DNA of 64,000 nt, taken from contig NZ_JBEJGX010000003.1 in NCBI RefSeq assembly GCF_040253635.1, positions 9,052,767-9,116,766 of the forward strand. The letters run 5' to 3'. Every line of letters starts with the position of its first letter. Position 1 is the stretch's first letter. A program made the translations under genes and the position numbers. The notes beneath the pieces were generated by a model. That model did not search any database. It worked only from the letters and a program-made list of their open reading frames with translations, and was not told the DNA's origin. This DNA is from Streptomyces sp. Edi2 (GTDB lineage: Bacteria; Actinomycetota; Actinomycetes; Streptomycetales; Streptomycetaceae). Positions 1 to 64,000 of this stretch are shown here, piece after piece.

Positions 1-469
1 AACTGCGGGCGTGCCCGGCCGCAATGTCGGCCATCAGCTCATTGGCCTGCGCCAGATGCGCTGCCGCCTCTCCGACGTTCCACTCCGACCCGGGTACCGG
101 AAGCCCCATGTCGGCACCCCGGTGCAGCAGCGCGGCGATGTCCGCGGCGGTCTCGCGTATGGCCGCAGCGAGCCCATCGGGCAATGGGCTCCGTATGTCC
201 CGCCTGGCGGGCAGCGCGTCCTGTACGTCCTGCCTGTCGGGCAGCGCGCCCCGTACGCCCCGCCCAGCCACCGATTCCACGCCGTGCCGCTCCTCGATCT
301 CGTGCCTGCTGCCTGCTGCTGCCTGCTGCTGCCGCTGCTGCCGCCGCTGCCGCTGCCGCGCCCGCGCCGGTGTCCGTGCCCCCTGCCCGTCTTCGGTCCC
401 GTGACCGTTCCGGATGCCGGGGCCACCGGACGGCCGCAGGCGTCGCGGCGTCGCAGCGTTGCGGGCCAC
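1..469 (-). CDS. DinB/maleylpyruvate isomerase N-terminal family protein, 3' end outside window
   Basis: The reverse-strand frame ending at base 2 stays open back to about 470 and leaves the window, so only the N-terminal part is seen. Its distal part reads as a helix with an E-W-N-V-G-E-A-A-A-H-L-A pattern (around base 80-30), which is the hallmark of the mycothiol-dependent maleylpyruvate isomerase/DinB metal-binding fold. The first 100 or so residues are low complexity (Arg/Gln/Ala runs from the GCAGCAG tract at 300-355) and may not be translated: no ATG occurs before the conserved part, and GTG codons at 469, 487 and 496 are the only candidates, without a clear ribosome site. Family assignment is inferred from the short motif; a later alternative start is possible. 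Confidence 0.5.
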   Translation of the reverse strand, partial: MARNAATPRRLRPSGGPGIRNGHGTEDGQGARTPARARQRQRRQQRQQQAAAGSRHEIEERHGVESVAGRGVRGALPDRQDVQDALPARRDIRSPLPDGLAAAIRETAADIAALLHRGADMGLPVPGSEWNVGEAAAHLAQANELMADIAAGHARS

Positions 470-664
470 GGGGACGACTGAGGCCACCGGGACCACAGGG
501 ACTGCGCGAGTACAGGAGACCAGCCAACGGAGGCTGCGACAAGACCCTGGGCAGCGGGGCCGGGGACCGCGGACGGTGCGGCGAGTACGGTGCCCGTAGG
601 CCAGGCCCCTTCCTCGTCGGATAATGCAGGCGCCCGTAATGTCACCGCTGACATGATCGACGGC

Positions 665-1249
665 ATGAAGGTACTTGTGGTCGGGGCGACAGGGACGATC
701 GGCAGCGCCGTCGTCAGCGCGTTGGAGGCTTCTCATCAGGTGGTGAAGGCGTCGCGCAGCGGGCCGGTGAAGGCGGATCTGGCGGATCCGTCCTCTTTGG
801 ATGCGCTGTTCGCGGGGGTGTCGGACTTGGACGCGGTGGTGTGCTGTGCCGCCGGTGGCCCGCTGGTGGACCTGGAGTCGGTGTCGGACGAGGAGATCGC
901 CGCCGGAGTGCGCGGCAAACTGTTGGGACAGGTCGCGCTGGCCCGGCGAGCCGTGCGCCATCTCCCGGAGGGCGGCTCGATCACGTTGACCGGGGGCACG
1001 TTCTCCGCTCCCCTGGAGGGCGGATCGCTGGGGGCCCTCATCAACGCCGGGCTGGAGGGCTTCGTCCGCAATGCGGCCGATGAGCTGCCGCGACGCCTGC
1101 GTATCAATCTCGTCAGCCCTGGCTGGATCAAGGAAACCCTGGAAAGCATGGGTATGGACGGGGACGACGGCACTCCCGTCCGTGAGGTGGCCCGGGCGTA
1201 TGTGGCGGCCGTGGAAGGCGCCGCGCAAGGGCAGACCATTCGTCTGTGA
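665..1249 (+). CDS. short-chain dehydrogenase/reductase
   Basis: A 194-residue protein that begins directly with a nucleotide-binding fold: G-A-T-G-T-I-G at residues 7-13 is the SDR glycine motif, and a later L-V-S-P-G-W segment is typical of the region after the catalytic helix. It lacks a clear YxxxK (the region reads L-I-N-A-G-L-E-G-F), so it belongs with the short atypical SDRs of about 200 residues often called short chain dehydrogenase. The start at 665 is chosen because family members begin at the first beta strand; an in-frame ATG lies at 653. It is convergent with the lectin gene, separated by a strong hairpin. Substrate cannot be told. Confidence 0.8.
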   Translation: MKVLVVGATGTIGSAVVSALEASHQVVKASRSGPVKADLADPSSLDALFAGVSDLDAVVCCAAGGPLVDLESVSDEEIAAGVRGKLLGQVALARRAVRHLPEGGSITLTGGTFSAPLEGGSLGALINAGLEGFVRNAADELPRRLRINLVSPGWIKETLESMGMDGDDGTPVREVARAYVAAVEGAAQGQTIRL

Positions 1250-1286
1250 CGTCCGGGCGTGCCGTCCGCCCTGCATCGCTGAGACA

Positions 1287-1318
1287 GGGTGGGCCCGCGC
1301 GGTCGCTCGGGCCCACCC
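1287..1318. terminator. bidirectional hairpin terminator
   Basis: A perfect 11-bp stem, GGGTGGGCCCG at 1287-1297 and CGGGCCCACCC at 1308-1318, closes a 10-base loop. It lies between the stops of two convergent genes (1249 and 1366) and so probably terminates both. Confidence 0.75.
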
Positions 1319-1365
1319 GTTCTCCGGTATTCCGGTCCAGTCTCCCGGTTGCCGGATAACCCGGT

Positions 1366-2433
1366 TCAGTCGTTGCAGGTCGTGAAGTTCGGGCTGGTCT
1401 GGGCCAGATAGATGCTGGACCGGCCCTGGTCGTCACTCTTCAGCGGAACGGTGACGGTGTCCCTTGCCTTCCACGGGAACCCGCTCGCGTCAAAGGTCCA
1501 CTCGCCGGTCACCTTGGTCGCCAGTTCCGACAGCGCCACCCACCCGTACTGGTGCGACGGAACGGTGATCGTCAGGCTGTTGCCGAGTTCTTCCCGCACG
1601 TCATAGGTGACCTGACCGGAAATGGTGAGGCTGACGCTGGTCTGCACAGGGCTCGCGGCACCCGTCCCGAGGCCCGAAGTGAAGGTCACACCGAGCTGGC
1701 TCGACCAGCCGGTGGAGGTGTTGAGAGAGAACGTCCACGGCACCGGCGCCTCGGTGCCGTTGTACCAGACGGGGGAGACGCACTTCTTCGGCAGCGGCGC
1801 GGCCGGTTCCTGGGAGCCCTTGGTCCACGCACACGTGGAGCCGTCTTTCTGGCAGCGCTTCGACGCGTAGTCGACAGCGGCCTTGAGCGCCGCGTCACCT
1901 GCGCTGCCCGGGATCTTCCACTGCTGGGCCTTGGTGCCGTTGCAGCCGTAGGTCTGCGTCCAGGCGTCGTCGTACTGTGCGGCGCGGACCACGTCCAGGC
2001 ACTTGTTGTCCCCGGCGCTGCGGATCATGAAGGTGTCCGTGGCGCCGTTGACGGGCTGGAAGTACCAGCGCTGCGCGGAAGTGCCGGAGCAGGACTGCTG
2101 CTTGAGCGGAAGCCCGGCCTCGATGCACTTGCCGGTGTCGTCGTTGACGAGGGTGAAGGACGAGTCGGACCCCTGAGGGCGGGCGTCCCACTTCTGGTGG
2201 TAGCCGGGGGCGGAGTTGGTGACGATGAAGACGCCGTCTCCGGTGTTGCCGTTCTGTACATCCAGGTTCCGTCCGCCGTTGACCGACGTGAACGTCAGGC
2301 AGGACAGGCCCGAGCAGTTGTCTGCGGCCTGCGCGGTACCGGCCTGGGCGGCGGAGAGGCCCAGAGTGATACCGAGCGTGGCGATGAGCATGGTGAACGC
2401 GGTGGATAAGACCGCTGATCTGGGCGGCTTCAT
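1366..2433 (-). CDS. secreted ricin-type beta-trefoil lectin with C-terminal beta-rich domain
   Basis: A 355-residue exported protein. Residues 1-37 form a signal peptide (basic start, hydrophobic core, A-Q-A-A cleavage-like end). Residues about 40-175 are a ricin B lectin repeat: repeated Q-x-W motifs (QKW, QRW, QQW) and C-L/C-I-E-A turns. Residues about 230-355 are a Ser/Thr-rich all-beta segment (T-S-V-S-L-T-I-S-G-Q-V-T-Y), reminiscent of aerolysin/ETX-MTX2-like or carbohydrate-binding domains; that is inference. The ATG at 2433 is set by an AGAGGAG ribosome site ten bases upstream. Likely role: binding sugars outside the cell, either as a polysaccharide-binding protein or a toxin-like lectin. 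Confidence 0.85.
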   Translation of the reverse strand: MKPPRSAVLSTAFTMLIATLGITLGLSAAQAGTAQAADNCSGLSCLTFTSVNGGRNLDVQNGNTGDGVFIVTNSAPGYHQKWDARPQGSDSSFTLVNDDTGKCIEAGLPLKQQSCSGTSAQRWYFQPVNGATDTFMIRSAGDNKCLDVVRAAQYDDAWTQTYGCNGTKAQQWKIPGSAGDAALKAAVDYASKRCQKDGSTCAWTKGSQEPAAPLPKKCVSPVWYNGTEAPVPWTFSLNTSTGWSSQLGVTFTSGLGTGAASPVQTSVSLTISGQVTYDVREELGNSLTITVPSHQYGWVALSELATKVTGEWTFDASGFPWKARDTVTVPLKSDDQGRSSIYLAQTSPNFTTCND

Positions 2434-2655
2434 ACCAGTGCAACTCCTCTGTCCGACAACGGTGTTGGTGGTGCATTCCACCTTGTTGACCGCACTATCG
2501 CGGCTACCGCCGATTTTGAGTAGTGCGCCGCCTTCGGGGGCGGAAGGCGGCCGGCAGCGTGAAGCCCGAGGGCACTGACGGGCCGGCCAGGGCGTTCCCG
2601 GCGAAACCCATATCGTGAAGCAGCCGAACGGCCCTGAAGCATCCTGGAAGGACAC

Positions 2656-3030
2656 ATGATGGGATCCAGCTTCTTCGTCAGCGCCGACCAGCCGAACGGT
2701 GCCTCCTGGCCGTTCTCCACCGATCAACTGGTCGACTCCATAACCCGGTTGTGGCCCAGCAGCGCCGTCGGAGGCGGGCACGGGGACGTCCTTGAAATGG
2801 ACGTTCATGTCGATGGCCGGACACTGACCTTCGACTGGAACATCGCACACCAGGTACTCCGCTTCCCCGACCAGGATCCCCTCGCCGAACCCGCGCGCAT
2901 CGTGCACCGGCTGCTACGCGAGGTTGCACCCGATGTCCCCGCCGTCTGGTGGACGGAGTGCGACGCGACGCCGGAACCGATCGACTTGTCGCCCGATCCT
3001 GAGATATTCGTTCGCGATTTCGTCGGCTGA
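2656..3030 (+). CDS. conserved hypothetical protein, 124 residues
   Basis: Starts at ATG 2656 behind a GGAAGGA ribosome site. The protein has no signal peptide or membrane segment; it contains one acidic beta-alpha unit (V-L-E-M-D-V-H-V-D-G-R) and a short tail rich in Asp/Pro. I do not recognise the family. It diverges from the lectin gene across 220 bp that probably hold both promoters. Codon use and GC are like the neighbours, so it is likely a real gene. Confidence 0.7.
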   Translation: MMGSSFFVSADQPNGASWPFSTDQLVDSITRLWPSSAVGGGHGDVLEMDVHVDGRTLTFDWNIAHQVLRFPDQDPLAEPARIVHRLLREVAPDVPAVWWTECDATPEPIDLSPDPEIFVRDFVG

Positions 3031-3058
3031 CACCCACCCAGGCCCGTGAGGACTGTAA

Positions 3059-3075
3059 CGCGGGCCCGGCCCGCG
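3059..3075 (+). terminator. short GC hairpin
   Basis: CGCGGGC, three-base loop, GCCCGCG directly after the stop at 3030. Plausible terminator of the small gene, though the stem is short and no T-run follows. Confidence 0.4.
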
Positions 3076-3152
3076 AGGCGGCTGCCCGGCCGCAACAGGA
3101 TCCCGGCTCGCAGCACGAGCCCGGTCCCCGGTGCCTTGGCTAATCTGCTCGG

Positions 3153-6100
3153 GTGACCATCGACCTGACCCTGCTGCCGCGTGTCGCCTATCGCGGACAG
3201 GAGGTCACCGCGCCCCGGCTCCGCGGCCTGCTCGCGCTGCTCGCGGGCGACTTGCGCACCGGCTGCAGCACCGAACGGCTGGTGGCAGGGCTGTGGCCGG
3301 ACGCGTTGCCGGAGCGGCCGGCAAAGGCGGTGCAGGTCCTGGTGTCCAGGGCGCGGGCGCAGCTGGGCGCCGGCGTCCTCGTCAGCACGCCGAGCGGGTA
3401 CCGGCTCGCCCTCGCCGAGGAGCAGGTCGACAGCTCCGCCCTGCTGCTGCACGCCGCCGCCGGCGCGGACCGGGCCAGGGCCGGCGACCACGCGGGATCG
3501 CTCGCTGCGGCCGAGGCCGGACTCGCGCTGTGGGAGGGCACTTCCGACGGGGACGTTGGCACCGGCGACCCCATAGCCGCGTTACGCGCCGAGCGTGTCC
3601 CCGTCCGCGGCACGCTCGTCCGCACGCAGGCGCTCGCGCTCGCCCGGCTGGGCCGGCACGCGGAGGCAGCCGGGCCGCTGGCCGGCGCCGCCTCGGAACA
3701 TCCGCGCGACGAGGAAGTGCTCGCCGAGCTGCTGCGCGGTGAGGCGGCGACGGCAGGCCCGTCCGCCGCGCTGGCGCGGTACGAGGCCTACCGCCGTGCG
3801 TTGCGCGACGAACTCGGCACGGACCCGGGCGCCGGGCTCAAGGCGGTACAGCAGGAACTGCTGTGCGGCGAGGCACCTGTGGTCAGGCACGGCGTACCGC
3901 ACGAGCCGAATCCACTCCTCGGCCGGGACGAGGACATCGCGGCGGTGGCGCGGCTGCTGCGCGCCTCCCGCGCGGTCACCGTCGTCGGCCCCGGAGGCCT
4001 CGGCAAGACCCGGCTCGCATACGCCGTCAGCCGCCGGGCCGAGCAGCGCGTGGTGTATGCCGTGCCGCTCGCCGGCGTCACCGCGGACGAGGACGTGGCC
4101 GCGGAGGTGGCCTCCGCACTCGGCGCGGGCGAGGGGCGGCACGGCGCCGTGAGCGGTCGCGCCTCGGCCGACCCGCTGACCGGCATCCTCGGCGCGCTCG
4201 GTTCCGGGCCCGCCCTGCTGGTGCTGGACAACTGCGAGCAGGTCATCCGGGGCGCCGCCGCCCTCGTGCGGGACCTGCTCGCGTCCTCGGAGGACCTGCG
4301 GGTGCTCGCCACCGGCAGGGCCCCGCTGGGCCTCACCGCGGAGGCGGTGTACGCGCTGCCGGAGCTCGGTCTCGACACCTCGGCCGAGCTGTTCGCGCAG
4401 CGGGCCCGGGCCGCCCGGCCCGGCGTGGAGCTGCCGCCGGACGCGGTGGCCGGGCTGTGCCGCCAGCTCGACGGGCTGCCGCTCGCCGTGGAGTTGGCCG
4501 CGGCGCGGGTGCGGGTGCTGTCGGTGCCGGAGATCGCCCGCCGGCTCGGTGACCGGTTCGCTTTGCTGCGTGGCGGGGCGCGGGATGTGCCGGAGCGGCA
4601 CCGCACGCTGCACGCGGTCGTGGAGTGGAGCTGGAACCTGCTCGCCGAGGACGCCAGGGCGGCGCTGCGCACGCTGTCCGTCTTCCCCGGCGGCTTCTCG
4701 GGCGAGGCGGCGGAACAGGTGCTGGGCGAGGGCGCGCTGTTCCTGCTGGAGCAGGTGGCCGGTCAGTCGCTGCTCACCGTCGCCGACACCCCGGCCGGCG
4801 TGCGGTTCCGGATGCTGGAGACCGTACGGGAGTTCAGTGCGGCCCGGCGCGCGGAGGCGGGTGGGGAAGAGGAAGCCGTCGGCCAATTCCTCGCCTGGGC
4901 ACGGAACTTCGGGGTCGCTTACCACGACGTGCTCCTCGGCTCGGGACCAGAACCTGCCCCGGGCTCTCGGCTCCATCCCCCGGCTTCCGGCTCCGCCCGG
5001 GCGGGGGAGACTTCCTTGCGCAGGGAAGACCCCCTTGCCGCCCGGGAGCGGATCAGGGCCGAGCAGGACAATCTCGTGGCGGCCCTGCGGTACGCCCTGG
5101 CCCGTACGGACGGACCCGCCACCGCCGCCGTCACCGCCGTCCTCGCCGTCTTGTGGTCGACCGACTCCAACTACCCCCGCCTCGTCGCCCTCGCGGCCGA
5201 CACCGGCCCGCCGCTGTCGCATTACCACCCCGAGCCCACATACGTCGAAGTCGCCCGCGCCGCCGCGGTGTTGTGCACGGCGAGCCTGTTCATGAACTAC
5301 AGCCCGCAGGGCATCCGCCAGCTCGTCACCCTCCGGCGGCTGCCCCCGGCCCCGCCGGACACGCTGCTGCGCGCCGCCGCTGTGGTGCTGAGCGCGGTCC
5401 CCGAGATGCTGCCTCCCGGTTACGAAGTGCTGCACAGGCTCTGCGACAGCGAGCAGCCGCTGGTCGCCGGTATCGCGGAGTGCGTCGCCACCTACCTCTG
5501 GGAGTACGAGCACGACCTCGACCGCGCGCTCGCCGCGGCCCGCCGGATGACCGCCGCACTGGCACCGGTCGACAGCCCGTCCCTGCAGGTCGTGGGCCAC
5601 TCTCGGCTGAGCGAGCTGTGCTTGAAAGCGGAGCAGGGCGAGGCCGCTTACGTATCCCTCAAGGCGGCGCTCGAGGCGCTGCCGCGGTTCGGCGACGCGC
5701 ATGACTACATCGGCATCCGCTGGGGCCTCGCTCTTGCGTGCCTGCAGTGTGGTGACCCGGACGAGGCCGGGTTCTGGCTGCGGCAGGCGGAGGGCGACGG
5801 CACTCCGCAGCAGGACATCTTCTACAGTCCCGACCTCGGCGTGCGCGCCGAGATCGCGCTCGCTCACGGGCTGCCGGAGGCCGGACTCGGCCTGTGGCGC
5901 AGCGCCGTGGAGCGGCTGCCCGGGGCCGGCTCGATGTACAGCCGCGACCCCTGGCGCGACCCGTGGGCGCTGCAGATCCAGTCGGCAGCGGTGACCGCGC
6001 ATGCGTACGCCGGCCGTCTCGGGCCCGTCGCGGAGACGGTCGACCGGCTGCGGGAGCGGCTGCGGACTCTGCTCTCCGGCCCGTCCCACTCGCGCATGGA

Positions 6101-6425
6101 GCTCCCGGTCTTCGGGACGGTGCTGCACGCGCTCGGCATGGCGGGGCTCGCATCCGGTGACGCCCGTGCCGTACGGATGATCGCGCTGTCCGAACGGCTG
6201 CGGGTGCTGCGCGAGTTCCAGCCGACCATGTCGGCGGCCCGCGCCCGGCAGGCGGCCCAGGGTGCCGACCGGGCGGCGTACGCCGACGCGGTGTCGGAGT
6301 ACGCCGCCCTGGGCCGGGACGAGCTGCGGGAGGCAGCCCGCGTGCTCACTTCGGGGCGCGGTGGAACAACGACTTCGACCAGCTGTACCCGAGCGCGGCC
6401 AGGCCCAGGCACCAGACGATCGTGA
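3153..6425 (+). CDS. BTAD/AfsR-type ATPase transcriptional regulator
   Basis: A 1090-residue protein starting at GTG 3153. Residues about 15-90 are an OmpR-like winged helix (R-L-R-G-L-L-A-L-L, then G-L-W-P-D-A-L-P-E-R-P), residues 95-235 the bacterial transcriptional activation (BTAD) helical domain, then an NB-ARC-like ATPase with Walker A G-P-G-G-L-G-K-T at residues 279-286 and Walker B A-L-L-V-L-D-N-C near 352. The rest is a long helical region as in large AfsR/LAL-like regulators. Such proteins switch on secondary metabolism or resistance operons. The gene points at an exporter operon and overlaps its end by 80 bp; the last 25 or so residues are antisense to the permease and compositionally odd, so the ancestral C terminus may have been lost. 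Confidence 0.9.
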   Translation: MTIDLTLLPRVAYRGQEVTAPRLRGLLALLAGDLRTGCSTERLVAGLWPDALPERPAKAVQVLVSRARAQLGAGVLVSTPSGYRLALAEEQVDSSALLLHAAAGADRARAGDHAGSLAAAEAGLALWEGTSDGDVGTGDPIAALRAERVPVRGTLVRTQALALARLGRHAEAAGPLAGAASEHPRDEEVLAELLRGEAATAGPSAALARYEAYRRALRDELGTDPGAGLKAVQQELLCGEAPVVRHGVPHEPNPLLGRDEDIAAVARLLRASRAVTVVGPGGLGKTRLAYAVSRRAEQRVVYAVPLAGVTADEDVAAEVASALGAGEGRHGAVSGRASADPLTGILGALGSGPALLVLDNCEQVIRGAAALVRDLLASSEDLRVLATGRAPLGLTAEAVYALPELGLDTSAELFAQRARAARPGVELPPDAVAGLCRQLDGLPLAVELAAARVRVLSVPEIARRLGDRFALLRGGARDVPERHRTLHAVVEWSWNLLAEDARAALRTLSVFPGGFSGEAAEQVLGEGALFLLEQVAGQSLLTVADTPAGVRFRMLETVREFSAARRAEAGGEEEAVGQFLAWARNFGVAYHDVLLGSGPEPAPGSRLHPPASGSARAGETSLRREDPLAARERIRAEQDNLVAALRYALARTDGPATAAVTAVLAVLWSTDSNYPRLVALAADTGPPLSHYHPEPTYVEVARAAAVLCTASLFMNYSPQGIRQLVTLRRLPPAPPDTLLRAAAVVLSAVPEMLPPGYEVLHRLCDSEQPLVAGIAECVATYLWEYEHDLDRALAAARRMTAALAPVDSPSLQVVGHSRLSELCLKAEQGEAAYVSLKAALEALPRFGDAHDYIGIRWGLALACLQCGDPDEAGFWLRQAEGDGTPQQDIFYSPDLGVRAEIALAHGLPEAGLGLWRSAVERLPGAGSMYSRDPWRDPWALQIQSAAVTAHAYAGRLGPVAETVDRLRERLRTLLSGPSHSRMELPVFGTVLHALGMAGLASGDARAVRMIALSERLRVLREFQPTMSAARARQAAQGADRAAYADAVSEYAALGRDELREAARVLTSGRGGTTTSTSCTRARPGPGTRRS

Positions 6426-7137
6426 TCCACCAGTTGTTGCCGATCTCGCTGCCGAGCAGCAGGCCGCGCAGCGTCTCGATGGCCGGCGTGAACGGCTGGT
6501 AGGCGGCGATCGGCTGGAACCAGCCCGGCATCGCGTCGACCGGGACGAAGGCGCTCGAGAGGAACGGGAGGAGGAGCAGCGGCAGGGCGTTGTTGCTGGC
6601 CGCCTCGGCGTTCGGGGCGGCCAGGCCCATCCCGACGGCGAGCCAGGTGAGCGCCGTGGCGACCAGCACGAGCAGCCCGAACGCCGCCAGCCACTCCAGT
6701 GCCGTGGCGTGCGTGGACCGGAAGCCGATGGCCACGGCGACGGCGCCGACGACGACCACACTGATGACTGCCTGCAGCACGCTGCCGACCACATGCCCGA
6801 TGAGCACCGACCCGCGGTGGATCGCCATCGTACGGAAGCGGGCGATGATGCCCTCGGTCATGTCCATGGCGACGGACACCGCGGTCCCGGCCGGGGTGGC
6901 GCCGATGGTCATCATCAAGATGCCCGGGACGAGATAGGCGAGGTATGCGGAACGGTCGGCGCCGCCGCCACCCAGGCCCGCACTCATCACGTCGCCGAAG
7001 ACGTAGACGAAGAGCAGCAGCAGGACGACCGGCGTCAGCAGGATGTTCAGGGTGAGCGACGGGTAGCGCCGTGCGTGCAGGAGGTTGCGGCGCAGCATCG
7101 TGGACGAGTCACGTACGGCGAGCGAGAGGGAGCTCAT
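6346..7137 (-). CDS. ABC-2 type transporter permease, DrrB-like
   Basis: A 263-residue integral membrane protein with about six hydrophobic segments (for example L-L-T-P-V-V-L-L-L-L-F-V-Y-V-F-G near residue 35 and a long hydrophobic stretch near 135-180) and the ABC-2 family pattern P-G-I-L-M-M-T. It follows the ATPase gene with an ATGA overlap (start 7137, ATPase stop 7134), so the two are translationally coupled. Together they would make a daunorubicin-resistance-type drug or lipid exporter in the cell membrane. Its 3' end overlaps the convergent BTAD gene by 80 bp. Confidence 0.9.
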   Translation of the reverse strand: MSSLSLAVRDSSTMLRRNLLHARRYPSLTLNILLTPVVLLLLFVYVFGDVMSAGLGGGGADRSAYLAYLVPGILMMTIGATPAGTAVSVAMDMTEGIIARFRTMAIHRGSVLIGHVVGSVLQAVISVVVVGAVAVAIGFRSTHATALEWLAAFGLLVLVATALTWLAVGMGLAAPNAEAASNNALPLLLLPFLSSAFVPVDAMPGWFQPIAAYQPFTPAIETLRGLLLGSEIGNNWWITIVWCLGLAALGYSWSKSLFHRAPK

Positions 7138-8105
7138 CGGGCAGTCTCCTTGGGCTGGTGGGGGACGCCGGTGCCGCTGGTCAGGGCGAAGAACACGTCG
7201 TCGAGGTCGGGGGTGTGCACGGTCAGCTCGTCCGCCTCTACACCGGCCGAGTCCAGCCGGTCGAGGAGGGCGCGCAGCTCGCGCTGACTGCTGTCGCAGG
7301 GGATCTGCAGCACCAGGGATTCGTCGTCGCGGGGTACCTCGCGCAGCGCGACGGCGGCGGACCGGTACGCGCCCGGGTCGGCGAAACGCAGCCGCACGTG
7401 CCCGCCCGGGACGAGCCGCTTCAGTTCGCCGGCGCTCCCTTCGGCGGCGATCCTGCCGTCGCTCAGCACCGCGATGCGGTCGGCGAGCTCGTCGGCCTCC
7501 GCCAGATACTGGGTGGTGAGGAAAACGGTGACGCCGCCGGAGACCAGCTCGCGGATGATCCCCCACATGGTGTGACGGCTGCGCGGGTCGAGGCCGGTGG
7601 TGGGCTCGTCGAGGAAGAGGATCCGGGGGCTGCCGACCAGCGTCATGGCGATGTCGAGACGGCGCCTCATACCGCCGGAGTAGGTGGCGGCGGGCTTCTT
7701 CGCGGCCTCCACCAGGTCGAAGCGCTCCAGCAGCTCGGCGGCGGTGCGGCGGCCCTCGCGGCGGGAGAGGTGGTGCAGGTCCGCTATGAGGAGCATGTTC
7801 TCCTCACCGGTGATCAGGCCGTCGACGGCGGAGAACTGCCCGGTGACACCGATCGCGGCCCGCACGGCCTGTGGGTCGGCGGCCAGGTCGTGGCCGCCGA
7901 CGCGCAGATCGCCGGCTTCGGCGGTGACGAGAGTGGAGAGGATCTTGACGGCGGTGGTCTTGCCTGCACCGTTCGGGCCGAGCAGGGAGAAGATGGTGCC
8001 GGCCGGCACCGCCAGGTCGATGCCGTCCAGGACGGTCTTGTCCCCGTAGGCCTTGCGCAACCCCTTGGCCGCGATGGCGAGTGAGCGCGATGTCGTTGTC
8101 GTCAT
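7134..8105 (-). CDS. ABC transporter ATP-binding protein, DrrA-like
   Basis: A 323-residue ATPase with Walker A G-P-N-G-A-G-K-T-T at residues 43-51, signature Y-S-G-G-M-R-R-R, Walker B I-L-F-L-D-E-P-T-T-G-L-D-P and the C-terminal DrrA-type extension ending near T-P-D-L-D-D-V-F. It powers the permease encoded immediately downstream. DrrAB pairs commonly export antibiotics made or met by the cell; the substrate here is unknown. The convergent BTAD regulator is a candidate controller of this operon by position only. Confidence 0.93.
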   Translation of the reverse strand: MTTTTSRSLAIAAKGLRKAYGDKTVLDGIDLAVPAGTIFSLLGPNGAGKTTAVKILSTLVTAEAGDLRVGGHDLAADPQAVRAAIGVTGQFSAVDGLITGEENMLLIADLHHLSRREGRRTAAELLERFDLVEAAKKPAATYSGGMRRRLDIAMTLVGSPRILFLDEPTTGLDPRSRHTMWGIIRELVSGGVTVFLTTQYLAEADELADRIAVLSDGRIAAEGSAGELKRLVPGGHVRLRFADPGAYRSAAVALREVPRDDESLVLQIPCDSSQRELRALLDRLDSAGVEADELTVHTPDLDDVFFALTSGTGVPHQPKETAR

Positions 8106-8264
8106 GCCGCAGAGATTGCGGCAGGGCGCATTCAGCGCGGTTTCAGGAGGGTTTCAGCGCTCAGGAACCCTGGGTTGCCTCGGACGTGCCCTTCAGCTCC
8201 TTCGGCCCCATCAGCCCTCCAGGCCCCCTTCTGGTGACGGCGACCGCGCCCGGCTGCCGTCAGT

Positions 8265-8927
8265 TCACCGGCCCAAGTCGGCGGCTTTGACCTCGCGTCG
8301 GGCAAGGACGTCCTCGCAGCGATCGTCCATCTGCCGAAGTGCCTCGCGGCGGTCCCGTCGGGAGAGCCGGTCGAGATAGGTGTGCCCGAGGAGGTGATCG
8401 GTCTCGTGCTGCAGACACCGGGCGAAATACCCCGTTCCCTCGATCACGAGGGGAGCGCCGTCCTTGTCGAAGCCACGCACGACGGCACGATCGGTCCGCG
8501 GGACCGCCATGGAGGCACCGGGCACGGACAGGCACCCTTCGAAGTCGTCGACGAGCCGACGGCGGCCGGCCTCGGGCTGGTCGAGAACGGGGTTGACGAG
8601 GTGGCCGACATGCCGAACCCCGTAGTCGTCCGGGCAGTCGTACACGAACAGCCGCAGGTCCACACCGACCTGATTGGCAGCCAGGCCGGCACCGTCGGCC
8701 ACCCACATGCTCAGGAACATGTCGTCGATCAGCGCCGACAGCTCGGCGGTGCCGAACTCCGTCACCTCACGACATCGACGGTTGAGGATGTCCTCGCCCA
8801 CCACCGTGATCCGGCGTACCGAACCCCGGCCGGTTTCCGGAGGCAGAGCCGGATAGGAGTCGACCGGCTCGCCCTGGACTCGGACCCGCTGGTCGTCGGC
8901 GCGAGGTCGATCGTGCGGAAGGGACAT
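8265..8927 (-). CDS. def: peptide deformylase
   Basis: A 220-residue protein with all three deformylase motifs: G-A-G-L-A-A-N-Q-V-G at residues 79-88, E-G-C-L-S at 130-134 (metal-binding Cys) and Q-H-E-T-D-H at 173-178 (two His ligands and catalytic Glu). It removes the formyl group from nascent proteins in the cytoplasm. The ATG at 8927 has an AAGGA site nine bases upstream. It is probably an additional deformylase paralogue, because it stands alone beside a regulator rather than with fmt or other translation genes. It is transcribed divergently from the winged-helix gene, across a tandem palindromic operator. Confidence 0.92.
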   Translation of the reverse strand: MSLPHDRPRADDQRVRVQGEPVDSYPALPPETGRGSVRRITVVGEDILNRRCREVTEFGTAELSALIDDMFLSMWVADGAGLAANQVGVDLRLFVYDCPDDYGVRHVGHLVNPVLDQPEAGRRRLVDDFEGCLSVPGASMAVPRTDRAVVRGFDKDGAPLVIEGTGYFARCLQHETDHLLGHTYLDRLSRRDRREALRQMDDRCEDVLARREVKAADLGR

Positions 8928-9010
8928 CGTGGTTCCTTCGTGTTCGTGTGGGGCCAAGGTGATGGTATAGACGGTCGGAAGTCTTCGCGGAGTACGGCCA
9001 GTTGCGAAGT

Positions 9011-9039
9011 TCTTTGCAAAGTAGCAGACTTTGCAAAGT
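9011..9039. promoter_or_regulatory. tandem palindromic operator, CTTTGCAAAG x2
   Basis: Two exact copies of the palindrome CTTTGCAAAG lie at 9012-9021 and 9029-9038, 17 bp centre to centre. The second overlaps the presumed GTG start of the winged-helix gene. The position between deformylase and regulator suggests autoregulation of both. Confidence 0.65.
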
Positions 9040-9613
9040 GACTGAAGAAAACGTCGACTGCCCGACCGGCCGTCCCTCCACGGCCGGTGAGGGATTGCGC
9101 GAGCACGAGGTCCGCACGGCCCTGCTCGACCTGCTTGCCGAGGTCGGCGCCGTCACGGCGACCGAAGCGGCCGTCCGGCTGGGCTACAGTTCCGGGCTCT
9201 GCTCATTCCACCTCCGGCAGCTCGCCCGCCACGGCCACATCGAGGAAGCCCCTCACCGGGGAGGCCGCGCACGTCCTTGGCGTCTGCGCCGGCCCGCTGC
9301 CGAGTCCGACCCGTCCACCGAGGGTTTCGGTGACCTCGCCCGCGGTCTGGAGGACGAGAGCTGGCAGCACTGGCTCGACCAACGAGAGCAGGCGCCGGCC
9401 GAGTGGCGCCACGACGAAGCGTTCAGTGCCGTCGCCTATCTGACACCCGAGGAGATGAGCCGGATGGCAGCCGTGATCCGTGGAGCACTTGCCCCCTATC
9501 AGGACCGCGACCACCGACCCCTGGCCCGCCCCGAGGACGCCCGGCCGGTTGCCCTCATCACCCGGCTGTTCCCTCTGCTTCCCCACCCGGCGGACGACGC
9601 GCACGAGGGCTGA
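9038..9613 (+). CDS. winged-helix (ArsR-like) transcriptional regulator
   Basis: About 191 residues from GTG 9038. A winged-helix core spans residues about 20-85: L-L-D-L-L-A-E-V-G, then T-A-T-E-A-A-V-R-L-G-Y-S-S-G-L-C-S-F-H-L-R-Q-L as the helix-turn-helix, and a basic wing (G-R-A-R-P-W-R-L). The remainder is acidic and helical. No ribosome site precedes 9038, so translation may be leaderless or begin at a nearby codon. It stands head to head with the deformylase gene and probably binds the twin palindrome next to its start. Effector unknown. Confidence 0.8.
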   Translation: MTEENVDCPTGRPSTAGEGLREHEVRTALLDLLAEVGAVTATEAAVRLGYSSGLCSFHLRQLARHGHIEEAPHRGGRARPWRLRRPAAESDPSTEGFGDLARGLEDESWQHWLDQREQAPAEWRHDEAFSAVAYLTPEEMSRMAAVIRGALAPYQDRDHRPLARPEDARPVALITRLFPLLPHPADDAHEG

Positions 9614-9704
9614 GAAGCCGAGGTCCGTCCGTGGTGCCGAGGTCCATCCGCTGCTCGGAGGCCCGTCGGACGGGTGGGCGCCAACGTGGGCGCCAACTCT
9701 GAAG

Positions 9705-10181
9705 TCAGAGCGGCTGATCCAGGTGCACGGTCGTGGGGCGGAAGCCCGCAGCTTCGTAGAACTCACGAGCACCCACATTGAACTGCCAGACGTCCGTGAC
9801 GAGGCGTCGGCAGCCTGCCGCGCGCCCCACCTCACGTACGGCCTCGAGCAGAGCTGCGCCGACACCCCTACGAGCGGCATCGGCGACTACGGCGATCTGA
9901 TCCAGCGACACGATGACGTCCGAGCGCGTCAGAGCGGTGCCGGGACGGTCTTTGACTCGGGCGACGGCGTACCCGAGGGCTTCGCCTTCCGTCCCCTCGG
10001 CGAGGAGCACGGTGACCGAGGGATCGGCGAGCTGAGCGCGGAAGAAGGCTTCGACGGCAGCCGCCTCCGGGGACTCGGCGAACAGGTCGGGACGCTGTCG
10101 TGTGTGCAGGTCATGAACGATGTGGTTGAGGCTTGCGAGCAGGACAACATCGCCCGGAACAGCGGTGCGAATCTGGATCAC
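9705..10181 (-). CDS. GNAT family N-acetyltransferase
   Basis: A 158-residue GNAT protein: the acetyl-CoA loop reads A-A-R-R-G-V-G-A-A-L-L-E-A, followed by the C-terminal N-V-G-A-R-E-F-Y-E-A-A-G-F motif. The start is placed at GTG 10181, with AGGA eight bases upstream and immediately before the first predicted strand (I-Q-I-R-T-A). A longer in-frame extension upstream is compositionally unlike protein. Substrate unknown. Confidence 0.85.
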   Translation of the reverse strand: MIQIRTAVPGDVVLLASLNHIVHDLHTRQRPDLFAESPEAAAVEAFFRAQLADPSVTVLLAEGTEGEALGYAVARVKDRPGTALTRSDVIVSLDQIAVVADAARRGVGAALLEAVREVGRAAGCRRLVTDVWQFNVGAREFYEAAGFRPTTVHLDQPL

Positions 10182-10316
10182 GTCGCCATCCTGGCCGGTT
10201 GGCGCCGTCGCTGCCACATATTTCGGGGCATGGGCACACGCAGACAACCCGGGCCGGTACCCAGACACCCGGACGCGCGCCGAGAAGCCCGCCAGGGCCG
10301 ACTGCGTGCCGGACAC

Positions 10317-10715
10317 TCAGGGACCTTGATCTCGAACCACGGTTCCCTGGTGGTAGACGACCGTCCAGCCGTCGGCTTCCTGCTGCCAGATGGTCGCCCG
10401 CCGTGTCCTGCGTCCGTTGAGGACCAAGGTGTACGTCAGCAGATAGACAGTCGCGGCAAGTTCCTGACAGCGGAAGTCGGACGCCTCCCACTCCTCGACC
10501 TGCGGGGCCTTGCACCGCTCCTCCAGGACATCGAGTACATACGCTCGGCTGTAGCGCTCTCCTGACGCGCCTGTCTCCCAGAAATCCGGCGCTGTCATGG
10601 CCTCGAAATCGGCCCGTGTCGTTCCGAACTCGGTTCGGTGGAAGAGCGGTTCCCTACGGACGAGATCGTCGAGAACACCGCGTAGTCGCTCGTGGGTCAC
10701 GAGGTCGGCCTCCAT
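10317..10715 (-). CDS. DUF4440/NTF2-like protein
   Basis: A 132-residue single-domain protein of the cone-shaped NTF2/SnoaL fold type: N-terminal helix with R-E-P-L-F-H-R-T-E-F, then M-T-A-P-D-F-W-E-T-G, then paired strands ending W-Q-Q-E-A-D-G-W-T-V-V-Y-H-Q-G-T. Members of this family are small enzymes or binding proteins of mixed function. The ATG at 10715 has GGGGG just upstream. It lies 135 bp upstream of the GNAT gene on the same strand. Confidence 0.8.
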   Translation of the reverse strand: MEADLVTHERLRGVLDDLVRREPLFHRTEFGTTRADFEAMTAPDFWETGASGERYSRAYVLDVLEERCKAPQVEEWEASDFRCQELAATVYLLTYTLVLNGRRTRRATIWQQEADGWTVVYHQGTVVRDQGP

Positions 10716-10728
10716 CCTCACCCCCTGA

Positions 10729-10890
10729 TCAGTGGTGGGCCCAGAGGAACATGACGGCCGCAGTCACGAGGGAGGCAAGAAAGACCCAGAGGCCGGAGGA
10801 GCCGCCCCCACTGCCACCGTCCCCATTGTCGGAAGCACCGTCACGGTGATGATGGCCGCCGCCCCCGCCAGCTCCGTCCACAGAACTCAC
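10729..10890 (-). CDS. small Gly/His-rich protein with C-terminal membrane anchor
   Basis: A 53-residue candidate: a Gly/Asp/His-rich hydrophilic segment followed by one membrane helix at the extreme C terminus (L-W-V-F-L-A-S-L-V-T-A-A-V-M-F-L-W) and a short A-H-H tail, like a tail-anchored peptide. GTG 10890 is the likely start, but a longer form cannot be excluded and the ribosome site is weak. It ends 13 bp before the NTF2-like gene on the same strand. Confidence 0.45.
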   Translation of the reverse strand: MSSVDGAGGGGGHHHRDGASDNGDGGSGGGSSGLWVFLASLVTAAVMFLWAHH

Positions 10891-11094
10891 CCCGTCCGGG
10901 TTATCCAACGTTCGATGCGCACTTGTTGACGTTACCGCCTCCCGGAAGGGGGGCCGAGCCCGTGCGCAACAACCCCGGTGTGTTCGGGACAGTCCACGCC
11001 CTAACGACCGTTGCTGGTGCAGCCCGTAGCCCGTCATGACCGGGTCACCGAACGCGTCACGATCGATGCAACGGAGCTCTCGCCTGCCCCGCCA

Positions 11095-14727
<3,633 letters not shown>

Positions 14728-15057
14728 CGGGGTCACCTCCGGGGTGAGTAGGAAGCCCCATCCCGGCCCGAGACGCGATGGTGGCCTTGTCGGTGGCCGA
14801 CCGTGCCGAGCCGCATCGCATCGCGCCGTATTGCATTGCATCGGCAGATGGGTGGACGGCCCGGCCCAGCCCGTCGCGGTGCGGCCGCGCCGACGGGACG
14901 GCCAAGGGCCGCATCACCCGCGCGCCATCAGTCCGAGCCCTCTCGAAGTCCAGGCCTGCAGTAACCCAGCTACGAGGCAGCACGGCTCCTGTCGCGCTCT
15001 TTGCGAAACCACACGTTGACCAGAGACATCAAAGCGAGCGCGGTGGACCGGAATCAA

Positions 15058-15094
15058 ACAACCATTTCACCGACCGGACTCAACGATTGGTTGT
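15058..15094. promoter_or_regulatory. inverted repeat upstream of LysR gene
   Basis: ACAACCA at 15058-15064 and its complement TGGTTGT at 15088-15094 flank 23 bases, ending 18 bp before the GTG start of the LysR gene. Spacing fits a two-half LysR-type site used for autoregulation. Confidence 0.4.
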
Positions 15095-15112
15095 CCGCCT
15101 AGGATGGCCGGC

Positions 15113-16060
15113 GTGGATCTCATCGCCGTACGCACCTTCGTCACCGCCGTGGACGCGGGACAATTCCAGGAAGCCGCCGCCCACCTGTCGATCACCCCAC
15201 AGGCCGTCTCCAAGCGCATCGCCGCGCTGGAAAAGGACCTCGGTGTGCAGCTGTTCAGCCGTACGGCCCGCGGAGCCCGGCTGACCATTGACGGGCAGGC
15301 GTTCCTGCCTTACGCCCGGACTCTCCTCCAAGCCGAGGAACGGGCAGCCGCTTCCGTGCGGCCAGGGCGCCGGGCGCTGCGAGTCGACGTGATCGGCCGC
15401 CGGCTCTCGGTGGCGGGTCTGCTGCGTGAGTTCCACCGCGCGTATCCCGGGACCGAGCTTGATGTCGTGACCCTGTTCGACTCCGACACGGCCATCGCCG
15501 CCGTCCGGACCGGGATGATCGACGCGACCTTCCGCGCCGTGACCATGCCGGGCCGGCAGCTCCCCGACGGTATCGAGGCCATTCCGGTCTTTGACGAACC
15601 GCTCCACCTGTTCACCGGACCGGCCCACGAGTTCGCCGCCGCCCGCGCCATCGCACCCGCCCAGCTCGCCGGGCGCCGCATCTGGATGCCCGGCAACCTG
15701 CCTGGCACCGAGTGGGCCGCCTACTACGACGAACTCGCCGCCACATTCGGTCTCACCATCGACGCAATCGGTCCCAACTTCGGCATCGAGCACCTTCTCG
15801 ACACGATCGCCGACTCCTCGACACTGGCCACCTTCGTCAGCGAGCAGACTCCGCTGGTCTGGCCTGCCGGCCATGACTTGCGGCGCATCCCCCTGCACGA
15901 CCCGACCCCGGTCTACCCGCACTCCCTGATCTGGCGCACCGACAACCCGCACCCCGCCCTCACCGCACTCCGCCACCACCTCACCTCCGCATACCCCGGC
16001 CGTCCCAACGGCGGGACCTGGACACCGAAGTGGTCCCAGTGCGCCACACCGTCGAGCTAG
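15113..16060 (+). CDS. LysR family transcriptional regulator
   Basis: About 315 residues. The N-terminal helix-turn-helix reads F-V-T-A-V-D-A-G-Q-F-Q-E-A-A-A-H-L-S-I-T followed by P-Q-A-V-S-K-R-I-A-A-L-E, and the rest is a periplasmic-binding-like effector domain. GTG 15113 is preferred over ATG 15104 because family members begin with the D-L-I-A-V-R-T-F helix and AGGA lies at proper distance. It diverges from dnaE across about 385 bp. No neighbouring enzyme identifies its target; it may act mainly on itself. Confidence 0.88.
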   Translation: MDLIAVRTFVTAVDAGQFQEAAAHLSITPQAVSKRIAALEKDLGVQLFSRTARGARLTIDGQAFLPYARTLLQAEERAAASVRPGRRALRVDVIGRRLSVAGLLREFHRAYPGTELDVVTLFDSDTAIAAVRTGMIDATFRAVTMPGRQLPDGIEAIPVFDEPLHLFTGPAHEFAAARAIAPAQLAGRRIWMPGNLPGTEWAAYYDELAATFGLTIDAIGPNFGIEHLLDTIADSSTLATFVSEQTPLVWPAGHDLRRIPLHDPTPVYPHSLIWRTDNPHPALTALRHHLTSAYPGRPNGGTWTPKWSQCATPSS

Positions 16061-16843
16061 GCAGCAGTTTCGTTTGGATCACCGAGCAACCGGAGGCAGT
16101 TGCTGCGATGAGGAGTCGGGCCGGGTAGCCACCCCTGGCCTTCTTGTGTCGGGGTTGGCGTGACCGTCCGAACCTCCAGGTGAGCGCGTCGATCACCTCC
16201 GTCGATCAGCTGCTCTGAACGAGGCCGTAGCCGCCGGGGCGTGCGGGCTGCCCGTAGCTCCCAGGTCGGGCGGCTGTCCGTCCAGAGAATGACGCGGGGG
16301 CCGGTAGTGGCACTTCAGGACAGTGCGCCTTTGGGGTCCTGTGGGGGAGGACGGCACTGACCTGTGCATTCGAGGATGGGGACATCGAAGCCTCCGCAAC
16401 TGTTCCAGGAGCTATGAGTTCGCATGCCCCCCACGGCACCCCTCCCGGGTGCTCCGCGCTTCCCCGGTCCCCCCTCAACCCACCGCGAGATCCCCGCCGA
16501 CGCCATGGCCAACCTCTACATCCTCGCGCCCTGGTTGCACTGACCACGGCACAGAACCACGGCACAAAACCAGGGCCGGTGCTGCGGGAACTGTGTAGTC
16601 GAGCGCTGCATACCCGCCGCCTGACAATTCCGCCTGAGAACACCCCAAGCCCGCCCCTGACGGCCAGGTAAAAACAAAGGATTGCCGCCGATCAAGAACA
16701 CGAACGTGATCATGATCAAGGGTGCGAACACGATTACGATCACGAACACGAGCACCCCTTGTCGCCAAGAGGCGAACCCTTGCCATCAAACGACACTTTG
16801 ACGGACACATCCGCTTGAATCCCCTCAGGTATTCCTTTCCCTA
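16061..16843. other. long intergenic region with no supported gene
   Basis: No convincing coding sequence. The segment 16680-16760 is AT-richer and built from imperfect repeats of GAACACGA and GATCA-type words; read on the minus strand it gives a run of hydrophobic residues by codon chance. The first 140 bp carry a short minus-strand open stretch rich in Arg that may be a gene scar but matches nothing I recognise. Confidence 0.5.
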
Positions 16844-17572
16844 ATGAATGAAAACACCACTCACAGTCATGTCCGGACTCAGCGCGCGACCGAAGGCTGG
16901 GCCTTCTTGGTTGAGTCGATACGGAATCACCGCACGGTCGGTTCCATCGCCCCCAGCAGTAAGTCGCTGGCAGGCCTGCTGGCCGACCCGTTGCGGGAAC
17001 AAGCGTCGCGGACCACGAACGTCCTGGAAGTAGGCGCGGGTACCGGCTCGGTCACACGAGTCCTGCTTCCCCGGATTTCTCGGGGAAGCCGCCTGGACAT
17101 TGTGGAAGCCAACCCTCATTTTGCCGCACACCTGCGTCGTCTGGTTCACGGCTACCCGAACCTGCCGGAAAAGCAGGAGCAAGTGCGCGTACATAACGTA
17201 TATGTCGAACAGCTCGCCACCGACCGTCGCTATGACGTGATCGTCTCTGGCCTGCCATTCTCCAACTTCTCCCCCCGGCAGGTTGAAGAGATCATGGGGA
17301 ACTACTTTCATCTGCTCCGCCCCGGCGGAACTCTCACCTACTTTTCTTACTGCGGCAGTCGCTGGGTCCGTACCTTTCTGACCTCTCGCCCTGAGGCCCG
17401 TCGTCAACGCCAGGTCAAGGATCTGCTGAACCGGTATCACCACCGCTACGCGACCGGCTGTTGGACCGTGTGGGGAAATCTGCCACCCGCGCAGGTGTGG
17501 CAACTGCGCCGCCCCCTCGATGCTGTCGATGCCTCCGGCGTCATGAACGCCCAGCCGGACATAGCGCGATGA
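16844..17572 (+). CDS. SAM-dependent methyltransferase, phospholipid methyltransferase-like
   Basis: A 242-residue class I methyltransferase. Motif I is V-L-E-V-G-A-G-T-G-S-V-T at residues 60-71, then D-I-V-E-A-N at the ribose-binding acid, and Y-D-V-I-V-S-G-L-P-F-S-N-F at motif IV. The S-G-L-P-F-S-N-F signature and the S-I-R-N-H-R start are what PmtA-like phosphatidylethanolamine N-methyltransferases show, although rRNA-methylase-like relatives share it. Its stop overlaps the DedA start (ATGA), so both are made together, which favours a lipid substrate at the membrane. Confidence 0.82.
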   Translation: MNENTTHSHVRTQRATEGWAFLVESIRNHRTVGSIAPSSKSLAGLLADPLREQASRTTNVLEVGAGTGSVTRVLLPRISRGSRLDIVEANPHFAAHLRRLVHGYPNLPEKQEQVRVHNVYVEQLATDRRYDVIVSGLPFSNFSPRQVEEIMGNYFHLLRPGGTLTYFSYCGSRWVRTFLTSRPEARRQRQVKDLLNRYHHRYATGCWTVWGNLPPAQVWQLRRPLDAVDASGVMNAQPDIAR

Positions 17573-18099
17573 AGGCCTTCCCCGGTCTGCTCAGCCAGAT
17601 TCCGCCGGCCACCGCCTACATGGTGCTGGCCGCGGCAATCATTGCGGAGTCCATTTTGCTGGTAGGTGCCTTGATCCCCACTCTCGCGTTCATGCTCACA
17701 GCGGGAGCCTTGGCCCGGGCCGGCAGCATGAATCTGTTGTGGGTCATCGCAGTCGCCGCCGGCGCTGTCATGATCGGGGACGCACTCGGCCATCGGACCG
17801 GTCACCTGCTGGGTAATCGTCTCCGTACCGGGAAGCTCGGCCGCCGCATTCCTGCCTCAGCGTGGCAACGTGCCGAAACCCTCATGAACAAGCGTGCCGG
17901 CCAAACCCTCCTGATCTTCCGTTTTGTGCCCGTGCTGCGGACCCTCGCACCGCACATGGCCGGAATTGCCGGCCTGCCGTACCGTCATATCGCCCCGTAC
18001 AGTGCTCTCGCTTCGGTCGCATGGGCGAGCGCGGAAAGCGGCGCGGGCTACACAGCAGCCTTCTCCCTCCAGCACATCTCCGTGATGGGAGGCTCATAG
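17569..18099 (+). CDS. DedA family membrane protein
   Basis: A 176-residue membrane protein with the DedA/VTT pattern: an early helix with E-S-I-L-L-V-G-A-L-I-P, then G-A-V-M-I-G-D-A-L-G-H-R-T-G, and F-R-F-V-P-V-L-R-T-L-A-P-H-M-A-G with the conserved Arg and Pro. DedA-type proteins move lipids such as undecaprenyl phosphate or phosphatidylethanolamine across the membrane. It is translationally coupled (ATGA at 17569-17572) to a probable phospholipid methyltransferase, so the pair may make and move a modified phospholipid. Confidence 0.85.
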   Translation: MKAFPGLLSQIPPATAYMVLAAAIIAESILLVGALIPTLAFMLTAGALARAGSMNLLWVIAVAAGAVMIGDALGHRTGHLLGNRLRTGKLGRRIPASAWQRAETLMNKRAGQTLLIFRFVPVLRTLAPHMAGIAGLPYRHIAPYSALASVAWASAESGAGYTAAFSLQHISVMGGS

Positions 18100-18234
18100 C
18101 CCGTGAGAGCGGCCTTGATGGCTTTGTTCATGAGGTGCGGAAGACCAAGCACACATTCCGTGCGGACGATACACGGCATTCGGCCTCGGTGATGCAACGT
18201 CACCCGAGACCGTTAGTCGACGCTCAGGACAGGG

Positions 18235-18741
18235 TTATCGGAGCGGCCCTCGTTCGTCGATGAACGCGGTGGGCGAGGACAGGAACACCTCGGTGCTGAC
18301 CGGGCCGTAGGCGACGTTGAACGTGTCCAGCCAGTACGACCATCCCCGGATCCCCAGTGCACTGCTGAAGCGGTAGTTGAGCTGCCAGCGCACCCACTGA
18401 CCGGGGGCGAGTCGCACCGCCGGGGGCCGCCGCGGCCGGGGCGGCACGGCAAACAAGGGCTGGACTCGAGGGAAGACCCGCAGTCGTCCGCCGGCTTCCA
18501 TAAGCTGGACATCGACTTTGGCGGGGTCTTCCTGGGCGGCACAGGGCTTGAAGCCGTCACGCTCTTGCATGCGCATCACGTGGGCGGAGGTGGCGGTCCC
18601 GCCACGCGGGAGAGCGAAGCCGACCGGGGCCGAGTTCCTGCGCGAGGCAGCCTCTCCTCCCCGGGACTCCTTCGTCCAGGATGTCCGTATCCACTGGACG
18701 GTGATCTCCATGACGTACTCCCGCCGGGTCGTCGAGGCCAT
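18235..18741 (-). CDS. hypothetical protein, 168 residues
   Basis: Starts at ATG 18741 (GTG 18744 possible) behind a GAGAGA purine run. The protein starts E-I-T-V-Q-W-I-R-T-S-W and ends with F-S-S-A-L-G-I-R-G-W-S-Y-W-L-D-T-F-N, with no membrane segment or known motif. Family unknown to me. It has its own strong inverted repeat 17 bp upstream of the start, so it is probably regulated by a dedicated repressor. It is downstream of the phosphotransferase gene on the same strand. Confidence 0.65.
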   Translation of the reverse strand: MASTTRREYVMEITVQWIRTSWTKESRGGEAASRRNSAPVGFALPRGGTATSAHVMRMQERDGFKPCAAQEDPAKVDVQLMEAGGRLRVFPRVQPLFAVPPRPRRPPAVRLAPGQWVRWQLNYRFSSALGIRGWSYWLDTFNVAYGPVSTEVFLSSPTAFIDERGPLR

Positions 18742-18757
18742 CACTTTATGTCTCTCT

Positions 18758-18792
18758 CAGTAATCACCGAACATGTCCGGTTGTGATTACTG
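18758..18792. promoter_or_regulatory. 10-bp inverted repeat enclosing an ACATGT palindrome
   Basis: CAGTAATCAC (18758-18767) and GTGATTACTG (18783-18792) are perfect complements around 15 bases. Inside lies CCGAACATGTCCGG at 18767-18780, one mismatch from a perfect palindrome that recurs near 56.2 kb. Low GC content and placement 17 bp upstream of a start argue for an operator, not a terminator. Confidence 0.65.
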
Positions 18793-18906
18793 GCTCTGCC
18801 GGCGGGCGGGCGGGTGTCGGTGAGGAGGATGTGCTGAGGAGGACGCTCTGGCGAAGGAGCGGGAGTTGGCCCGGCCGAACGGGGCGCTTGACCATCTCGA
18901 CTCGGC

Positions 18907-19863
18907 TCAGCCCAGAGCGTCCATCAGGGCAGTGGCATAGACATCCAGCCGCGCCTCCACGGCTCGCGTCGTCAGCTCTGTCCTCCCTGCCTCCCGCCAT
19001 GGCTGCGCCACCAACTGCACTTCTTCTGAGAACGCCAGCGCGTCGCGGACTTGCCAGTACAGCCGCTCGCTCGCGGCCGAGGCCAGCACCCCGCCGGCCT
19101 CCTCATAGGCCTCAGCGAACCGCAGGCCCCACGCCGGGCCGTGCAGCAGCGCGAGATTGGTGGAGCAGTGCGCGACATCGAGGTCCGCCGGGCCCCAGGA
19201 GGTCTGTGCCCAGTCGATGACGCCGGTGATCCGGGGACCTGCCGGGCTTGAGGGCGGTACGTCGAACAGCACGTTGCCGGGGTGGAAGTCCCGGTGCAGG
19301 AATCGCCCTTCATAGGGCGGCGCGGGCCTGCGGATCACGTCGATCGCCGCGGCCCATGCCGCCGTGTCGGCGCCCTTCGGAACCACGACGGTGCCGGCGG
19401 TCGTCCACGCCACATACTCCCGGGGCCGCACGGCGGGGCGCACCGCGTGGATCGCCACGAGTTGACGGGCCAGCAGAGGAAGGCGCGTCTCCAATCCCTC
19501 ATCGTCCAGGACCGTCCGACCCACCAAATGCGTCATAAGAAGCGACGGATACTCGCAATGCGTGGCGGTCGGATCAACCGCGACCAGTCCAGGAGCCGGC
19601 ACGCCGGTCCCCGTGAGCAGGGCCAGGGCGTCGGCCTCCCTGTTCAGCCAGTCCTCGGCATGCTCCACGTTGACGAAGCTCCGCAGCACCAGGTCACGGG
19701 TGCCTCCGTCCCGTGTGCCGATGGTCAGCCTCCGCATGTCGGCAGTGATTCCGCCTTGCAGTGCCTCGGTTCTGACGACCCGTTCGCCGACCTCCAGGTG
19801 CCAGTTCACCCAAGCCAGGGTCAACGGTCGGACAGCCGCCGCCTCATCGTGATTGCTCACCAT
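18907..19863 (-). CDS. aminoglycoside phosphotransferase family kinase
   Basis: A 318-residue APH/choline-kinase fold protein. The catalytic loop is H-R-D-F-H-P-G-N-V-L-F and the metal-binding motif is G-V-I-D-W-A-Q; a Gly-rich start and the D-L-V-L-R strand precede them. Such enzymes phosphorylate small molecules, sometimes antibiotics; the substrate is not predictable here. Start ATG 19863 fits; GTG 19860 is the alternative. It precedes the 168-residue hypothetical gene on the same strand. Confidence 0.87.
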   Translation of the reverse strand: MVSNHDEAAAVRPLTLAWVNWHLEVGERVVRTEALQGGITADMRRLTIGTRDGGTRDLVLRSFVNVEHAEDWLNREADALALLTGTGVPAPGLVAVDPTATHCEYPSLLMTHLVGRTVLDDEGLETRLPLLARQLVAIHAVRPAVRPREYVAWTTAGTVVVPKGADTAAWAAAIDVIRRPAPPYEGRFLHRDFHPGNVLFDVPPSSPAGPRITGVIDWAQTSWGPADLDVAHCSTNLALLHGPAWGLRFAEAYEEAGGVLASAASERLYWQVRDALAFSEEVQLVAQPWREAGRTELTTRAVEARLDVYATALMDALG

Positions 19864-19963
19864 GCCGCCCCATTATCCGGACGACGGCACGCGCAAAAGC
19901 CTTCCGTTGGAGGTGATGGCAACCTTGCTCTATTCCTCGTGCCCGCTCAATGGCACATCTCGC

Positions 19964-20210
19964 AGCTGCCGCAGACACTGGTTCGTCACGGGTCCGCCGA
20001 GATCGCCGACCGGGCGGCCAAGGACCAGATGACCTACCACGGCTTCCTCGCCGGGCTGCTGATGGCGGAGTGCGGACGACCGAGCCCGCCGCCGCTCGGA
20101 ACGGCTGATCAAGGCCACCGACTTCCCGTGGGAGAAGTCTCCGCGGACCTTCGACTTCGACGCCAACCCCAACATCGACCCGGCCGACGACGCGGCGAGC
20201 CAGTCAAGCT
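19964..20210 (+). pseudogene. IstB-like transposition helper remnant (IS21 family)
   Basis: Two frames joined by a one-base slip near 20083 carry IstB sequence: A-A-K-D-Q-M-T-Y-H-G-F-L-A-G-L-L-M-A-E-C in the first, then R-R-R-S-E-R-L-I-K-A-T-D-F-P and F-D-F-D-A-N-P-N-I-D-P in the second. Only the N-terminal 80 or so residues remain, without the ATPase core. It lies between two intact convergent-side genes and marks an old insertion. Confidence 0.75.
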
Positions 20211-20220
20211 CACGGCCCGT

Positions 20221-20760
20221 TCATTCAAGAAGTGCGAACGACGCCCGCTCTTGCCACTTCGCGCCGTCGTGCACCATGAGTTCAACTGACGAGACCCTGC
20301 ACGCAAAGGGGAGTTTGCCGAGCAGATCAGCCTCAATCTCATCCAGAACGACATCGTCCTGACCAGCAGCGACGGTCAGGTGAGGCACGATCTCGGTGAA
20401 CTGGCCTCCATAGGGAGGGGCCTCGGGCCACCGGTCAGCGATCACCTCAGTGAGACGCCGCAACTGCGCGTCTGGCTCAGGAGCGAGATACAGCACCCCG
20501 GGAAACCGCCCACAGTTCTCAAACCGCAGGTCAAAGGCATGATGCCTGCCGAGCACATCAGTGAGAGCCGAGCGGACATGCGCATCTATTCGGTTCTCGT
20601 CGAGGAACGGGAACAGCGCCGTGATGTGTGCCGGTACTCCTGCTCGGGCTGATGGATCAAACCGTTCACGCCATGCGCGGACGGCCGGCTCCGCATCCGG
20701 GAGCCTGACGATGAGTCCCGTTTGACCTGCCTGAAATCTGGTGGTGCTGTCGTCCGCCAT
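20221..20760 (-). CDS. 2'-5' RNA ligase family protein (2H phosphoesterase)
   Basis: A 179-residue protein with the two defining H-x-T motifs: H-I-T at residues 45-47 (A-H-I-T-A-L-F-P-F) and H-L-T in P-H-L-T-V-A. These coordinate the phosphate in 2H phosphoesterases, which act on 2',3'-cyclic or 2'-5' linked nucleotides; the cellular substrate is unknown. ATG 20760 is used; an in-frame GTG at 20778 with weak context exists. It ends right against the IstB scar. Confidence 0.87.
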   Translation of the reverse strand: MADDSTTRFQAGQTGLIVRLPDAEPAVRAWRERFDPSARAGVPAHITALFPFLDENRIDAHVRSALTDVLGRHHAFDLRFENCGRFPGVLYLAPEPDAQLRRLTEVIADRWPEAPPYGGQFTEIVPHLTVAAGQDDVVLDEIEADLLGKLPFACRVSSVELMVHDGAKWQERASFALLE

Positions 20761-21022
20761 GACACCGCATGTTGCCACCTCAGAAGCCGACTACAGAAGG
20801 CAGGCCGCACTCATCCCGCTTCTCGCTCCGACAGCCTCTGGACGGGAACGAAGAAAGAGATCCCACGACCTGTTCGGGCGGCTGGGGCGCCGTCGTGGCG
20901 TGACGGCATGGGTTTGCCGGTGAGTGGCTTGGTGGTACCGATGGGCCGTTGCCGCAGGTGGCGGCCTGGGCCGCGGTCGCGGGACGGGTGGTCACGCCGA
21001 GAGTGTCGTGAGATGGGCGTCG

Positions 21023-21892
21023 ATGATGTCTGATGTGGATGAGCCGCGCGGCGTGGTGTTGGTAGTGGGAGCCACCGGCCAGCAGGGAGGGGCCGTGGCC
21101 CGGCATCTGCTCGCGGCGGGCCGGCCGGTGCGGGCGCTGACCCGCAATCCGGCCAAGCCGGCCGCGCGTACCCTCGCGGATCAAGGTGCGCAGGTGGTCG
21201 CCGGAGATCTGGGGGACGCGGAGTCGTTGCGCGGCGCTCTGGCGGGCGTGGACGCGGTGTTCTGCGTAACGCAGTTCTTCGAGGCCGGCTACGAGGGCGA
21301 GGTACGGCAGGGCAAGCTCATGGTGGACCTTGCGGCGCAGGCCGGCGTGGAGCACTTCGTGTTCAGCTCGGTGGGCAGCGCCGACAGGAACACCGGTATT
21401 CCGCACTTCGACAGCAAGTATGAGGTCGAGCGATACCTGGCGGAGAGTGCCGTTCCTTTCACTGTGTTGCGGCCGGTGTTCCTGATGGAGAACTGGGAGG
21501 CCATGCGGCGGGAGATCGCAGGGGGATCCCTGGTGACGCCGTTGTCGCCGGAGCGACCGGTGCAGCAGGTCAGCGTGGAAGACATCGGCGCATTTTGTCT
21601 GTTGGCCCTGAACAGGCCCGAAGAGTGGAAGGGGCGTGCGGTGGATCTGGCCGGCGACGAGTTGTCGATGGCGCAGACCGCCGAGGCCTTCGCCGGCGCC
21701 CTGCAGCGGAAGGTGGAGGTGCAGCGGATCCCCTGGGAGGACTTCCGCGCCCAGCAGGGCGAGGAGATGTACGCGATGAACCGCTGGTTCGAGACCACCG
21801 GCTATGAAGCCGACGTAAGTCGGCTGCGTGCGCTGCATCCCGGGATGCTGACGCTGGCTGAGTACTTGCGCAGGAATGGGTGGCAGGCGTGA
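21023..21892 (+). CDS. NmrA/HSCARG-like NAD(P)-binding protein
   Basis: A 289-residue atypical SDR: G-A-T-G-Q-Q-G-G-A-V-A-R near the start, then T-R-N-P-A-K-P-A-A-R (NADP preference by the Arg) and F-V-F-S-S-V-G-S-A-D-R, with the NmrA-type H-F-D-S-K-Y-E-V-E-R-Y replacing the YxxxK. Family members sense the NADP/NADPH state or act as reductases. ATG 21023 or 21026 behind GAGATGGG. A tandem heptamer array follows the stop within 10 bp. Confidence 0.88.
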   Translation: MMSDVDEPRGVVLVVGATGQQGGAVARHLLAAGRPVRALTRNPAKPAARTLADQGAQVVAGDLGDAESLRGALAGVDAVFCVTQFFEAGYEGEVRQGKLMVDLAAQAGVEHFVFSSVGSADRNTGIPHFDSKYEVERYLAESAVPFTVLRPVFLMENWEAMRREIAGGSLVTPLSPERPVQQVSVEDIGAFCLLALNRPEEWKGRAVDLAGDELSMAQTAEAFAGALQRKVEVQRIPWEDFRAQQGEEMYAMNRWFETTGYEADVSRLRALHPGMLTLAEYLRRNGWQA

Positions 21893-21900
21893 TCGTGAAG

Positions 21901-21974
21901 CCCGGAGCCCGGAGCCCGGAGCCCGGAGCCCGGAGCCCGGAGCCCGGAGCCCGGAGCCCGGAGCCCGGAGCCCG
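21901..21974. repeat. tandem repeat, CCCGGAG x10.6
   Basis: Ten exact copies of the heptamer CCCGGAG followed by CCCG, starting 9 bp after the NmrA-family stop. It lies in non-coding DNA and is not flanked by an IS. Confidence 0.95.
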
Positions 21975-22308
21975 TCGCGCCGACGAGCGCAGAGTGCATG
22001 GTGCGACCGCCCGTAGTAGGGGCCCCGCCGCTCGTCGCCCCGCCTGACGTCACATCAGGGGACGCTGCAGGCGCCTCGTGCAGCAGCGCGACGACGGTAA
22101 GGAGCGCTTCGGGGCGGTCGAGGATGCGCAGGGCGATGTCGTGGTCCTGACTGCTCAGGCTTGCGGTGGTGCGCTCTTCGAGTTCGGCCCGATGCTTTCG
22201 ACGGCGGCGCGCAGGGCACAGTCGGCGGGCGTGCCCCGTCATTTCTGCTCGACATTCGCAGGCCCGTTGATCACCAACTTCCTCCGGAACCCTCGAAAAG
22301 CGTTGCCT
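21975..22308. other. intergenic, possible minus-strand gene scar
   Basis: The minus strand 22240-22060 reads as plausible protein (R-I-L-D-R-P-E-A-L-L-T-V-V-A-L-L-H-E-A) but then runs into the tandem repeat with no clean start or stop. Not a supported gene. Confidence 0.35.
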
Positions 22309-22668
22309 CTAGCGATGAAAGAAGCCATCAGGCTGATGGTCCAGGAATTCGACCAGCCGGGATTCTGAACGCGCAAGCCGTTCCCGCTGCTCACGGGGAA
22401 GCGAAGCGAGGGAGTCGACGAGGACTTGCTTCCGGGGGACGTGCACCATGTGGCCGGAGTGCATCCGGCAGCCAGAACACCAGGCGAGTCCCACACACCG
22501 CTCGAACATGGCGGACTCACGCGGATGGACGCGGTACTGGTATGAGCGGACGGGCGTTCCGCAGGCGCCGCAGATCCGTCGATCTCCGTCGGAGACCGTG
22601 TCCCAGGTCGCGACCTTGAGCCAGTGCTGCCGACCAGCCGGAGTTCTTCGAGTCTTCATGTCCTGCAT
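22309..22668 (-). CDS. small zinc-ribbon protein
   Basis: A 119-residue protein with paired cysteines: C-G-A-C-G-T-P-V in the first half and C-V-G-L-A-W-C-S-G-C-R-M-H in the second, a pattern that would bind one or two zinc ions. The C terminus is helical and ends F-L-D-H-Q-P-D-G-F-F-H-R. Function unknown; such proteins often act as small nucleic-acid-binding or regulatory factors. Start at 22668 or at the ATG three codons later. Confidence 0.65.
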   Translation of the reverse strand: MQDMKTRRTPAGRQHWLKVATWDTVSDGDRRICGACGTPVRSYQYRVHPRESAMFERCVGLAWCSGCRMHSGHMVHVPRKQVLVDSLASLPREQRERLARSESRLVEFLDHQPDGFFHR

Positions 22669-23016
22669 TCTCTATGGGGAGGGGAACGGCTGTCGGCCTT
22701 CATGTCTGTACAGCAGCTCGGAGCCATCCCTGTGCGTGCGGGGAGCAATGAACTGCCCTCGTTGGCACCGTGCCTGGAGGCCGGTTGCCGACCAGACGCC
22801 GGGGTGCCCTGGACCTTAGGCGTATGTGGGGTCACCACATCACGGAGACTGCGGTGCCGTGCCAGGGGCCGTGCAATCCATCTGGCGGCGGATTTCCCTG
22901 AGGTCGACGTCGAGGATTGCACGGTTCCGTCTGGCTTTGACCGCTGGGTTCGCCCCGGAGCTTTCACCGTGGTCCCGCGGGCCTGGTCATTAGCGGCTGC
23001 CGGTTCACGACAGTTT

Positions 23017-23080
23017 GCGGCGAGGCGGCGAGGCGGCGAGGCGGCGAGGCGGCGAGGCGGCGAGGCGGCGAGGCGGCGAG
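23017..23080. repeat. tandem repeat, GCGGCGAG x8
   Basis: Eight exact copies of GCGGCGAG, with a degenerate ninth (ATGGCGAG). It lies in the 640-bp non-coding stretch 22669-23312, downstream of the large PP2C gene; no other feature is seen in that stretch. Confidence 0.95.
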
Positions 23081-23312
23081 ATGGCGAGCGGGTCATGAGG
23101 TCGATGTCGGCCGGCCGGACCGCGACTGCTGAGTGGGGTTTGTCAACGCAGGCCCCGTGGCGGTGCTGGAAGAGCGGCCCGGGCCCGAAGAGGGAACTGG
23201 ACATGGATCCGCGGGCAGCTCCCTCGGGCCCCCTCGCCGCCCGCGACGGTGCCAGGTGACCGGCGTTCGGTAGGAGTAGGAGTAGGAGGAGGTGACCGGC
23301 GTTCGGCAGGAG

Positions 23313-25490
23313 TCAGGTCGCCCGATGCCGAGCGCCGTCAGCCGGAAGGTGTTCCTCTGCCCAGACGATCTTGCCGTCGGTCGTGTATCGGGTGCCCCAG
23401 CGGCGGGCCAGTTGCGCTACGAGGAACAGGCCGCGACCGTCTTCGTCGGTGGTCCGTGCGTGGCGCATGCGTGGTGAGCTGCTGCTGGCGTCGGAGACTT
23501 CGCAGATGAGGGCATCCTGCCGGATCAGGCGCAGCCGGATGTGTCCGTTGCCGTAGCGGATGGCGTTGGTGACGAGCTCGCTGACGATGAGCTCGAAGGT
23601 GAAGATCAGGCTGTCCAGTCCCCAGGCGGTGAGGCGGTCGGCGGTCAGGGAGCGGGCGTCCGCGACGACCGACGGGTGGGAGGTCAGCTCCCAGGTGGCC
23701 ACTTGGTCCTCGTAGAGGGCGTGGGTGCGGGCCAGGAGCAGCGCGACGTCGTCGTCGGGACCGCCGGTGAGTACGTCGTTCAGGACGGTTCCGCAGAGTT
23801 CGTCGAGCTGCGCCCCGGGGGAGGCCAGCGCGGTACGCAGCCGGGAAAGGCCCAGGCCCATGTCCTGGTCGCGCGTTTCTATCAGGCCGTCGGTGTACAG
23901 GACGAGGACGCTGCCGTCGACGATGTCGAATTCGGCGGATTCGAAGGGCAGGGCGCCCAGGCCGAGCGGAGGCCCGGCGGGCAGTTCGGGGAAGGTCACC
24001 GAGCCGTCCGGGGTGACGACTGCGGCAGGGGGGTGGCCTGCGCGGGACATGGTGCAGATGCGCGTGGCCGGGTCGTATACGACGTACAGGCAGGTGGCGC
24101 CGAGCGCGGCGGGGCTCAGTGACGGGTCGGCTGTCTGCTCCTCGTCGATCAGGCGCAGCACCAGGTCGTCGAGGTGGGCCAGCAATTCGTCCGGAGGGAG
24201 GTCCATGTCGGCCAGGGTGCGAACGGTGGTGCGGAGCCGTCCCATGGTGGCCGCGGCGTCGATCCCGTGGCCCACGACGTCTCCGACGACCATGGCCACC
24301 CGGGCCCCGGACAGGGGGATCACGTCGAACCAGTCGCCGCCGGCGCCATCGGAGGCATGGGCGGGCAAGTAGCGCCAGGCGAGATCGAGAGTGCTGCCGC
24401 CGGTGAGACTGCGCGGGAGCAGGCTGCGCTGCAGAGCGAGCGCGGTGCTGTGCTGCCGGGTGTAGCGGCGCGCGTTGTCGATGCTCACCGCCGCGCGGGC
24501 CACGACCTCTTCCGCGAGGAGCAGGTCGTCCTGCTCGAAGGGGTCGCGCAGCTGCCAGCGGATGAACCTGACGACGCCCAGGACATCGCTGGGGGCGCGG
24601 ATCGGGACGAGTATGAGGGAGCAGAAACCGAACTCCTGGATTTTCGCGGTCCGGGCCGGGTCTGTCGCGAACCAGCTGCTGGTCGACGCACCCGGCATGG
24701 CTTCCAGCCGGGAGCGCCCGTCCTGCATGCACTGCATTTCGGGTGAGTGGGGGTGGAAGCCGACGGCCTGCCCGGTCGCCGCGACCGACTCGGGACAGCC
24801 CGCGTGGATCGACTGCTGGCCCGCACGGCGCAACTGCGGCGGCGGGTTGAGGGGAGCCCGGGGACGCGGTGTGTCGCCGCGTATCACCGATTCCAGGAGG
24901 TCGACGGCGACGAAGTCGGCCAGTCGCGGCACGCTGATGTCGGCCAGGGTCTGCGCGGTGTGCATGACGTCCAAGGTGCTGCTGGTCTGAGCTCCGACCT
25001 CGTTCAGCAAGGCGAGCCGCTCCCGGGCCCGCCAGCGGTCGGTGACGTCGAGGACGATGAAGGACACGCCCAGCACCCGGTCCGCGGCGTCGTGGAGCCG
25101 GAAAATGGACAGCGAATAGGCGTGCGGCCGATGGGGGTGTGCCCTTGAGCCGCCTCGCAGCAGGTGATCGACCAGGGGCCGTCCGGTATCGAGCACGCCT
25201 CGTGTACGGGACTCGATCCCCTCGGCATCCAGCCTGAGGTCCAAGCGCGGCAGCACGTCCCGCAGGCGCTTCCCCAACCGCTGGTCACGCGGGAGGCCCC
25301 CGAGGCGCTCCAAGGCCTCGTTGACCCAGACAAAGCGCAGATCCCGGTCCAGCACGGCCATACCCGCCGGGGAAAGAGCGAGGATCCGCTCCAGCATCGG
25401 AGGGTTCGCATGCCACCACTCGTCCGTCGGCCCCGGGCTGCGGCCGGCTGCACCTGCGCTGTCGGAGGTATCGCTGTCGGAGGTATCCAT
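23313..25490 (-). CDS. PAS-GAF-PP2C-HATPase serine phosphatase (RsbU/RsbW-like)
   Basis: A 725-residue signalling protein. Domains in order: PAS (about 30-140, R-D-L-R-F-V-W-V-N-E-A), GAF (about 155-335), SpoIIE/PP2C phosphatase (about 350-565; G-A-G-G-D-W-F-D-V and V-G-D-V-V-G-H-G, with metal-binding Asp residues), and a C-terminal HATPase (about 585-715; E-L-V-T-N-A-I-R-Y-G and D-E-D-G-R-G-L-F). The design joins a sensor, an anti-anti-sigma phosphatase and an anti-sigma kinase in one chain, common in Streptomyces for partner-switch control of sigma factors. ATG 25490 is chosen; a GTG at 25523 is possible. Both flanks carry 8-bp tandem repeats. Confidence 0.92.
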   Translation of the reverse strand: MDTSDSDTSDSAGAAGRSPGPTDEWWHANPPMLERILALSPAGMAVLDRDLRFVWVNEALERLGGLPRDQRLGKRLRDVLPRLDLRLDAEGIESRTRGVLDTGRPLVDHLLRGGSRAHPHRPHAYSLSIFRLHDAADRVLGVSFIVLDVTDRWRARERLALLNEVGAQTSSTLDVMHTAQTLADISVPRLADFVAVDLLESVIRGDTPRPRAPLNPPPQLRRAGQQSIHAGCPESVAATGQAVGFHPHSPEMQCMQDGRSRLEAMPGASTSSWFATDPARTAKIQEFGFCSLILVPIRAPSDVLGVVRFIRWQLRDPFEQDDLLLAEEVVARAAVSIDNARRYTRQHSTALALQRSLLPRSLTGGSTLDLAWRYLPAHASDGAGGDWFDVIPLSGARVAMVVGDVVGHGIDAAATMGRLRTTVRTLADMDLPPDELLAHLDDLVLRLIDEEQTADPSLSPAALGATCLYVVYDPATRICTMSRAGHPPAAVVTPDGSVTFPELPAGPPLGLGALPFESAEFDIVDGSVLVLYTDGLIETRDQDMGLGLSRLRTALASPGAQLDELCGTVLNDVLTGGPDDDVALLLARTHALYEDQVATWELTSHPSVVADARSLTADRLTAWGLDSLIFTFELIVSELVTNAIRYGNGHIRLRLIRQDALICEVSDASSSSPRMRHARTTDEDGRGLFLVAQLARRWGTRYTTDGKIVWAEEHLPADGARHRAT

Positions 25491-25722
25491 GTGCACTACA
25501 CCGTCGTCTGTGAGAGGCAGCACCTGACTTGTCCGGCGCGCTGGGGCTTCCCGATCGCGTCAGAGGCTCCTGACTCAAGGGTCTCACCGGCCTGCGAAGT
25601 CGTCGCACTGTCCAGGCCGGCGTCGGGGAGCGCGGGGCAGCCTGACGCGCGCTCCCTGTGCTGCACGTGCTCTCGCTGCTCGGCCTTGGCGAGGCAGGTT
25701 GTCCGTCGGTCCGCGCCACGTA

Positions 25723-25786
25723 CGCGTCCCCGCGTCCCCGCGTCCCCGCGTCCCCGCGTCCCCGCGTCCCCGCGTCCCCGCGTCCC
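25723..25786. repeat. tandem repeat, CGCGTCCC x8
   Basis: Eight exact copies of CGCGTCCC plus a degenerate ninth, 230 bp upstream of the PP2C start and 166 bp upstream of the next gene's ribosome site. The rest of 25491-25951 shows no gene. Confidence 0.95.
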
Positions 25787-25940
25787 CGCGTCCACGGGGC
25801 AGAGGGGAGCAGAGGGAGGAGGTCGTTCGCGGGTTCGGTTTGAGGGGTGTCCGAGGGTTCTCGCTCGGGAATTGCCTGCCCCGCTTGTGATCGGCGGTCT
25901 ACCGTACGGATATGCCACGCTACGTAACGTGGTCACATGA

Positions 25941-25951
25941 GGAGGAATTCT
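25941..25951 (+). promoter_or_regulatory. strong ribosome binding site deciding a GTG start
   Basis: AGGAGG at 25941-25946 is complementary to the 16S tail and sits five bases before GTG 25952. An ATG at 25937 is just upstream of and abuts this site, so it cannot be served by it. Confidence 0.75.
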
Positions 25952-26488
25952 GTGTCATCGTCCTGCGACCCCCAGCACGCTCCCGCCGGCGATGTGGGGG
26001 CAGCGCTCATGGTGATCGACTCCCGGCTCAAAGCCGTCTACGACGGTATGACGGAGACCGGCCCCGAACAGCAGGAGTTAATCGACCAGTTCACTGCATC
26101 CCTGGGTCCCAAGGGAGCCAGTGACGTGTTGGACGGCGCTTGCACGCTCATCTACATGTTCATGAACTGGCTGCGGATGGCGTACGAGGACCACGAGAAG
26201 GACGTCATCGAGTGCGTGGTGCCGAACCTCGTTGCCACGATGCGCATGATGCCCAAGAGCGTCCGCCCCGAGGCCATCCCCACCATGGCGGGCCTGGTCA
26301 TCGCGGCAGGCACGGGCCTGAGTCCCAGCCTGTGGCGTAAGCAGTACGGAGGCTGGACTGCAGCGGAGATGAATCCCCTGGAAGCCACCGCCTTCCTGCT
26401 CGCCGAGCACATCAACCGGCTCACCGACGACCGCGCCTTCGCCACCCGCATGATTGCCGAGGCTCTGTCCAGCGCGTTGCAGGACTGA
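25952..26488 (+). CDS. conserved hypothetical helical protein
   Basis: A 178-residue soluble, mostly helical protein starting at GTG 25952 behind a consensus ribosome site. It has L-I-Y-M-F-M-N-W-L-R-M-A-Y-E-D-H in the middle and M-N-P-L-E-A-T-A-F-L-L-A-E-H-I-N-R-L near the end. I do not recognise the family. It diverges from the PP2C sensor gene, so the two may share regulation. Confidence 0.72.
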   Translation: MSSSCDPQHAPAGDVGAALMVIDSRLKAVYDGMTETGPEQQELIDQFTASLGPKGASDVLDGACTLIYMFMNWLRMAYEDHEKDVIECVVPNLVATMRMMPKSVRPEAIPTMAGLVIAAGTGLSPSLWRKQYGGWTAAEMNPLEATAFLLAEHINRLTDDRAFATRMIAEALSSALQD

Positions 26489-26829
26489 CCTGCGGCCACG
26501 GGCGCTCGACCACCCACATGTCCCGCTGGATCCCGTACTCAGGCAGGGAGTATCGCCGGTCCGGCGTTCCGGCCCTCCGTCAGCGTACACAGCAACTTTG
26601 ACCACCTGGGAAGAGGGAAAGACCTGCAAGGTCATGGGCGCTGGTGCACGCACTTAGCAAGGTGAGCCCGCTTCTGCCCTCTGGCTCTCTTCGCCGCGGT
26701 GGGTTACCCCGCGGGGCCTCCCCGCCAAACCGGACCCCGGGCCTTTGGCGGGCCCGGGGCCAGGCGGGGTTGGAGGCGATCAGCCGTCGTCCGCAGGGCA
26801 GACGGGGACGGCCTGGGCGGTGGCCGGCG

Positions 26830-27100
26830 CTGGTGCCGGGCCCGCCCCCGAACGCCGAGTTCCCGTAGTCCGGCGCGTTGTTCGAGGTCGGCCAGTCGTA
26901 GCGCCGCCTGATGCTGGAGATCCATCCGCACGGTTCACGACCGCCGGCTCCCGTATCGCCCTCGATGGTGCTCTGCTTGCCGTGGCCGTGGGGTACGGGC
27001 CGGTCGGGGCCTTCCCGTTCCACCCACTCCGTGAGGGCCGCCAAGCCGCGCTGGAACGCCTGCCTGCTCTGCTTCGCCCGGGGGCGAGCTTGTCGCGTAA
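26830..27100 (-). pseudogene. helicase-associated domain remnant
   Basis: On the minus strand one frame reads F-Q-R-G-L-A-A-L-T-E-W-V-E-R-E-G and, after a frame change near 26930, another reads L-A-D-L-E-Q-R-A-G-L-R-E-L-G-V. Together they match the helicase-associated repeat of large Streptomyces helicases (LAAL...REG...W...LE.RA.L.ELG). No helicase core is present. The stretch 26489-26829 before it shows nothing else. Confidence 0.45.
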
Positions 27101-27197
27101 ATTCGCTTTGAGCCCACCACCGGTCATGCGCGTACGGGTATGAGCCGCGCCGCCTGCGACACGGTCACGTGCCGGTCCGGACCAGTTGGTCGGGTGA

Positions 27198-27416
27198 TCA
27201 GCCCTTCATGGCTGCCCAGAACTCTTCGAAGGACATCTGGCGATCGCCGTTGGTGTCGAGCGAGTCGATCAGCTCCTGGGCCTGCGACTCGGTGATCTGC
27301 GAGCCTTCCAACTCCGCCACGACCTTGCGGTATTCATCCGCGGTGACCTGGCCGTCCCCGTCGATGTCGTAGCGCTCGAAGACCTTCCGCGCTGCCGTCT
27401 CCATGATGTCTGCCAT
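27198..27416 (-). CDS. two EF-hand calcium-binding protein
   Basis: A 72-residue calmodulin-like protein. EF loop 1 at residues 17-28 is D-I-D-G-D-G-Q-V-T-A-D-E, a textbook calcium loop; loop 2 at 54-65 is D-T-N-G-D-R-Q-M-S-F-E-E, with Arg in place of the usual Gly at position 6. ATG 27416 follows a GGCGGAG site. It resembles the small Streptomyces CabC/CabD calcium sensors, which affect aerial growth; the precise identity is inference. Confidence 0.9.
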   Translation of the reverse strand: MADIMETAARKVFERYDIDGDGQVTADEYRKVVAELEGSQITESQAQELIDSLDTNGDRQMSFEEFWAAMKG

Positions 27417-27679
27417 GTCTCCGCCCTTCTGTGATCGTCGCTGACCGGCCCAGATTATCCGGCCGCGGAAAGCCTGCCGGACCCGGTCCCCGTCGCCTGC
27501 TCCTGCATCCTCCGGGGCCATATGCGTGCTCGGCGGCCTCGCAGGAGGCGCCAGGCCCAGGGTGGGGGAGCGGTCAGCCGACGTCCGCAGGCCCGGCCGC
27601 CGGGGTCCGTCCCGTCTCGTATCCCGGGGGCGCCTTGCGGGCGTGAAGCATGGGGCTGGTGCTCCGGCCGGCCGCCTGG

Positions 27680-28549
27680 CTATTCCTCCGGGCGGATCCA
27701 CGTCCGGGCGAGTTCCGCGACCCAGGTGGTTGCCGCGTCGGGAGCGGGCGGGGGCGCGCCGACGACCACGAGTTCGGTGACGCCCGCCTCACCGAGTGCG
27801 GGCAGGTGCTCGGGGAGGCCGTCGCTCAGCGCGACGGCGACCGTGAGCTCGTCGAAAGCGCGACCGTGGCGGGCGCACTCCTCAGCGAGAACCGCGAGGT
27901 GCGCCGGGACGTCGGCCGCCGGGACGTTGAAGCCGTACCAGCCGTCGGCGAGCGTGGCCGCACGGCGCAAGGCGGCGTTGCTGTTGCCGCCGGCCACGAC
28001 CGGGAGATGGCCGCCGCGCAGCGGCTTGGGGTTGACCCGGATCGACTCGAAGCGGGTGAACTCCCCTGCGAAGGAGGCCGGGTCCTCGGCCCACAGGACG
28101 CGCATCGCGGCCAGGTACTCCTCGGCGCGCCGCCCGCGCTGGGCGAAGGGGACGCCGAGCGCTGCGAATTCCTCGGCCGACCAGCCGACCCCGACCCCGA
28201 GGCTGAACCGTCCGGCGCTGAGCACGTCGAGTGTGGCGGCTTGTTTGGCGACCAGAACCGGGTGGTGCTCAGGCAGCAGGAGTACGCCGGTGGCGAGCTC
28301 GATCCGGCTGGTGACCGCTGCCGCGAAGGTCAGGGCAAGCAGCGGGTCCAGCCAGTCCGCGTCCGCGGGCACGGCGATCCGGCCGTTCGGGGAGTAGGGG
28401 TAACGGGAGGCGGGCGCGTCCACGAGCACCACGTGCTCGCCGCACCAGAGCCGCGCGAAGCCGTGCGCCTCCGCGGCAGTGGCCACCGCACGGATCACCT
28501 CGGGACGGGCACCGTCACCGATACCGAGCGCGTGCAACCCGACTCGCAT
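27680..28549 (-). CDS. LLM class F420-dependent oxidoreductase
   Basis: A 289-residue luciferase-like monooxygenase-fold protein: an N-terminal E-A-H-G-F-A-R-L-W-C-G-E-H segment, A-T-G-V-L-L-L-P-E-H-H-P-V-L-V-A-K-Q-A-A-T-L in the middle and G-V-G-V-G-W-S-A-E-E-F-A-A-L-G, all typical of the TIGR03619-like F420 group. ATG 28549 sits behind GGAGGTGG. Substrate unknown. Confidence 0.9.
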   Translation of the reverse strand: MRVGLHALGIGDGARPEVIRAVATAAEAHGFARLWCGEHVVLVDAPASRYPYSPNGRIAVPADADWLDPLLALTFAAAVTSRIELATGVLLLPEHHPVLVAKQAATLDVLSAGRFSLGVGVGWSAEEFAALGVPFAQRGRRAEEYLAAMRVLWAEDPASFAGEFTRFESIRVNPKPLRGGHLPVVAGGNSNAALRRAATLADGWYGFNVPAADVPAHLAVLAEECARHGRAFDELTVAVALSDGLPEHLPALGEAGVTELVVVGAPPPAPDAATTWVAELARTWIRPEE

Positions 28550-28708
28550 GCTCCACCTCCGGACATCACCTTAAGCGCGCAGTGCAGATGCGCCCGGGCG
28601 ACATGGCGCGCTACCCGAAGGGACGGAGAGCGAGGACGACGGCCTGCCGACGGGAGTCGGTCTGTCAGCGCGAGTCGGCCTGCTTGTTGGTGCCGGCTCG
28701 AGGATTGC

Positions 28709-29254
28709 TCAGCAGGCCGGAACACCGGTCCGGTTCCGCCCTCCCCCCAACCGCCACCCCTGCGCCGCGAGTATCCCGGCAACCAGGCCTTTCCACACCG
28801 CGCCCGGTGTCTGATGTGTCTGGCCCGATTGTGTGGCGCTGAGGAGTTCGCCGGGCGCCGCGGCCTGACGGTGCCGGTCGGCGAGGGGAGCAGGACGGTG
28901 CCCCGCATGGCAGATGGCACATGGCAGATGGGTCGGACACGTGATGTGGGTTCCCAGGTTCTCGGCGGAGCTGATCGTGTTGTCCCAGCAGTCCCCGTGC
29001 AGAACCAACATGGCCTCCGTGAAGATCCTGTTCCTGTGCCTGTACTTGGCGGCCTGGTAGACCTTGGCCTTCTTGCCGGCCATGAGCGCCCCGAGGGCGG
29101 CGGTGTGGTGGGCCGCTACTGCGTGGGACTGCCCGGCGGACGGCTATGCGTCGTTGGCGGAGGCCGGCGGTGCGACACCGAGCATGAGTGCGGCAGCGGC
29201 GGTGCCCGTGGCGGCCATGTGGCGAGTACGCCGGAGAATCCAATCCATCCGCAC
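28709..29254 (-). pseudogene. secreted protein gene interrupted by an in-frame TAG
   Basis: From GTG 29254 (GGAG eight bases upstream) the frame begins with a clear signal peptide: R-R-T-R-H-M-A-A-T-G-T then A-A-A-L-M-L-G-V-A-P-P-A-S-A. TAG at 29144-29146 interrupts it just after the cleavage site, and the same frame then continues into coherent protein (K-V-Y-Q-A-A-K-Y-R-H-R-N-R-I-F, then G-D-C-W-D-N-T-I-S-S-A-E-N). The C-terminal part beyond about 28930 is doubtful. Probably a small secreted Cys-containing protein with a nonsense change at a Tyr-like codon. Rest of 28550-29481 shows no gene. Confidence 0.5.
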
Positions 29255-29481
29255 TTTGGGCTCTCCAGGCTCTCCGGCTTACGGGCCCGTACGGCGCTGA
29301 TGGGAACCTTTGAAAACGGCCGGGGGTGCTCCTCGCCCCATTTGCTTGGTCTGTGAACTGTCTGGGGAAGATGGGGAGTGGTGAGCGGCCCTTGGTCACC
29401 GCAACGGGTCTGCGTGGCCCCGTTGGCTTGATCGGTCCGCGAGCCTTGATCATTGCCGAGCCTGCTGATTGGTTGGTCGGC

Positions 29482-30021
29482 ATGACTGAACTCGGACCCG
29501 TCGCCTGGCCGCCTGCCCCGATCAAGACTGAGCGGCTCGTGCTCCGAGAGCCTGAGGCTCGGGACCGTGCAGCGTTTATCGAGCTGCTGGCGTCGCCAGA
29601 GGTGCACGCCTATCTCGGCGGCCCCCGGTCGCGGGACGAGCTTGAGCGTGAGATGCCTGGGGTGCCCGAGCGATGGCCGGGGAGTTTCGTCGTTGATCTC
29701 GACGGGGCGATGATCGGCCAGATCCTGCTCAGGAGGGCAACGGAGCATCTTCGCCCGGCTGCTGTGGGGAAGGTCGATCTCGGCTATCTGTTCCTGCCGC
29801 AGGCGTGGGGGTTCGGGTATGCCGCCGAGGCGTGCGCGGCGGCACTCGATTGGCTCGGTGGTGTCCTTCCCGGCGAGCCGGTGGTGCTCGCCACCCAGAC
29901 CGCCAACGTCGGTTCGATGCGTCTCGCGGCAAGGCTGGGGTTCACCGAGGTAGAGCGGTTCCAAGCCTGGGGTGCCGAGCAGTGGCTCGGCTTGCGGTCC
30001 CCGGTCGCGCCGTCTGCTTGA
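29482..30021 (+). CDS. GNAT family N-acetyltransferase (RimJ/RimL type)
   Basis: A 179-residue acetyltransferase with the RimJ/L start T-E-R-L-V-L-R-E-P-E-A-R-D and the acetyl-CoA loop P-Q-A-W-G-F-G-Y-A-A-E-A. The C-terminal N-V-G-S-M-R-L-A-A-R-L-G-F-T-E-V is the usual family end. ATG 29482 is chosen because the upstream in-frame sequence is not conserved-looking. Members acetylate amino groups of proteins or small molecules such as antibiotics. Confidence 0.87.
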   Translation: MTELGPVAWPPAPIKTERLVLREPEARDRAAFIELLASPEVHAYLGGPRSRDELEREMPGVPERWPGSFVVDLDGAMIGQILLRRATEHLRPAAVGKVDLGYLFLPQAWGFGYAAEACAAALDWLGGVLPGEPVVLATQTANVGSMRLAARLGFTEVERFQAWGAEQWLGLRSPVAPSA

Positions 30022-30044
30022 ACTCGTGGACGGAGCCGCGTTGT

Positions 30045-30074
30045 GGGCCCGCCGACCGTCAGGTTGGCGGGCCC
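30045..30074. terminator. bidirectional hairpin terminator
   Basis: GGGCCCGCC at 30045-30053 pairs with GGCGGGCCC at 30066-30074, with further ACC/GGT pairing inside. It separates the convergent GNAT and zinc-finger genes. Confidence 0.7.
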
Positions 30075-30100
30075 GGTGATCGGTGACGGTCAGCTGGAGC

Positions 30101-30592
30101 TCACTGGAGGCGTCTGAGCGGGGCGATGTCGGTGACGCGGCTGGTGATCGTGGGGCGGGCGGCTTCTGGGGTGGCGAGCAGGGCGACGATCGTGACGGGC
30201 TGGTCGCAGTGGGGACAGTTCCGGACGGCTGTCGGTGCCAGTGGGTCGATGGGTCCGGGGGCTGTCGGCTGCGAGGCGGGCGGTAGTGTTCGGGGGTGTT
30301 CGCCGAGGCGGCGTGCTCGCTCTTCGTCGCGGGTCCGGTTGCGTTGCCTTTCCGACTCGCGACGGCATTGGGGCGAGCAGTAGACCTGGCGGAGTCGGGG
30401 GTTGGCGGTGAAGACGCCGTCGCAGGCCGGGCAGGTGTGTGCGGCCAGGCCGGCGGGAGCGCGTCGGTGGGCGGCGCTCTTGCAGCGGGGAGAGCAGTAG
30501 ATCTGTCTCGGGCTCGGCGTGAACTCGCAGTCGCAGCCTGGGTGGGCAGTTGACTGGTCTGGGATGAGCTGTTCGTTGGGGCCAGGAGACAC
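30101..30592 (-). CDS. multi-zinc-finger protein associated with IS21-like element
   Basis: A 163-residue Cys-rich protein from GTG 30592. It carries C-D-C-E-F-T-P...Y-C-S-P-R-C-K, then C-P-A-C-D-G-V-F-T...Y-C-S-P-Q-C-R-R, then C-P-H-C-D-Q-P-V: two FCS/HNH-like zinc knuckles and a third ribbon. It starts inside the 3' end of the istB-like gene in another frame, as an extra gene of that element. It probably binds DNA or RNA; no enzyme motif is visible. Confidence 0.65.
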   Translation of the reverse strand: MSPGPNEQLIPDQSTAHPGCDCEFTPSPRQIYCSPRCKSAAHRRAPAGLAAHTCPACDGVFTANPRLRQVYCSPQCRRESERQRNRTRDEERARRLGEHPRTLPPASQPTAPGPIDPLAPTAVRNCPHCDQPVTIVALLATPEAARPTITSRVTDIAPLRRLQ

Positions 30593-31337
30593 GTGCGTTG
30601 ACTCCCTTGCGCATGGCGTCGGCCTGGTTCTGGTGGCCGCGAAGTCGGTAGGAGGGTCCGTCGATTCCTGCGACGGCAGCCCGGTGCAGGAGCCGGTCGA
30701 GCATGGCGGCGCGACGGTGGCGTCGCCGAAGGCTCCGGCCCAGTCGGCGATCCCGACGCAGGGCCGAGGCGCCGTCCTCGGGCAACGGCAGGTAGCCGAG
30801 CTCGTCGATGATCAAAAGCTTCGGACCTGCGAAGAAGCGCATGCAGGTCTTCCAGCGGCCTTCGAGGGCGGCCTTGTGGCACTTGGCGGCGAGTTCCGCG
30901 GCGGTGGTGAAGTAGACGCGGTGGCCGGCATCGACGGCTGCTCGTCCGAGCGCGACGGACAGCATAGTCTTGCCCACTCCGGGCGGGCCGACGAACAGCA
31001 CGTTGGAGGCGTCGTCGAGGAAGCGGAGGGTGGCCAGGTCGCGGATCAGCTTCTCGTCGACGCCGGGCTGGGCGGCGAAGTCGAAGTCGGCCAGGGTCCA
31101 GGGCTCGGGCAGGCAGGCGAACCGTTCCCGGGCGGCGAGTTTGCGGGCTTCGGTGGCCTCGACCTCGATCTCCAGGAGCCGCTCCAGGGCTGCGGTCAGT
31201 GACATCCGCTCGGTGCGGGCCTGGTCCAGGACCCTGTTCAATGCCTCAGCTGCGTCGTTGAGTTTGAGGTAGGAGAGGTGGCCTCTGAGCTGCTGGAATC
31301 GGCGGGCTTCGCTCACCTGCATCGGTGACGTACTCAC
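30560..31337 (-). pseudogene. istB-like ATPase gene with internal deletion
   Basis: GTG 31337 begins a typical IstB: Walker A F-V-G-P-P-G-V-G-K-T and Walker B L-L-I-I-D-E-L-G-Y-L. After E-D-G-A-S-A-L the strand that should follow (F-Q-V-V-x-x-R-Y ... T-T-N) is missing; the next 50 bp encode V-G-I-A-D-W-A-G-A-F-G-D-A-T-V-A in a shifted frame, and then A-A-M-L-D-R-L-L-H-R-A-A-V returns to the first frame. So an internal deletion plus a compensating shift breaks the gene. It overlaps the istA tail by GTGA. Confidence 0.8.
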
Positions 31338-31530
31338 TCCGGACTCTCCTCCTGCTTCGGCGAGGGGACACTCCGCAGCCGGTCGGCCACGGCGGCATAG
31401 TGGGTCAGGTCGATCACGACCCGTTCGACTGAACTGCTGGCGGCCGACCCGGCACGCAACCGCCAGAAGCTCGGCTTCCGCGGCGGCCGGCCGGCCGCGG
31501 AAGCCGCGGCCGGCCGCCGCGCTTTGGTCC
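31334..31530 (-). pseudogene. IstA transposase C-terminal remnant
   Basis: The frame ending at 31334 reads V-I-D-L-T-H-Y-A-A-V-A-D-R-L-R-S-V-P, the usual tail of IS21 IstA, and overlaps the istB start. Upstream it collapses into the GC-rich hairpin at 31473-31521 where a different IS begins. Confidence 0.65.
31473..31521. repeat. nested GC-rich palindromes at an IS junction
   Basis: GGCTTCCGCGGC at 31473-31484 has its complement at 31494-31505, and the 16 bases from 31504 pair back with 31481-31500. The hairpin lies exactly between the IstA tail and the IS5-type tail. Confidence 0.7.
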
Positions 31531-31533
31531 GGC

Positions 31534-31690
31534 CGACTACCGCGAGCGCCCTGCGGTGGAATGCGGCATCAATCGCCTCAAGCGCCACCGTGCTGTCGCC
31601 ACGAGATACGACAAACTCGCCGTCCGATACGAGGCGACCGTACTGGTCGCAGTCCTCAATGAGCGGCTGCGACCAGCAATTTCGCGACGG
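31534..31690 (+). pseudogene. IS5-type transposase C-terminal remnant
   Basis: The plus strand reads [20 protein letters not shown] and then [15 protein letters not shown], the conserved C-terminal E-x(6)-R/K region of IS5-family transposases. Everything upstream of it is missing. Confidence 0.75.
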
Positions 31691-31693
31691 ACT

Positions 31694-32434
31694 CTAGCTG
31701 TGGAAGGTGGTGGTCGCCTCCAAGGCCGCCCGGTCGGTCGCGACCCGGTTTACCGGCGCGTTCTCGTCTGCGTAGCCGAAGGAGATCCCCACGAGCAGCT
31801 TCCCTTCGTCTACGCGGAGTTCGTCGCGGACGGTGTCGGCGTAGAAGCTGAGCAGGCCCTGCGGGCAACTGGCCACGCCATACGCGGTCATGGCCAGCAG
31901 CAACGTCTGCAGGTAGGCGCCGGCGTCGGCGGCCAGTCGCGGCCCGCCGTCGCCGGTGACGAACAGAAACGCGGCGTGGGGCGCTCCGTAGAAGCCCATG
32001 CTCTCCGCGTCGTAGGCCGCGCGGGCCGGGTGGTCGTCGGGGCCGATGCCCAGCGCTCCGTACAGACCGGCGCCGAAGGCGGCCCGCCGTTCCTGGTGGA
32101 CGGGGGCGTACATGTCCTCGGAGTACGGGTAGTCGGCCGTGACGCGTCGCTCGGCGTGGGCCGCCCGCAGGGCGTCGGCCAGACGGTCTCGCCGTGCGCC
32201 GCAGACAATCTCGACCCGCCACGGCTGCGCGTTGGAGTTGGACGGCGCGGCGCCGGCGAGGGAGAAGACCGCGCGCAACACGTCCTCGGGCACCGGGTCG
32301 GGCCGGAACGCGCGGGTCGCGCGGCGCCCGCGGATCAGCTGCTCGGCGTACTCCCACGTTGGTGTCCCGCCCGTCTGCGTCCCGCCGGTAGGTGTCTCGC
32401 TCGTGCGTATCTGGGTGAAGACCGGCCCGCTCAT
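31694..32434 (-). CDS. nitroreductase family protein
   Basis: A 246-residue FMN-dependent nitroreductase: [10 protein letters not shown] at the flavin phosphate site, [12 protein letters not shown], and [18 protein letters not shown] 32434 follows GAGGAG. It reduces nitro-aromatics or quinones with NAD(P)H in the cytoplasm. It diverges from a TetR gene with two matching operators between them, so it is probably the TetR target. Confidence 0.9.
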
Positions 32435-32458
32435 GGAACTCTCCTCAGGATCGCTTAA

Positions 32459-32530
32459 GTAAACAAAATCGTTTACCTGGAAACGCACTATAACCAGCCG
32501 CCCCCCTCTGAAGTAAACGAGAACGTATAC
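32459..32530. promoter_or_regulatory. twin TetR operators
   Basis: GTAAAC-6-GTTTAC at 32459-32476 is a perfect inverted repeat; GTAAAC-6-GTATAC at 32513-32530 has the same size with one mismatch. They lie 25 bp from the nitroreductase start and 7 bp from the TetR start respectively. Confidence 0.75.
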
Positions 32531-32537
32531 TTACGTC

Positions 32538-33131
32538 ATGGCCACACTGACGACGGCATCTCGACGGCAGGGGCGCGGAGGGCGGGAGCGCATCCTGGCC
32601 GCCGCGGCCGGACTGTTCGCGGTCCAGGGGATCAACGCGACCGGCATGGAGCAGATCGCGGAGCGGGCGCCGGTGTCCAAGCGCACCCTCTACGCACACT
32701 TCCGAACCAAGGAGGAGCTTGTCCTCGCCCACCTGAAGGACCTCGCCTCGACGGGGCGCACCCTGGAGGGCGCGCTGGTACGCGAGGACGTCCCGGCCAA
32801 GGAGAGAATCCTCGCGCTGTTCGATCCGCCCCCGGCGGGCACGGATCCACTGCGCGGATGCCCGTTCATCGACGCTGCCGTGGAGTTCCCCGACCCGCAG
32901 AACGCGGTCCACTCCTACGCCCGCGAACGGAAACTGCTGATGGTGCGACTGGTGGCCAACCTGGTAGCGGAACTGGGCTGCCGCCAGCCCACCGTCCTCG
33001 CCGAGCAGCTCGTGACCCTCGCGGACGGCGCCGCCAGCCGCGCCATGGTGCTGGGCGAGGCGGACTACGGCCGGCACGCGCGGACGGCGGCGGAGATCCT
33101 CCTGGACAACGCGCTGCCGGCCACGGACTGA
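32538..33131 (+). CDS. TetR family repressor
   Basis: A 197-residue TetR protein. Helix-turn-helix: R-I-L-A-A-A-A-G-L-F-A-V-Q-G-I, then I-A-E-R-A-P-V-S-K-R-T-L-Y-A-H-F; the C-terminal ligand domain includes G-C-P-F-I-D-A-A-V-E. The start ATG lies seven bases from the second operator half, so binding there would block its own expression. The likely target is the divergent nitroreductase gene. Confidence 0.9.
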   Translation: MATLTTASRRQGRGGRERILAAAAGLFAVQGINATGMEQIAERAPVSKRTLYAHFRTKEELVLAHLKDLASTGRTLEGALVREDVPAKERILALFDPPPAGTDPLRGCPFIDAAVEFPDPQNAVHSYARERKLLMVRLVANLVAELGCRQPTVLAEQLVTLADGAASRAMVLGEADYGRHARTAAEILLDNALPATD

Positions 33132-33623
33132 CGGGCCCCGCCGAGTTGCCGGTATGCCTAGGCCTGTTGTCAAGGCCCCGTCGTTCGACCGAGAGGCAGG
33201 CGGGACTTTCGTAACACGACCGAGCAGCAGCTGCAGAACGTTGCCGCCGAGGGCCTGCAGGAGGCAGGCGATCTGCTCCAAGGACCGCAGCCGCCGCGCC
33301 GACGGCCTCCTGGTCGAGTTCACGGACATCGACTGTGTCGAACTCGACTTGTGACGGACCGGCATGCGCCGGGGCCGGAACCGCGGAGTTGAGCCGAAGC
33401 ACGATAGGTGTCACCAAGGCAGAGTGTTGTCACAAAGGCTGTCGGACGGAGCATGCCGGACTGGCCTGTCGGGGGCCGCTGTACAGCCGGCCAGCCGGCC
33501 GGTACGGCGCCGGAGTCGGTGACATCCACCATGTTCCGCGCGCTGCTGGTGAGAGGTAGCGCGCCGACCCGGTGACCAGCAGTGTGTTTTTTGTGATCGA
33601 AACAGCAGAAAGCTGGTCGGTTG
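33132..33623. other. intergenic, no supported gene
   Basis: About 490 bp of mixed-composition DNA. No frame shows a recognisable motif or a complete start-stop unit with a ribosome site. Confidence 0.5.
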
Positions 33624-34589
33624 CTACGTCTGGTTCCCTGCCTGCTTGACGGTCTTGATCACTGGTGCCGTTTCGAGGTGTGTGATGGCTGGGAGTGCGG
33701 CGATCCGGGTGGTCAGGTACCGGTACAGCTCCCGTTGGTTCGTGCACACCACGCTCGCGTACAGATTGGTCGGGCCGGTCGTGGCGGCGGCGAACGCGAT
33801 CTCCGGATGCCCGGCCAGCGCCTGACCTGCCTCCTCCAGGTGCGCGGGGGCGACCGAGAGCCAGAGCAAGGTTCGGGCGTGCACGCCGAACATGCGCCAG
33901 TCGACGTCGATGTCGAGATAGAGCAAGCCGTGTTCGCGCAGCTCTGTCATCCGGCGCCGCACTGTCGTCGGCGACCAGCCGGTTGCCGCGGCCAACTGCT
34001 CGAACCCGGCCCGGCCGTCGGTGGCCAGCAGGGCGAGGAGCTTGCGGTCACCGTCGTCGAGCCGCAACGGTCCCCGTCGACGCGGCACCGGAGGCGGGCT
34101 CAGTCGCTCGATCGCCTCCTCGTCCAGCGCCCCGAGTTTACCGACCAGGTTGTCCGGGCCGCCGTAGAAGGCGTGCAGCACGGAGTGCGCGGTCACGCCC
34201 TCCACGCGCGGAGTGCGGGGGAGTCTGGCCAGCAGCAGTGCCTCGCTGTCCGCCTCGCTCTCGGTACGGACCACGCAGGTGATCTCGGTTCCGCCGGAGT
34301 TGAGACTCACCCAGGAGGTGTCGGGGCGCCTGGCCAGCGCCTCAGCGACCGGGAGCGACGCGGCGGGCGCACATCGCACCCGCAGGAACCACAGGATGGC
34401 GCCCAGCACGGTGGGGTCGACCCCGCCGAGCACCCGAACCGCCCCGGCCGACCGCAATCGGGCGTACCGGCGGGCGATGGTGCGATCCGACACGCCGAGA
34501 ACCTCGGCGATGGTGCTGAACGGAGCACGGCCGTCTATCTGCAGGGCATGCACGAGCCGACGATCCAGCTCGTCGTAGTCGGATTCCAC
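33624..34589 (-). CDS. double-length Lrp/AsnC family regulator
   Basis: A 321-residue protein with two AsnC modules in tandem: helix-turn-helix 1 (D-E-L-D-R-R-L-V-H-A-L-Q-I-D-G-R-A-P-F), ligand half 1, then helix-turn-helix 2 (L-D-D-G-D-R-K-L-L-A-L-L-A-T-D-G-R-A-G-F) and ligand half 2. Tandem Lrp proteins are frequent in actinomycetes and usually control a divergent enzyme. Here that is the FAD monooxygenase 115 bp away. GTG 34589 begins the first helix; no clear ribosome site. Confidence 0.87.
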   Translation of the reverse strand: MESDYDELDRRLVHALQIDGRAPFSTIAEVLGVSDRTIARRYARLRSAGAVRVLGGVDPTVLGAILWFLRVRCAPAASLPVAEALARRPDTSWVSLNSGGTEITCVVRTESEADSEALLLARLPRTPRVEGVTAHSVLHAFYGGPDNLVGKLGALDEEAIERLSPPPVPRRRGPLRLDDGDRKLLALLATDGRAGFEQLAAATGWSPTTVRRRMTELREHGLLYLDIDVDWRMFGVHARTLLWLSVAPAHLEEAGQALAGHPEIAFAAATTGPTNLYASVVCTNQRELYRYLTTRIAALPAITHLETAPVIKTVKQAGNQT

Positions 34590-34610
34590 CGAACTGAGGT
34601 TAGGCGGTGT

Positions 34611-34620
34611 CAGATATCTG
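34611..34620. promoter_or_regulatory. palindrome CAGATATCTG in the Lrp/monooxygenase promoter
   Basis: A perfect 10-bp AT-centred palindrome, 21 bp upstream of the Lrp start and 84 bp upstream of the monooxygenase start; a candidate Lrp site. Confidence 0.45.
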
Positions 34621-34704
34621 CGCAATCGAACTGACTTCTGGCTCGGGCGACTCAGCCGACGGAGCGTTGCTGTTGTCCTGATCGACACATCCAGAGGAGA
34701 GTTC

Positions 34705-36141
34705 ATGGACACCGATGTGCTCATCGTCGGCGCCGGCCCGACCGGAATGACGTTGGCCAACGAGCTGCTGATGGCGGGGGTGTCGACCGTGCTGGTCGAC
34801 AAGCTGTCGCAGCGCAGCGACCTGTCCAAGGCAGGCGGCGTGCAGTCCCGCACACTGGAGGCGCTCGACCAACGAGGGCTGCTGGAGCCCTTGCTGGCCA
34901 CCGGCGACCACCCCGTCACCACTGGCCACTTCGCCGGTATCCCACTCCCGGTCCACTCCAACCGGCACCGTCTGCCATGGCGGTCCGTACCGCAGGTGGT
35001 CATCGAGGGATTCTTCGAGCAACATCTCGCCGCGCAGGGCCTCCACGCCCGGCGGGACCACGAACTGGTCGGTCTCGTCCAGGACCACAACGGTGTCACC
35101 GCGACCTTCGCCAACGGCGCTACCCTCCGCTCCCGTTACCTCGTCGCGGCCGATGGCGCTCACAGCTCCGTGCGGTCGCTGCTGCGGGCCGGGTTCCCCG
35201 GTCAGCCCGGTACGTTGACGATCACCGCCGCCGACGTCCGGCTGGGCGGCGTCGATCCGTCCACGTCGCACACCTGGAACGAGGACGGGCACTGGGCGGC
35301 GCTGTTCCCCCTAGGCACCGATCCGCAGGGCAGGCAGCTGCGCCGACTGGTCCTCGGCGGGCCGGGCCGGTCACTGCCGAGGGAGATCCCGGTCACCGAG
35401 GACGAAATCCGCCAGGGCCTGAGCACCGTGTTCGGAACGCGGGTGCACCTGCTCGAACTGCGCTACGCCCGCCGTATCACCAACGCGTCACGGCAGGTCG
35501 AGCAGTACCGGCACGGTCGGGTGTTCCTGGCGGGCGATGCCGCCCACGTCCACCTTCCGCTCGGCGCGCAGGGCATGAACACCGGGATGCAGGACGCGCT
35601 CAACCTCGGTTGGAAACTCGGCGCCGCCGTGCACGGCTGGGCACCCAAGGACCTGCTCGACACGTATCACGCGGAACGGCATCCGGCCGGGGCCGCCGTA
35701 TTGCGCAACGTCCGGGCACAGAGCCTGCTGATGGACTGGGCCGGCACCCGCGATCCGGACGTGCTGGCCGCCCGGGAGACCTTCACGGCCATGGCCCAAC
35801 TGCCGGACGCCCAGCGCTATCTCGCCGACCTGATGTCCGGTATGGCCATCCGCTATCCGATGCCGGGCACCGAAACCCATCCGCTCGTCGGCCGGCCCGC
35901 ACCGGACCTGGACCTCGGCCCGGTCCGGGTGCACGAACTGCTGCGTTCCGGGCACGGCATCCTGCTGGACCCGGCCGACACGTTCGCCAGGGCCGTCGGC
36001 CCCTGGTCGGACCGGGTGGAGCGGGTGGGCCAGGGTGCCCACACCGAACCGATGCTGATCCGGCCGGACGGCTACGTGTGCTGGGCCGGCGCGGACGACC
36101 CGGAACCGGCGCTCGACCGCTGGTTCGGCGAACCCCGCTGA
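34705..36141 (+). CDS. FAD-dependent aromatic monooxygenase
   Basis: A 478-residue class A flavoprotein hydroxylase. Dinucleotide motif V-G-A-G-P-T-G-M-T-L-A near residue 7, Y-L-V-A-A-D-G-A-H-S-S-V-R as the DG motif, and F-L-A-G-D-A-A-H-V-H-L-P-L-G-A-Q-G as the GD motif; a thioredoxin-like C-terminal tail follows. It resembles the group that includes rifampicin monooxygenase and polyketide hydroxylases, so it either tailors or detoxifies an aromatic compound. Start ATG has AGAGGAG upstream. Confidence 0.9.
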   Translation: MDTDVLIVGAGPTGMTLANELLMAGVSTVLVDKLSQRSDLSKAGGVQSRTLEALDQRGLLEPLLATGDHPVTTGHFAGIPLPVHSNRHRLPWRSVPQVVIEGFFEQHLAAQGLHARRDHELVGLVQDHNGVTATFANGATLRSRYLVAADGAHSSVRSLLRAGFPGQPGTLTITAADVRLGGVDPSTSHTWNEDGHWAALFPLGTDPQGRQLRRLVLGGPGRSLPREIPVTEDEIRQGLSTVFGTRVHLLELRYARRITNASRQVEQYRHGRVFLAGDAAHVHLPLGAQGMNTGMQDALNLGWKLGAAVHGWAPKDLLDTYHAERHPAGAAVLRNVRAQSLLMDWAGTRDPDVLAARETFTAMAQLPDAQRYLADLMSGMAIRYPMPGTETHPLVGRPAPDLDLGPVRVHELLRSGHGILLDPADTFARAVGPWSDRVERVGQGAHTEPMLIRPDGYVCWAGADDPEPALDRWFGEPR

Positions 36142-36458
36142 GCCGACGTTCAGGACGCCGGCCGTCGTGGAGAAGCTGGTGGTCATCAGTGGGTGCTGAT
36201 GGTGACACATATCGTGCTTCTGCACAGGAGTGACTGAGCGCTTGAGCTGGCGGCAGGGTCCGCAACGTCCGGCGCCGGCCGGGCAGGTCGGGTGCGTCCA
36301 TGAGGGACAGCCCGTGGGCAGGGGGGCGGACGGAGTCCGCTCGCCCGGTGACGCAGTACCTGGCCACCCTTCCGTTCGGGGAAGGGTGGGCCGGCGCCGA
36401 TGGGCATCTTTCTTTCGGACGCGGGCGTTCTCGTTCTCGGTGGGCTCGTCCGGGCGGG

Positions 36459-36905
36459 CTATGCGGTGGCGCGGGCGGCCGACGTCATCCGGGCGAGCGC
36501 GGCGCGCGGTGCGGCGTTGAAGCGGTCGGGGCGCTCCTGGTGTGGCGTGTGGCCGGCGCCGGCGATCACGCTGACCGCGGCGCTGGGCGTAAGGGCGGTG
36601 CAGGTCTGGGCCGCCTCCAGAGGGACCGAGGTGTCCAGCTCACCGTGGAGGTAGTGGATCGGCACCTGCAGCACCTGCAGCTCGGACAGCGTCGCGCGCA
36701 GGTGGTAGTCGTCGGCGGTGGCCTGGTGCTCGTCGATGTAGACGCCGGAGTCCAGGATCTGGCGGACCGCCCAGTCGACGGGCGCGGGCGCGGGGGTGCC
36801 CGGCGCGTACACCCCGGCACCCAGCCGGCGGCCGCGCCGACCCGGCGGCGGCGCAGACCGGCTACGAGCTCCGCCTGAGCCTGCGTCGACGGCCAGTACC
36901 CCGGG
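36459..36905 (-). pseudogene. alpha/beta hydrolase C-terminal remnant
   Basis: The minus-strand frame ending at 36459 reads L-Q-V-P-I-H-Y-L-H-G-E-L-D-T-S-V-P and I-A-G-A-G-H-T-P-H-Q-E-R-P-D-R-F, the catalytic Asp and His ends of an alpha/beta hydrolase. Upstream the protein continues in another frame (A-E-L-V-A-G-L-R-R-R-R-V-G-A-A-A-G-W) across a C-run near 36813. The nucleophile half is missing. The preceding 36142-36458 holds nothing else. Confidence 0.65.
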
Positions 36906-37038
36906 CGTTCAGTTGCACCGTGGATTCGATGCTGCCTCGATTGATGAACGCGTATCCCAGACTCCACTGCTCAACGACCGCGGCACGGCAGTCGTCCACC
37001 ACGTGTCCGGTAACCCACCGGGCACACTCGACAGCCGT

Positions 37039-37252
37039 TCAAATCGATGGGTGACTCTGGAACCGCTGGCGCCAATAGCGGTCGGCGCACACCAAGAAGG
37101 GGTCCGTGTCGAAGTCGGCGGAGTGGATCTCGAACACGGGCGGGTCCCGGCGTTCACCAGTGCGGCGGACACCTCGTCGCAGACACGGCCGAAGTCCCTT
37201 GTGTCCAAGTCACGTGCCCCGGCCAGTTGCGCCGAAACCGCTGCGGCATCCA
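37039..37252 (-). pseudogene. small unknown gene with a one-base frameshift
   Basis: ATG 37252 behind GGGGGA opens M-D-A-A-A-V-S-A-Q-L-A-G-A-R and V-C-D-E-V-S-A-A-L-V-N-A-G; one base off, the adjacent frame continues D-P-P-V-F-E-I-H-S-A-D-F-D-T-D-P-F-L-V and stops at 37039. The break is in a G-run near 37150. Family unknown. Confidence 0.5.
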
Positions 37253-38252
37253 TGCGTCCCCCTTGCCCAGAGCAATCCCACATGCCGCGTTCCCCATCGG
37301 AGCCGCACGGTTCGATCCGTCCCCTCGAACATACAGGTGGGGACACATCCCACCGGTTGAGGGCCAGGTTTCTTCCTCACCCTCAGGACATTGTCACAGC
37401 AGGCGCGTTGAAGACGGGTTTCGCCGAGATCGACGGTCGTCCCGCGTTCGAGTCGCCGACCATGGCTTCTGATCCGGATGGGTTCCACGGCCAGGGCCTG
37501 CCGTACCGGATGACGAACCCCGGGATGGCGCACAACGCTCGGCGCGTGATCCGAGCGGTGCTGGACGAAGGCTGAGGCACACCACTGCGTGTTGGGGACA
37601 TTTTTGCCGGGGACTCGAACCCAGCCGTCTAACCAGCGGCCGGCCTCGGACTCAGGGGTAAGCGCTGCCCACGCACACCGCATCGGGCGCTGAGGTGACC
37701 TGATGTCAGGTCGTGCCCCAACGCACCGGGATCTCGGTGGCGTCTGGCTGGCCTGGCCCCGAGCAGCGCCGGCTCACCGTGCAGAATGCTCTACCTCAAG
37801 GACCGGGGGACGGGATGCGACCGCCACGCTCCACGCACGGCTGGCAAGACCGGGCGGGAAAGCTCGCGTGCACAGTCTGCGAGTTGGCACGACACGAACG
37901 CAGCCCCGCCGTCCTCGCGGCGCCCACGCCGCACGCGTCCTTGAGGCCAGGGGGCCTGTCGCTGACAAGAGTGGCGGACGGGCATACGAGAGGTGCGGTG
38001 CGCTCCAACCTGCTCAGCGGGTCGTCAACCGGCTGCCGCGGAGGCGCCCTTCCGCAGCGCTTCCTGCGGGATCAACTATCGATTCTCCCTCAGGCGATGT
38101 CCTCTCGGGCGTGCTGCCACCCCTCTGACTTGCGGTTTTTTCGTGCTTGTTGTCGAACTGCCTGAAGTGCGGAACCAAGTCAAGACTTATCTCTGCGGGC
38201 TTTCTTTCCTATGTTTGGGGTCACCGAACCAGTCCCCTCAGAGGAATGTGAC
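37253..38252. other. gene-poor stretch with one C-terminal fragment
   Basis: At 37400-37575 the plus strand reads T-G-F-A-E-I-D-G-R-P-A-F-E-S-P and ends H-N-A-R-R-V-I-R-A-V-L-D-E-G with a stop, like the tail of an unknown protein without a start. The remaining 680 bp up to the next gene show no coding pattern. Confidence 0.45.
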
Positions 38253-38615
38253 ATGAGGAAGAACATCGGCGAGATGGCGACCCGGTGCCTGCGGCACCTG
38301 GAATCCTATGACTTCGAGGAAGTGCGGGCCATGTGCACGGAGACGGCCACCGTATGGCACAACGACGGTAAGGGAGACCAGACGATCGACGAAAAACTGG
38401 AGCAGCTCAAGCCCCTCGCCGACACGGTCGGTTCGCTGCGGTTCGACATAGCACGCCAATTCCACAGCGCGAACGAGGTACTTCAGCAGCACGTTCTTCG
38501 TCTGACCATGCCGGACGGGTCGCGGAGTGAGGTCCACGCGGCGATGTACTTCCGGTTCGATGGATATCTCATCGACCGCATGAAGGAGTATTCCTATGAG
38601 GTGGGGGCGGCATGA
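38253..38615 (+). CDS. SnoaL/NTF2-like protein
   Basis: A 120-residue single-domain cone-fold protein: R-C-L-R-H-L-E-S-Y-D-F-E-E-V-R-A-M-C-T-E-T-A, then W-H-N-D-G-K-G, and a C-terminal strand with Y-F-R-F-D-G-Y-L-I-D-R-M-K-E-Y. ATG 38253 is set by GAGGAA. It is coupled (ATGA) to the hydrolase downstream, so the two probably act in one pathway. Confidence 0.82.
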   Translation: MRKNIGEMATRCLRHLESYDFEEVRAMCTETATVWHNDGKGDQTIDEKLEQLKPLADTVGSLRFDIARQFHSANEVLQQHVLRLTMPDGSRSEVHAAMYFRFDGYLIDRMKEYSYEVGAA

Positions 38616-39535
38616 CGGAAGGCAGGATTTCCGTACCGGGGGGCAAGGTGTGGTACCGCAGAACGGGCAGTGGTGGTGCGCCGTTGCTGCTCGTCCACGG
38701 CGGGCCGGGTTACCCGAGTGACCTGCTGTTCGACGCTTTCGCGCCACTCGCCCAGGAGCGCGAGGTCGTCTGGTACGACCAGCTCGGTGTAGGGCGTTCG
38801 GATCCGGTCGACGATATCTCGCTGCTGATGGTGGACCGCTTTCTCGACGAACTGGGCGCGGTTATCGAGGGGCTCGGCCTGGAACGCCCGCACGTCTACG
38901 GACACTCCTGGGGAGCGATGCTCGGCCTTCAGTACGCCGCAGAGCGGGCGCCGGAATGGACCAGCCTGGTCTGCGCCAATGGCCTGGCGAGCGTGCCCCG
39001 GTTCGAGCAGGAGGTCCGGGACCTGATGGCGAAACTGCCGGGCAACGTACTCGACCGCACCTATGGCCGGGAACTGAGAGGCGAGACAGACGACCCCGAT
39101 TACTGGGTTGCCCAAGAGGAGTACATGCGCGCGTGCGTGCTGCGCACCTCTTCCGTGAGCCTGGACCCGGAGCTCATGAGTTTGACGACGTTCCGGACAA
39201 TGACCGGGCATGCGGACTACCACGTGACCGGCACTCTCAAGGACTGGGACATTTTCGACGCACTTGAGCGGATCCAGGTTCCCACACTCGTTCTCGGTGG
39301 CGAGTTCGACGAATGTGTTCCCGCGCATCTCGCCGATATCGCCGAAAGAATTCCGGATTCCGAGCATGTAACGCAGCCCGGCGCAGCCCATATGGGATAT
39401 CTGGAGGAGGAGCCCCTTCGGGAGGCGTACGTCTCCCTCATTCAGGACTACATGGCGCGCGTCGAAGCACGCGTGTCCGAACGAAACCGCCGAGCGGGCG
39501 GCACCGTCGGCCGTTGCCGGTGCTGTGCAGCGTGA
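38612..39535 (+). CDS. alpha/beta hydrolase, proline iminopeptidase-like
   Basis: A 307-residue S33-type hydrolase with the oxyanion motif L-V-H-G-G-P-G-Y, nucleophile elbow G-H-S-W-G-A, catalytic Asp in G-G-E-F-D-E and His in P-G-A-A-H-M. Those are the proline iminopeptidase signatures, though many relatives cleave esters or amides in secondary metabolism. It overlaps the SnoaL-like gene by ATGA. The last 20 or so residues are Arg/Cys-rich and may be an extension. Confidence 0.88.
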   Translation: MTEGRISVPGGKVWYRRTGSGGAPLLLVHGGPGYPSDLLFDAFAPLAQEREVVWYDQLGVGRSDPVDDISLLMVDRFLDELGAVIEGLGLERPHVYGHSWGAMLGLQYAAERAPEWTSLVCANGLASVPRFEQEVRDLMAKLPGNVLDRTYGRELRGETDDPDYWVAQEEYMRACVLRTSSVSLDPELMSLTTFRTMTGHADYHVTGTLKDWDIFDALERIQVPTLVLGGEFDECVPAHLADIAERIPDSEHVTQPGAAHMGYLEEEPLREAYVSLIQDYMARVEARVSERNRRAGGTVGRCRCCAA

Positions 39536-39710
39536 CGGCCGGCCCGGCGCGCGCCGTTCGGCGCCCGAAGCTGAAGGAACCTTCGGCACGGACAGGCGCC
39601 CTGACGACTCCCGATGACGCAAGGTCGCCGGGTTTCGTCCCTATCCGCGGGCTGCGCCCCCGCTCGTGGTCGGTGGACCGTTCCGTCAGGTGGAGAGCGG
39701 GGCACGATCG

Positions 39711-40805
39711 TCAGTTCTCGGTGTCGAGGTGGATGTGCTTGATGTCTTCGTCCAGGAAGGTGGCCAGGTCCTGGGCTTCGACGTGGACGGTTTCTTGTTC
39801 CAGGGGGGTGAGGGGGCGAAGTGGGGTGATGTCGAGGTGTTCGTTGTGCACGGTCCAGGTGGCGGCGACGTGTCCGTCGACGAGGACGGCGCGTTGGCCT
39901 GCGACGGAGAGGCCGAGGTGGGCGTCGTCGATGATGCGGCTGCGGTCGTGGTAGCCGAGGATCGCGTTGTCGAATGCCGGTAGGAACCGCACGGGTGCGG
40001 GGGTGTCCGGGTGTGGGCGCGGTGCATCGGGCAGGTCGAGAAGCTCACGGCCGCGTGCGTCGCGGAAGGTGACGAGTTCTTCGCGGAGGGCTTTGACGGC
40101 GGCGGGCAGTCCGGCGAGGCCGCACCAGGAGCGGATGTCGGTGGTGGTGGCGGGCCCGTAGGCGGCGAGGTAGCGCCGTACAAGCTGCTGCCCGGTCGGG
40201 TCGGTCTCGTCAGGGAAGAGTGGGTCGATGTCGCGCCCGAGCCAGGTGCCCAAGGGGAGGTTGCGTACGCCCGCGGCCTGGTGCCACAGGCCACGGGGCG
40301 GAAGTTGGGCCATGGGGATGAGCGCTGCGACCAGCAGCTCGCCCAGAACCCGGCGTGGTGGGCCGGGCCAGCGGCCTTCGAGGGCTTGCACGAGCTCACT
40401 CATGGTGCGGGGCTGCTGGTCGGCCATGACTGCTTGGCCTGCGGCGGCGACCTCGTCGACGTCGATGCCGGCCAGTTCACGCCGGTAGGTGCCCAGGACC
40501 CGCCCGCGCAGCATGGTGTCGTGGCGGGCTCGCCAGGCGAGCGCGTCGTCGGCGGTGACGAGGTGGATGGTGCGGCGCATCAGGTGCGTGCGCACCACGG
40601 TGCGGCCGGTCAGGGCATCGTCCAGGTCCGTGTGCCGGAAGCCGGCCAGGCGGGCGAAGAGGCCGGTGAACGGTTCCTGGGGCTCTTGCGCCTGGAGGCC
40701 GCACAGGTGGGCCACCGCCTGGGGCACGGTGGTGTCGCTGCGGGTGAGCAGGTGCTGGCGGGCGAGGGTGGCGCGGTTGAGGGCCCGGGTGTCGAGGACG
40801 GTCAT
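39711..40805 (-). CDS. winged-helix DNA-binding domain protein (HTH_42 family)
   Basis: A 364-residue protein of the HTH_42/AlkX-like family: start R-A-L-N-R-A-T-L-A-R-Q-H-L-L, G-L-Q-A-Q-E-P-Q-E-P-F near residue 36, R-T-H-L-M-R-R-T-I-H-L in the middle and F-L-P-A-F-D-N-A-I-L-G-Y-H-D-R near the end. Relatives include DNA glycosylases that unhook interstrand crosslinks (AlkX/AlzD type), so self-protection against a DNA-damaging metabolite is conceivable. It follows the aldo-keto reductase gene by 7 bp. Confidence 0.85.
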   Translation of the reverse strand: MTVLDTRALNRATLARQHLLTRSDTTVPQAVAHLCGLQAQEPQEPFTGLFARLAGFRHTDLDDALTGRTVVRTHLMRRTIHLVTADDALAWRARHDTMLRGRVLGTYRRELAGIDVDEVAAAGQAVMADQQPRTMSELVQALEGRWPGPPRRVLGELLVAALIPMAQLPPRGLWHQAAGVRNLPLGTWLGRDIDPLFPDETDPTGQQLVRRYLAAYGPATTTDIRSWCGLAGLPAAVKALREELVTFRDARGRELLDLPDAPRPHPDTPAPVRFLPAFDNAILGYHDRSRIIDDAHLGLSVAGQRAVLVDGHVAATWTVHNEHLDITPLRPLTPLEQETVHVEAQDLATFLDEDIKHIHLDTEN

Positions 40806-40812
40806 GGTGTTC

Positions 40813-41844
40813 TCAGGCTGCGGCTCGCTCGTGGGGCGGGAGTCGGCGTAGGTCGGTGCGGGTGAGGGCGGCGGGTGTGTAGGAGACGTCCAGAGGGCTG
40901 AGATCGGTGCCGGGCGGCACGATGGTGTCGATCGTGTCGAGGAGGCTGTCGCTGAGGGTGAGGCCGGCGCCGGCGAGCAAGTCGTCGAGCTGGTCCATGG
41001 TGCGTGGACCGATGATGGCGGAGGTGACGTCGGGGTGGCTGGTGGCGAAGGCCATGGCCAGGTGGGTGAGGGGGTGGCCGGCTTCGTCGGCGAGGGTGAG
41101 CAGCTGCTCGACCGCGTCGAGCTTGCGTTCATCGGTGAGGTGTTGGGGGACCCATCGCATGCGCTCGTTGTCGGGCCGCGGGCTGTTCTTGCGGTAGCGG
41201 CCGGTGAGCAGGCCCATGGCCAGCGGGCTCCACACCAGCACGCCCATGCCGTGGCGGCGGCAGGTGGGCAGGACCTCGCGTTCGATGCCGCGGTTGAGGA
41301 TGGAGTAGGTGGGCTGCTCGGTTCGCAGGCGGTGCAGGCCGCGCTGCTGGGACACCCACTGGGCTTCGACGATGTCCGAGGCCGGCAGGTTGGAGGAGCC
41401 GATCGCACGGACCTTGCCGGCTCGTAGGAGGTCGGTGAGCGCGGAAAGGGTCTCCTCGATGTCGGTGTGCGGGTCGGGGTGGTGGATCTGGTAGAGGTCG
41501 ATGTAGTCGGTCTGCAGCCGCTTCAGCGATCCCTCGACCGCCTGGCTGAGCCAGCGCCGGGAACTGCCGCTGCGGTTGGGGCCCTCGCCCATCGGTCCGT
41601 TGAACTTGGTTGCCAGCACGACCTCGTCGCGGCGTCCTTTGAGGGCCTTGCCGACGATCTCCTCGGTTTCGCTGTGGCCGTAGACGTCGGCGGTGTCGAC
41701 GAAGTTGATGCCCGCATCGAGCGCCCGGTGGATCATGCGCGCGCAGTCGTCGTGATCAGGGTTGCCTGCCGGGCCGAACATCATGGTGCCCAGGCAGTAG
41801 GCGCTGACTTCGATGCCGGTCCGTCCCAAGTGCCGCATCCGCAT
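40813..41844 (-). CDS. aldo/keto reductase
   Basis: A 343-residue AKR barrel: G-T-M-M-F-G, catalytic D and Y in F-V-D-T-A-D-V-Y-G-H-S-E-T-E-E, K in L-A-T-K-F-N-G, and H in I-H-H-P-D. It reduces carbonyls with NADPH. ATG 41844 follows GGAAGG. It is the first gene of a pair with the HTH_42 gene and lies downstream of the VOC gene on the same strand, about 100 bp away. Confidence 0.92.
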   Translation of the reverse strand: MRMRHLGRTGIEVSAYCLGTMMFGPAGNPDHDDCARMIHRALDAGINFVDTADVYGHSETEEIVGKALKGRRDEVVLATKFNGPMGEGPNRSGSSRRWLSQAVEGSLKRLQTDYIDLYQIHHPDPHTDIEETLSALTDLLRAGKVRAIGSSNLPASDIVEAQWVSQQRGLHRLRTEQPTYSILNRGIEREVLPTCRRHGMGVLVWSPLAMGLLTGRYRKNSPRPDNERMRWVPQHLTDERKLDAVEQLLTLADEAGHPLTHLAMAFATSHPDVTSAIIGPRTMDQLDDLLAGAGLTLSDSLLDTIDTIVPPGTDLSPLDVSYTPAALTRTDLRRLPPHERAAA

Positions 41845-41942
41845 GCGGGTGCTTCCTTCCGCTTCTCTAGAGGTTCGGTGACGGGGTGTCCGGGCCGCGC
41901 ACGGTGGCGGCCCGGACACGTTGTCGAGCCTGACCGGTGGGG

Positions 41943-42365
41943 TCAGCCGTGGTACGGGGCGGTGACGTCCAGGACCCAGGTGACGCCGAACCGATCGGTG
42001 AGCATGCCGTACAGCGGTGCCCACTGCGCGGGCTCCAGCGGGCGCACGACGGTCGAGCCCTCGGCGAGCTTGGCCCACAGGGCGCTGATCTCCTGGGTGT
42101 CGTCACCGCGCACGGAGACGAAGAACCGGTTCTCGCCCTGGCTCCAGGGCAGCTGCGAGGGCACGTCGTAGGCCATGACATGGAAGCCGTTGTCGCCGAC
42201 CACCTCGCCCCACATCACCCAGTCGGCCTCGTTCTCGCTGTGTACGTTGCCGGCGTCCTTGTAGGTGACGGCAACGGTGCGTCCGCCGAAGACGGACCGG
42301 TAGAAGTCCAGCGCCTCACGTGCGGCGCCCCGGAAGTTCAGGTGAGTGGTGGTTGCGATGGACAT
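41943..42365 (-). CDS. VOC/PhnB-like protein
   Basis: A 140-residue vicinal-oxygen-chelate fold protein of the PhnB/3-demethylubiquinone-like type: H-L-N-F-R-G-A-A-R-E-A-L-D-F-Y at the start and F-G-V-T-W-V-L-D-V at the end. ATG 42365 follows AAGGA. It diverges from a WYL regulator with a shared operator-like palindrome between them, so it is the likely target. Confidence 0.9.
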   Translation of the reverse strand: MSIATTTHLNFRGAAREALDFYRSVFGGRTVAVTYKDAGNVHSENEADWVMWGEVVGDNGFHVMAYDVPSQLPWSQGENRFFVSVRGDDTQEISALWAKLAEGSTVVRPLEPAQWAPLYGMLTDRFGVTWVLDVTAPYHG

Positions 42366-42479
42366 GGCTGTTCCTTGCCTCGATGTGCCGGATACGCGCC
42401 GCCGGCGATCCGAGCCGGGCGGCGGTGGCCGTGAGAGGTGCCTCCCGAACGGCTCGTATGCCACGATCACAGCGGTAGA

Positions 42480-42494
42480 GGACAGGTTGTGTCC
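42480..42494. promoter_or_regulatory. palindrome GGACAGGTTGTGTCC, candidate WYL operator
   Basis: Five-base arms GGACA/TGTCC, 24 bp upstream of the WYL start. Its core GACAGGTT(G/C)TGTC recurs at 59623-59635 upstream of another WYL/VOC pair. Confidence 0.65.
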
Positions 42495-42518
42495 GGTACT
42501 GCGCGCAGAATGGAGGAC

Positions 42519-43547
42519 ATGCAGAAGACGTCCTCCCGGCTGCTCGCGCTGCTCTCGCTGCTCCAGGCCCGCCGTGACTGGCCCGGCGAGGACCTTGCCG
42601 AGCGTCTGGGCATCACCACGCGCACCGTGCGCCGTGACATCGACCGCCTGCGCGAACTCGGCTATCCGGTCAAGACCGTCAAAGGACCCGCCGGCGGATA
42701 CCGCCTGCAGGCCGGCACGCACCTGCCACCCCTGCTGTTCGACGACGACCAAGCCGTCGCCCTGGCCGTCGCGCTGCAGACCGCAGCCACCGGCACCACC
42801 CTCGCCGAAGACGCCGCCCGCGCACTGGCCACCCTCCGCCAGGTCATGCCGCCTCGCCTGCGCCACCGCATGGACCTGCTGCGCATCACCACCGTCCAGC
42901 CGCCCACGGCCCGCAACACTCCCCAGGCCGGCGCCGAGGTCCTGATGGACCTGAGCCGCGCCATCCATGCCCGCGAGGAACTGCGCTTCGACTACGCCCC
43001 AAACGGCTACGCCCCAAGCGACTACGCCCCAGGCACGAGCACCTCGGCCGATGGCCCTCGCCGGGTGCAACCCCACCACCTGATCACCTGGCATCAGCGC
43101 TGGTACCTCGTGGCCTGGGACCTCCATCGCGAGGACTGGCGTACCTTCCGCGTCGACCGCATCCGGCCCCGCACACCCACCGGCCCCCGCTTCACCCCTC
43201 GTGAACTTCCCGGCGGCGACGTCTCCGCCTTCATCACCAGCCGGTTCCGCGGCAAAGACGGCACCACCACCGACTGGCCCTGCCAAGGCGAAGTCATCCT
43301 CCGCCTCCCGGCCGCCGACGTCGCGCCCTTCGCCCAGGACGGAGTCGTCGAGGAACTCGGCTCCCACCACTGCCGACTCACCCTCGGCTCCTGGTCATGG
43401 ACCGGACTCGCCGCCGCCATCGGACGCTTCGACACCGATATCGAAGTCATCGGCCCACCCCAACTGGCCACCGCATTCCGGGACCTCGCCGCCCGCTACG
43501 CCCACGCCGCAGGCACCACAAGACCGGAGACCGGCCCGGCGCGGTGA
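42519..43547 (+). CDS. WYL domain transcriptional regulator
   Basis: A 342-residue DeoR-like regulator: N-terminal helix-turn-helix S-R-L-L-A-L-L-S-L-L-Q then E-D-L-A-E-R-L-G-I-T-T-R-T-V-R-R-D, and a WYL domain with R-W-Y-L-V-A-W-D-L-H and F-R-V-D-R-I. ATG 42519 has GGAGG just upstream (spacing is short); an alternative ATG is at 42510. It probably controls itself and the divergent VOC gene. Confidence 0.9.
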   Translation: MQKTSSRLLALLSLLQARRDWPGEDLAERLGITTRTVRRDIDRLRELGYPVKTVKGPAGGYRLQAGTHLPPLLFDDDQAVALAVALQTAATGTTLAEDAARALATLRQVMPPRLRHRMDLLRITTVQPPTARNTPQAGAEVLMDLSRAIHAREELRFDYAPNGYAPSDYAPGTSTSADGPRRVQPHHLITWHQRWYLVAWDLHREDWRTFRVDRIRPRTPTGPRFTPRELPGGDVSAFITSRFRGKDGTTTDWPCQGEVILRLPAADVAPFAQDGVVEELGSHHCRLTLGSWSWTGLAAAIGRFDTDIEVIGPPQLATAFRDLAARYAHAAGTTRPETGPAR

Positions 43548-43670
43548 GAACGGAACTCACCGCGACGCTCAAGTCTCCCGAACCTCCGAGGCCGGCCGGA
43601 CTGACCCGCCCCCGGCCCTCATTGGATGTTGTTGCCTCGCGACGGCCTGACCTCGGAGATGCGAAGCCGG

Positions 43671-43857
43671 GTGAGACGCCGAAGCCCGGTCGTCTCACGT
43701 GATGTTGTCGGTCAGCCGCGTTTTCGAAGCCGGTGACTGCCTACGGCAATGCCCTGCCCCGGACTGTCTCACCTGCCTTGTTCCTGACGTGCGAGCCGGG
43801 TCTCTGAAGTGCGCACCGGGCAAGGTCAGGTGAGACGGAGGCAAGGTCTCGTGAGAC
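43671..43857. repeat. five GTGAGAC words in both orientations
   Basis: GTGAGAC occurs at 43671, 43830 and 43851 and its complement GTCTCAC at 43692 and 43766. The cluster directly precedes resolvase and Tn3 transposase scars, where a resolution site would lie. Confidence 0.55.
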
Positions 43858-43867
43858 GGGACAGAAG

Positions 43868-43987
43868 GGCTCGACGCGACGGCCGGCAAGGGCAAGCACG
43901 GCGGGCGGCGGCCCGCCATCACCGAGGACATGCTGCACACCGTGCTCCGGCGCCGCGCGAACCGCGAGCCGGTCGAGCCGATCCAGC
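43868..43987 (+). pseudogene. serine recombinase (resolvase) C-terminal remnant
   Basis: The plus strand reads A-G-K-G-K-H-G-G-R-R-P-A-I-T-E-D-M-L and V-L-R-R-R-A-N-R-E-P-V-E-P-I-Q, the C-terminal DNA-binding part of Streptomyces serine recombinases. It has no catalytic domain and breaks off into the transposase scar. Confidence 0.6.
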
Positions 43988-43999
43988 GCTGTTCCACAC

Positions 44000-44137
44000 G
44001 AGGACGGCGCCCACCTCTCCCCGTTCGTGCGGCATCACATCACCGTGCACGGCCACGGCCGGTAGTCCTTCCAGCTCCCTGACCTGCCTGGTTGCCTGCG
44101 GCCCTGGTGGGATCCGGACGCCGACGACGATCAGTAA
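44000..44137 (+). pseudogene. Tn3-type transposase C-terminal remnant
   Basis: One frame reads A-H-L-S-P-F-V-R-H-H-I-T-V-H-G-H-G-R, then TAG at 44063-44065, then S-F-Q-L-P-D-L-P-G and an acidic end with TAA at 44135. That matches the tail of Tn3-family transposases with the expected Tyr codon changed to a stop. The next 260 bp to the TetR gene show no gene. Confidence 0.55.
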
Positions 44138-44399
44138 GCCGGTCGGCGCCGGCGCGTTGGTGCAGAGGGTCAAGGCACGAGCGGGCTGGTCCGCGGCCGG
44201 CGGCACGAGCAGGCTCGTCGGTCCCGGCACTCATGCTGATCGCAAGGCCGGGCGCCGCACCTATCCCCTAGACCGGTGTTCCGGCGAACGCCATGCCGGC
44301 CGGTGGACGGCCCGAGTGCCAAGACGGCGTAGGTTGCCCTTGCACCGGCCGTCACCTCTCGTGCTGTTGGCGTCGTCGGGACGGCGGCAGACGCCCTGG

Positions 44400-45056
44400 T
44401 CACGATCCCGGTCGGCCGGCTGGGCAGAGAGTCTGGTCGATCGCGTCCCGTGTCCTCTCGCGCGATTCCGGCGCGGTGGTGAGCAGAGCATGCATGATCA
44501 TTCCCTCGAGCAGGGCGTCCAGGCGGGCGGCGCTGTCCGGGCTGGTGAAGCGGGCCAGAACGGTGCGGCTGCCCTCTGTCCATTCCTGCGTCAGGGCTCG
44601 CAGTCCGGGGTTGCGGAGCGCCGCCAGGTGCAACTCGAAGCCGAGGACCGCACTGCGGTGCCTGGCAGGGCCTCCGTGGACGAGATCGACCAGGGTGTCA
44701 ACGAATTGCTCGTGCGTTTCGACATCGTCGAAACGGTTCTCGAACACCGCGGACTGCAGCTCGACATGCCGGGTGAATGCCTGCATCCGGAGATCGGTCA
44801 AGCTGGCGAAGTGATAGGTGACCGACCCGAGCGGCACGCCCGCCCGGGCGGCGATGTGCCGATGCGTCGTCCCGGCCACCCCGAGATCAGCAATGACGTC
44901 GAGGGTGGCGTCCAGGATGTGCGTCTTGCGGCCGGGGTCATTGCGACGGGCCCGCCGTCCGCCGCCTGATCCAGCGGATGCCTGACGCTCACCGTCGCCT
45001 GTTTCCTTGGCTGTTGCAGCTGCAGGAGGTTCCGACGGCGGTTCGATGTGCGGCAT
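44400..45056 (-). CDS. TetR family regulator
   Basis: About 218 residues: an Arg/Gly-rich N-terminal arm, then the helix-turn-helix I-L-D-A-T-L-D-V-I-A-D-L-G-V and I-A-A-R-A-G-V-P-L-G-S-V-T-Y-H-F, and a ligand domain. ATG 45056 is chosen over the next upstream codon. Two GTACAAG direct repeats at 45066 and 45087 lie just upstream and may be its operator. It follows the decayed peptide synthetase gene. Confidence 0.85.
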   Translation of the reverse strand: MPHIEPPSEPPAAATAKETGDGERQASAGSGGGRRARRNDPGRKTHILDATLDVIADLGVAGTTHRHIAARAGVPLGSVTYHFASLTDLRMQAFTRHVELQSAVFENRFDDVETHEQFVDTLVDLVHGGPARHRSAVLGFELHLAALRNPGLRALTQEWTEGSRTVLARFTSPDSAARLDALLEGMIMHALLTTAPESRERTRDAIDQTLCPAGRPGS

Positions 45057-45324
45057 GCGTGAAACGTACAAGCCTTAAGAACAGATGTACAAGTCTCACG
45101 TCCACATCGGTGGCCGCCACACGATCCGGGGTCCGGCAGCGGCCGCGCCCCGGATCGGCGCCTGGCACACGGCGTGAGCAGGCCGGTGGATGCCGGGCAC
45201 CGTGGAGCGTCCGCCCCGCGAGCGATCGCGGGGCGGACGGTGACGTCCTCAGGTTCGGGGCCGGATACCTCCCGCTCGCTCGCCGTCCGGGGCCAGGCAC
45301 CGGACGGGCGCTCCGTACCCGTGG

Positions 45325-47985
45325 TCAGGCACCCGTCGGTCCCTCCGCGTCCCTGGGCAGACACCCGTCGATCGTCCTCGCCAGCCGGGCGAGGGCGGGG
45401 TGGCGCAGCATGCTGTGGTGGGTGCCTTCCACCGGGTGGACGGTGGGCTCTGCGGTGGTGAACGGACGCCATCCGGACAGGCGTTGGCGCGCCTCGGTGG
45501 CGTCGCCGGCGACCAGCAGGGTCAGCGGGCCGTCGTAGCGGGACGGCCCCCAGACGGCGGCCCCGGAGACCATGGCGCAGAAGACCGCCATGCGTGCGGC
45601 GACCTGCTCCATGACCTCGTCGGGCACCAGGCCGGCTTCCCGGATCGCCGCGAGCACTGCCTCCGTGCGGGCCTGTGGGGCCAGCGGCTCCAACTGCCCG
45701 GCATCGAGTGGCGGCATCGGCCGGCCGGCCATGCCTGCCAGGTCGCGGAGGAACAGCCACAGCAGCAGCGCGTGCTGCGGCGGTTCGTCCAGCCTCGGGG
45801 GCACCGCCGGATCGAGCAGCACGAGGGCATCGACCTGCTCGCCCCGTGCCCGCAGTTGAGCCGCCATTTCGAAGGCGACGGCACCGCCCGTCGACCAGCC
45901 GCCGAGCAGATGGGGACGGTGCGGTTGCCGTGTCCGTACCTGGGCCAGGTAGTGGGCCGCCAGGGCGGGTACCGAGGCCAGCTCCGGGCCGTCGGGCCGC
46001 AGGCCCTCCGCGTCCAAGCCGAAGAACGGCCGGCGGTGGGGGAGCGCGGCGGCCAGTGCCGCATACGGGGCGGCCGAGCCGTCGCTGGCGTGCACACAGA
46101 AGAACGGTGTGCCGCCGCCCTCCTGACTCAGTGCCACCAGCGCCGCTGGTGCGGCCATGGAGGTGCCGGCCGGTGCGGCAACGGGCCGGGACGGATCCGC
46201 CTCGGCCAGGGCCCGCGCCAGGGCCCGGATGGTGCGGTGCGCATAGATCAGCCGGGGGGTCAGCGCCATCGCGTCCCGCCGGGCCCTGGCCACCAGCTGC
46301 AGCGCGACGATGGAGTCACCACCGAGGTCGAAGAAGTCGTCCTCCACGCCGAGGTCCGGGGGTGTCGAGCACTTCGGACCACAGCGCCCTCAGCAGGTGT
46401 TCGGGCTCCGTTTCCGCGGCGACCGGAGCGGGGCGAGGACGGCTGGGGAGTTCTCCCGCGCGCAGGGCCAGCAGGTCGGTCTTTCCGCTGGCGGTGCGGG
46501 GCAGTGCGGGGTGGACCACCGCTTGGGCCGGGCGCAGGGCGTCGGGCAGACCGTCCAGGCTCGCGAGCGTCTCCTGCGCCGTGACCGGCACACCGGGCTT
46601 CGCCACGATGTGGGCCACCAGACGGAGACCACCACGGTCGGCCCGGTGGGCGACGACCGCCGCCTCCGCGACCAGCCCGCCGGCGTACAGCGCGGCCTCG
46701 ATCTCGCCGAGTTCCACCCGGACGCCGTTGACCTGCACCTGGTGGTCGGCACGGCCGAGGAATTCCCATGAACCGTCGGCCAGCAGCCGGGCCAGGTCCC
46801 CGGTCCGGTACATACGGGTGCCGGGGACCGCTGCACAGGGGTTGGGCAAAAACGCCTCGGCGGTGCGGCGCGGGCTGCCGTGGTAGCCGCGGGCGGGCGC
46901 TTCGCCACCGATGAACAGCTCACCGATACAGCCGGGCGGCACCGGCAGGAGGTTCTCACCGAGCAAGTGGACCGAGACATTGTCGATCGGGCGGCCGATC
47001 GGCACGGTGGCCGTCACCCCGGCGGCCGGAGCCTTTCCAGCTGTCCCGGCGCGATGGAAGGTGGCGTCGATCGCCGCCTCCGCGGGGCCGTACTGGTGGA
47101 TCACCTCACACCCCAGAACCCGCCGGAACTCCTCCAGGAGCGCGGTGGGAAACGCCTCACCCCCGACCAGGAGGAGCCTGAGACGGTCGCAGCCGGCCAG
47201 CGCGGGGTCGCCGACCAGCCCGCTGAGCAAGGACGGCACCAGGTGGGCCACCGTCGTACCGGTGCTCCGCAGCAGCTCGCCGAGGCCGGTACTGCTCTCC
47301 GTCAGCTCCGGCGCCGACACCAGGCAGGCTCCGGCCAGCAGCGGCGCGAAGAGCTCCCAGATCGCGAAGTCGAACACCGGCGCCGCCAGCGCCAGCACAC
47401 GGCCCTCCTCGTGCAGCGGATAGGCCCGCTGCGACCAGCCGAGGCGGTTGGCCAGCGCCCGGTGCGACACCGCGACCGGCTTGGGACGACCGGTGCTGCC
47501 CGAGGTGAACACCAGGTAGGCGAGGTGTTCGGGGTGCGGCTCGGCGTCCGGCTGCGGCGCGGCCGAGGTGCGCAGCCACTCCGGGGTGCGGCACGGCACG
47601 CCGGGTGGCAGCGCGGCCGTGATCCGGTCGGGTGCGGCGGCGATGACCAGGCCTGCCCGTGCGTCGAGGAGCATGCCCCGTAGCCGTGCCGGTTCCTGAC
47701 CCGGATCGCAGACCACGAAGGGCACACCGGACAGCAGACAGCCGACGGCGGCCGTGACCAGGTCGATGCCGCGTGGCAGCAGCAGTGTCACGGTCGGCTC
47801 GGCTCCGGCGTCCGCGGCTGCGAGATGTGCTCGGGCCGCCGCTCCGCAGGCCCGTGCCACGGCGGCGAGTTCGCGATAACCGACGGACCGCCCTGCCGCC
47901 TCGACCGCCGTCCGCTCGCCGCTCCGTGCCAGTACGGCGGCGAGCTGCGGTACCAGGGTGGCCGTCGGCCGCCGTACCGAGGGGC
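45325..47985 (-). pseudogene. non-ribosomal peptide synthetase module A-PCP-TE, truncated and frameshifted
   Basis: Minus-strand adenylation domain: A3 V-F-T-S-G-S-T-G-R-P-K-P, Y-G-P-A-E, A7 Y-R-T-G-D-L, A8 G-R-A-D-H-Q-V-Q-V-N-G, A10 P-R-T-A-S-G-K-T. A carrier domain with L-G-G-D-S-I and a thioesterase with G-G-W-S-T-G-G follow. A five-G run at 46358-46362 shifts frame between V-L-D-T-P and E-D-D-F-F. No ATG or GTG precedes the A domain at the 5' end near 47985, so the start is gone. Hand-aligned pocket residues (D-F-W-H near the start) are loosely threonine-like; uncertain. Confidence 0.85.
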
Positions 47986-47995
47986 CGTGCTCGCC

Positions 47996-48766
47996 GGCGG
48001 CGAGCCGGTCGCCGGAAACGTGCTGTCCTACCTGCTGGCCGCCGCCACCCTGGTCCGGCTCCCGGCCGTGCAGCCCCGGCAGCGGCCCGCCGGAGCCTCC
48101 AAGGCGCCTGCCCTCAAAGACGTTCCGTTCGTCGTGCTGACCGTGCTCAACGGCTTGCTCGCCGTCAACGGGATCGTGCTCACCGTGGCACTGCCCTTGA
48201 TGATCATGTCGGGGCACGGCATCCCCAAGGCACTGGCCGGTCTGTTCGTCACGGCCAACACCGCTCTGGTCGTGATCTTCCAGGTACGCCTGAGCCGCGG
48301 CGCCGACACGGTGGCGGGCGGAGCCCGCGCCCAACGCCGGGCCGGGATCCTGCTCGCGCTGTCGTGCGTCGGCATCGCGGCTGCTGCGGCGGCCGGCTCA
48401 CCGGCTCTCGCCATCACCTTCCTGATCCTGGCCGTCCTGTTGCTGACTGCCGGTGAGCTGCTGCACATGGCAGGAAGCTGGGGAATCTCCTACGGCCTGG
48501 CCCCTGACCACGCACGGGGCGAATACCTCGGCGTCTATGCGCTCGGCATGGCCTTCGCCGAGACGGTCGGCCCGGTCTCCACCGCGTCCCTCGGCGTCGG
48601 CGAAGGTGCCCCGGGCTGGCTCGCCATCGCGGCCGTGTTCCTGGTCTCCGGGCTGGCAGTGGTGCCGGTGGCGAACCGCGCCCTCGCGAAACGGGCGGCG
48701 GCGCAGGCCGAGGACGCGGCACGCGGCTCCCAAAACGCCGTCGCGGCCGCGGGCGGTGCCGAGTGA
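47996..48766 (+). pseudogene. MFS transporter, C-terminal half
   Basis: From about 48015 the plus strand reads N-V-L-S-Y-L-L-A-A-A-T-L-V-R-L-P, the usual sixth helix of a drug-efflux MFS protein, then six further helices (for example L-A-V-N-G-I-V-L-T-V-A-L-P-L). The first five helices are missing: the upstream frame overlaps the NRPS adenylation gene and is not hydrophobic. So two divergent genes lost their 5' ends at one joint near 47990. It ends with GTGA overlap into the peptidase gene. Confidence 0.75.
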
Positions 48767-48892
48767 CCTGGCGCGCGCTGCGACGGTTGCTCCCTCGCTG
48801 GTCGGAGCTCCGCTGCGCAATCATCGACACCGTCAGCGAACTCACCGTGCACCCCCCCGTACTCCCCACAGCTCGCCGACGCGCTGGCCACC

Positions 48893-49747
48893 GTGGCGCC
48901 CGCCACGCTGGGGAGACACATAGCCGCACTGGCCGACGCCGGGCCACGTTGGCGCGAGGACCGGGAGAACATCGCCGCCACCCTGCGGCACCTGCGCGAC
49001 GAACTCTCCGGTTCCGGGTACGAGGTCGTCGAGGAGCGATACGGCGAAGCGCCGCACCAGATCAATCTGTTCGCCTCACTGACGGGCCGGGACCCCGCGG
49101 CGCCCCTGGTGGAGGTCGGTGCACACTGGGACACCGTGCAAGGCAGCCCCGGAGCCGACGACAACGCGAGCGGAGTCGCCGGTGTGCTCGAAATCGCCCG
49201 CGCACTGCACGGGCTCGGCCCGCGGCAACGGGGGATCCGCTTCTGTCTCTTCGGCGAGGAGGAGGAGTGGATGACCGGCAGCGGAGCCCATGTCGAGCAG
49301 TTCACCGCCGCGGGCGAGGCCGTGGAAGGCCTCATCGCACTGGAGATGATCGGCTTCCGGGACTCCCGCACGGGAACGCAACGCGCCCCGCTCCGGATCC
49401 CCGGAGTCTTCTCCCCGCCGCGGACCGGCGACTTCATCGCCGATCTGCGCTCGCTGCCCTTTGCCAACGCGGTGCAGCGCAGCGCCCGCCGGTATGTCCC
49501 GGGCCTGAAGACCTACCTCCTGAAGAGGACCGGAGGCCTGCTCCGCGACGCCGCCCGCAGCGACCACCTTCCCTACTGGCGGACGGCCCGCCGCGGCCTC
49601 CTCGTCACCGACACGGCAAACCTGCGCAACCCCCACTACCACAAGGCCACCGACACCCTGTCGACCCTCGACCTCGACTTTGCGGCAGACGTCACCCGGG
49701 CCGTGGCCGGGGCACTGATCGACCTCGCAGACCGTCAGCAGGGCTGA
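48893..49747 (+). CDS. M28 family zinc aminopeptidase-like
   Basis: A 284-residue (from GTG 48893) peptidase with the M28 zinc pattern: G-A-H-W-D-T-V-Q-G-S-P-G-A-D-D-N-A-S-G and F-G-E-E-E-E-W, plus later acidic and His ligands in A-R-S-D-H-L-P-Y-W and N-P-H-Y-H. An N-terminal extension probably starts at GTG 48763 (overlapping the exporter stop) with I-D-T-V-S-E-L-T-V-H-P-P, joined by a one-base slip in the C-run 48852-48858 to Y-S-P-Q-L-A-D-A-L. So the gene may be frameshifted near its start. No signal peptide. Confidence 0.85.
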   Translation: MAPATLGRHIAALADAGPRWREDRENIAATLRHLRDELSGSGYEVVEERYGEAPHQINLFASLTGRDPAAPLVEVGAHWDTVQGSPGADDNASGVAGVLEIARALHGLGPRQRGIRFCLFGEEEEWMTGSGAHVEQFTAAGEAVEGLIALEMIGFRDSRTGTQRAPLRIPGVFSPPRTGDFIADLRSLPFANAVQRSARRYVPGLKTYLLKRTGGLLRDAARSDHLPYWRTARRGLLVTDTANLRNPHYHKATDTLSTLDLDFAADVTRAVAGALIDLADRQQG

Positions 49748-49882
49748 ACCCCACGCTGCCCGCCTGCCGCCGTTCGCTCTTTTTGACCGGTGCCTGGGGT
49801 GTGGAGCCGGGCTGATCAGTTGGCTGGTCGGGGCCGGCGGTTGGCTGTGTGCGGGTGGGGCGGCCGGCGTTGATCGTGCGCT

Positions 49883-50360
49883 TCAGGGAAGCAGGAACAC
49901 CAGCGCGGGGGTGAATACCACCGTGATCCCGAAGCTATGGGTGTAGGCCGCCGCCGCACCTGTTTCTGCCGATCCGAGAGACCCGTAGAAAATGACGCCG
50001 ATGACCGCGACCCCCAACGCGCCGCCAACTTGCTGAGCAGTCGACAGCACCCCCGATGCCAGCCCGGCATTGTCCTCGTCCACGGGTGTGAGGATCACAC
50101 CGATCAGAGGGGATTGCAGCAGTCCGTGGCCGGCCCCCTGCAGGGACAGGCAGACGACGAGCACTCTGATGGACAGCCGAGGTCCGCCCAGCAGCGCCGC
50201 GGCCACCGTGGCCCCGGAACTGACGGTAGCGATGCCCCCTCCTAACTCAAGAACCCGGCGGCCGAAGCGCGGCGTCAACCGGCTGGAGGCCAGGCTTGCC
50301 ACGAACATGGCGACGGCCAGCGGCATGTACACCAGTCCAGCCTGGTAGGCCGGCAGCCCT
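49883..50360 (-). pseudogene. MFS transporter C-terminal half
   Basis: Minus-strand hydrophobic protein with A-G-L-V-Y-M-P-L-A-V-A-M-F-V-A, G-A-G-H-G-L-L-Q-S-P-L-I-G and A-G-L-A-S-G-V-L-S-T-A-Q-Q-V-G-G-A-L, the end of an EmrB/QacA-like exporter. It is cut at about 50360 where an IS scar begins, so the N-terminal half is lost. Confidence 0.75.
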
Positions 50361-50395
50361 GGTACTGCAACGGTGTTTGTGCTGATGGGGCAGCT

Positions 50396-50501
50396 CTATG
50401 GGCTGTGTCCGCGTCGTGTGTAGTGGCTGATGCGGGCCTGGTGTTGTCGTTTTCGGCGCCGGTGTGACCAGTGCAGGATGTGGTCGAGGGTGTGGGCTGG
50501 A
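50396..50501 (-). pseudogene. transposase C-terminal remnant (IS4/IS701-like)
   Basis: The frame ending at 50396 reads L-D-H-I-L-H-W-S-H-R-R-R-K-R-Q-H-Q-A-R, the basic tail of such transposases. It lies at the break point of the exporter remnant. Confidence 0.5.
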
Positions 50502-50682
50502 CCGGCCGTCACCTGGGGGCGGCGGGAGCCGGCGCCCGCCCCTACCGGCTGCTGCGCGACGCGAGGGCCGACAGTGGGCTGGTGGGCGTGGCTCGGATAA
50601 CGCTGCGTGGCTGGGAGGGGCTGGCAGCGAGGGCCGGCTCGGCCACGGTAAAGGCTGGCCATGCCGAGCCGGTCGCCGCCGG

Positions 50683-50847
50683 TCAGCCGCCGCCGGTACC
50701 ATCACCCTGTCGAAAATGGGTCTCCGGCATCCGGTTGTCGTGATTCAGCGGTTCCTTCGTCCCCAGGCGGGCCCAGACCAAGAACGTCCCCAGGCCCACA
50801 GCCAGCAGACCGACCGGAATGAGTGTTGCGAGAGCCCACTCGGGCAT
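50683..50847 (-). CDS. small single-pass membrane protein, 54 residues
   Basis: ATG 50847 has a strong GGGGGAGG ribosome site. The protein is M-P-E-W-A-L-A-T-L-I-P-V-G-L-L-A-V-G-L-G then T-F-L-V-W-A-R-L-G-T-K, one membrane helix near the N terminus followed by a soluble tail ending in Gly-Gly-Gly. Family unknown, but length, start site and helix make it a credible real gene. Confidence 0.65.
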   Translation of the reverse strand: MPEWALATLIPVGLLAVGLGTFLVWARLGTKEPLNHDNRMPETHFRQGDGTGGG

Positions 50848-51100
50848 GCCGCCTCCCCCTTAGCGTCTCCTGACCCGTCCAGCGCCGTGCCACCACAGTA
50901 GAGCCCACCACTGACAACGAAGCCCAGTAAGGGCGAACGGCCCCTCATGCGAGGGGCCGCTTTGGGGAACGATGCAGGTCTGGAATGTATTTAACAGTCG
51001 GTAACTGGTGCTCTAAATGGCAGATTCGGCCCGAGGTCGTCGGCCTCACCGACCCCGACGGCTACGCCGTCCGCGGCCTGCACCCCCGCTGGCACACCGC

Positions 51101-51140
51101 CCTCACCCTGTGCTCCCGGCCCTCACCCTGTGCTCCCGGC
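51101..51140. repeat. 20-bp tandem duplication
   Basis: The 20 bases at 51101-51120 are repeated exactly at 51121-51140. The stretch 50848-51606 shows no supported gene. Confidence 0.9.
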
Positions 51141-51606
51141 CCGTTCGAGTTCTCACGCCGACGCCTGGGAAGGCCGAGCGGCCTTGCCGGGAACAGCAGG
51201 TCCTGCCGGAACTGTTGCACGGACCGGGGGACCGGTGTCGCACGGGTGGGAACAAGGTCATCCGCCCGACCGGATATCCGCGCCCCGAGTGCGCGGCACG
51301 CCGCCGCGTACTTGGACCAAGAATGGCTCGATGCCCCCACCGACTCCACCGACCCGACCCCCGACCGAGGGACGGGTGGGGCATCCTCCTGGCGGTGCAG
51401 TAGCGGCGACGTGCCAGAAAAGGCTGGTGGCGTGATGGGCCACGGCGCAACCAGGATCCGCGTCGACCGCTTCGGCACCCCCCAGAGGGGAGTCTCGCAC
51501 TCTGCGCTGTGTCAGCGCCGGGCTCGCAGGTCTGAACCGGGGCTCTGTGCGCCGCTCGTCCATCGCCAGCGAGCTGACAAAGCAGTTGGCTGGGAGGCCG
51601 CACGCA

Positions 51607-52205
51607 TCATTCAGTGGCTTTGTGCAGGAGTTCGGGTACGCCCTGGGCTGTTGCGTAGTTCTCAAAATCGGGGACGAGATCACGTACGAGTCGCACGCAC
51701 CGTGGCGCGCCGATGCGCTGGGCGAGGTGAAGGGACTCCCGAGCTGCTGCGGCGGCGCGCTCCGGCTCTCGCAGATCAAGGTGGCTCTTCGCCTGGTAAG
51801 CGAGAAAGATTCGCTTGGTCTTGGACCGGCTCGGTGGCAGGAGCTTCTGTCCGTCCCTGATGAGTTGGTGAGCGCTGCGGATGTCGCCCAGCGACAGGAG
51901 GCTCTGCACGGAATCCACCGCCAGGTCCGCCTCGGACAACCATGCGGCCCAGGTCGGCACTGGTTCTCCGGATGCGGCGTTGAGCAGGTGTTCGGCAGCG
52001 GCGAGGGCGCGAAGGGTGCCGCGTCGCTCGCCTTGTGCGGCCAAGGCCCGGGCAAGCCGGAGCTGGAGCAGAGACCGGGCGGCCGGATGCCGTGTGCGGG
52101 AGAGTGCTCGTTCCAGGATGCCGGAGGCAGTACGGGGGTCGTTCCGCCAGGATGCCTGGTAGGCGAGGTTGTGGCCGGTGTTGAGGATTGACCACTGACC
52201 GGCGA
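51607..52205 (-). pseudogene. TPR-containing regulator, 5' truncated
   Basis: The minus-strand frame ending at 51607 is a helical TPR protein (R-T-A-S-G-I-L-E-R-A-L-S-R-T, W-L-S-E-A-D-L-A-V-D-S-V-Q-S-L-L-S-L-G, F-E-N-Y-A-T-A-Q-G) like the C-terminal part of Streptomyces XRE-TPR regulators. There is no DNA-binding part and no start: at about 52205 the frame runs into the next gene's 3' end. It was probably cut by the arrival of the HEPN/TOPRIM island. Confidence 0.65.
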
Positions 52206-52219
52206 GAAGGCTGCAGACC

Positions 52220-53551
52220 CTACTCGGGCTTGGGCTCTGCCAGGCTGATGAGCGTCTCGGCCAGGCGACGCATCGGATTCCACTCGCTCCCCAGGGCCGT
52301 CTCACCCCTTTCTGCTTCTCGGAGCATCTCCTTGATGCGCCCTTGGACATGGGGCTTGTTGACAAGCTCACCTTGGTAGTCGTTCATCGGGTCGATGTGG
52401 GTCTTCCAACGCACTGGGACCGGCTTGCCGTCCGGCCCGACCAGGCAGTCTTGGCCGAAGTAGAACTCCACGGAGCAGGCTCGACCCGTGACGTCATCGG
52501 TCGAAGCGCCAGAGGGACCGAGGGTCGGGTAGGACTGTGCGTAATCCAGATCGGGCAACCTGCAGACCCCGTAGTGGTCTGGGAGAGATGCGCTGGCCAG
52601 CTGTCTCTCTGCTTGACGGCCTGCTGTGTCGTTGTCCAGGATGCCGATCACTCGATTCATGACGCCTGCGGCAGCGAAGCTCCTCAAGTTCTTGACGACC
52701 TGATCTGTGCCGCCAGCAGCCTTTGTGCTCTCAAGATCCCAAAATTTGAAGTATCCAGCGATCTCCGGACGGACAAGCCGGAGCGCCCGGGGTATAACCT
52801 GCGCATCGAATTTCCCTTCGGTGATCACAATGATGGGGCCCGTGCTTGCAGTCATGGCGTTCAACTCGCGGACGGCTTGAGCAGACAGGTCTTCATAGCT
52901 GCTGCAGTAGCCAGCCGCCAGGAGGTCCGACAAGTCCATCGTCGCCCGGGTGTGCGATTCCTGACCGTGGAGAAGTGCGGCGAGGAAGAGCCTTGGATCA
53001 TCGGCTTCGTACTCAAGGTATGAATCCAATTCCACCAAGCATGCCACCGCGATCGGATCTAGGTGAGCACCCCTCGGCCCGTCGTGATCGTATGACTTAA
53101 TGTGGGCTGCGAGTCCGGTGTCGATCACTTGCTCGCAGGACATCTGGTGAGGTGTCGCCGGGGCCCCACGGGCCGAGCTCACGAGGAGGATGTCCTCCGG
53201 TTGCCCATCGTCCTTGAGTCGCGATCTGCGAGTCTCTGCCATCGACCTCCTGCTGACCTCCGGCGTGAATCCCATAAGCCTTAGGCGCGTGAGGACGGTT
53301 GCGACTGTGCTGCGATATCCAAAACGGTCGGCGCTGTCCTCATAGTGGCCATCCCAAGTCTGGAACTCTTGCAGCTCCGGCGGAATCGCTTGACTATCTG
53401 GAATGCTGTTGAGTCGGTCGACCTTTTGCGCCCAATCGGCTTTCATGTATTTGTCTTCTTCTTGGAAGACAGTCATGAGCCGCGACGGGATATCGTTCTT
53501 TCCCCACAGAATCAGCCGCTCTCCCAGTAGCAGCCGCCATGCACTTCCCAC
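52220..53551 (-). CDS. HEPN/Toprim-associated domain protein, probable defence protein
   Basis: A 443-residue protein. The N-terminal start G-S-A-W-R-L-L-L-G-E-R-L-I-L-W-G-K-N-D matches the HEPN_Toprim_N family, followed by a helical region with F-L-A-A-L-L-H-G-Q (about residue 189). A TOPRIM domain spans about 238-330, with the acidic residue in V-I-T-E-G-K-F-D-A (Glu245) and D-N-D at 306-308 in G-I-L-D-N-D-T-A-G. The C-terminal Y-P-T-L-G-P and N-D-Y-Q-G-E-L-V-N are family motifs. GTG 53551 has GGAG six bases upstream. Base composition is clearly lower in GC than neighbours. The family is predicted by comparative genomics to act in phage conflict; this example is untested. Confidence 0.85.
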   Translation of the reverse strand: MGSAWRLLLGERLILWGKNDIPSRLMTVFQEEDKYMKADWAQKVDRLNSIPDSQAIPPELQEFQTWDGHYEDSADRFGYRSTVATVLTRLRLMGFTPEVSRRSMAETRRSRLKDDGQPEDILLVSSARGAPATPHQMSCEQVIDTGLAAHIKSYDHDGPRGAHLDPIAVACLVELDSYLEYEADDPRLFLAALLHGQESHTRATMDLSDLLAAGYCSSYEDLSAQAVRELNAMTASTGPIIVITEGKFDAQVIPRALRLVRPEIAGYFKFWDLESTKAAGGTDQVVKNLRSFAAAGVMNRVIGILDNDTAGRQAERQLASASLPDHYGVCRLPDLDYAQSYPTLGPSGASTDDVTGRACSVEFYFGQDCLVGPDGKPVPVRWKTHIDPMNDYQGELVNKPHVQGRIKEMLREAERGETALGSEWNPMRRLAETLISLAEPKPE

Positions 53552-53632
53552 TAGCAACTCCGTCTCAATGCCGCTATCGAGTCATGGTGATGATGTCAGA
53601 AGTGACCGCCATCTTCCTCGGGTTTCCCCCTC

Positions 53633-54033
53633 TCACCGACATCCTCTCTTGGAGTGGATGCTCGTAACCTTGGAAGCATCCTCAAGCGCCTCGCGGAGCC
53701 GTTCGTTGGTCAGTGCAAGCTGCTGGAGCTGAGCGACGGCGAGCGCAAGGTCTGAGGTCAACTCCTGGTTCTGCGGCGGAGCTTCGCGTTCCGGGCGATG
53801 AGCCTGTCGTGCGTGGTTGGCCCGTCGGCAGGGTCGGCAGGGGTGGACCGGAGGGCGCCGAGCTCTTGGGCGATGTCGGGGAAGCGGCGGCGGAACGTGG
53901 TGTTGCTCAGGCCGAGTTGACGGGCCAGCTTCAGGACGCTGGGTTTGGTGTTGGTCTGTCGGCAGGTCACGATCATCTCCGCCATCCGCTTGCGGACCAG
54001 GGCCTCGGGCAGGTCAGAGACGCGGGCGGTCAC
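53633..54033 (-). pseudogene. DUF6262 (Tn554 TnpC-like) gene with frameshift
   Basis: GTG 54033 begins P-E-A-L-V-R-K-R-M-A-E-M, then a small helix-turn-helix L-K-L-A-R-Q-L-G-L-S-N-T-T-F-R-R-R-F, and R-N-A-K-L-R-R-R. A stop then comes early, but the shifted frame continues a coiled coil (Q-E-L-T-S-D-L-A-L-A-V-A-Q-L-Q-Q-L) to a stop at 53633. This is the layout of DUF6262/TnpC of Tn554-type elements. It overlaps the recombinase stop by GTGA. Confidence 0.65.
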
Positions 54034-54714
54034 GTGAAGGACTCTGTACGTGTGTTGGCGGCCAGGAACTCGGTGATCTCAGCGTGACGCTGCTGGATGC
54101 GGTGCCGCAGGAGGGGAGGCATGGCCGGCCGCGCGACCATCCTCTTCTCCAGGCGAGCCAGTTTCCGACCCCAGGCAGCGACGTTCTCCGAGGTGAGGGC
54201 AACATTTCTGCAGGCCAGGGGCTTGCATCCGCCGTGGTCGGGTAGCCCTTCGCTTCCGCCGCGCTTTGCTTTCTCGCAGAGGGCTTTGGCGGGGTCGCGG
54301 ACGCACGTGATGTATTCGCCCGGGTTAGACGGCTGGATCATGCCGCTTCATGATCCGTTTCAGGCGGTGCTTGTGGAGGGCGATCTGCCCCTGGAACTGG
54401 TCTCGTTCGCCGAACTCTCCGAGTCGCCGGGCAACCTCTTCGGCCGACGGGCTGGTCAGATCGGTGTGCTCATGGGCGTCGATCATCGCGATGTAGATCT
54501 CGCCCCGGGCGAGGGCTTGTTCGCTCTCGACCTCGGCCCGGAAGCCGGAGGTACTGGTGCCTGCATAGCCTTCGAACATCTGGATGCTGTGGTGGCGGTA
54601 TTGCACGGCGCCGGCGACGGCTCCGCCGGGCCGTCGTGCGATGAACCACGCGAGCGTGCGCCGGAAGACGCTGGTCTTGAACCCGGTGCGGCTGCATCTG
54701 TGTTGATGTCGCAC
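54030..54714 (-). pseudogene. Tn554-like tyrosine recombinase, C-terminal part, frameshifted
   Basis: The frame reads F-R-R-T-L-A-W-F-I-A-R-R-P-G-G, Y-R-H-H-S-I-Q-M-F-E-G-Y-A-G-T-S and H-D-P-A-V, then an early stop; one base off, the next frame continues P-G-E-Y-I-T-C-V-R-D-P-A-K-A-L-C and C-R-N-V-A-L-T. The order matches the C-terminal half of the Tn554 TnpB-like integrases. The R...H-x-x-R...Y catalytic order has the Tyr in M-F-E-G-Y. The N-terminal half is absent. Confidence 0.7.
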
Positions 54715-54747
54715 GAGAATGGTCTGTTTTTGGCTGTTTTGTGGTGC

Positions 54748-54787
54748 CTGTGGCGCTGTGGCGCTGTGGCGCTGTGGCGTTGTGGTG
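54748..54787. repeat. tandem repeat, CTGTGGCG x4 plus degenerate copy
   Basis: Four exact copies of CTGTGGCG at 54748-54779, then TTGTGGTG. It sits at the truncated edge of the recombinase remnant. Confidence 0.85.
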
Positions 54788-54804
54788 GGGTTGGTGCGGT
54801 TGGG

Positions 54805-55830
54805 TCAGTTGTTGGTGATGGAGGGTGCGGGTGTCGGTGGGGGGCGGCTGTCGAGGAGGAAAAGCTGCTTTGGGTCCTTTGTGCGGCAGGGAAGCTGGAT
54901 CACGGGGGTCCATTGCGTCGGTGGGCTTCCGTGGATCGAGGTGCAGGCGCCGGTGTGGGTGGGGACGAGTCGGTAGCGGGCGTGGCCGGCGGGTTGGAGC
55001 TGGAAGTGTTCGGCGTTTCCGCGGTGGCCGCAGTAGTCGTTCGTCAGTTGGGCGCCTGTGTGTGTGCTCCCGCCCGTCACGCCGAGGCAGCCGTTGCCGA
55101 AGACCGGGTGGAGGGAGCGGAGCCGGTAGGTGCCGTCTTCCATCGGCTCGACGGAGTAGACCGGGACGGCTTTGGCGCAGGTGGCCTGGTAGATGCGGCC
55201 GCTGCTCTCCTCTTCTCGTTCGGACAGGCAGAGCGACGAGGCAGCGGAACGGATGCGGTAGATGCCCGGCTGGGGTCCGGGGAGCGCGGCGCGGGGCGTG
55301 GCGGAGGCCGGAGCCGCACCGATGATATGTGCCGGGGCTGTTTCCTCCCGGGTGAGGCGCGTGAGCGCCAGGGAGCCGCCGGTCACGGCCAGCAGGGCCA
55401 AGGAGACGCTGCCGATGAGGCGACCGTGTGCCGGCCTCCTCGGTCCCGGAGTCGTCCCCTGTTCAGGGGACGGCTTTCCCTGGTGAGTGCCGCTTGTGTC
55501 GGTGTCGCCCGCCGCCGTGGTGTCCTCGGGGGCGGTGGTATGGGGGCTGCTGCGGGTCAGGTCGCGGTGGGCCCTCAGCCAGCGTTCAACGTCGCGCGGA
55601 GAACCACCGCAGGCGCGGACGAAAGCCTCCACGACCTCGGGGCGGGGAAGGGAACCGCGGCTGAGGGTACCGGCAAGGGTGCTGGCCGGGAGCGCGTCCC
55701 CGCGTTCTTCGGCGTGCACGGCCAGCTGCCGGTACGTCAGGCCTGAACGGTCCTTCATGAGCCGCATCACCACGACGAACTCCGCCGGAGTCCTGGCTCG
55801 CCGGGGATCGGGTGGCTGCTCGTCGGGCAT
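54805..55830 (-). CDS. membrane-anchored XRE-type protein with extracellular ricin domain
   Basis: A 341-residue protein: residues 15-75 are an XRE-like helix-turn-helix (F-V-V-V-M-R-L-M-K-D-R-S-G-L-T-Y-R-Q-L-A and A-S-T-L-A-G-T-L-S-R), then an acidic/Thr linker, one membrane helix near residues 150-170 (S-V-S-L-A-L-L-A-V-T-G-G-S-L-A-L), and a C-terminal ricin B lectin domain (G-I-Y-R-I-R-S-A-A-S-S-L-C-L, N-G-C-L-G-V). ATG 55830 follows a purine-rich run. It could sense a sugar outside and act on DNA or protein inside. Confidence 0.85.
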   Translation of the reverse strand: MPDEQPPDPRRARTPAEFVVVMRLMKDRSGLTYRQLAVHAEERGDALPASTLAGTLSRGSLPRPEVVEAFVRACGGSPRDVERWLRAHRDLTRSSPHTTAPEDTTAAGDTDTSGTHQGKPSPEQGTTPGPRRPAHGRLIGSVSLALLAVTGGSLALTRLTREETAPAHIIGAAPASATPRAALPGPQPGIYRIRSAASSLCLSEREEESSGRIYQATCAKAVPVYSVEPMEDGTYRLRSLHPVFGNGCLGVTGGSTHTGAQLTNDYCGHRGNAEHFQLQPAGHARYRLVPTHTGACTSIHGSPPTQWTPVIQLPCRTKDPKQLFLLDSRPPPTPAPSITNN

Positions 55831-56180
55831 GTCCGCCCACTCCCTCCGCTTTCCCCCGTGTTCGGAACACCGGACAGGCTCGCAAGCGTGAGCTGGACAC
55901 ACAAGAGCAAATCGAGCTGTTCGGGGCGCGGGATCGCAAATCGGGGCGGGGAGGGTGGGTTGCCCGTACTGGGACCGCAGGGGCGGTCTTCGACGCCTGA
56001 GGGAAGATTCTCTGGTTTGCGCCCTCTCGCCGCGTGCCGAGACGTCGGTGTCAACCGCAAGACGGGTGACCACTGGACCGGCGTACGGATGGTGAAGAAC
56101 AGGAGCGGTGGGGACTGTGCCGACGCGCCGGTCGTCGACAGTGAACGCGGACAACAGTCCGACTTGCCCGGCTGATCAGC

Positions 56181-56217
56181 CCGGACATGTCCGGCACCTG
56201 TTCCGAACATGTCCCGG
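56181..56217. promoter_or_regulatory. two ACATGT-centred palindromes
   Basis: CCGGACATGTCCGG at 56181-56194 is a perfect 14-bp palindrome; CCGAACATGTCCCGG at 56203-56217 is a near copy. They lie 117-153 bp upstream of the small secreted protein gene; the same word occurs at 18767-18780. Confidence 0.6.
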
Positions 56218-56333
56218 ACAGGTTGTGTGCTGACATCCCCAGACCGAGGGAGCAAGCTCGCAACATCCGGCCCGACGGGAATCCCGAGCACGGGTAACCG
56301 TCCCACGTCCCTCACTGCAAGGGGAGTCCACCT

Positions 56334-56588
56334 ATGAGAATGCGTTTGGCCGTCGCGGCGGCTGTTCTGGGTGCTACTGCTACTGCCGCTGTCGCCGTGC
56401 CAGCGACGGCGACTGCTGCTCCGTCAACGGTCTCTTCGTCCTGGTACGACACCAAAGAGACATTCAACAAGAGCGCCGCGTGCGAGCGCAGCGGTCAGTG
56501 GTGGAAGGACAACCACACCAACGTCATACGGTGGCGCTGCGACTGGACCTCGTCCAGGAGTTTCCACCTGTACCTGCTGCTGCGCTGA
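56334..56588 (+). CDS. small secreted protein, 84 residues
   Basis: A signal peptide (residues 1-28, R-L-A-V-A-A-A-V-L-G-A then A-T-A-A) and a 55-residue mature part with two Cys and many Trp (S-S-W-Y-D-T-K-E-T, G-Q-W-W-K-D-N-H and R-W-R-C-D-W). ATG 56334 has GGGGAG upstream. Unknown family; two cysteines could form one disulfide. It is next to a ricin-domain membrane regulator on the other strand. Confidence 0.75.
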   Translation: MRMRLAVAAAVLGATATAAVAVPATATAAPSTVSSSWYDTKETFNKSAACERSGQWWKDNHTNVIRWRCDWTSSRSFHLYLLLR

Positions 56589-56639
56589 TCCAGGTACTTC
56601 AAACGGTCCGTCCCTCCGTAAGAAGGGGCGGACCGCCGC

Positions 56640-57060
56640 CCGGCTGCCGAGCCCGCCTTCGGCCCTACATCGACGAAGGCCTGATCGGCGGCCTCGAAGC
56701 CGCCCGCACCACCGGGCAGCTGGACAAGCTGCCCGCCTCGCCCGCGAGCTCAACGCCAACTACACCGCACAGCGCACCTACGCCTGCCACATGCTGCTGC
56801 GCGCGATCCTCGGCCATATCCCACCGGCCTTCGGGCACCGGTCCTTCGACCACGTGGTCGAAGGACGTCCTGGGGAAGACGGACAGGGCCTCCGTTCAAC
56901 GCCTGGCCAATGTCCGCGAAGCCGCCGACGACGCCACCGTCCGCTCTCCACCCATTCGAGCCGCATCACCATCCACGACCTGCCACACCGCGCCTACGCC
57001 AACGCCCTGCTCCCGCACGTCCTCGACAAGCTCACCGCCGCACCTCAGACCTGGCCTCGG
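56640..57060 (+). pseudogene. HEPN-like protein remnant, three frames
   Basis: Successive frames read L-R-P-Y-I-D-E-G-L-I-G-G-L, then R-E-L-N-A-N-Y-T-A-Q-R-T-Y-A-C-H-M-L-L-R, then G-H-I-P-P-A-F-G-H and K-T-D-R-A-S-V-Q-R-L-A-N-V-R-E-A-A-D-D. The order matches an uncharacterised HEPN-type helical family known from bacterial accessory genes (E-L-N-x-N-Y ... A-C-H-x-L-L-R-A). The exact function is unknown. Confidence 0.5.
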
Positions 57061-57179
57061 ACAGACACGAACGCCATGAGCCGGGCTCCGCACCGACTGC
57101 GGCAGAAGGGGACCGGTCACCGGCCCAAGGATGATGTGCCCGGCGCTGCGGGTGGACCCAGGGGGCTGACGCCGCCCGC

Positions 57180-57580
57180 GGCGGCAAGGAGGTCGTCGAC
57201 GAGTCCGACAAGTGTCGTCAGCTGGCCAGTGGCAAGTGGTACTCCGTATACGACGACGCCACCGTCACCAACGTCGCCCAGGCCACCATCGACCACATGG
57301 TCCCCTCGCCCAAAGCCCGGCGCTCCGGCGCCGACGCCTGGACCACGGACCAGCGCGAAGCCTTCGGCAACGACCTCGAAGACCCCAGCTCGTCGTCGCC
57401 TCCGAGTCCTCCAACAGCTCCAAGAGCGACAGCGGCCCAGCCGACTGGAAGCCGGCCAAGCACGCCTTGTGGTGCACCTACGCCGAGGACTGCACCCATG
57501 TGAAGTCCGTGTGCAAACTCACCACCACCGACAGCGAGAAGACCGCGCTGACCTCCATGCTCGACACCTGCACCAACTAG
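57180..57580 (+). pseudogene. secreted HNH/DUF1524-type nuclease remnant
   Basis: Reads K-W-Y-S-V-Y-D-D, then I-D-H-M-V-P at the HNH metal site, then W-T-T-D-Q-R-E-A-F-G-N-D-L-E-D-P; a slip in a C-run near 57389 changes frame and V-V-A-S-E-S-S-N-S-S-K-S-D-S-G-P follows, with L-W-C-T-Y-A-E-D-C and a C-terminal M-L-D-T-C. That is the Streptomyces extracellular HNH endonuclease layout. The N-terminal signal is missing. Confidence 0.7.
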
Positions 57581-57846
57581 CCCGCACAGTGATCGCGCCA
57601 GCGCGGTGTCCAGCGCGGTCAACAGCGTGCGGAACACGGCTCAGGTCTTCTTGCCGAGGCAGCCGACGACGCCTGAACCGCGGCTCATCACCAGGCCACC
57701 CGACCCGTTTGGCGGATGCAGGGATTGGGATCGGTGAGGCGAACGGCTGCGGCGAGTCGCCAGCTGGGCTGAGTGCGCTGCGGCGTCGATGAGGAGGAAT
57801 GCGGGCATTGTTGACGGTTGGCCGTGCGCCCGCCCAGATGGGGCGC

Positions 57847-58335
57847 TCAGTCGTCGGCGATCTGCAGGGCCAGCGCGAAGTGCTCACCGTCCGTTCCTGC
57901 GAGCAGACTGTCGAACAGAGGGGTGAGCCCGTTCACTGCGCCGCATTCGGCGTCGTGGTTGGTCCACCAGCTGGCCTTTGATCCGAGCAGGGACACCACT
58001 CGGTCCGCCGCGGGTTCGGCGCTCTCGGCGGGCAGGTGCCGGTGGCTCGGCCAGAGCAGGTCGACGGCCGCGACCTGGGCCAGGAACGGGGCGGCCCTGT
58101 GCGTGTCCACCGGTTCCAGAGCAGCGCAGATCTCAGGGACGGACGGTGGGGCGTACCCGGGTAGGAAGCGCCGCCAGGCCTCGTCCGTCGTGATCGCGAC
58201 CAGCAGTGTGCGGATCCGGGCCGCCAACTGTGGCAGGTCGGCTTCCGGCTCGGTGAAGCGTCCCGCGGCCACGTACACCCGCATCGGTGTGGACAGCTCT
58301 GCCATGCCGGCTTCCAGCTCGGCCAGGAGCCCCAT
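57847..58335 (-). CDS. conserved hypothetical protein, 162 residues
   Basis: ATG 58335 (GTG 58344 possible). A soluble acidic protein with L-L-V-A-I-T-T-D-E-A-W-R-R-F-L-P-G-Y-A-P-P-S and L-L-G-S-K-A-S-W-W-T-N-H-D-A-E-C. I do not recognise the family. A 13-bp inverted repeat lies 64 bp upstream, which suggests regulation by a repressor or an RNA hairpin. Confidence 0.65.
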   Translation of the reverse strand: MGLLAELEAGMAELSTPMRVYVAAGRFTEPEADLPQLAARIRTLLVAITTDEAWRRFLPGYAPPSVPEICAALEPVDTHRAAPFLAQVAAVDLLWPSHRHLPAESAEPAADRVVSLLGSKASWWTNHDAECGAVNGLTPLFDSLLAGTDGEHFALALQIADD

Positions 58336-58398
58336 GGACGTCACAGCGTGATTCTGCCGTAAGTCCCGCGCGCCCCTCGCCCTGCGCCGGCCGGCTGG

Positions 58399-58434
58399 AG
58401 TGCTCAGTCACGGTAACCGCTGTGACTGAGCACT
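58399..58434. promoter_or_regulatory. 13-bp perfect inverted repeat
   Basis: AGTGCTCAGTCAC at 58399-58411 and its exact complement at 58422-58434 enclose ten bases. It is in the 300-bp gap upstream of the 162-residue gene; it can be an operator or a hairpin. Confidence 0.65.
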
Positions 58435-58633
58435 GCAGTTGGGACTGCCCGGTAGATCGAGAGCTCAGCTCGACGTCCCCTCCAGAGGGAGGTGGTCTCG
58501 GTTGGGGTGGCGCGCCGAAAAGGTTTGTCACGAGGTCGGATGTCGACGTTGATCACCTCATGACGACCAGAAAGGGCCATGCCGGTGTACTGACCGGAGA
58601 CGTTGATTGAGAGCAGGGCGTTCCGCTCGGCAG

Positions 58634-59597
58634 TCACGAGGCCGGGGTTGAGTGCCTTTCAACCAGGTCTCTGGCGAGCTGACTGATGCGTTCGCGGGCT
58701 GTCTCTGGGGTGAGTATCTCGATGTGGTCGCCGAACTGGAGGAGCTGACGCACTGACTCGATGTCGGGGTAGCGGACGACGACGGTGCACCAGCCGTTTT
58801 CCGCGTCGGAGACGTCGTGGATGCGGTTGCCGAGGATGCGCCGCGCCAGGTCGAGTCCATTTTCTGGCAGGCGGACGGTCACGCTCACGCGACCTTGCCC
58901 CTCTGTGCGTTCCTTCAACGCGGCCCATCTGGTGCGGAGGGTTTCGCTTGGTCGGAGAGCAGCTGGCGCGTCGAGTTGTTCGTAGGACGAGAGTCGTTCC
59001 AGAGCGAACAGCCGACCGTTCCCCTGGTCATCGGCGATGAGATACCAGCGACCGGATTTCGCGACGATCCCGTACGGGTCGACCACCCGCGTTGAGGCCT
59101 GATTCTCGGCGCTGCGCCGGTATTGGATTCGCAGCCGGCGGCGGTGTCGCAGTGCCGAGGCCAGATCCGATACGTCGACCCCTGCCTCTGAGTCAGCAAA
59201 CCACGCGGTGCTGTCTACCAGCACCAGGTCCGCCAGTTGCAGCAGGCTCGGCGATCCAGGTGCTGCAGCCTGCCGAGCGGCGATCTTGCGCGCGGCCGAC
59301 TCCCACACCGCAGACAGACCCATACGCTCAAGTTGCGCGCTGTCCAAACCGGCTACGGAGAGTGCCTCCAGCTCTGATGGTTCCAGATGCGATGCGTTGA
59401 GCCGCGCACTGGGGAGCAAGACGATCCCGCCGTTCCGCCCGCGTTCGGCATAGACAGGCACACCTGCTGTCGAGAGCGCCTCGACATCCCAGCACGGTCC
59501 GCCGAGACACTTCCAGACGTCCGGCGAGCTCGGTGGTGGTGATGCGCTGACGGGCCTGCAGGAGCAGCAAGAGATGCAACAGCCTCGAAGCCTTCAT
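58634..59597 (-). pseudogene. WYL domain regulator with frameshift
   Basis: ATG 59597 starts S-R-L-L-H-L-L-L-L-L-Q and E-L-A-G-R-L-E-V-S-R-R-T-V; one base slip near 59490 then the second frame continues V-P-V-Y-A-E-R-G-R-N-G-G-I-V to a complete WYL part (G-R-W-Y-L-I-A-D-D-Q-G, V-R-Q-L-L-Q-F-G) ending at 58634. It would be a 320-residue WYL regulator of the same type as the gene at 42519. It diverges from a VOC gene with a matching operator. Confidence 0.82.
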
Positions 59598-59622
59598 ACT
59601 GACCAACCTTTGCAGAAAAGGT

Positions 59623-59635
59623 GACAGGTTCTGTC
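59623..59635. promoter_or_regulatory. palindrome GACAGGTTCTGTC, candidate WYL operator
   Basis: Arms GACAG/CTGTC, 25 bp upstream of the WYL start. Only one base differs from the core at 42481-42493 in the other WYL/VOC pair. Confidence 0.65.
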
Positions 59636-59692
59636 GCGATGCGGCGGTCAACTGGAGCAGTACCGAGAATTCAACGATCTGAGGAGCGCACT

Positions 59693-60058
59693 ATGCCCGC
59701 ACCCAACCTGTTCCTGATCGGCGTCCGCGACGCCGAGACCGCTACCGCCTTCTACAGCGACCTGTTCGAGATCGAACCGACCTTCATCAGTCCCCACTAC
59801 GTAGCTTTCGAGGTTGCTCCCGGCGTCCTGTTCGCGCTGTGGACGGGCTACAGCGAGCGTGCGGTCCCGAACACCCCTCGAACGAGCGAAGTCGGACTGA
59901 TGGTCCCAGGAGGAGCGACCGGGATTGACGAGATCTTCACGAGCTGGGTCTCGAAGGGAGTCCATGTCGCGGAGGAGCCACACGACGCTGTCTTCGGTCG
60001 CACGTTCGTCATCACGGACCCCGACGGCAACCTCATCCGGGTCTCCCCGGTGGACTGA
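59693..60058 (+). CDS. VOC family protein
   Basis: A 121-residue glyoxalase-fold protein: F-L-I-G-V-R-D-A-E-T-A-T-A-F-Y at the start and F-V-I-T-D-P-D-G-N-L-I-R-V-S at the end, both typical metal-site contexts. ATG 59693 follows GAGGAG. It diverges from a WYL regulator gene and is followed by an IS481-type element. Confidence 0.9.
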   Translation: MPAPNLFLIGVRDAETATAFYSDLFEIEPTFISPHYVAFEVAPGVLFALWTGYSERAVPNTPRTSEVGLMVPGGATGIDEIFTSWVSKGVHVAEEPHDAVFGRTFVITDPDGNLIRVSPVD

Positions 60059-60141
60059 TCTTCACGCCCTCTACCCACACGTTGTCGAAGGGCCGCCCGC
60101 ACCCGATGGTCGGCCCTTCAGGCTGTCCCAGGAGCTCAAAC

Positions 60142-61131
60142 ATGTCACATCCGAACGCCGTCCTCACCCCGCGCCACCGTCTGAAAGTCGCTCGACTCGT
60201 CGTTGACGACGGCTGGCCGACCAGCGAAGTCGCGGCCCGATTCCAGGTGTCCTGGCCAACCGTACAGCGCTGGGCCGATCGCTACCTTGCAGGCGAGTCC
60301 ATGCAGGACCGATCCTCACGACCCCGGAGATCTCCGACCAAAATACCCAAGAACGTGACGAAGTGATGCGTCAGCCTGCGACTGCGCCTGCGAGAAGGGC
60401 CCGTCCAGCTCGCCGCGAGACTCGACATCGCCCCGTCGACAGTGCACCGAATCCTGCGATCGGTCCGACTGAACCGACTCGCCTACGTCGATCGAGCGAC
60501 AGGTGAACCCGTCCGCCGGTACGTGCACGACCACCCGGGATCGCTCGTGCACGTGGATGTGAAGAAGCTCGGGAACATCCCCGATGGAGGCGGTTGGCGG
60601 TACGTCGGTCGCCGCCAAGGCGAGAAGCACCGCGTCGCGACACCGGGCAAGTCACGCAACGCCTACGGCGGCCCGAAGCTCGGATATGCGTTCGTGCACA
60701 CCGTCATCGACGACCACTCCCGCGTCGCCTACACCGAGGTCCACGATGACGAGACGGCCCGTGGCCGCAGATCGGCGTGACTGCATCGCGCGGTGGAGTG
60801 GTTCGCCGAGCGCGGCGTCACCATCGAGAGGATTCTCTCCGACAACGGCGGCGCCTACCGGTCCTACCTGTGGCGCGACACGGTGCCACAACCTCGGATC
60901 ACACCGAAGTACACGCGCCCTTACCGTCCGCAGACCAACGGCAAGGTCGAACGCTTCCACCGCACCATGGCCGACGGCTGGGCCTACGCCCGCTGCTACA
61001 CCAGCGAGCAACAACGCCGAGACGCTCTGCCACCGTGGCTGCACCAGTACAACCAGCACCGTCCGCACAGCGCTTGCGGCAACCAGCCCCCTGTTCTCAC
61101 GGTTGATCAACCTCCCCGATCAGTACACTGA
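60142..61131 (+). pseudogene. IS481 family transposase with two in-frame TGA codons
   Basis: One continuous frame of 329 residues except TGA at 60364 and at 60778. N-terminal helix-turn-helix R-L-V-V-D-D-G-W-P-T-S-E-V-A-A-R-F-Q-V; catalytic D in H-V-D-V-K-K-L-G, D in V-I-D-D-H-S-R-V, and E in N-G-K-V-E-R-F-H-R: a full DDE set. It ends Q-Y-N-Q-H-R-P-H-S-A-C-G. So the gene is intact in length but interrupted twice. No terminal repeats are clear. Confidence 0.85.
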
Positions 61132-61222
61132 CAGGCGCCCTGCTCCGCTCTCCACCGCTCGCGCGCCACCGACTGCCGCAGTGCCCGATGGCCCGCGACC
61201 GCCCACCCAGGAGAGCCCGCCC

Positions 61223-62094
61223 GTGCAGAAGACCGCCCTCGTTCCCTACGCCCACCTTGCCCCGAGCGCACCACTGACCGCCACGTCCTGACCCTGAGTA
61301 CCGCCAACGTCCGCGCCGCCCACTGGCTGCTCGCCGAACGCGCGCTCCGCAGCCCGGCGGCGATGTCCTGCCCTTCAACGCGCTGGTCGTTTCCGTCGAT
61401 CCGGGCGGCAACGTCGAACTCACCGAGCTGAGCGCGCGGTACGGGCCCGCTGGCCGCACCTGGACCGCCTGCCCGACGGCGGGTTCGTCGTCGCTGCGTC
61501 TCGCGCCCGCCGGTACGAGGACGCGGACCAGGTCCAGGTCTTTGACGCGCTCGGCCGCGAGACCTCGTCCTTCTCCGTCGGGGACGCCATCGAGCACCTG
61601 CTCGTGGACGAGTCCGGCCATATCTGGGTCGGGCACTTCGACGAGAACCCGGCCGGAATCCGCCGCTGGAGCGCCACGGGCCGGCTTGCCTGGACGTCAG
61701 ACGGCGCCCCCATCCCCGGTCTCTTCGACTGCTACGCCCTGAACGTGTCGGGCACCGCCGCCTGGGCGTGCCCGTACACGGCTTCCCACTCGTCGAGATG
61801 CGCCCCGACCGCCGTGACCGGCCCGTGAGAGTGTGGGCGAACCGCGTACGGGCGCCCATGCGGTGGCTGTCCACGGCGAGCAGGTCGCCTTCCATGGCGG
61901 CTACGGCGAGGAGCGGGACCGACTCGCCCGCGGAGAGCTCACCAAACATCAGTCGAGCCAACGGACGTCGGCCTGCTCACCCTGCCCGAGGGCGCCGCCC
62001 CCGGCCGCCGGCGGGTTGTCAGCAGAGGAAGCAGGATCTACGTCTGGGGCCGACCCTGTCCACCGCGTGGGGCGTGTTCGACCTCAGCAGCTGA
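61223..62094 (+). pseudogene. beta-propeller-like hypothetical protein, multiply frameshifted
   Basis: Frames read in order V-Q-K-T-A-L-V-P-Y-A-H-L-A, L-P-D-G-G-F-V-V-A-A-S-R-A-R, H-I-W-V-G-H-F-D-E-N-P-A-G-I-R-R-W-S, L-F-D-C-Y-A-L-N-V-S-G, V-A-V-H-G-E-Q-V-A-F-H-G-G-Y-G-E-E, and end V-F-D-L-S-S. That is the repetitive strand pattern of an uncharacterised Streptomyces protein. Several slips make it non-functional as written. Confidence 0.6.
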
Positions 62095-62281
62095 TCCCCT
62101 GCACCTGGAAGACGAATTCGCTCCGGTCGCCGACCATCCGACCGACAGTCCCGCAAGATCTTGCCGCGGCGCGTGCCGGCGAGGGTCCGACGGTCTTCGA
62201 CTGGTTGGTCGGGACTTCGACAGGTGCCGGCGCTCTTGTGCTGCGCTGATCCTTTGAGCGATCTCGGCGCGGCTCCCGGCC

Positions 62282-63060
62282 TGGAAATCCAAGGCCCAGG
62301 CTTGCCGCCCTGCCGAAAGCCAACGACCCCGACGGCGACGCCCTGGCGCAAGGCCGCCGAGATGGCCCAGGAGGACGACCACCTCCTTCGCCTCACCGCC
62401 GCCGGCGCCCGCAGCCCCGACTACCGGGTGAGCGCCGGAACGTGGGAGGGCGGCCGGCCGGCCGTCACCTGGATCGACGGCGTACCCCTGTGGCGGGCCC
62501 TCACCCTCGCCCGCGGCCCCAAGGAGACCGTGCCGCAGTCCGCCCCTGGCTCGCGGGCATCGCACGCACCTGGACCGAGCGCCTCGCCCGCCTGCACGCC
62601 GCCGGGCCGGGCCTACGCCGACGTCCGACCCGACGAAGACCCTCGACGAATCCGCAGCCTGACCGCCGAACTGCGTTGTCGTTGATCGACTACGCCCTCG
62701 CCTGCGGCCCCGCCGCCGACACCCGCTCGCGCCCCCGCACCGGGTGCCCTCACCGGCACCGCCCCCGAGTCGCCACCGCGATCCTCACCCCCGCCGACAC
62801 CCACATTCCCGCCCAGCCGCCCGCCGGCATCTGGAGCCTGGGCGCCTCCCTGTTCTGCGCCGACCGGCTACTGCCGCGTCGCCTACGACGACACCACCGA
62901 CCGGCTGGAGAAGCCGGCCGCCATCGCCAAGGGCACCACCACAGCGCTGCGCGACGTCTCGGCCGTGGCCGTTCCCGAACCCGAGGACGCTCATCCAGGT
63001 TGCCTGGCCCCGACCCCGCCCCACCGCCCCACCGTGAAGGAGCTGACTGCCTCATGGTGA
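62282..63060 (+). pseudogene. serine/threonine kinase-like gene, frameshifted
   Basis: Pieces read W-I-D-G-V-P-L-W-R-A-L-T-L-A, L-H-A-A-G and A-Y-A-D-V-R-P at the catalytic loop, L-I-D-Y-A-L-A-C-G-P-A-A, I-W-S-L-G-A-S-L-F and V-K-E-L-T-A at the end. Order fits a non-RD eukaryotic-like kinase. At least three frame changes; the stop overlaps the next start. Confidence 0.55.
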
Positions 63061-63560
63061 CCCTGCGCGCCCTGGCTCCGACCATGCACCAGCTCTCACC
63101 CGCATCTACAGCGGCGCCTCCATCCGGCACACCACCGGCAAGCCCCTTACCCTCGACCAGGCCCACGAAGAGATCCGCACAGCCCTCGCCAGAGCCGCCA
63201 GAGCACCGCGCGCACAGTGGAGCTGGGGCATCCTCGCCACCGACGAGATGATCGGCCTGATCGCCCTGCGGCGACGGGCCCCGTCCCTGGGCACCCTCAG
63301 CTCATCCTCTCGCGAGGACACCTGGGGCAACGGCTACGCCACCGAAGCGGTCAAGCACGTCACCGCCTTCGCCATCGCCACCGCCGGCCTGGAGCGCCGG
63401 GAGGCCATGCACACCCCGACAATCCGGCCTCCGGCCGAGTCCTGGCCAAAGCCGGTTCACCCGCACCCGCACTTCCGACCGGCCCGCCGACGACGCAACC
63501 GCCGTGCCGTACCAGGTGTATGCACTGCCGTTGCCCGGAGCTCCACTCCATTACTGCTGA
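63054..63560 (+). pseudogene. GNAT acetyltransferase gene, frameshifted
   Basis: ATG 63054 begins M-V-T-L-R-A-L-A-P-T; later frames give T-T-G-K-P-L-T-L-D-Q-A, M-I-G-L-I-A-L-R-R-R, W-G-N-G-Y-A-T-E-A-V-K at the acetyl-CoA loop and P-Y-Q-V-Y-A-L-P-L-P before the stop. A RimJ/L-type enzyme broken by several slips. Confidence 0.6.
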
Positions 63561-63586
63561 TCACCGACTGGGGGAAATGAGACCTC

Positions 63587-63988
63587 ATGCCCATCATCGG
63601 TCCCGGCTACGACGACCCCGAGTCGACAACTACGACTCCGCCTGGGAGACCCAGGACACCCTTCCGGCGATGGCTGTTCGTGCAGAAATTCGCCGCGGCC
63701 GGATGTGAGTACGCCGCCGACGCCGCTGGCATCTACGCGCCCGCCAACCGATACCACGGCCTCGACGACATCAACATGGGCATCGCCACCCTCACCGGCA
63801 TCAGCCCCGACGCCGTGCGGGCTGCTCACAAAGCCGACCTCGCCGATTGGGCACGCGAGCAGCAGTTCCGAGACCACCCCGACCTGGTCGCTCTGGTCCG
63901 GCGCACCTCGTTGGTGTCGAAGTGGAGGACCTGCAACTCCCTTGACATGACGTCTCCCTGGCATCACGTAGTTGTACTGTCGCGGTGA
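63587..63988 (+). CDS. hypothetical protein, 133 residues
   Basis: ATG 63587 opens a Pro/Thr-rich segment, then A-G-C-E-Y-A-A-D-A-A-G-I-Y-A-P-A-N-R-Y and I-S-P-D-A-V-R-A-A-H-K-A-D-L-A-D-W-A-R-E-Q-Q. Unknown family. The odd first 30 residues may be a frameshifted part, as in neighbouring genes. Confidence 0.4.
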   Translation: MPIIGPGYDDPESTTTTPPGRPRTPFRRWLFVQKFAAAGCEYAADAAGIYAPANRYHGLDDINMGIATLTGISPDAVRAAHKADLADWAREQQFRDHPDLVALVRRTSLVSKWRTCNSLDMTSPWHHVVVLSR

Positions 63989-64000
63989 GCCGTCGGCAAC

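Follow-up and report, generated by a model that had tools for sequence, protein, structure and literature searches.

Near the end of contig NZ_JBEJGX010000003.1 of Streptomyces sp. Edi2, an intact gene (here HT) lies beside the remains of a transposon that ends inside a regulator gene. The window, meaning the whole stretch of 64,000 nucleotides that was analysed, ends where the contig ends (9,116,766 bp, in a 9.8-Mb genome), which places HT about 10.4 kb from the contig end. The features of the island, with the evidence for each in brackets, are:

51607..52167, minus strand: C-terminal half of the NsdA-family regulator gene that the element interrupts; the junction reads CTCGCCTACCAG
52168..52200, minus strand: right terminus of the element, 33-bp signature GGTCA..GGTCA...CACAAC (pattern match; unique in the 9.8-Mb genome)
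52220..53551, minus strand: HT, the intact cargo gene, encoding a HEPN/Toprim-NTD1 plus TOPRIM protein of 443 aa
52220..52846, minus strand: predicted TOPRIM nuclease half of HT, residues 236-443 (conserved residues and structure comparison)
52847..53551, minus strand: putative sensor half of HT, residues 1-235, PF18871 NTD1 (Pfam over residues 1-110; own model)
53645..53773, minus strand: coiled-coil half of a TnpC-like gene, out of frame with its start (residues 88-130 of the L015 gene)
53758..54033, minus strand: N-terminal HTH part of the TnpC-like gene up to the frameshift (ORF and homology)
54030..54341, minus strand: C-terminal piece of a large tyrosine recombinase, residues ~598-687 of 694 (homology)
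54325..54714, minus strand: catalytic piece of the same recombinase, residues ~476-599 of 694 (homology)

To the left of the island (46319-50332) lie genes for an adenylation (AMP-binding) enzyme and an M28 peptidase, together with a short ORF whose MFS match stays below cutoff. Between the island and the contig end (58634-60058), a WYL-domain regulator and a glyoxalase-fold protein are encoded. A short GTGGCGCT repeat (54719-54800) directly adjoins the truncated recombinase, and beyond it lies a gene with HTH and ricin-type lectin domains (54805-56154).

An intact gene in a decayed element

HT reads from a GTG start codon at 53551 through 443 codons with no internal stop; the sequence-only reading of this DNA likewise had an intact gene of 443 residues. 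Its low GC content, also pointed out there, is 59.7% against 68.5% for the whole window. Values this low (58-62%) recur in seven relatives from other actinobacteria, and low GC is therefore a trait of the gene family rather than of this locus. The element around HT retains parts of two transposition genes only. The remnant of the large recombinase spans just residues 476-687 of its 694-residue relative, split over two frames; a genome-wide search for the preceding part of this recombinase gave no match. The TnpC-like gene, with its start at 54033, shares GTGA (54030-54033) with the stop of the upstream frame. It loses its frame after about residue 91, and its coiled-coil half continues in another frame. 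The frameshifted TnpC-like gene, the truncated TnpB-like recombinase and the GTGA overlap had all been recognized beforehand, the second frameshift, in the recombinase, had not been listed, and the gap to HT given as 81 bp is right within a few bases (83 from the shifted-frame stop, by hand count). The name DUF6262 given to the TnpC-like gene was not confirmed: in libraries that may lack a DUF6262 model, neither the window fragment nor five TnpC-like proteins of related elements (L015, L025, L124, L126 and L128) gave a DUF6262 match, only weak HTH and coiled-coil ones. While the transposition genes are truncated and twice frameshifted, HT carries no lesion, and its dN/dS against seven relatives is low (0.128-0.255, averaged over all branches in a set that includes one partial and one broken copy), which suggests that HT has probably been retained for its own function.

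The terminus begins 19 bp beyond the HT stop codon, and regulator homology begins where the element ends. The product of 51607-52167 matches NF053720 at profile positions 245-431 of 432; what had been noticed as a regulator gene without a start is the C-terminal half of an NsdA-family protein. Twenty other genomes have a close relative of the regulator (match E<=1e-50). The open frame is at least 439 aa long in 19 of them and 269 aa in genome G150, where a related element sits at the same site; in the window it is 258 aa. All 11 of the 20 other regulator loci that were examined read in frame through the junction, with LLGD before it and LAYQA after it or similar residues. The stretch of DNA similarity begins at query position 232 for ten of them and at 237 for one, the junction being at 234. 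A plasmid match stops exactly at window position 52167. The sequence-only reading had proposed a comparison with genomes lacking the island to find its exact ends; the right end has been placed at 52168-52200. NsdA regulators form a large paralogous family, and many landing sites are therefore possible; the whole genome G000 contains 39 matches to the family, 29 of them over the cutoff on their own.

Related elements and their cargo slot

The terminus pattern occurs at 20 places in 139 sequences and at none in one shuffle of each, the set being 138 loci, several of which share a genome, plus the window, and the match in L092 being spurious. A stricter form occurs at nine places in eight of 199 whole genomes (none with the reversed pattern), and once in the source genome, at 52168-52200. 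Locus L015 (Streptomyces sp. AC555_RSS877) has a complete operon of four transposition genes encoding a recombinase (514 aa), a recombinase-like protein (635 aa) with no HxxR in the conserved part inspected, a large recombinase (694 aa) and a TnpC-like protein (139 aa). Its TnpC-like gene overlaps the upstream gene by ATGA, HT follows 64 bp further on, and then come orf6, the terminus and comM/yifB from the conserved LAANPCPCG onwards. The L019 element also sits in comM, with both ends visible, and in L025 the operon is present with its second gene in two frames and a terminus one base off the pattern. A left end with TTGTG was seen in three of six elements inspected (L019, L124 and L125) and was not found in the 200 bp upstream of the other three (L015, L025 and L127). 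Next to the right end, the flanking bases differ from one element to another, and this would be in keeping with a footprint.

Fourteen loci, each from a different genome and with an HT of about 45% identity or above, were compared; two plasmid relatives in the same identity range (H1 and H2) and many listed homologue proteins are outside this count. Of the 14, eight have the terminus and/or transposition genes (the window, L015, L016, L019, L021, L025, L096 and L098) and six have neither (L017, L018, L020, L022, L023 and L097). Within those six, HT itself is broken in L017, L018 is a 3.7-kb contig and L023 lies at a contig end. The H1 plasmid match begins at window position 52162, which would take in the terminus. 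The large recombinase as query matches 16 of 295 Streptomyces genomes at E<=1e-60, source genome counted, and the cargo slot was read in four (L125, L126, L127 and L130) of 15 large-recombinase regions. L125 matches all four transposition genes, as does L127 with its first gene in two pieces, and in both the terminus directly follows TnpC, leaving the slot empty and without HT; the slot holds an MFS transporter in L126 and about 7 kb in L130. The related elements consist of four transposition genes followed by a slot that is empty or holds an MFS transporter or HT. The terminus, the interrupted target and the same slot in relatives support HT as cargo of a Tn554-related transposon. The earlier assignment to a Tn554-type element stands as to relationship and fails as to gene number, as Tn554 has three transposition genes (tnpA, tnpB and tnpC) and the intact relatives have four.

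Tn554 and the strand-biased circularizing elements (SE) share with the HT element tyrosine recombinases and a small TnpC/Srap-like protein, insertion inside particular genes and a short terminal inverted repeat (TTGTG left, in the elements where a left end was seen, and CACAA right). The operon order (recombinase, degenerate recombinase, large recombinase, small protein) agrees with the SE order intA, tfp, intB, srap, and the element resembles SE more than the three-gene Tn554. Further hallmarks of SE are imperfect terminal inverted repeats, a circular form, strand bias and a 6-bp footprint. In the parts of the respective papers that bear on this, SE are reported from Gammaproteobacteria (PMC10214605), and Tn554-related pairs had been reported earlier in actinobacteria (PMC3414803).

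Several copies show further rearrangement. Next to L015 (898-1510) lies a fragment of a second related element in which the start of the first recombinase is directly joined to the end of a TnpC-like gene. In L021 (9232-9855, the same as L099) the first 69 residues of recombinase 1 adjoin TnpC and HT, the result of an internal deletion that spared HT. In L096 (9812-12650) HT matches lie in pieces around a transposase-like ORF, a degraded copy with its terminus intact.

The HT protein

The N-terminus of HT matches PF18871 (HEPN_Toprim_N) over residues 1-110 only, against profile positions 1-87 of 223, in a Pfam scan at 26.1 bits versus a cutoff of 25 (E 9.4e-6); HT passes narrowly, and two distant homologues pass clearly, at 60.1 and 65.5 bits. 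Several relatives carry the source name 'HEPN/Toprim-associated domain-containing protein'. The Toprim Pfam profiles are all below cutoff (14.9, 14.5 and 12.2 bits). Apart from the N-terminal associated domain, the scan found no HEPN domain up to E 1, and the C-terminal half aligns structurally with TOPRIM; HT does not fit the HEPN ribonucleases. The HEPN/Toprim label of the sequence-only reading is right for the N-terminal domain and the TOPRIM half and wrong for a HEPN domain; among the profile families it named, PF18871 scores above cutoff, Toprim below, and DUF6262 is unmatched.

The full-length model (pLDDT 87.5) shows fold similarity to TOPRIM over residues 236-443. Across all 47 aligned homologues, no substitution occurs at E245, G246, D249, D306, D308, S360, E362 or K399, and the glutamate and DxD motif of a C-terminal TOPRIM domain are present as E245 and D306/D308. 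The two-metal residue plan of class 2 OLD is conserved, with D249 for E404 and S360 for T506 of Bp OLD, a pairing made partly by motif order. The TOPRIM half is predicted from these residues to be a two-metal nuclease, and the activity, previously called unknown, is therefore not entirely open.

Residues 1-235 modelled alone also fold confidently (pLDDT 94.0), and the model gave no clear PDB match. In every one of 1485 pairs from 55 sequences, the N-terminal half shows lower conservation than the TOPRIM half, with means of 22% and 41%. Immune proteins are expected to pair a fast-evolving recognition part with a fixed effector, although such divergence has other causes too. In the sections of Anantharaman et al. 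(2013; PMC3710099) that deal with it, NTD1, the 'HEPN/Toprim' N-terminal domain, has HEPN as its fusion partner in some proteins and TOPRIM in others, and the NTD1-TOPRIM pair was predicted among several NTD1 fusions in a defence-like setting. HT has the same N-terminal domain and TOPRIM effector as those proteins (PF18871). Our literature search found no experiment on this family, predicted in 2013. To the prediction, as those sections give it, the present analysis adds the set of conserved catalytic residues, the pattern of divergence between the two halves, an apparent absence of any partner, and the exactly mapped transposon setting with its variable cargo slot.

Distribution and neighbourhood

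HT has 224 homologues at E<=0.001 among 7998 candidates scored (120 of the 224 listed), spread over many phyla, with 90 confirmed loci in GTDB species genomes, 80 of which were kept, and 48 matching plasmid records. It is rare in Streptomyces (11 of 392 genomes, source genome counted), and it lies at an element edge; the sequence-only reading had named a core gene without an insertion boundary as the outcome contrary to it. PADLOC gave no match up to E 1. Among the matches listed, defence-like families occur both near and far from HT relatives with no clear contrast, and the neighbourhood comparison speaks neither for nor against defence.

Proposed function and alternatives

Our preferred reading, which we hold with somewhat better than even confidence, is that HT survives from a four-gene transposon of the Tn554/SE tyrosine-recombinase type, which carried it as cargo and had inserted into an NsdA-family regulator gene, and that the HT product is a one-protein sensor-effector immune nuclease. 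As we infer its action, the NTD1 half would most likely keep the TOPRIM enzyme inactive and would recognize something produced during phage infection; once released, the TOPRIM half would cut nucleic acid, probably cellular RNA, by two-metal catalysis, and this cleavage would shut down the cell and thereby stop phage growth. The closest comparison is retron Eco2 (Ec67) RT-Toprim, with which the TOPRIM half aligns over 236-443 with the same seven catalytic residue identities. The Eco2 Toprim is an RNase whose reported active-site set matches that of HT, and RNA is favoured over DNA as the likely substrate by a small margin for this reason. Unlike Eco2, HT has no reverse transcriptase domain, and regulation must therefore come from elsewhere, most likely from NTD1.

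The same architecture could instead carry a DNA nuclease or nickase of the OLD/Gabija type, directed against incoming phage or plasmid DNA. Class 2 OLD and Gabija GajA have the TOPRIM fold and the two-metal residue plan in common with HT, and this reading is possible, though we are inclined to doubt it: the seven residues identical to those of an RNase, the D249 and S360 found where Bp OLD has E404 and T506, the absence of the ABC ATPase domain that OLD has (no match in HT up to E 1) and an N-terminal half that is PF18871 all set HT apart.

A maintenance or toxin-antitoxin-like module that stabilizes the mobile element, rather than phage defence, would accord with the repeated occurrence of HT on mobile elements, including the plasmid records, and with the presence of orf6 after HT in three elements. 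It is unlikely, as no recurring antitoxin-like partner was seen beside HT relatives and the window copy has neither orf6 nor a working element to stabilize, yet HT is intact. In four loci (the window, L019, L098 and L096) HT comes last, in operon orientation and with 19-27 bp between it and the terminus, a position that might suggest an accessory factor of the transposon itself, nicking DNA during circularization for example; we consider this very unlikely given that L125 and L127 have the four transposition genes and terminus without HT, and that HT relatives occur in many phyla at loci unmatched by the four L015 transposition proteins. A housekeeping role in RNA processing, like that of RNase M5, is scarcely credible for a gene that so few Streptomyces genomes carry, in several cases on transposons.

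The gene orf6 (L015 11477-12328, L016 11448-12293 and L025 8405-9250) encodes 283 aa with no Pfam match above cutoff, has 37 homologues, and is more conserved than HT in those elements (88% to L015 versus 50-75%).

Possible place among TOPRIM immune systems

Several bacterial immune systems are known to use TOPRIM nucleases as effectors, in each case together with an elaborate partner (an ABC ATPase or a retron). If the proposed function is true, a widespread family with one compact domain in the partner's place would represent the simplest form and could easily be tested. More broadly, and still more tentatively than the proposal for HT itself, NTD1 may be a new direct infection sensor wired to a two-metal TOPRIM nuclease that works without an ATPase. 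This would add another class of TOPRIM immunity to OLD/Gabija, PARIS and retron Eco2, one that spreads in actinobacteria on four-gene SE-type elements landing in comM and NsdA-family genes; we put this somewhat short of an even chance. AriB of PARIS, described in the relevant part of its source (PMC12409363) as a two-metal TOPRIM ribonuclease that belongs to a defence system, depends on the ATPase AriA for its release, whereas no AriA-like cluster recurs beside HT relatives, AriA profile matches being found in near and far ORF sets alike. The mapped element end shows how such genes travel in Streptomyces, and the same slot can be mined for other cargo.

Two further arrangements of the family were observed. 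In Micromonospora costi (L020, 9392-11972) two HT-family genes stand in tandem. In genome G064, HT and the terminus lie less than about 4 kb from both ends of an 8.5-Mb contig (L098, G064:C1, 2819-4138, and G064:C1:8496876-8498195); because the copies are near both ends and identical in score, they apparently belong to the terminal inverted repeats that end a linear chromosome.
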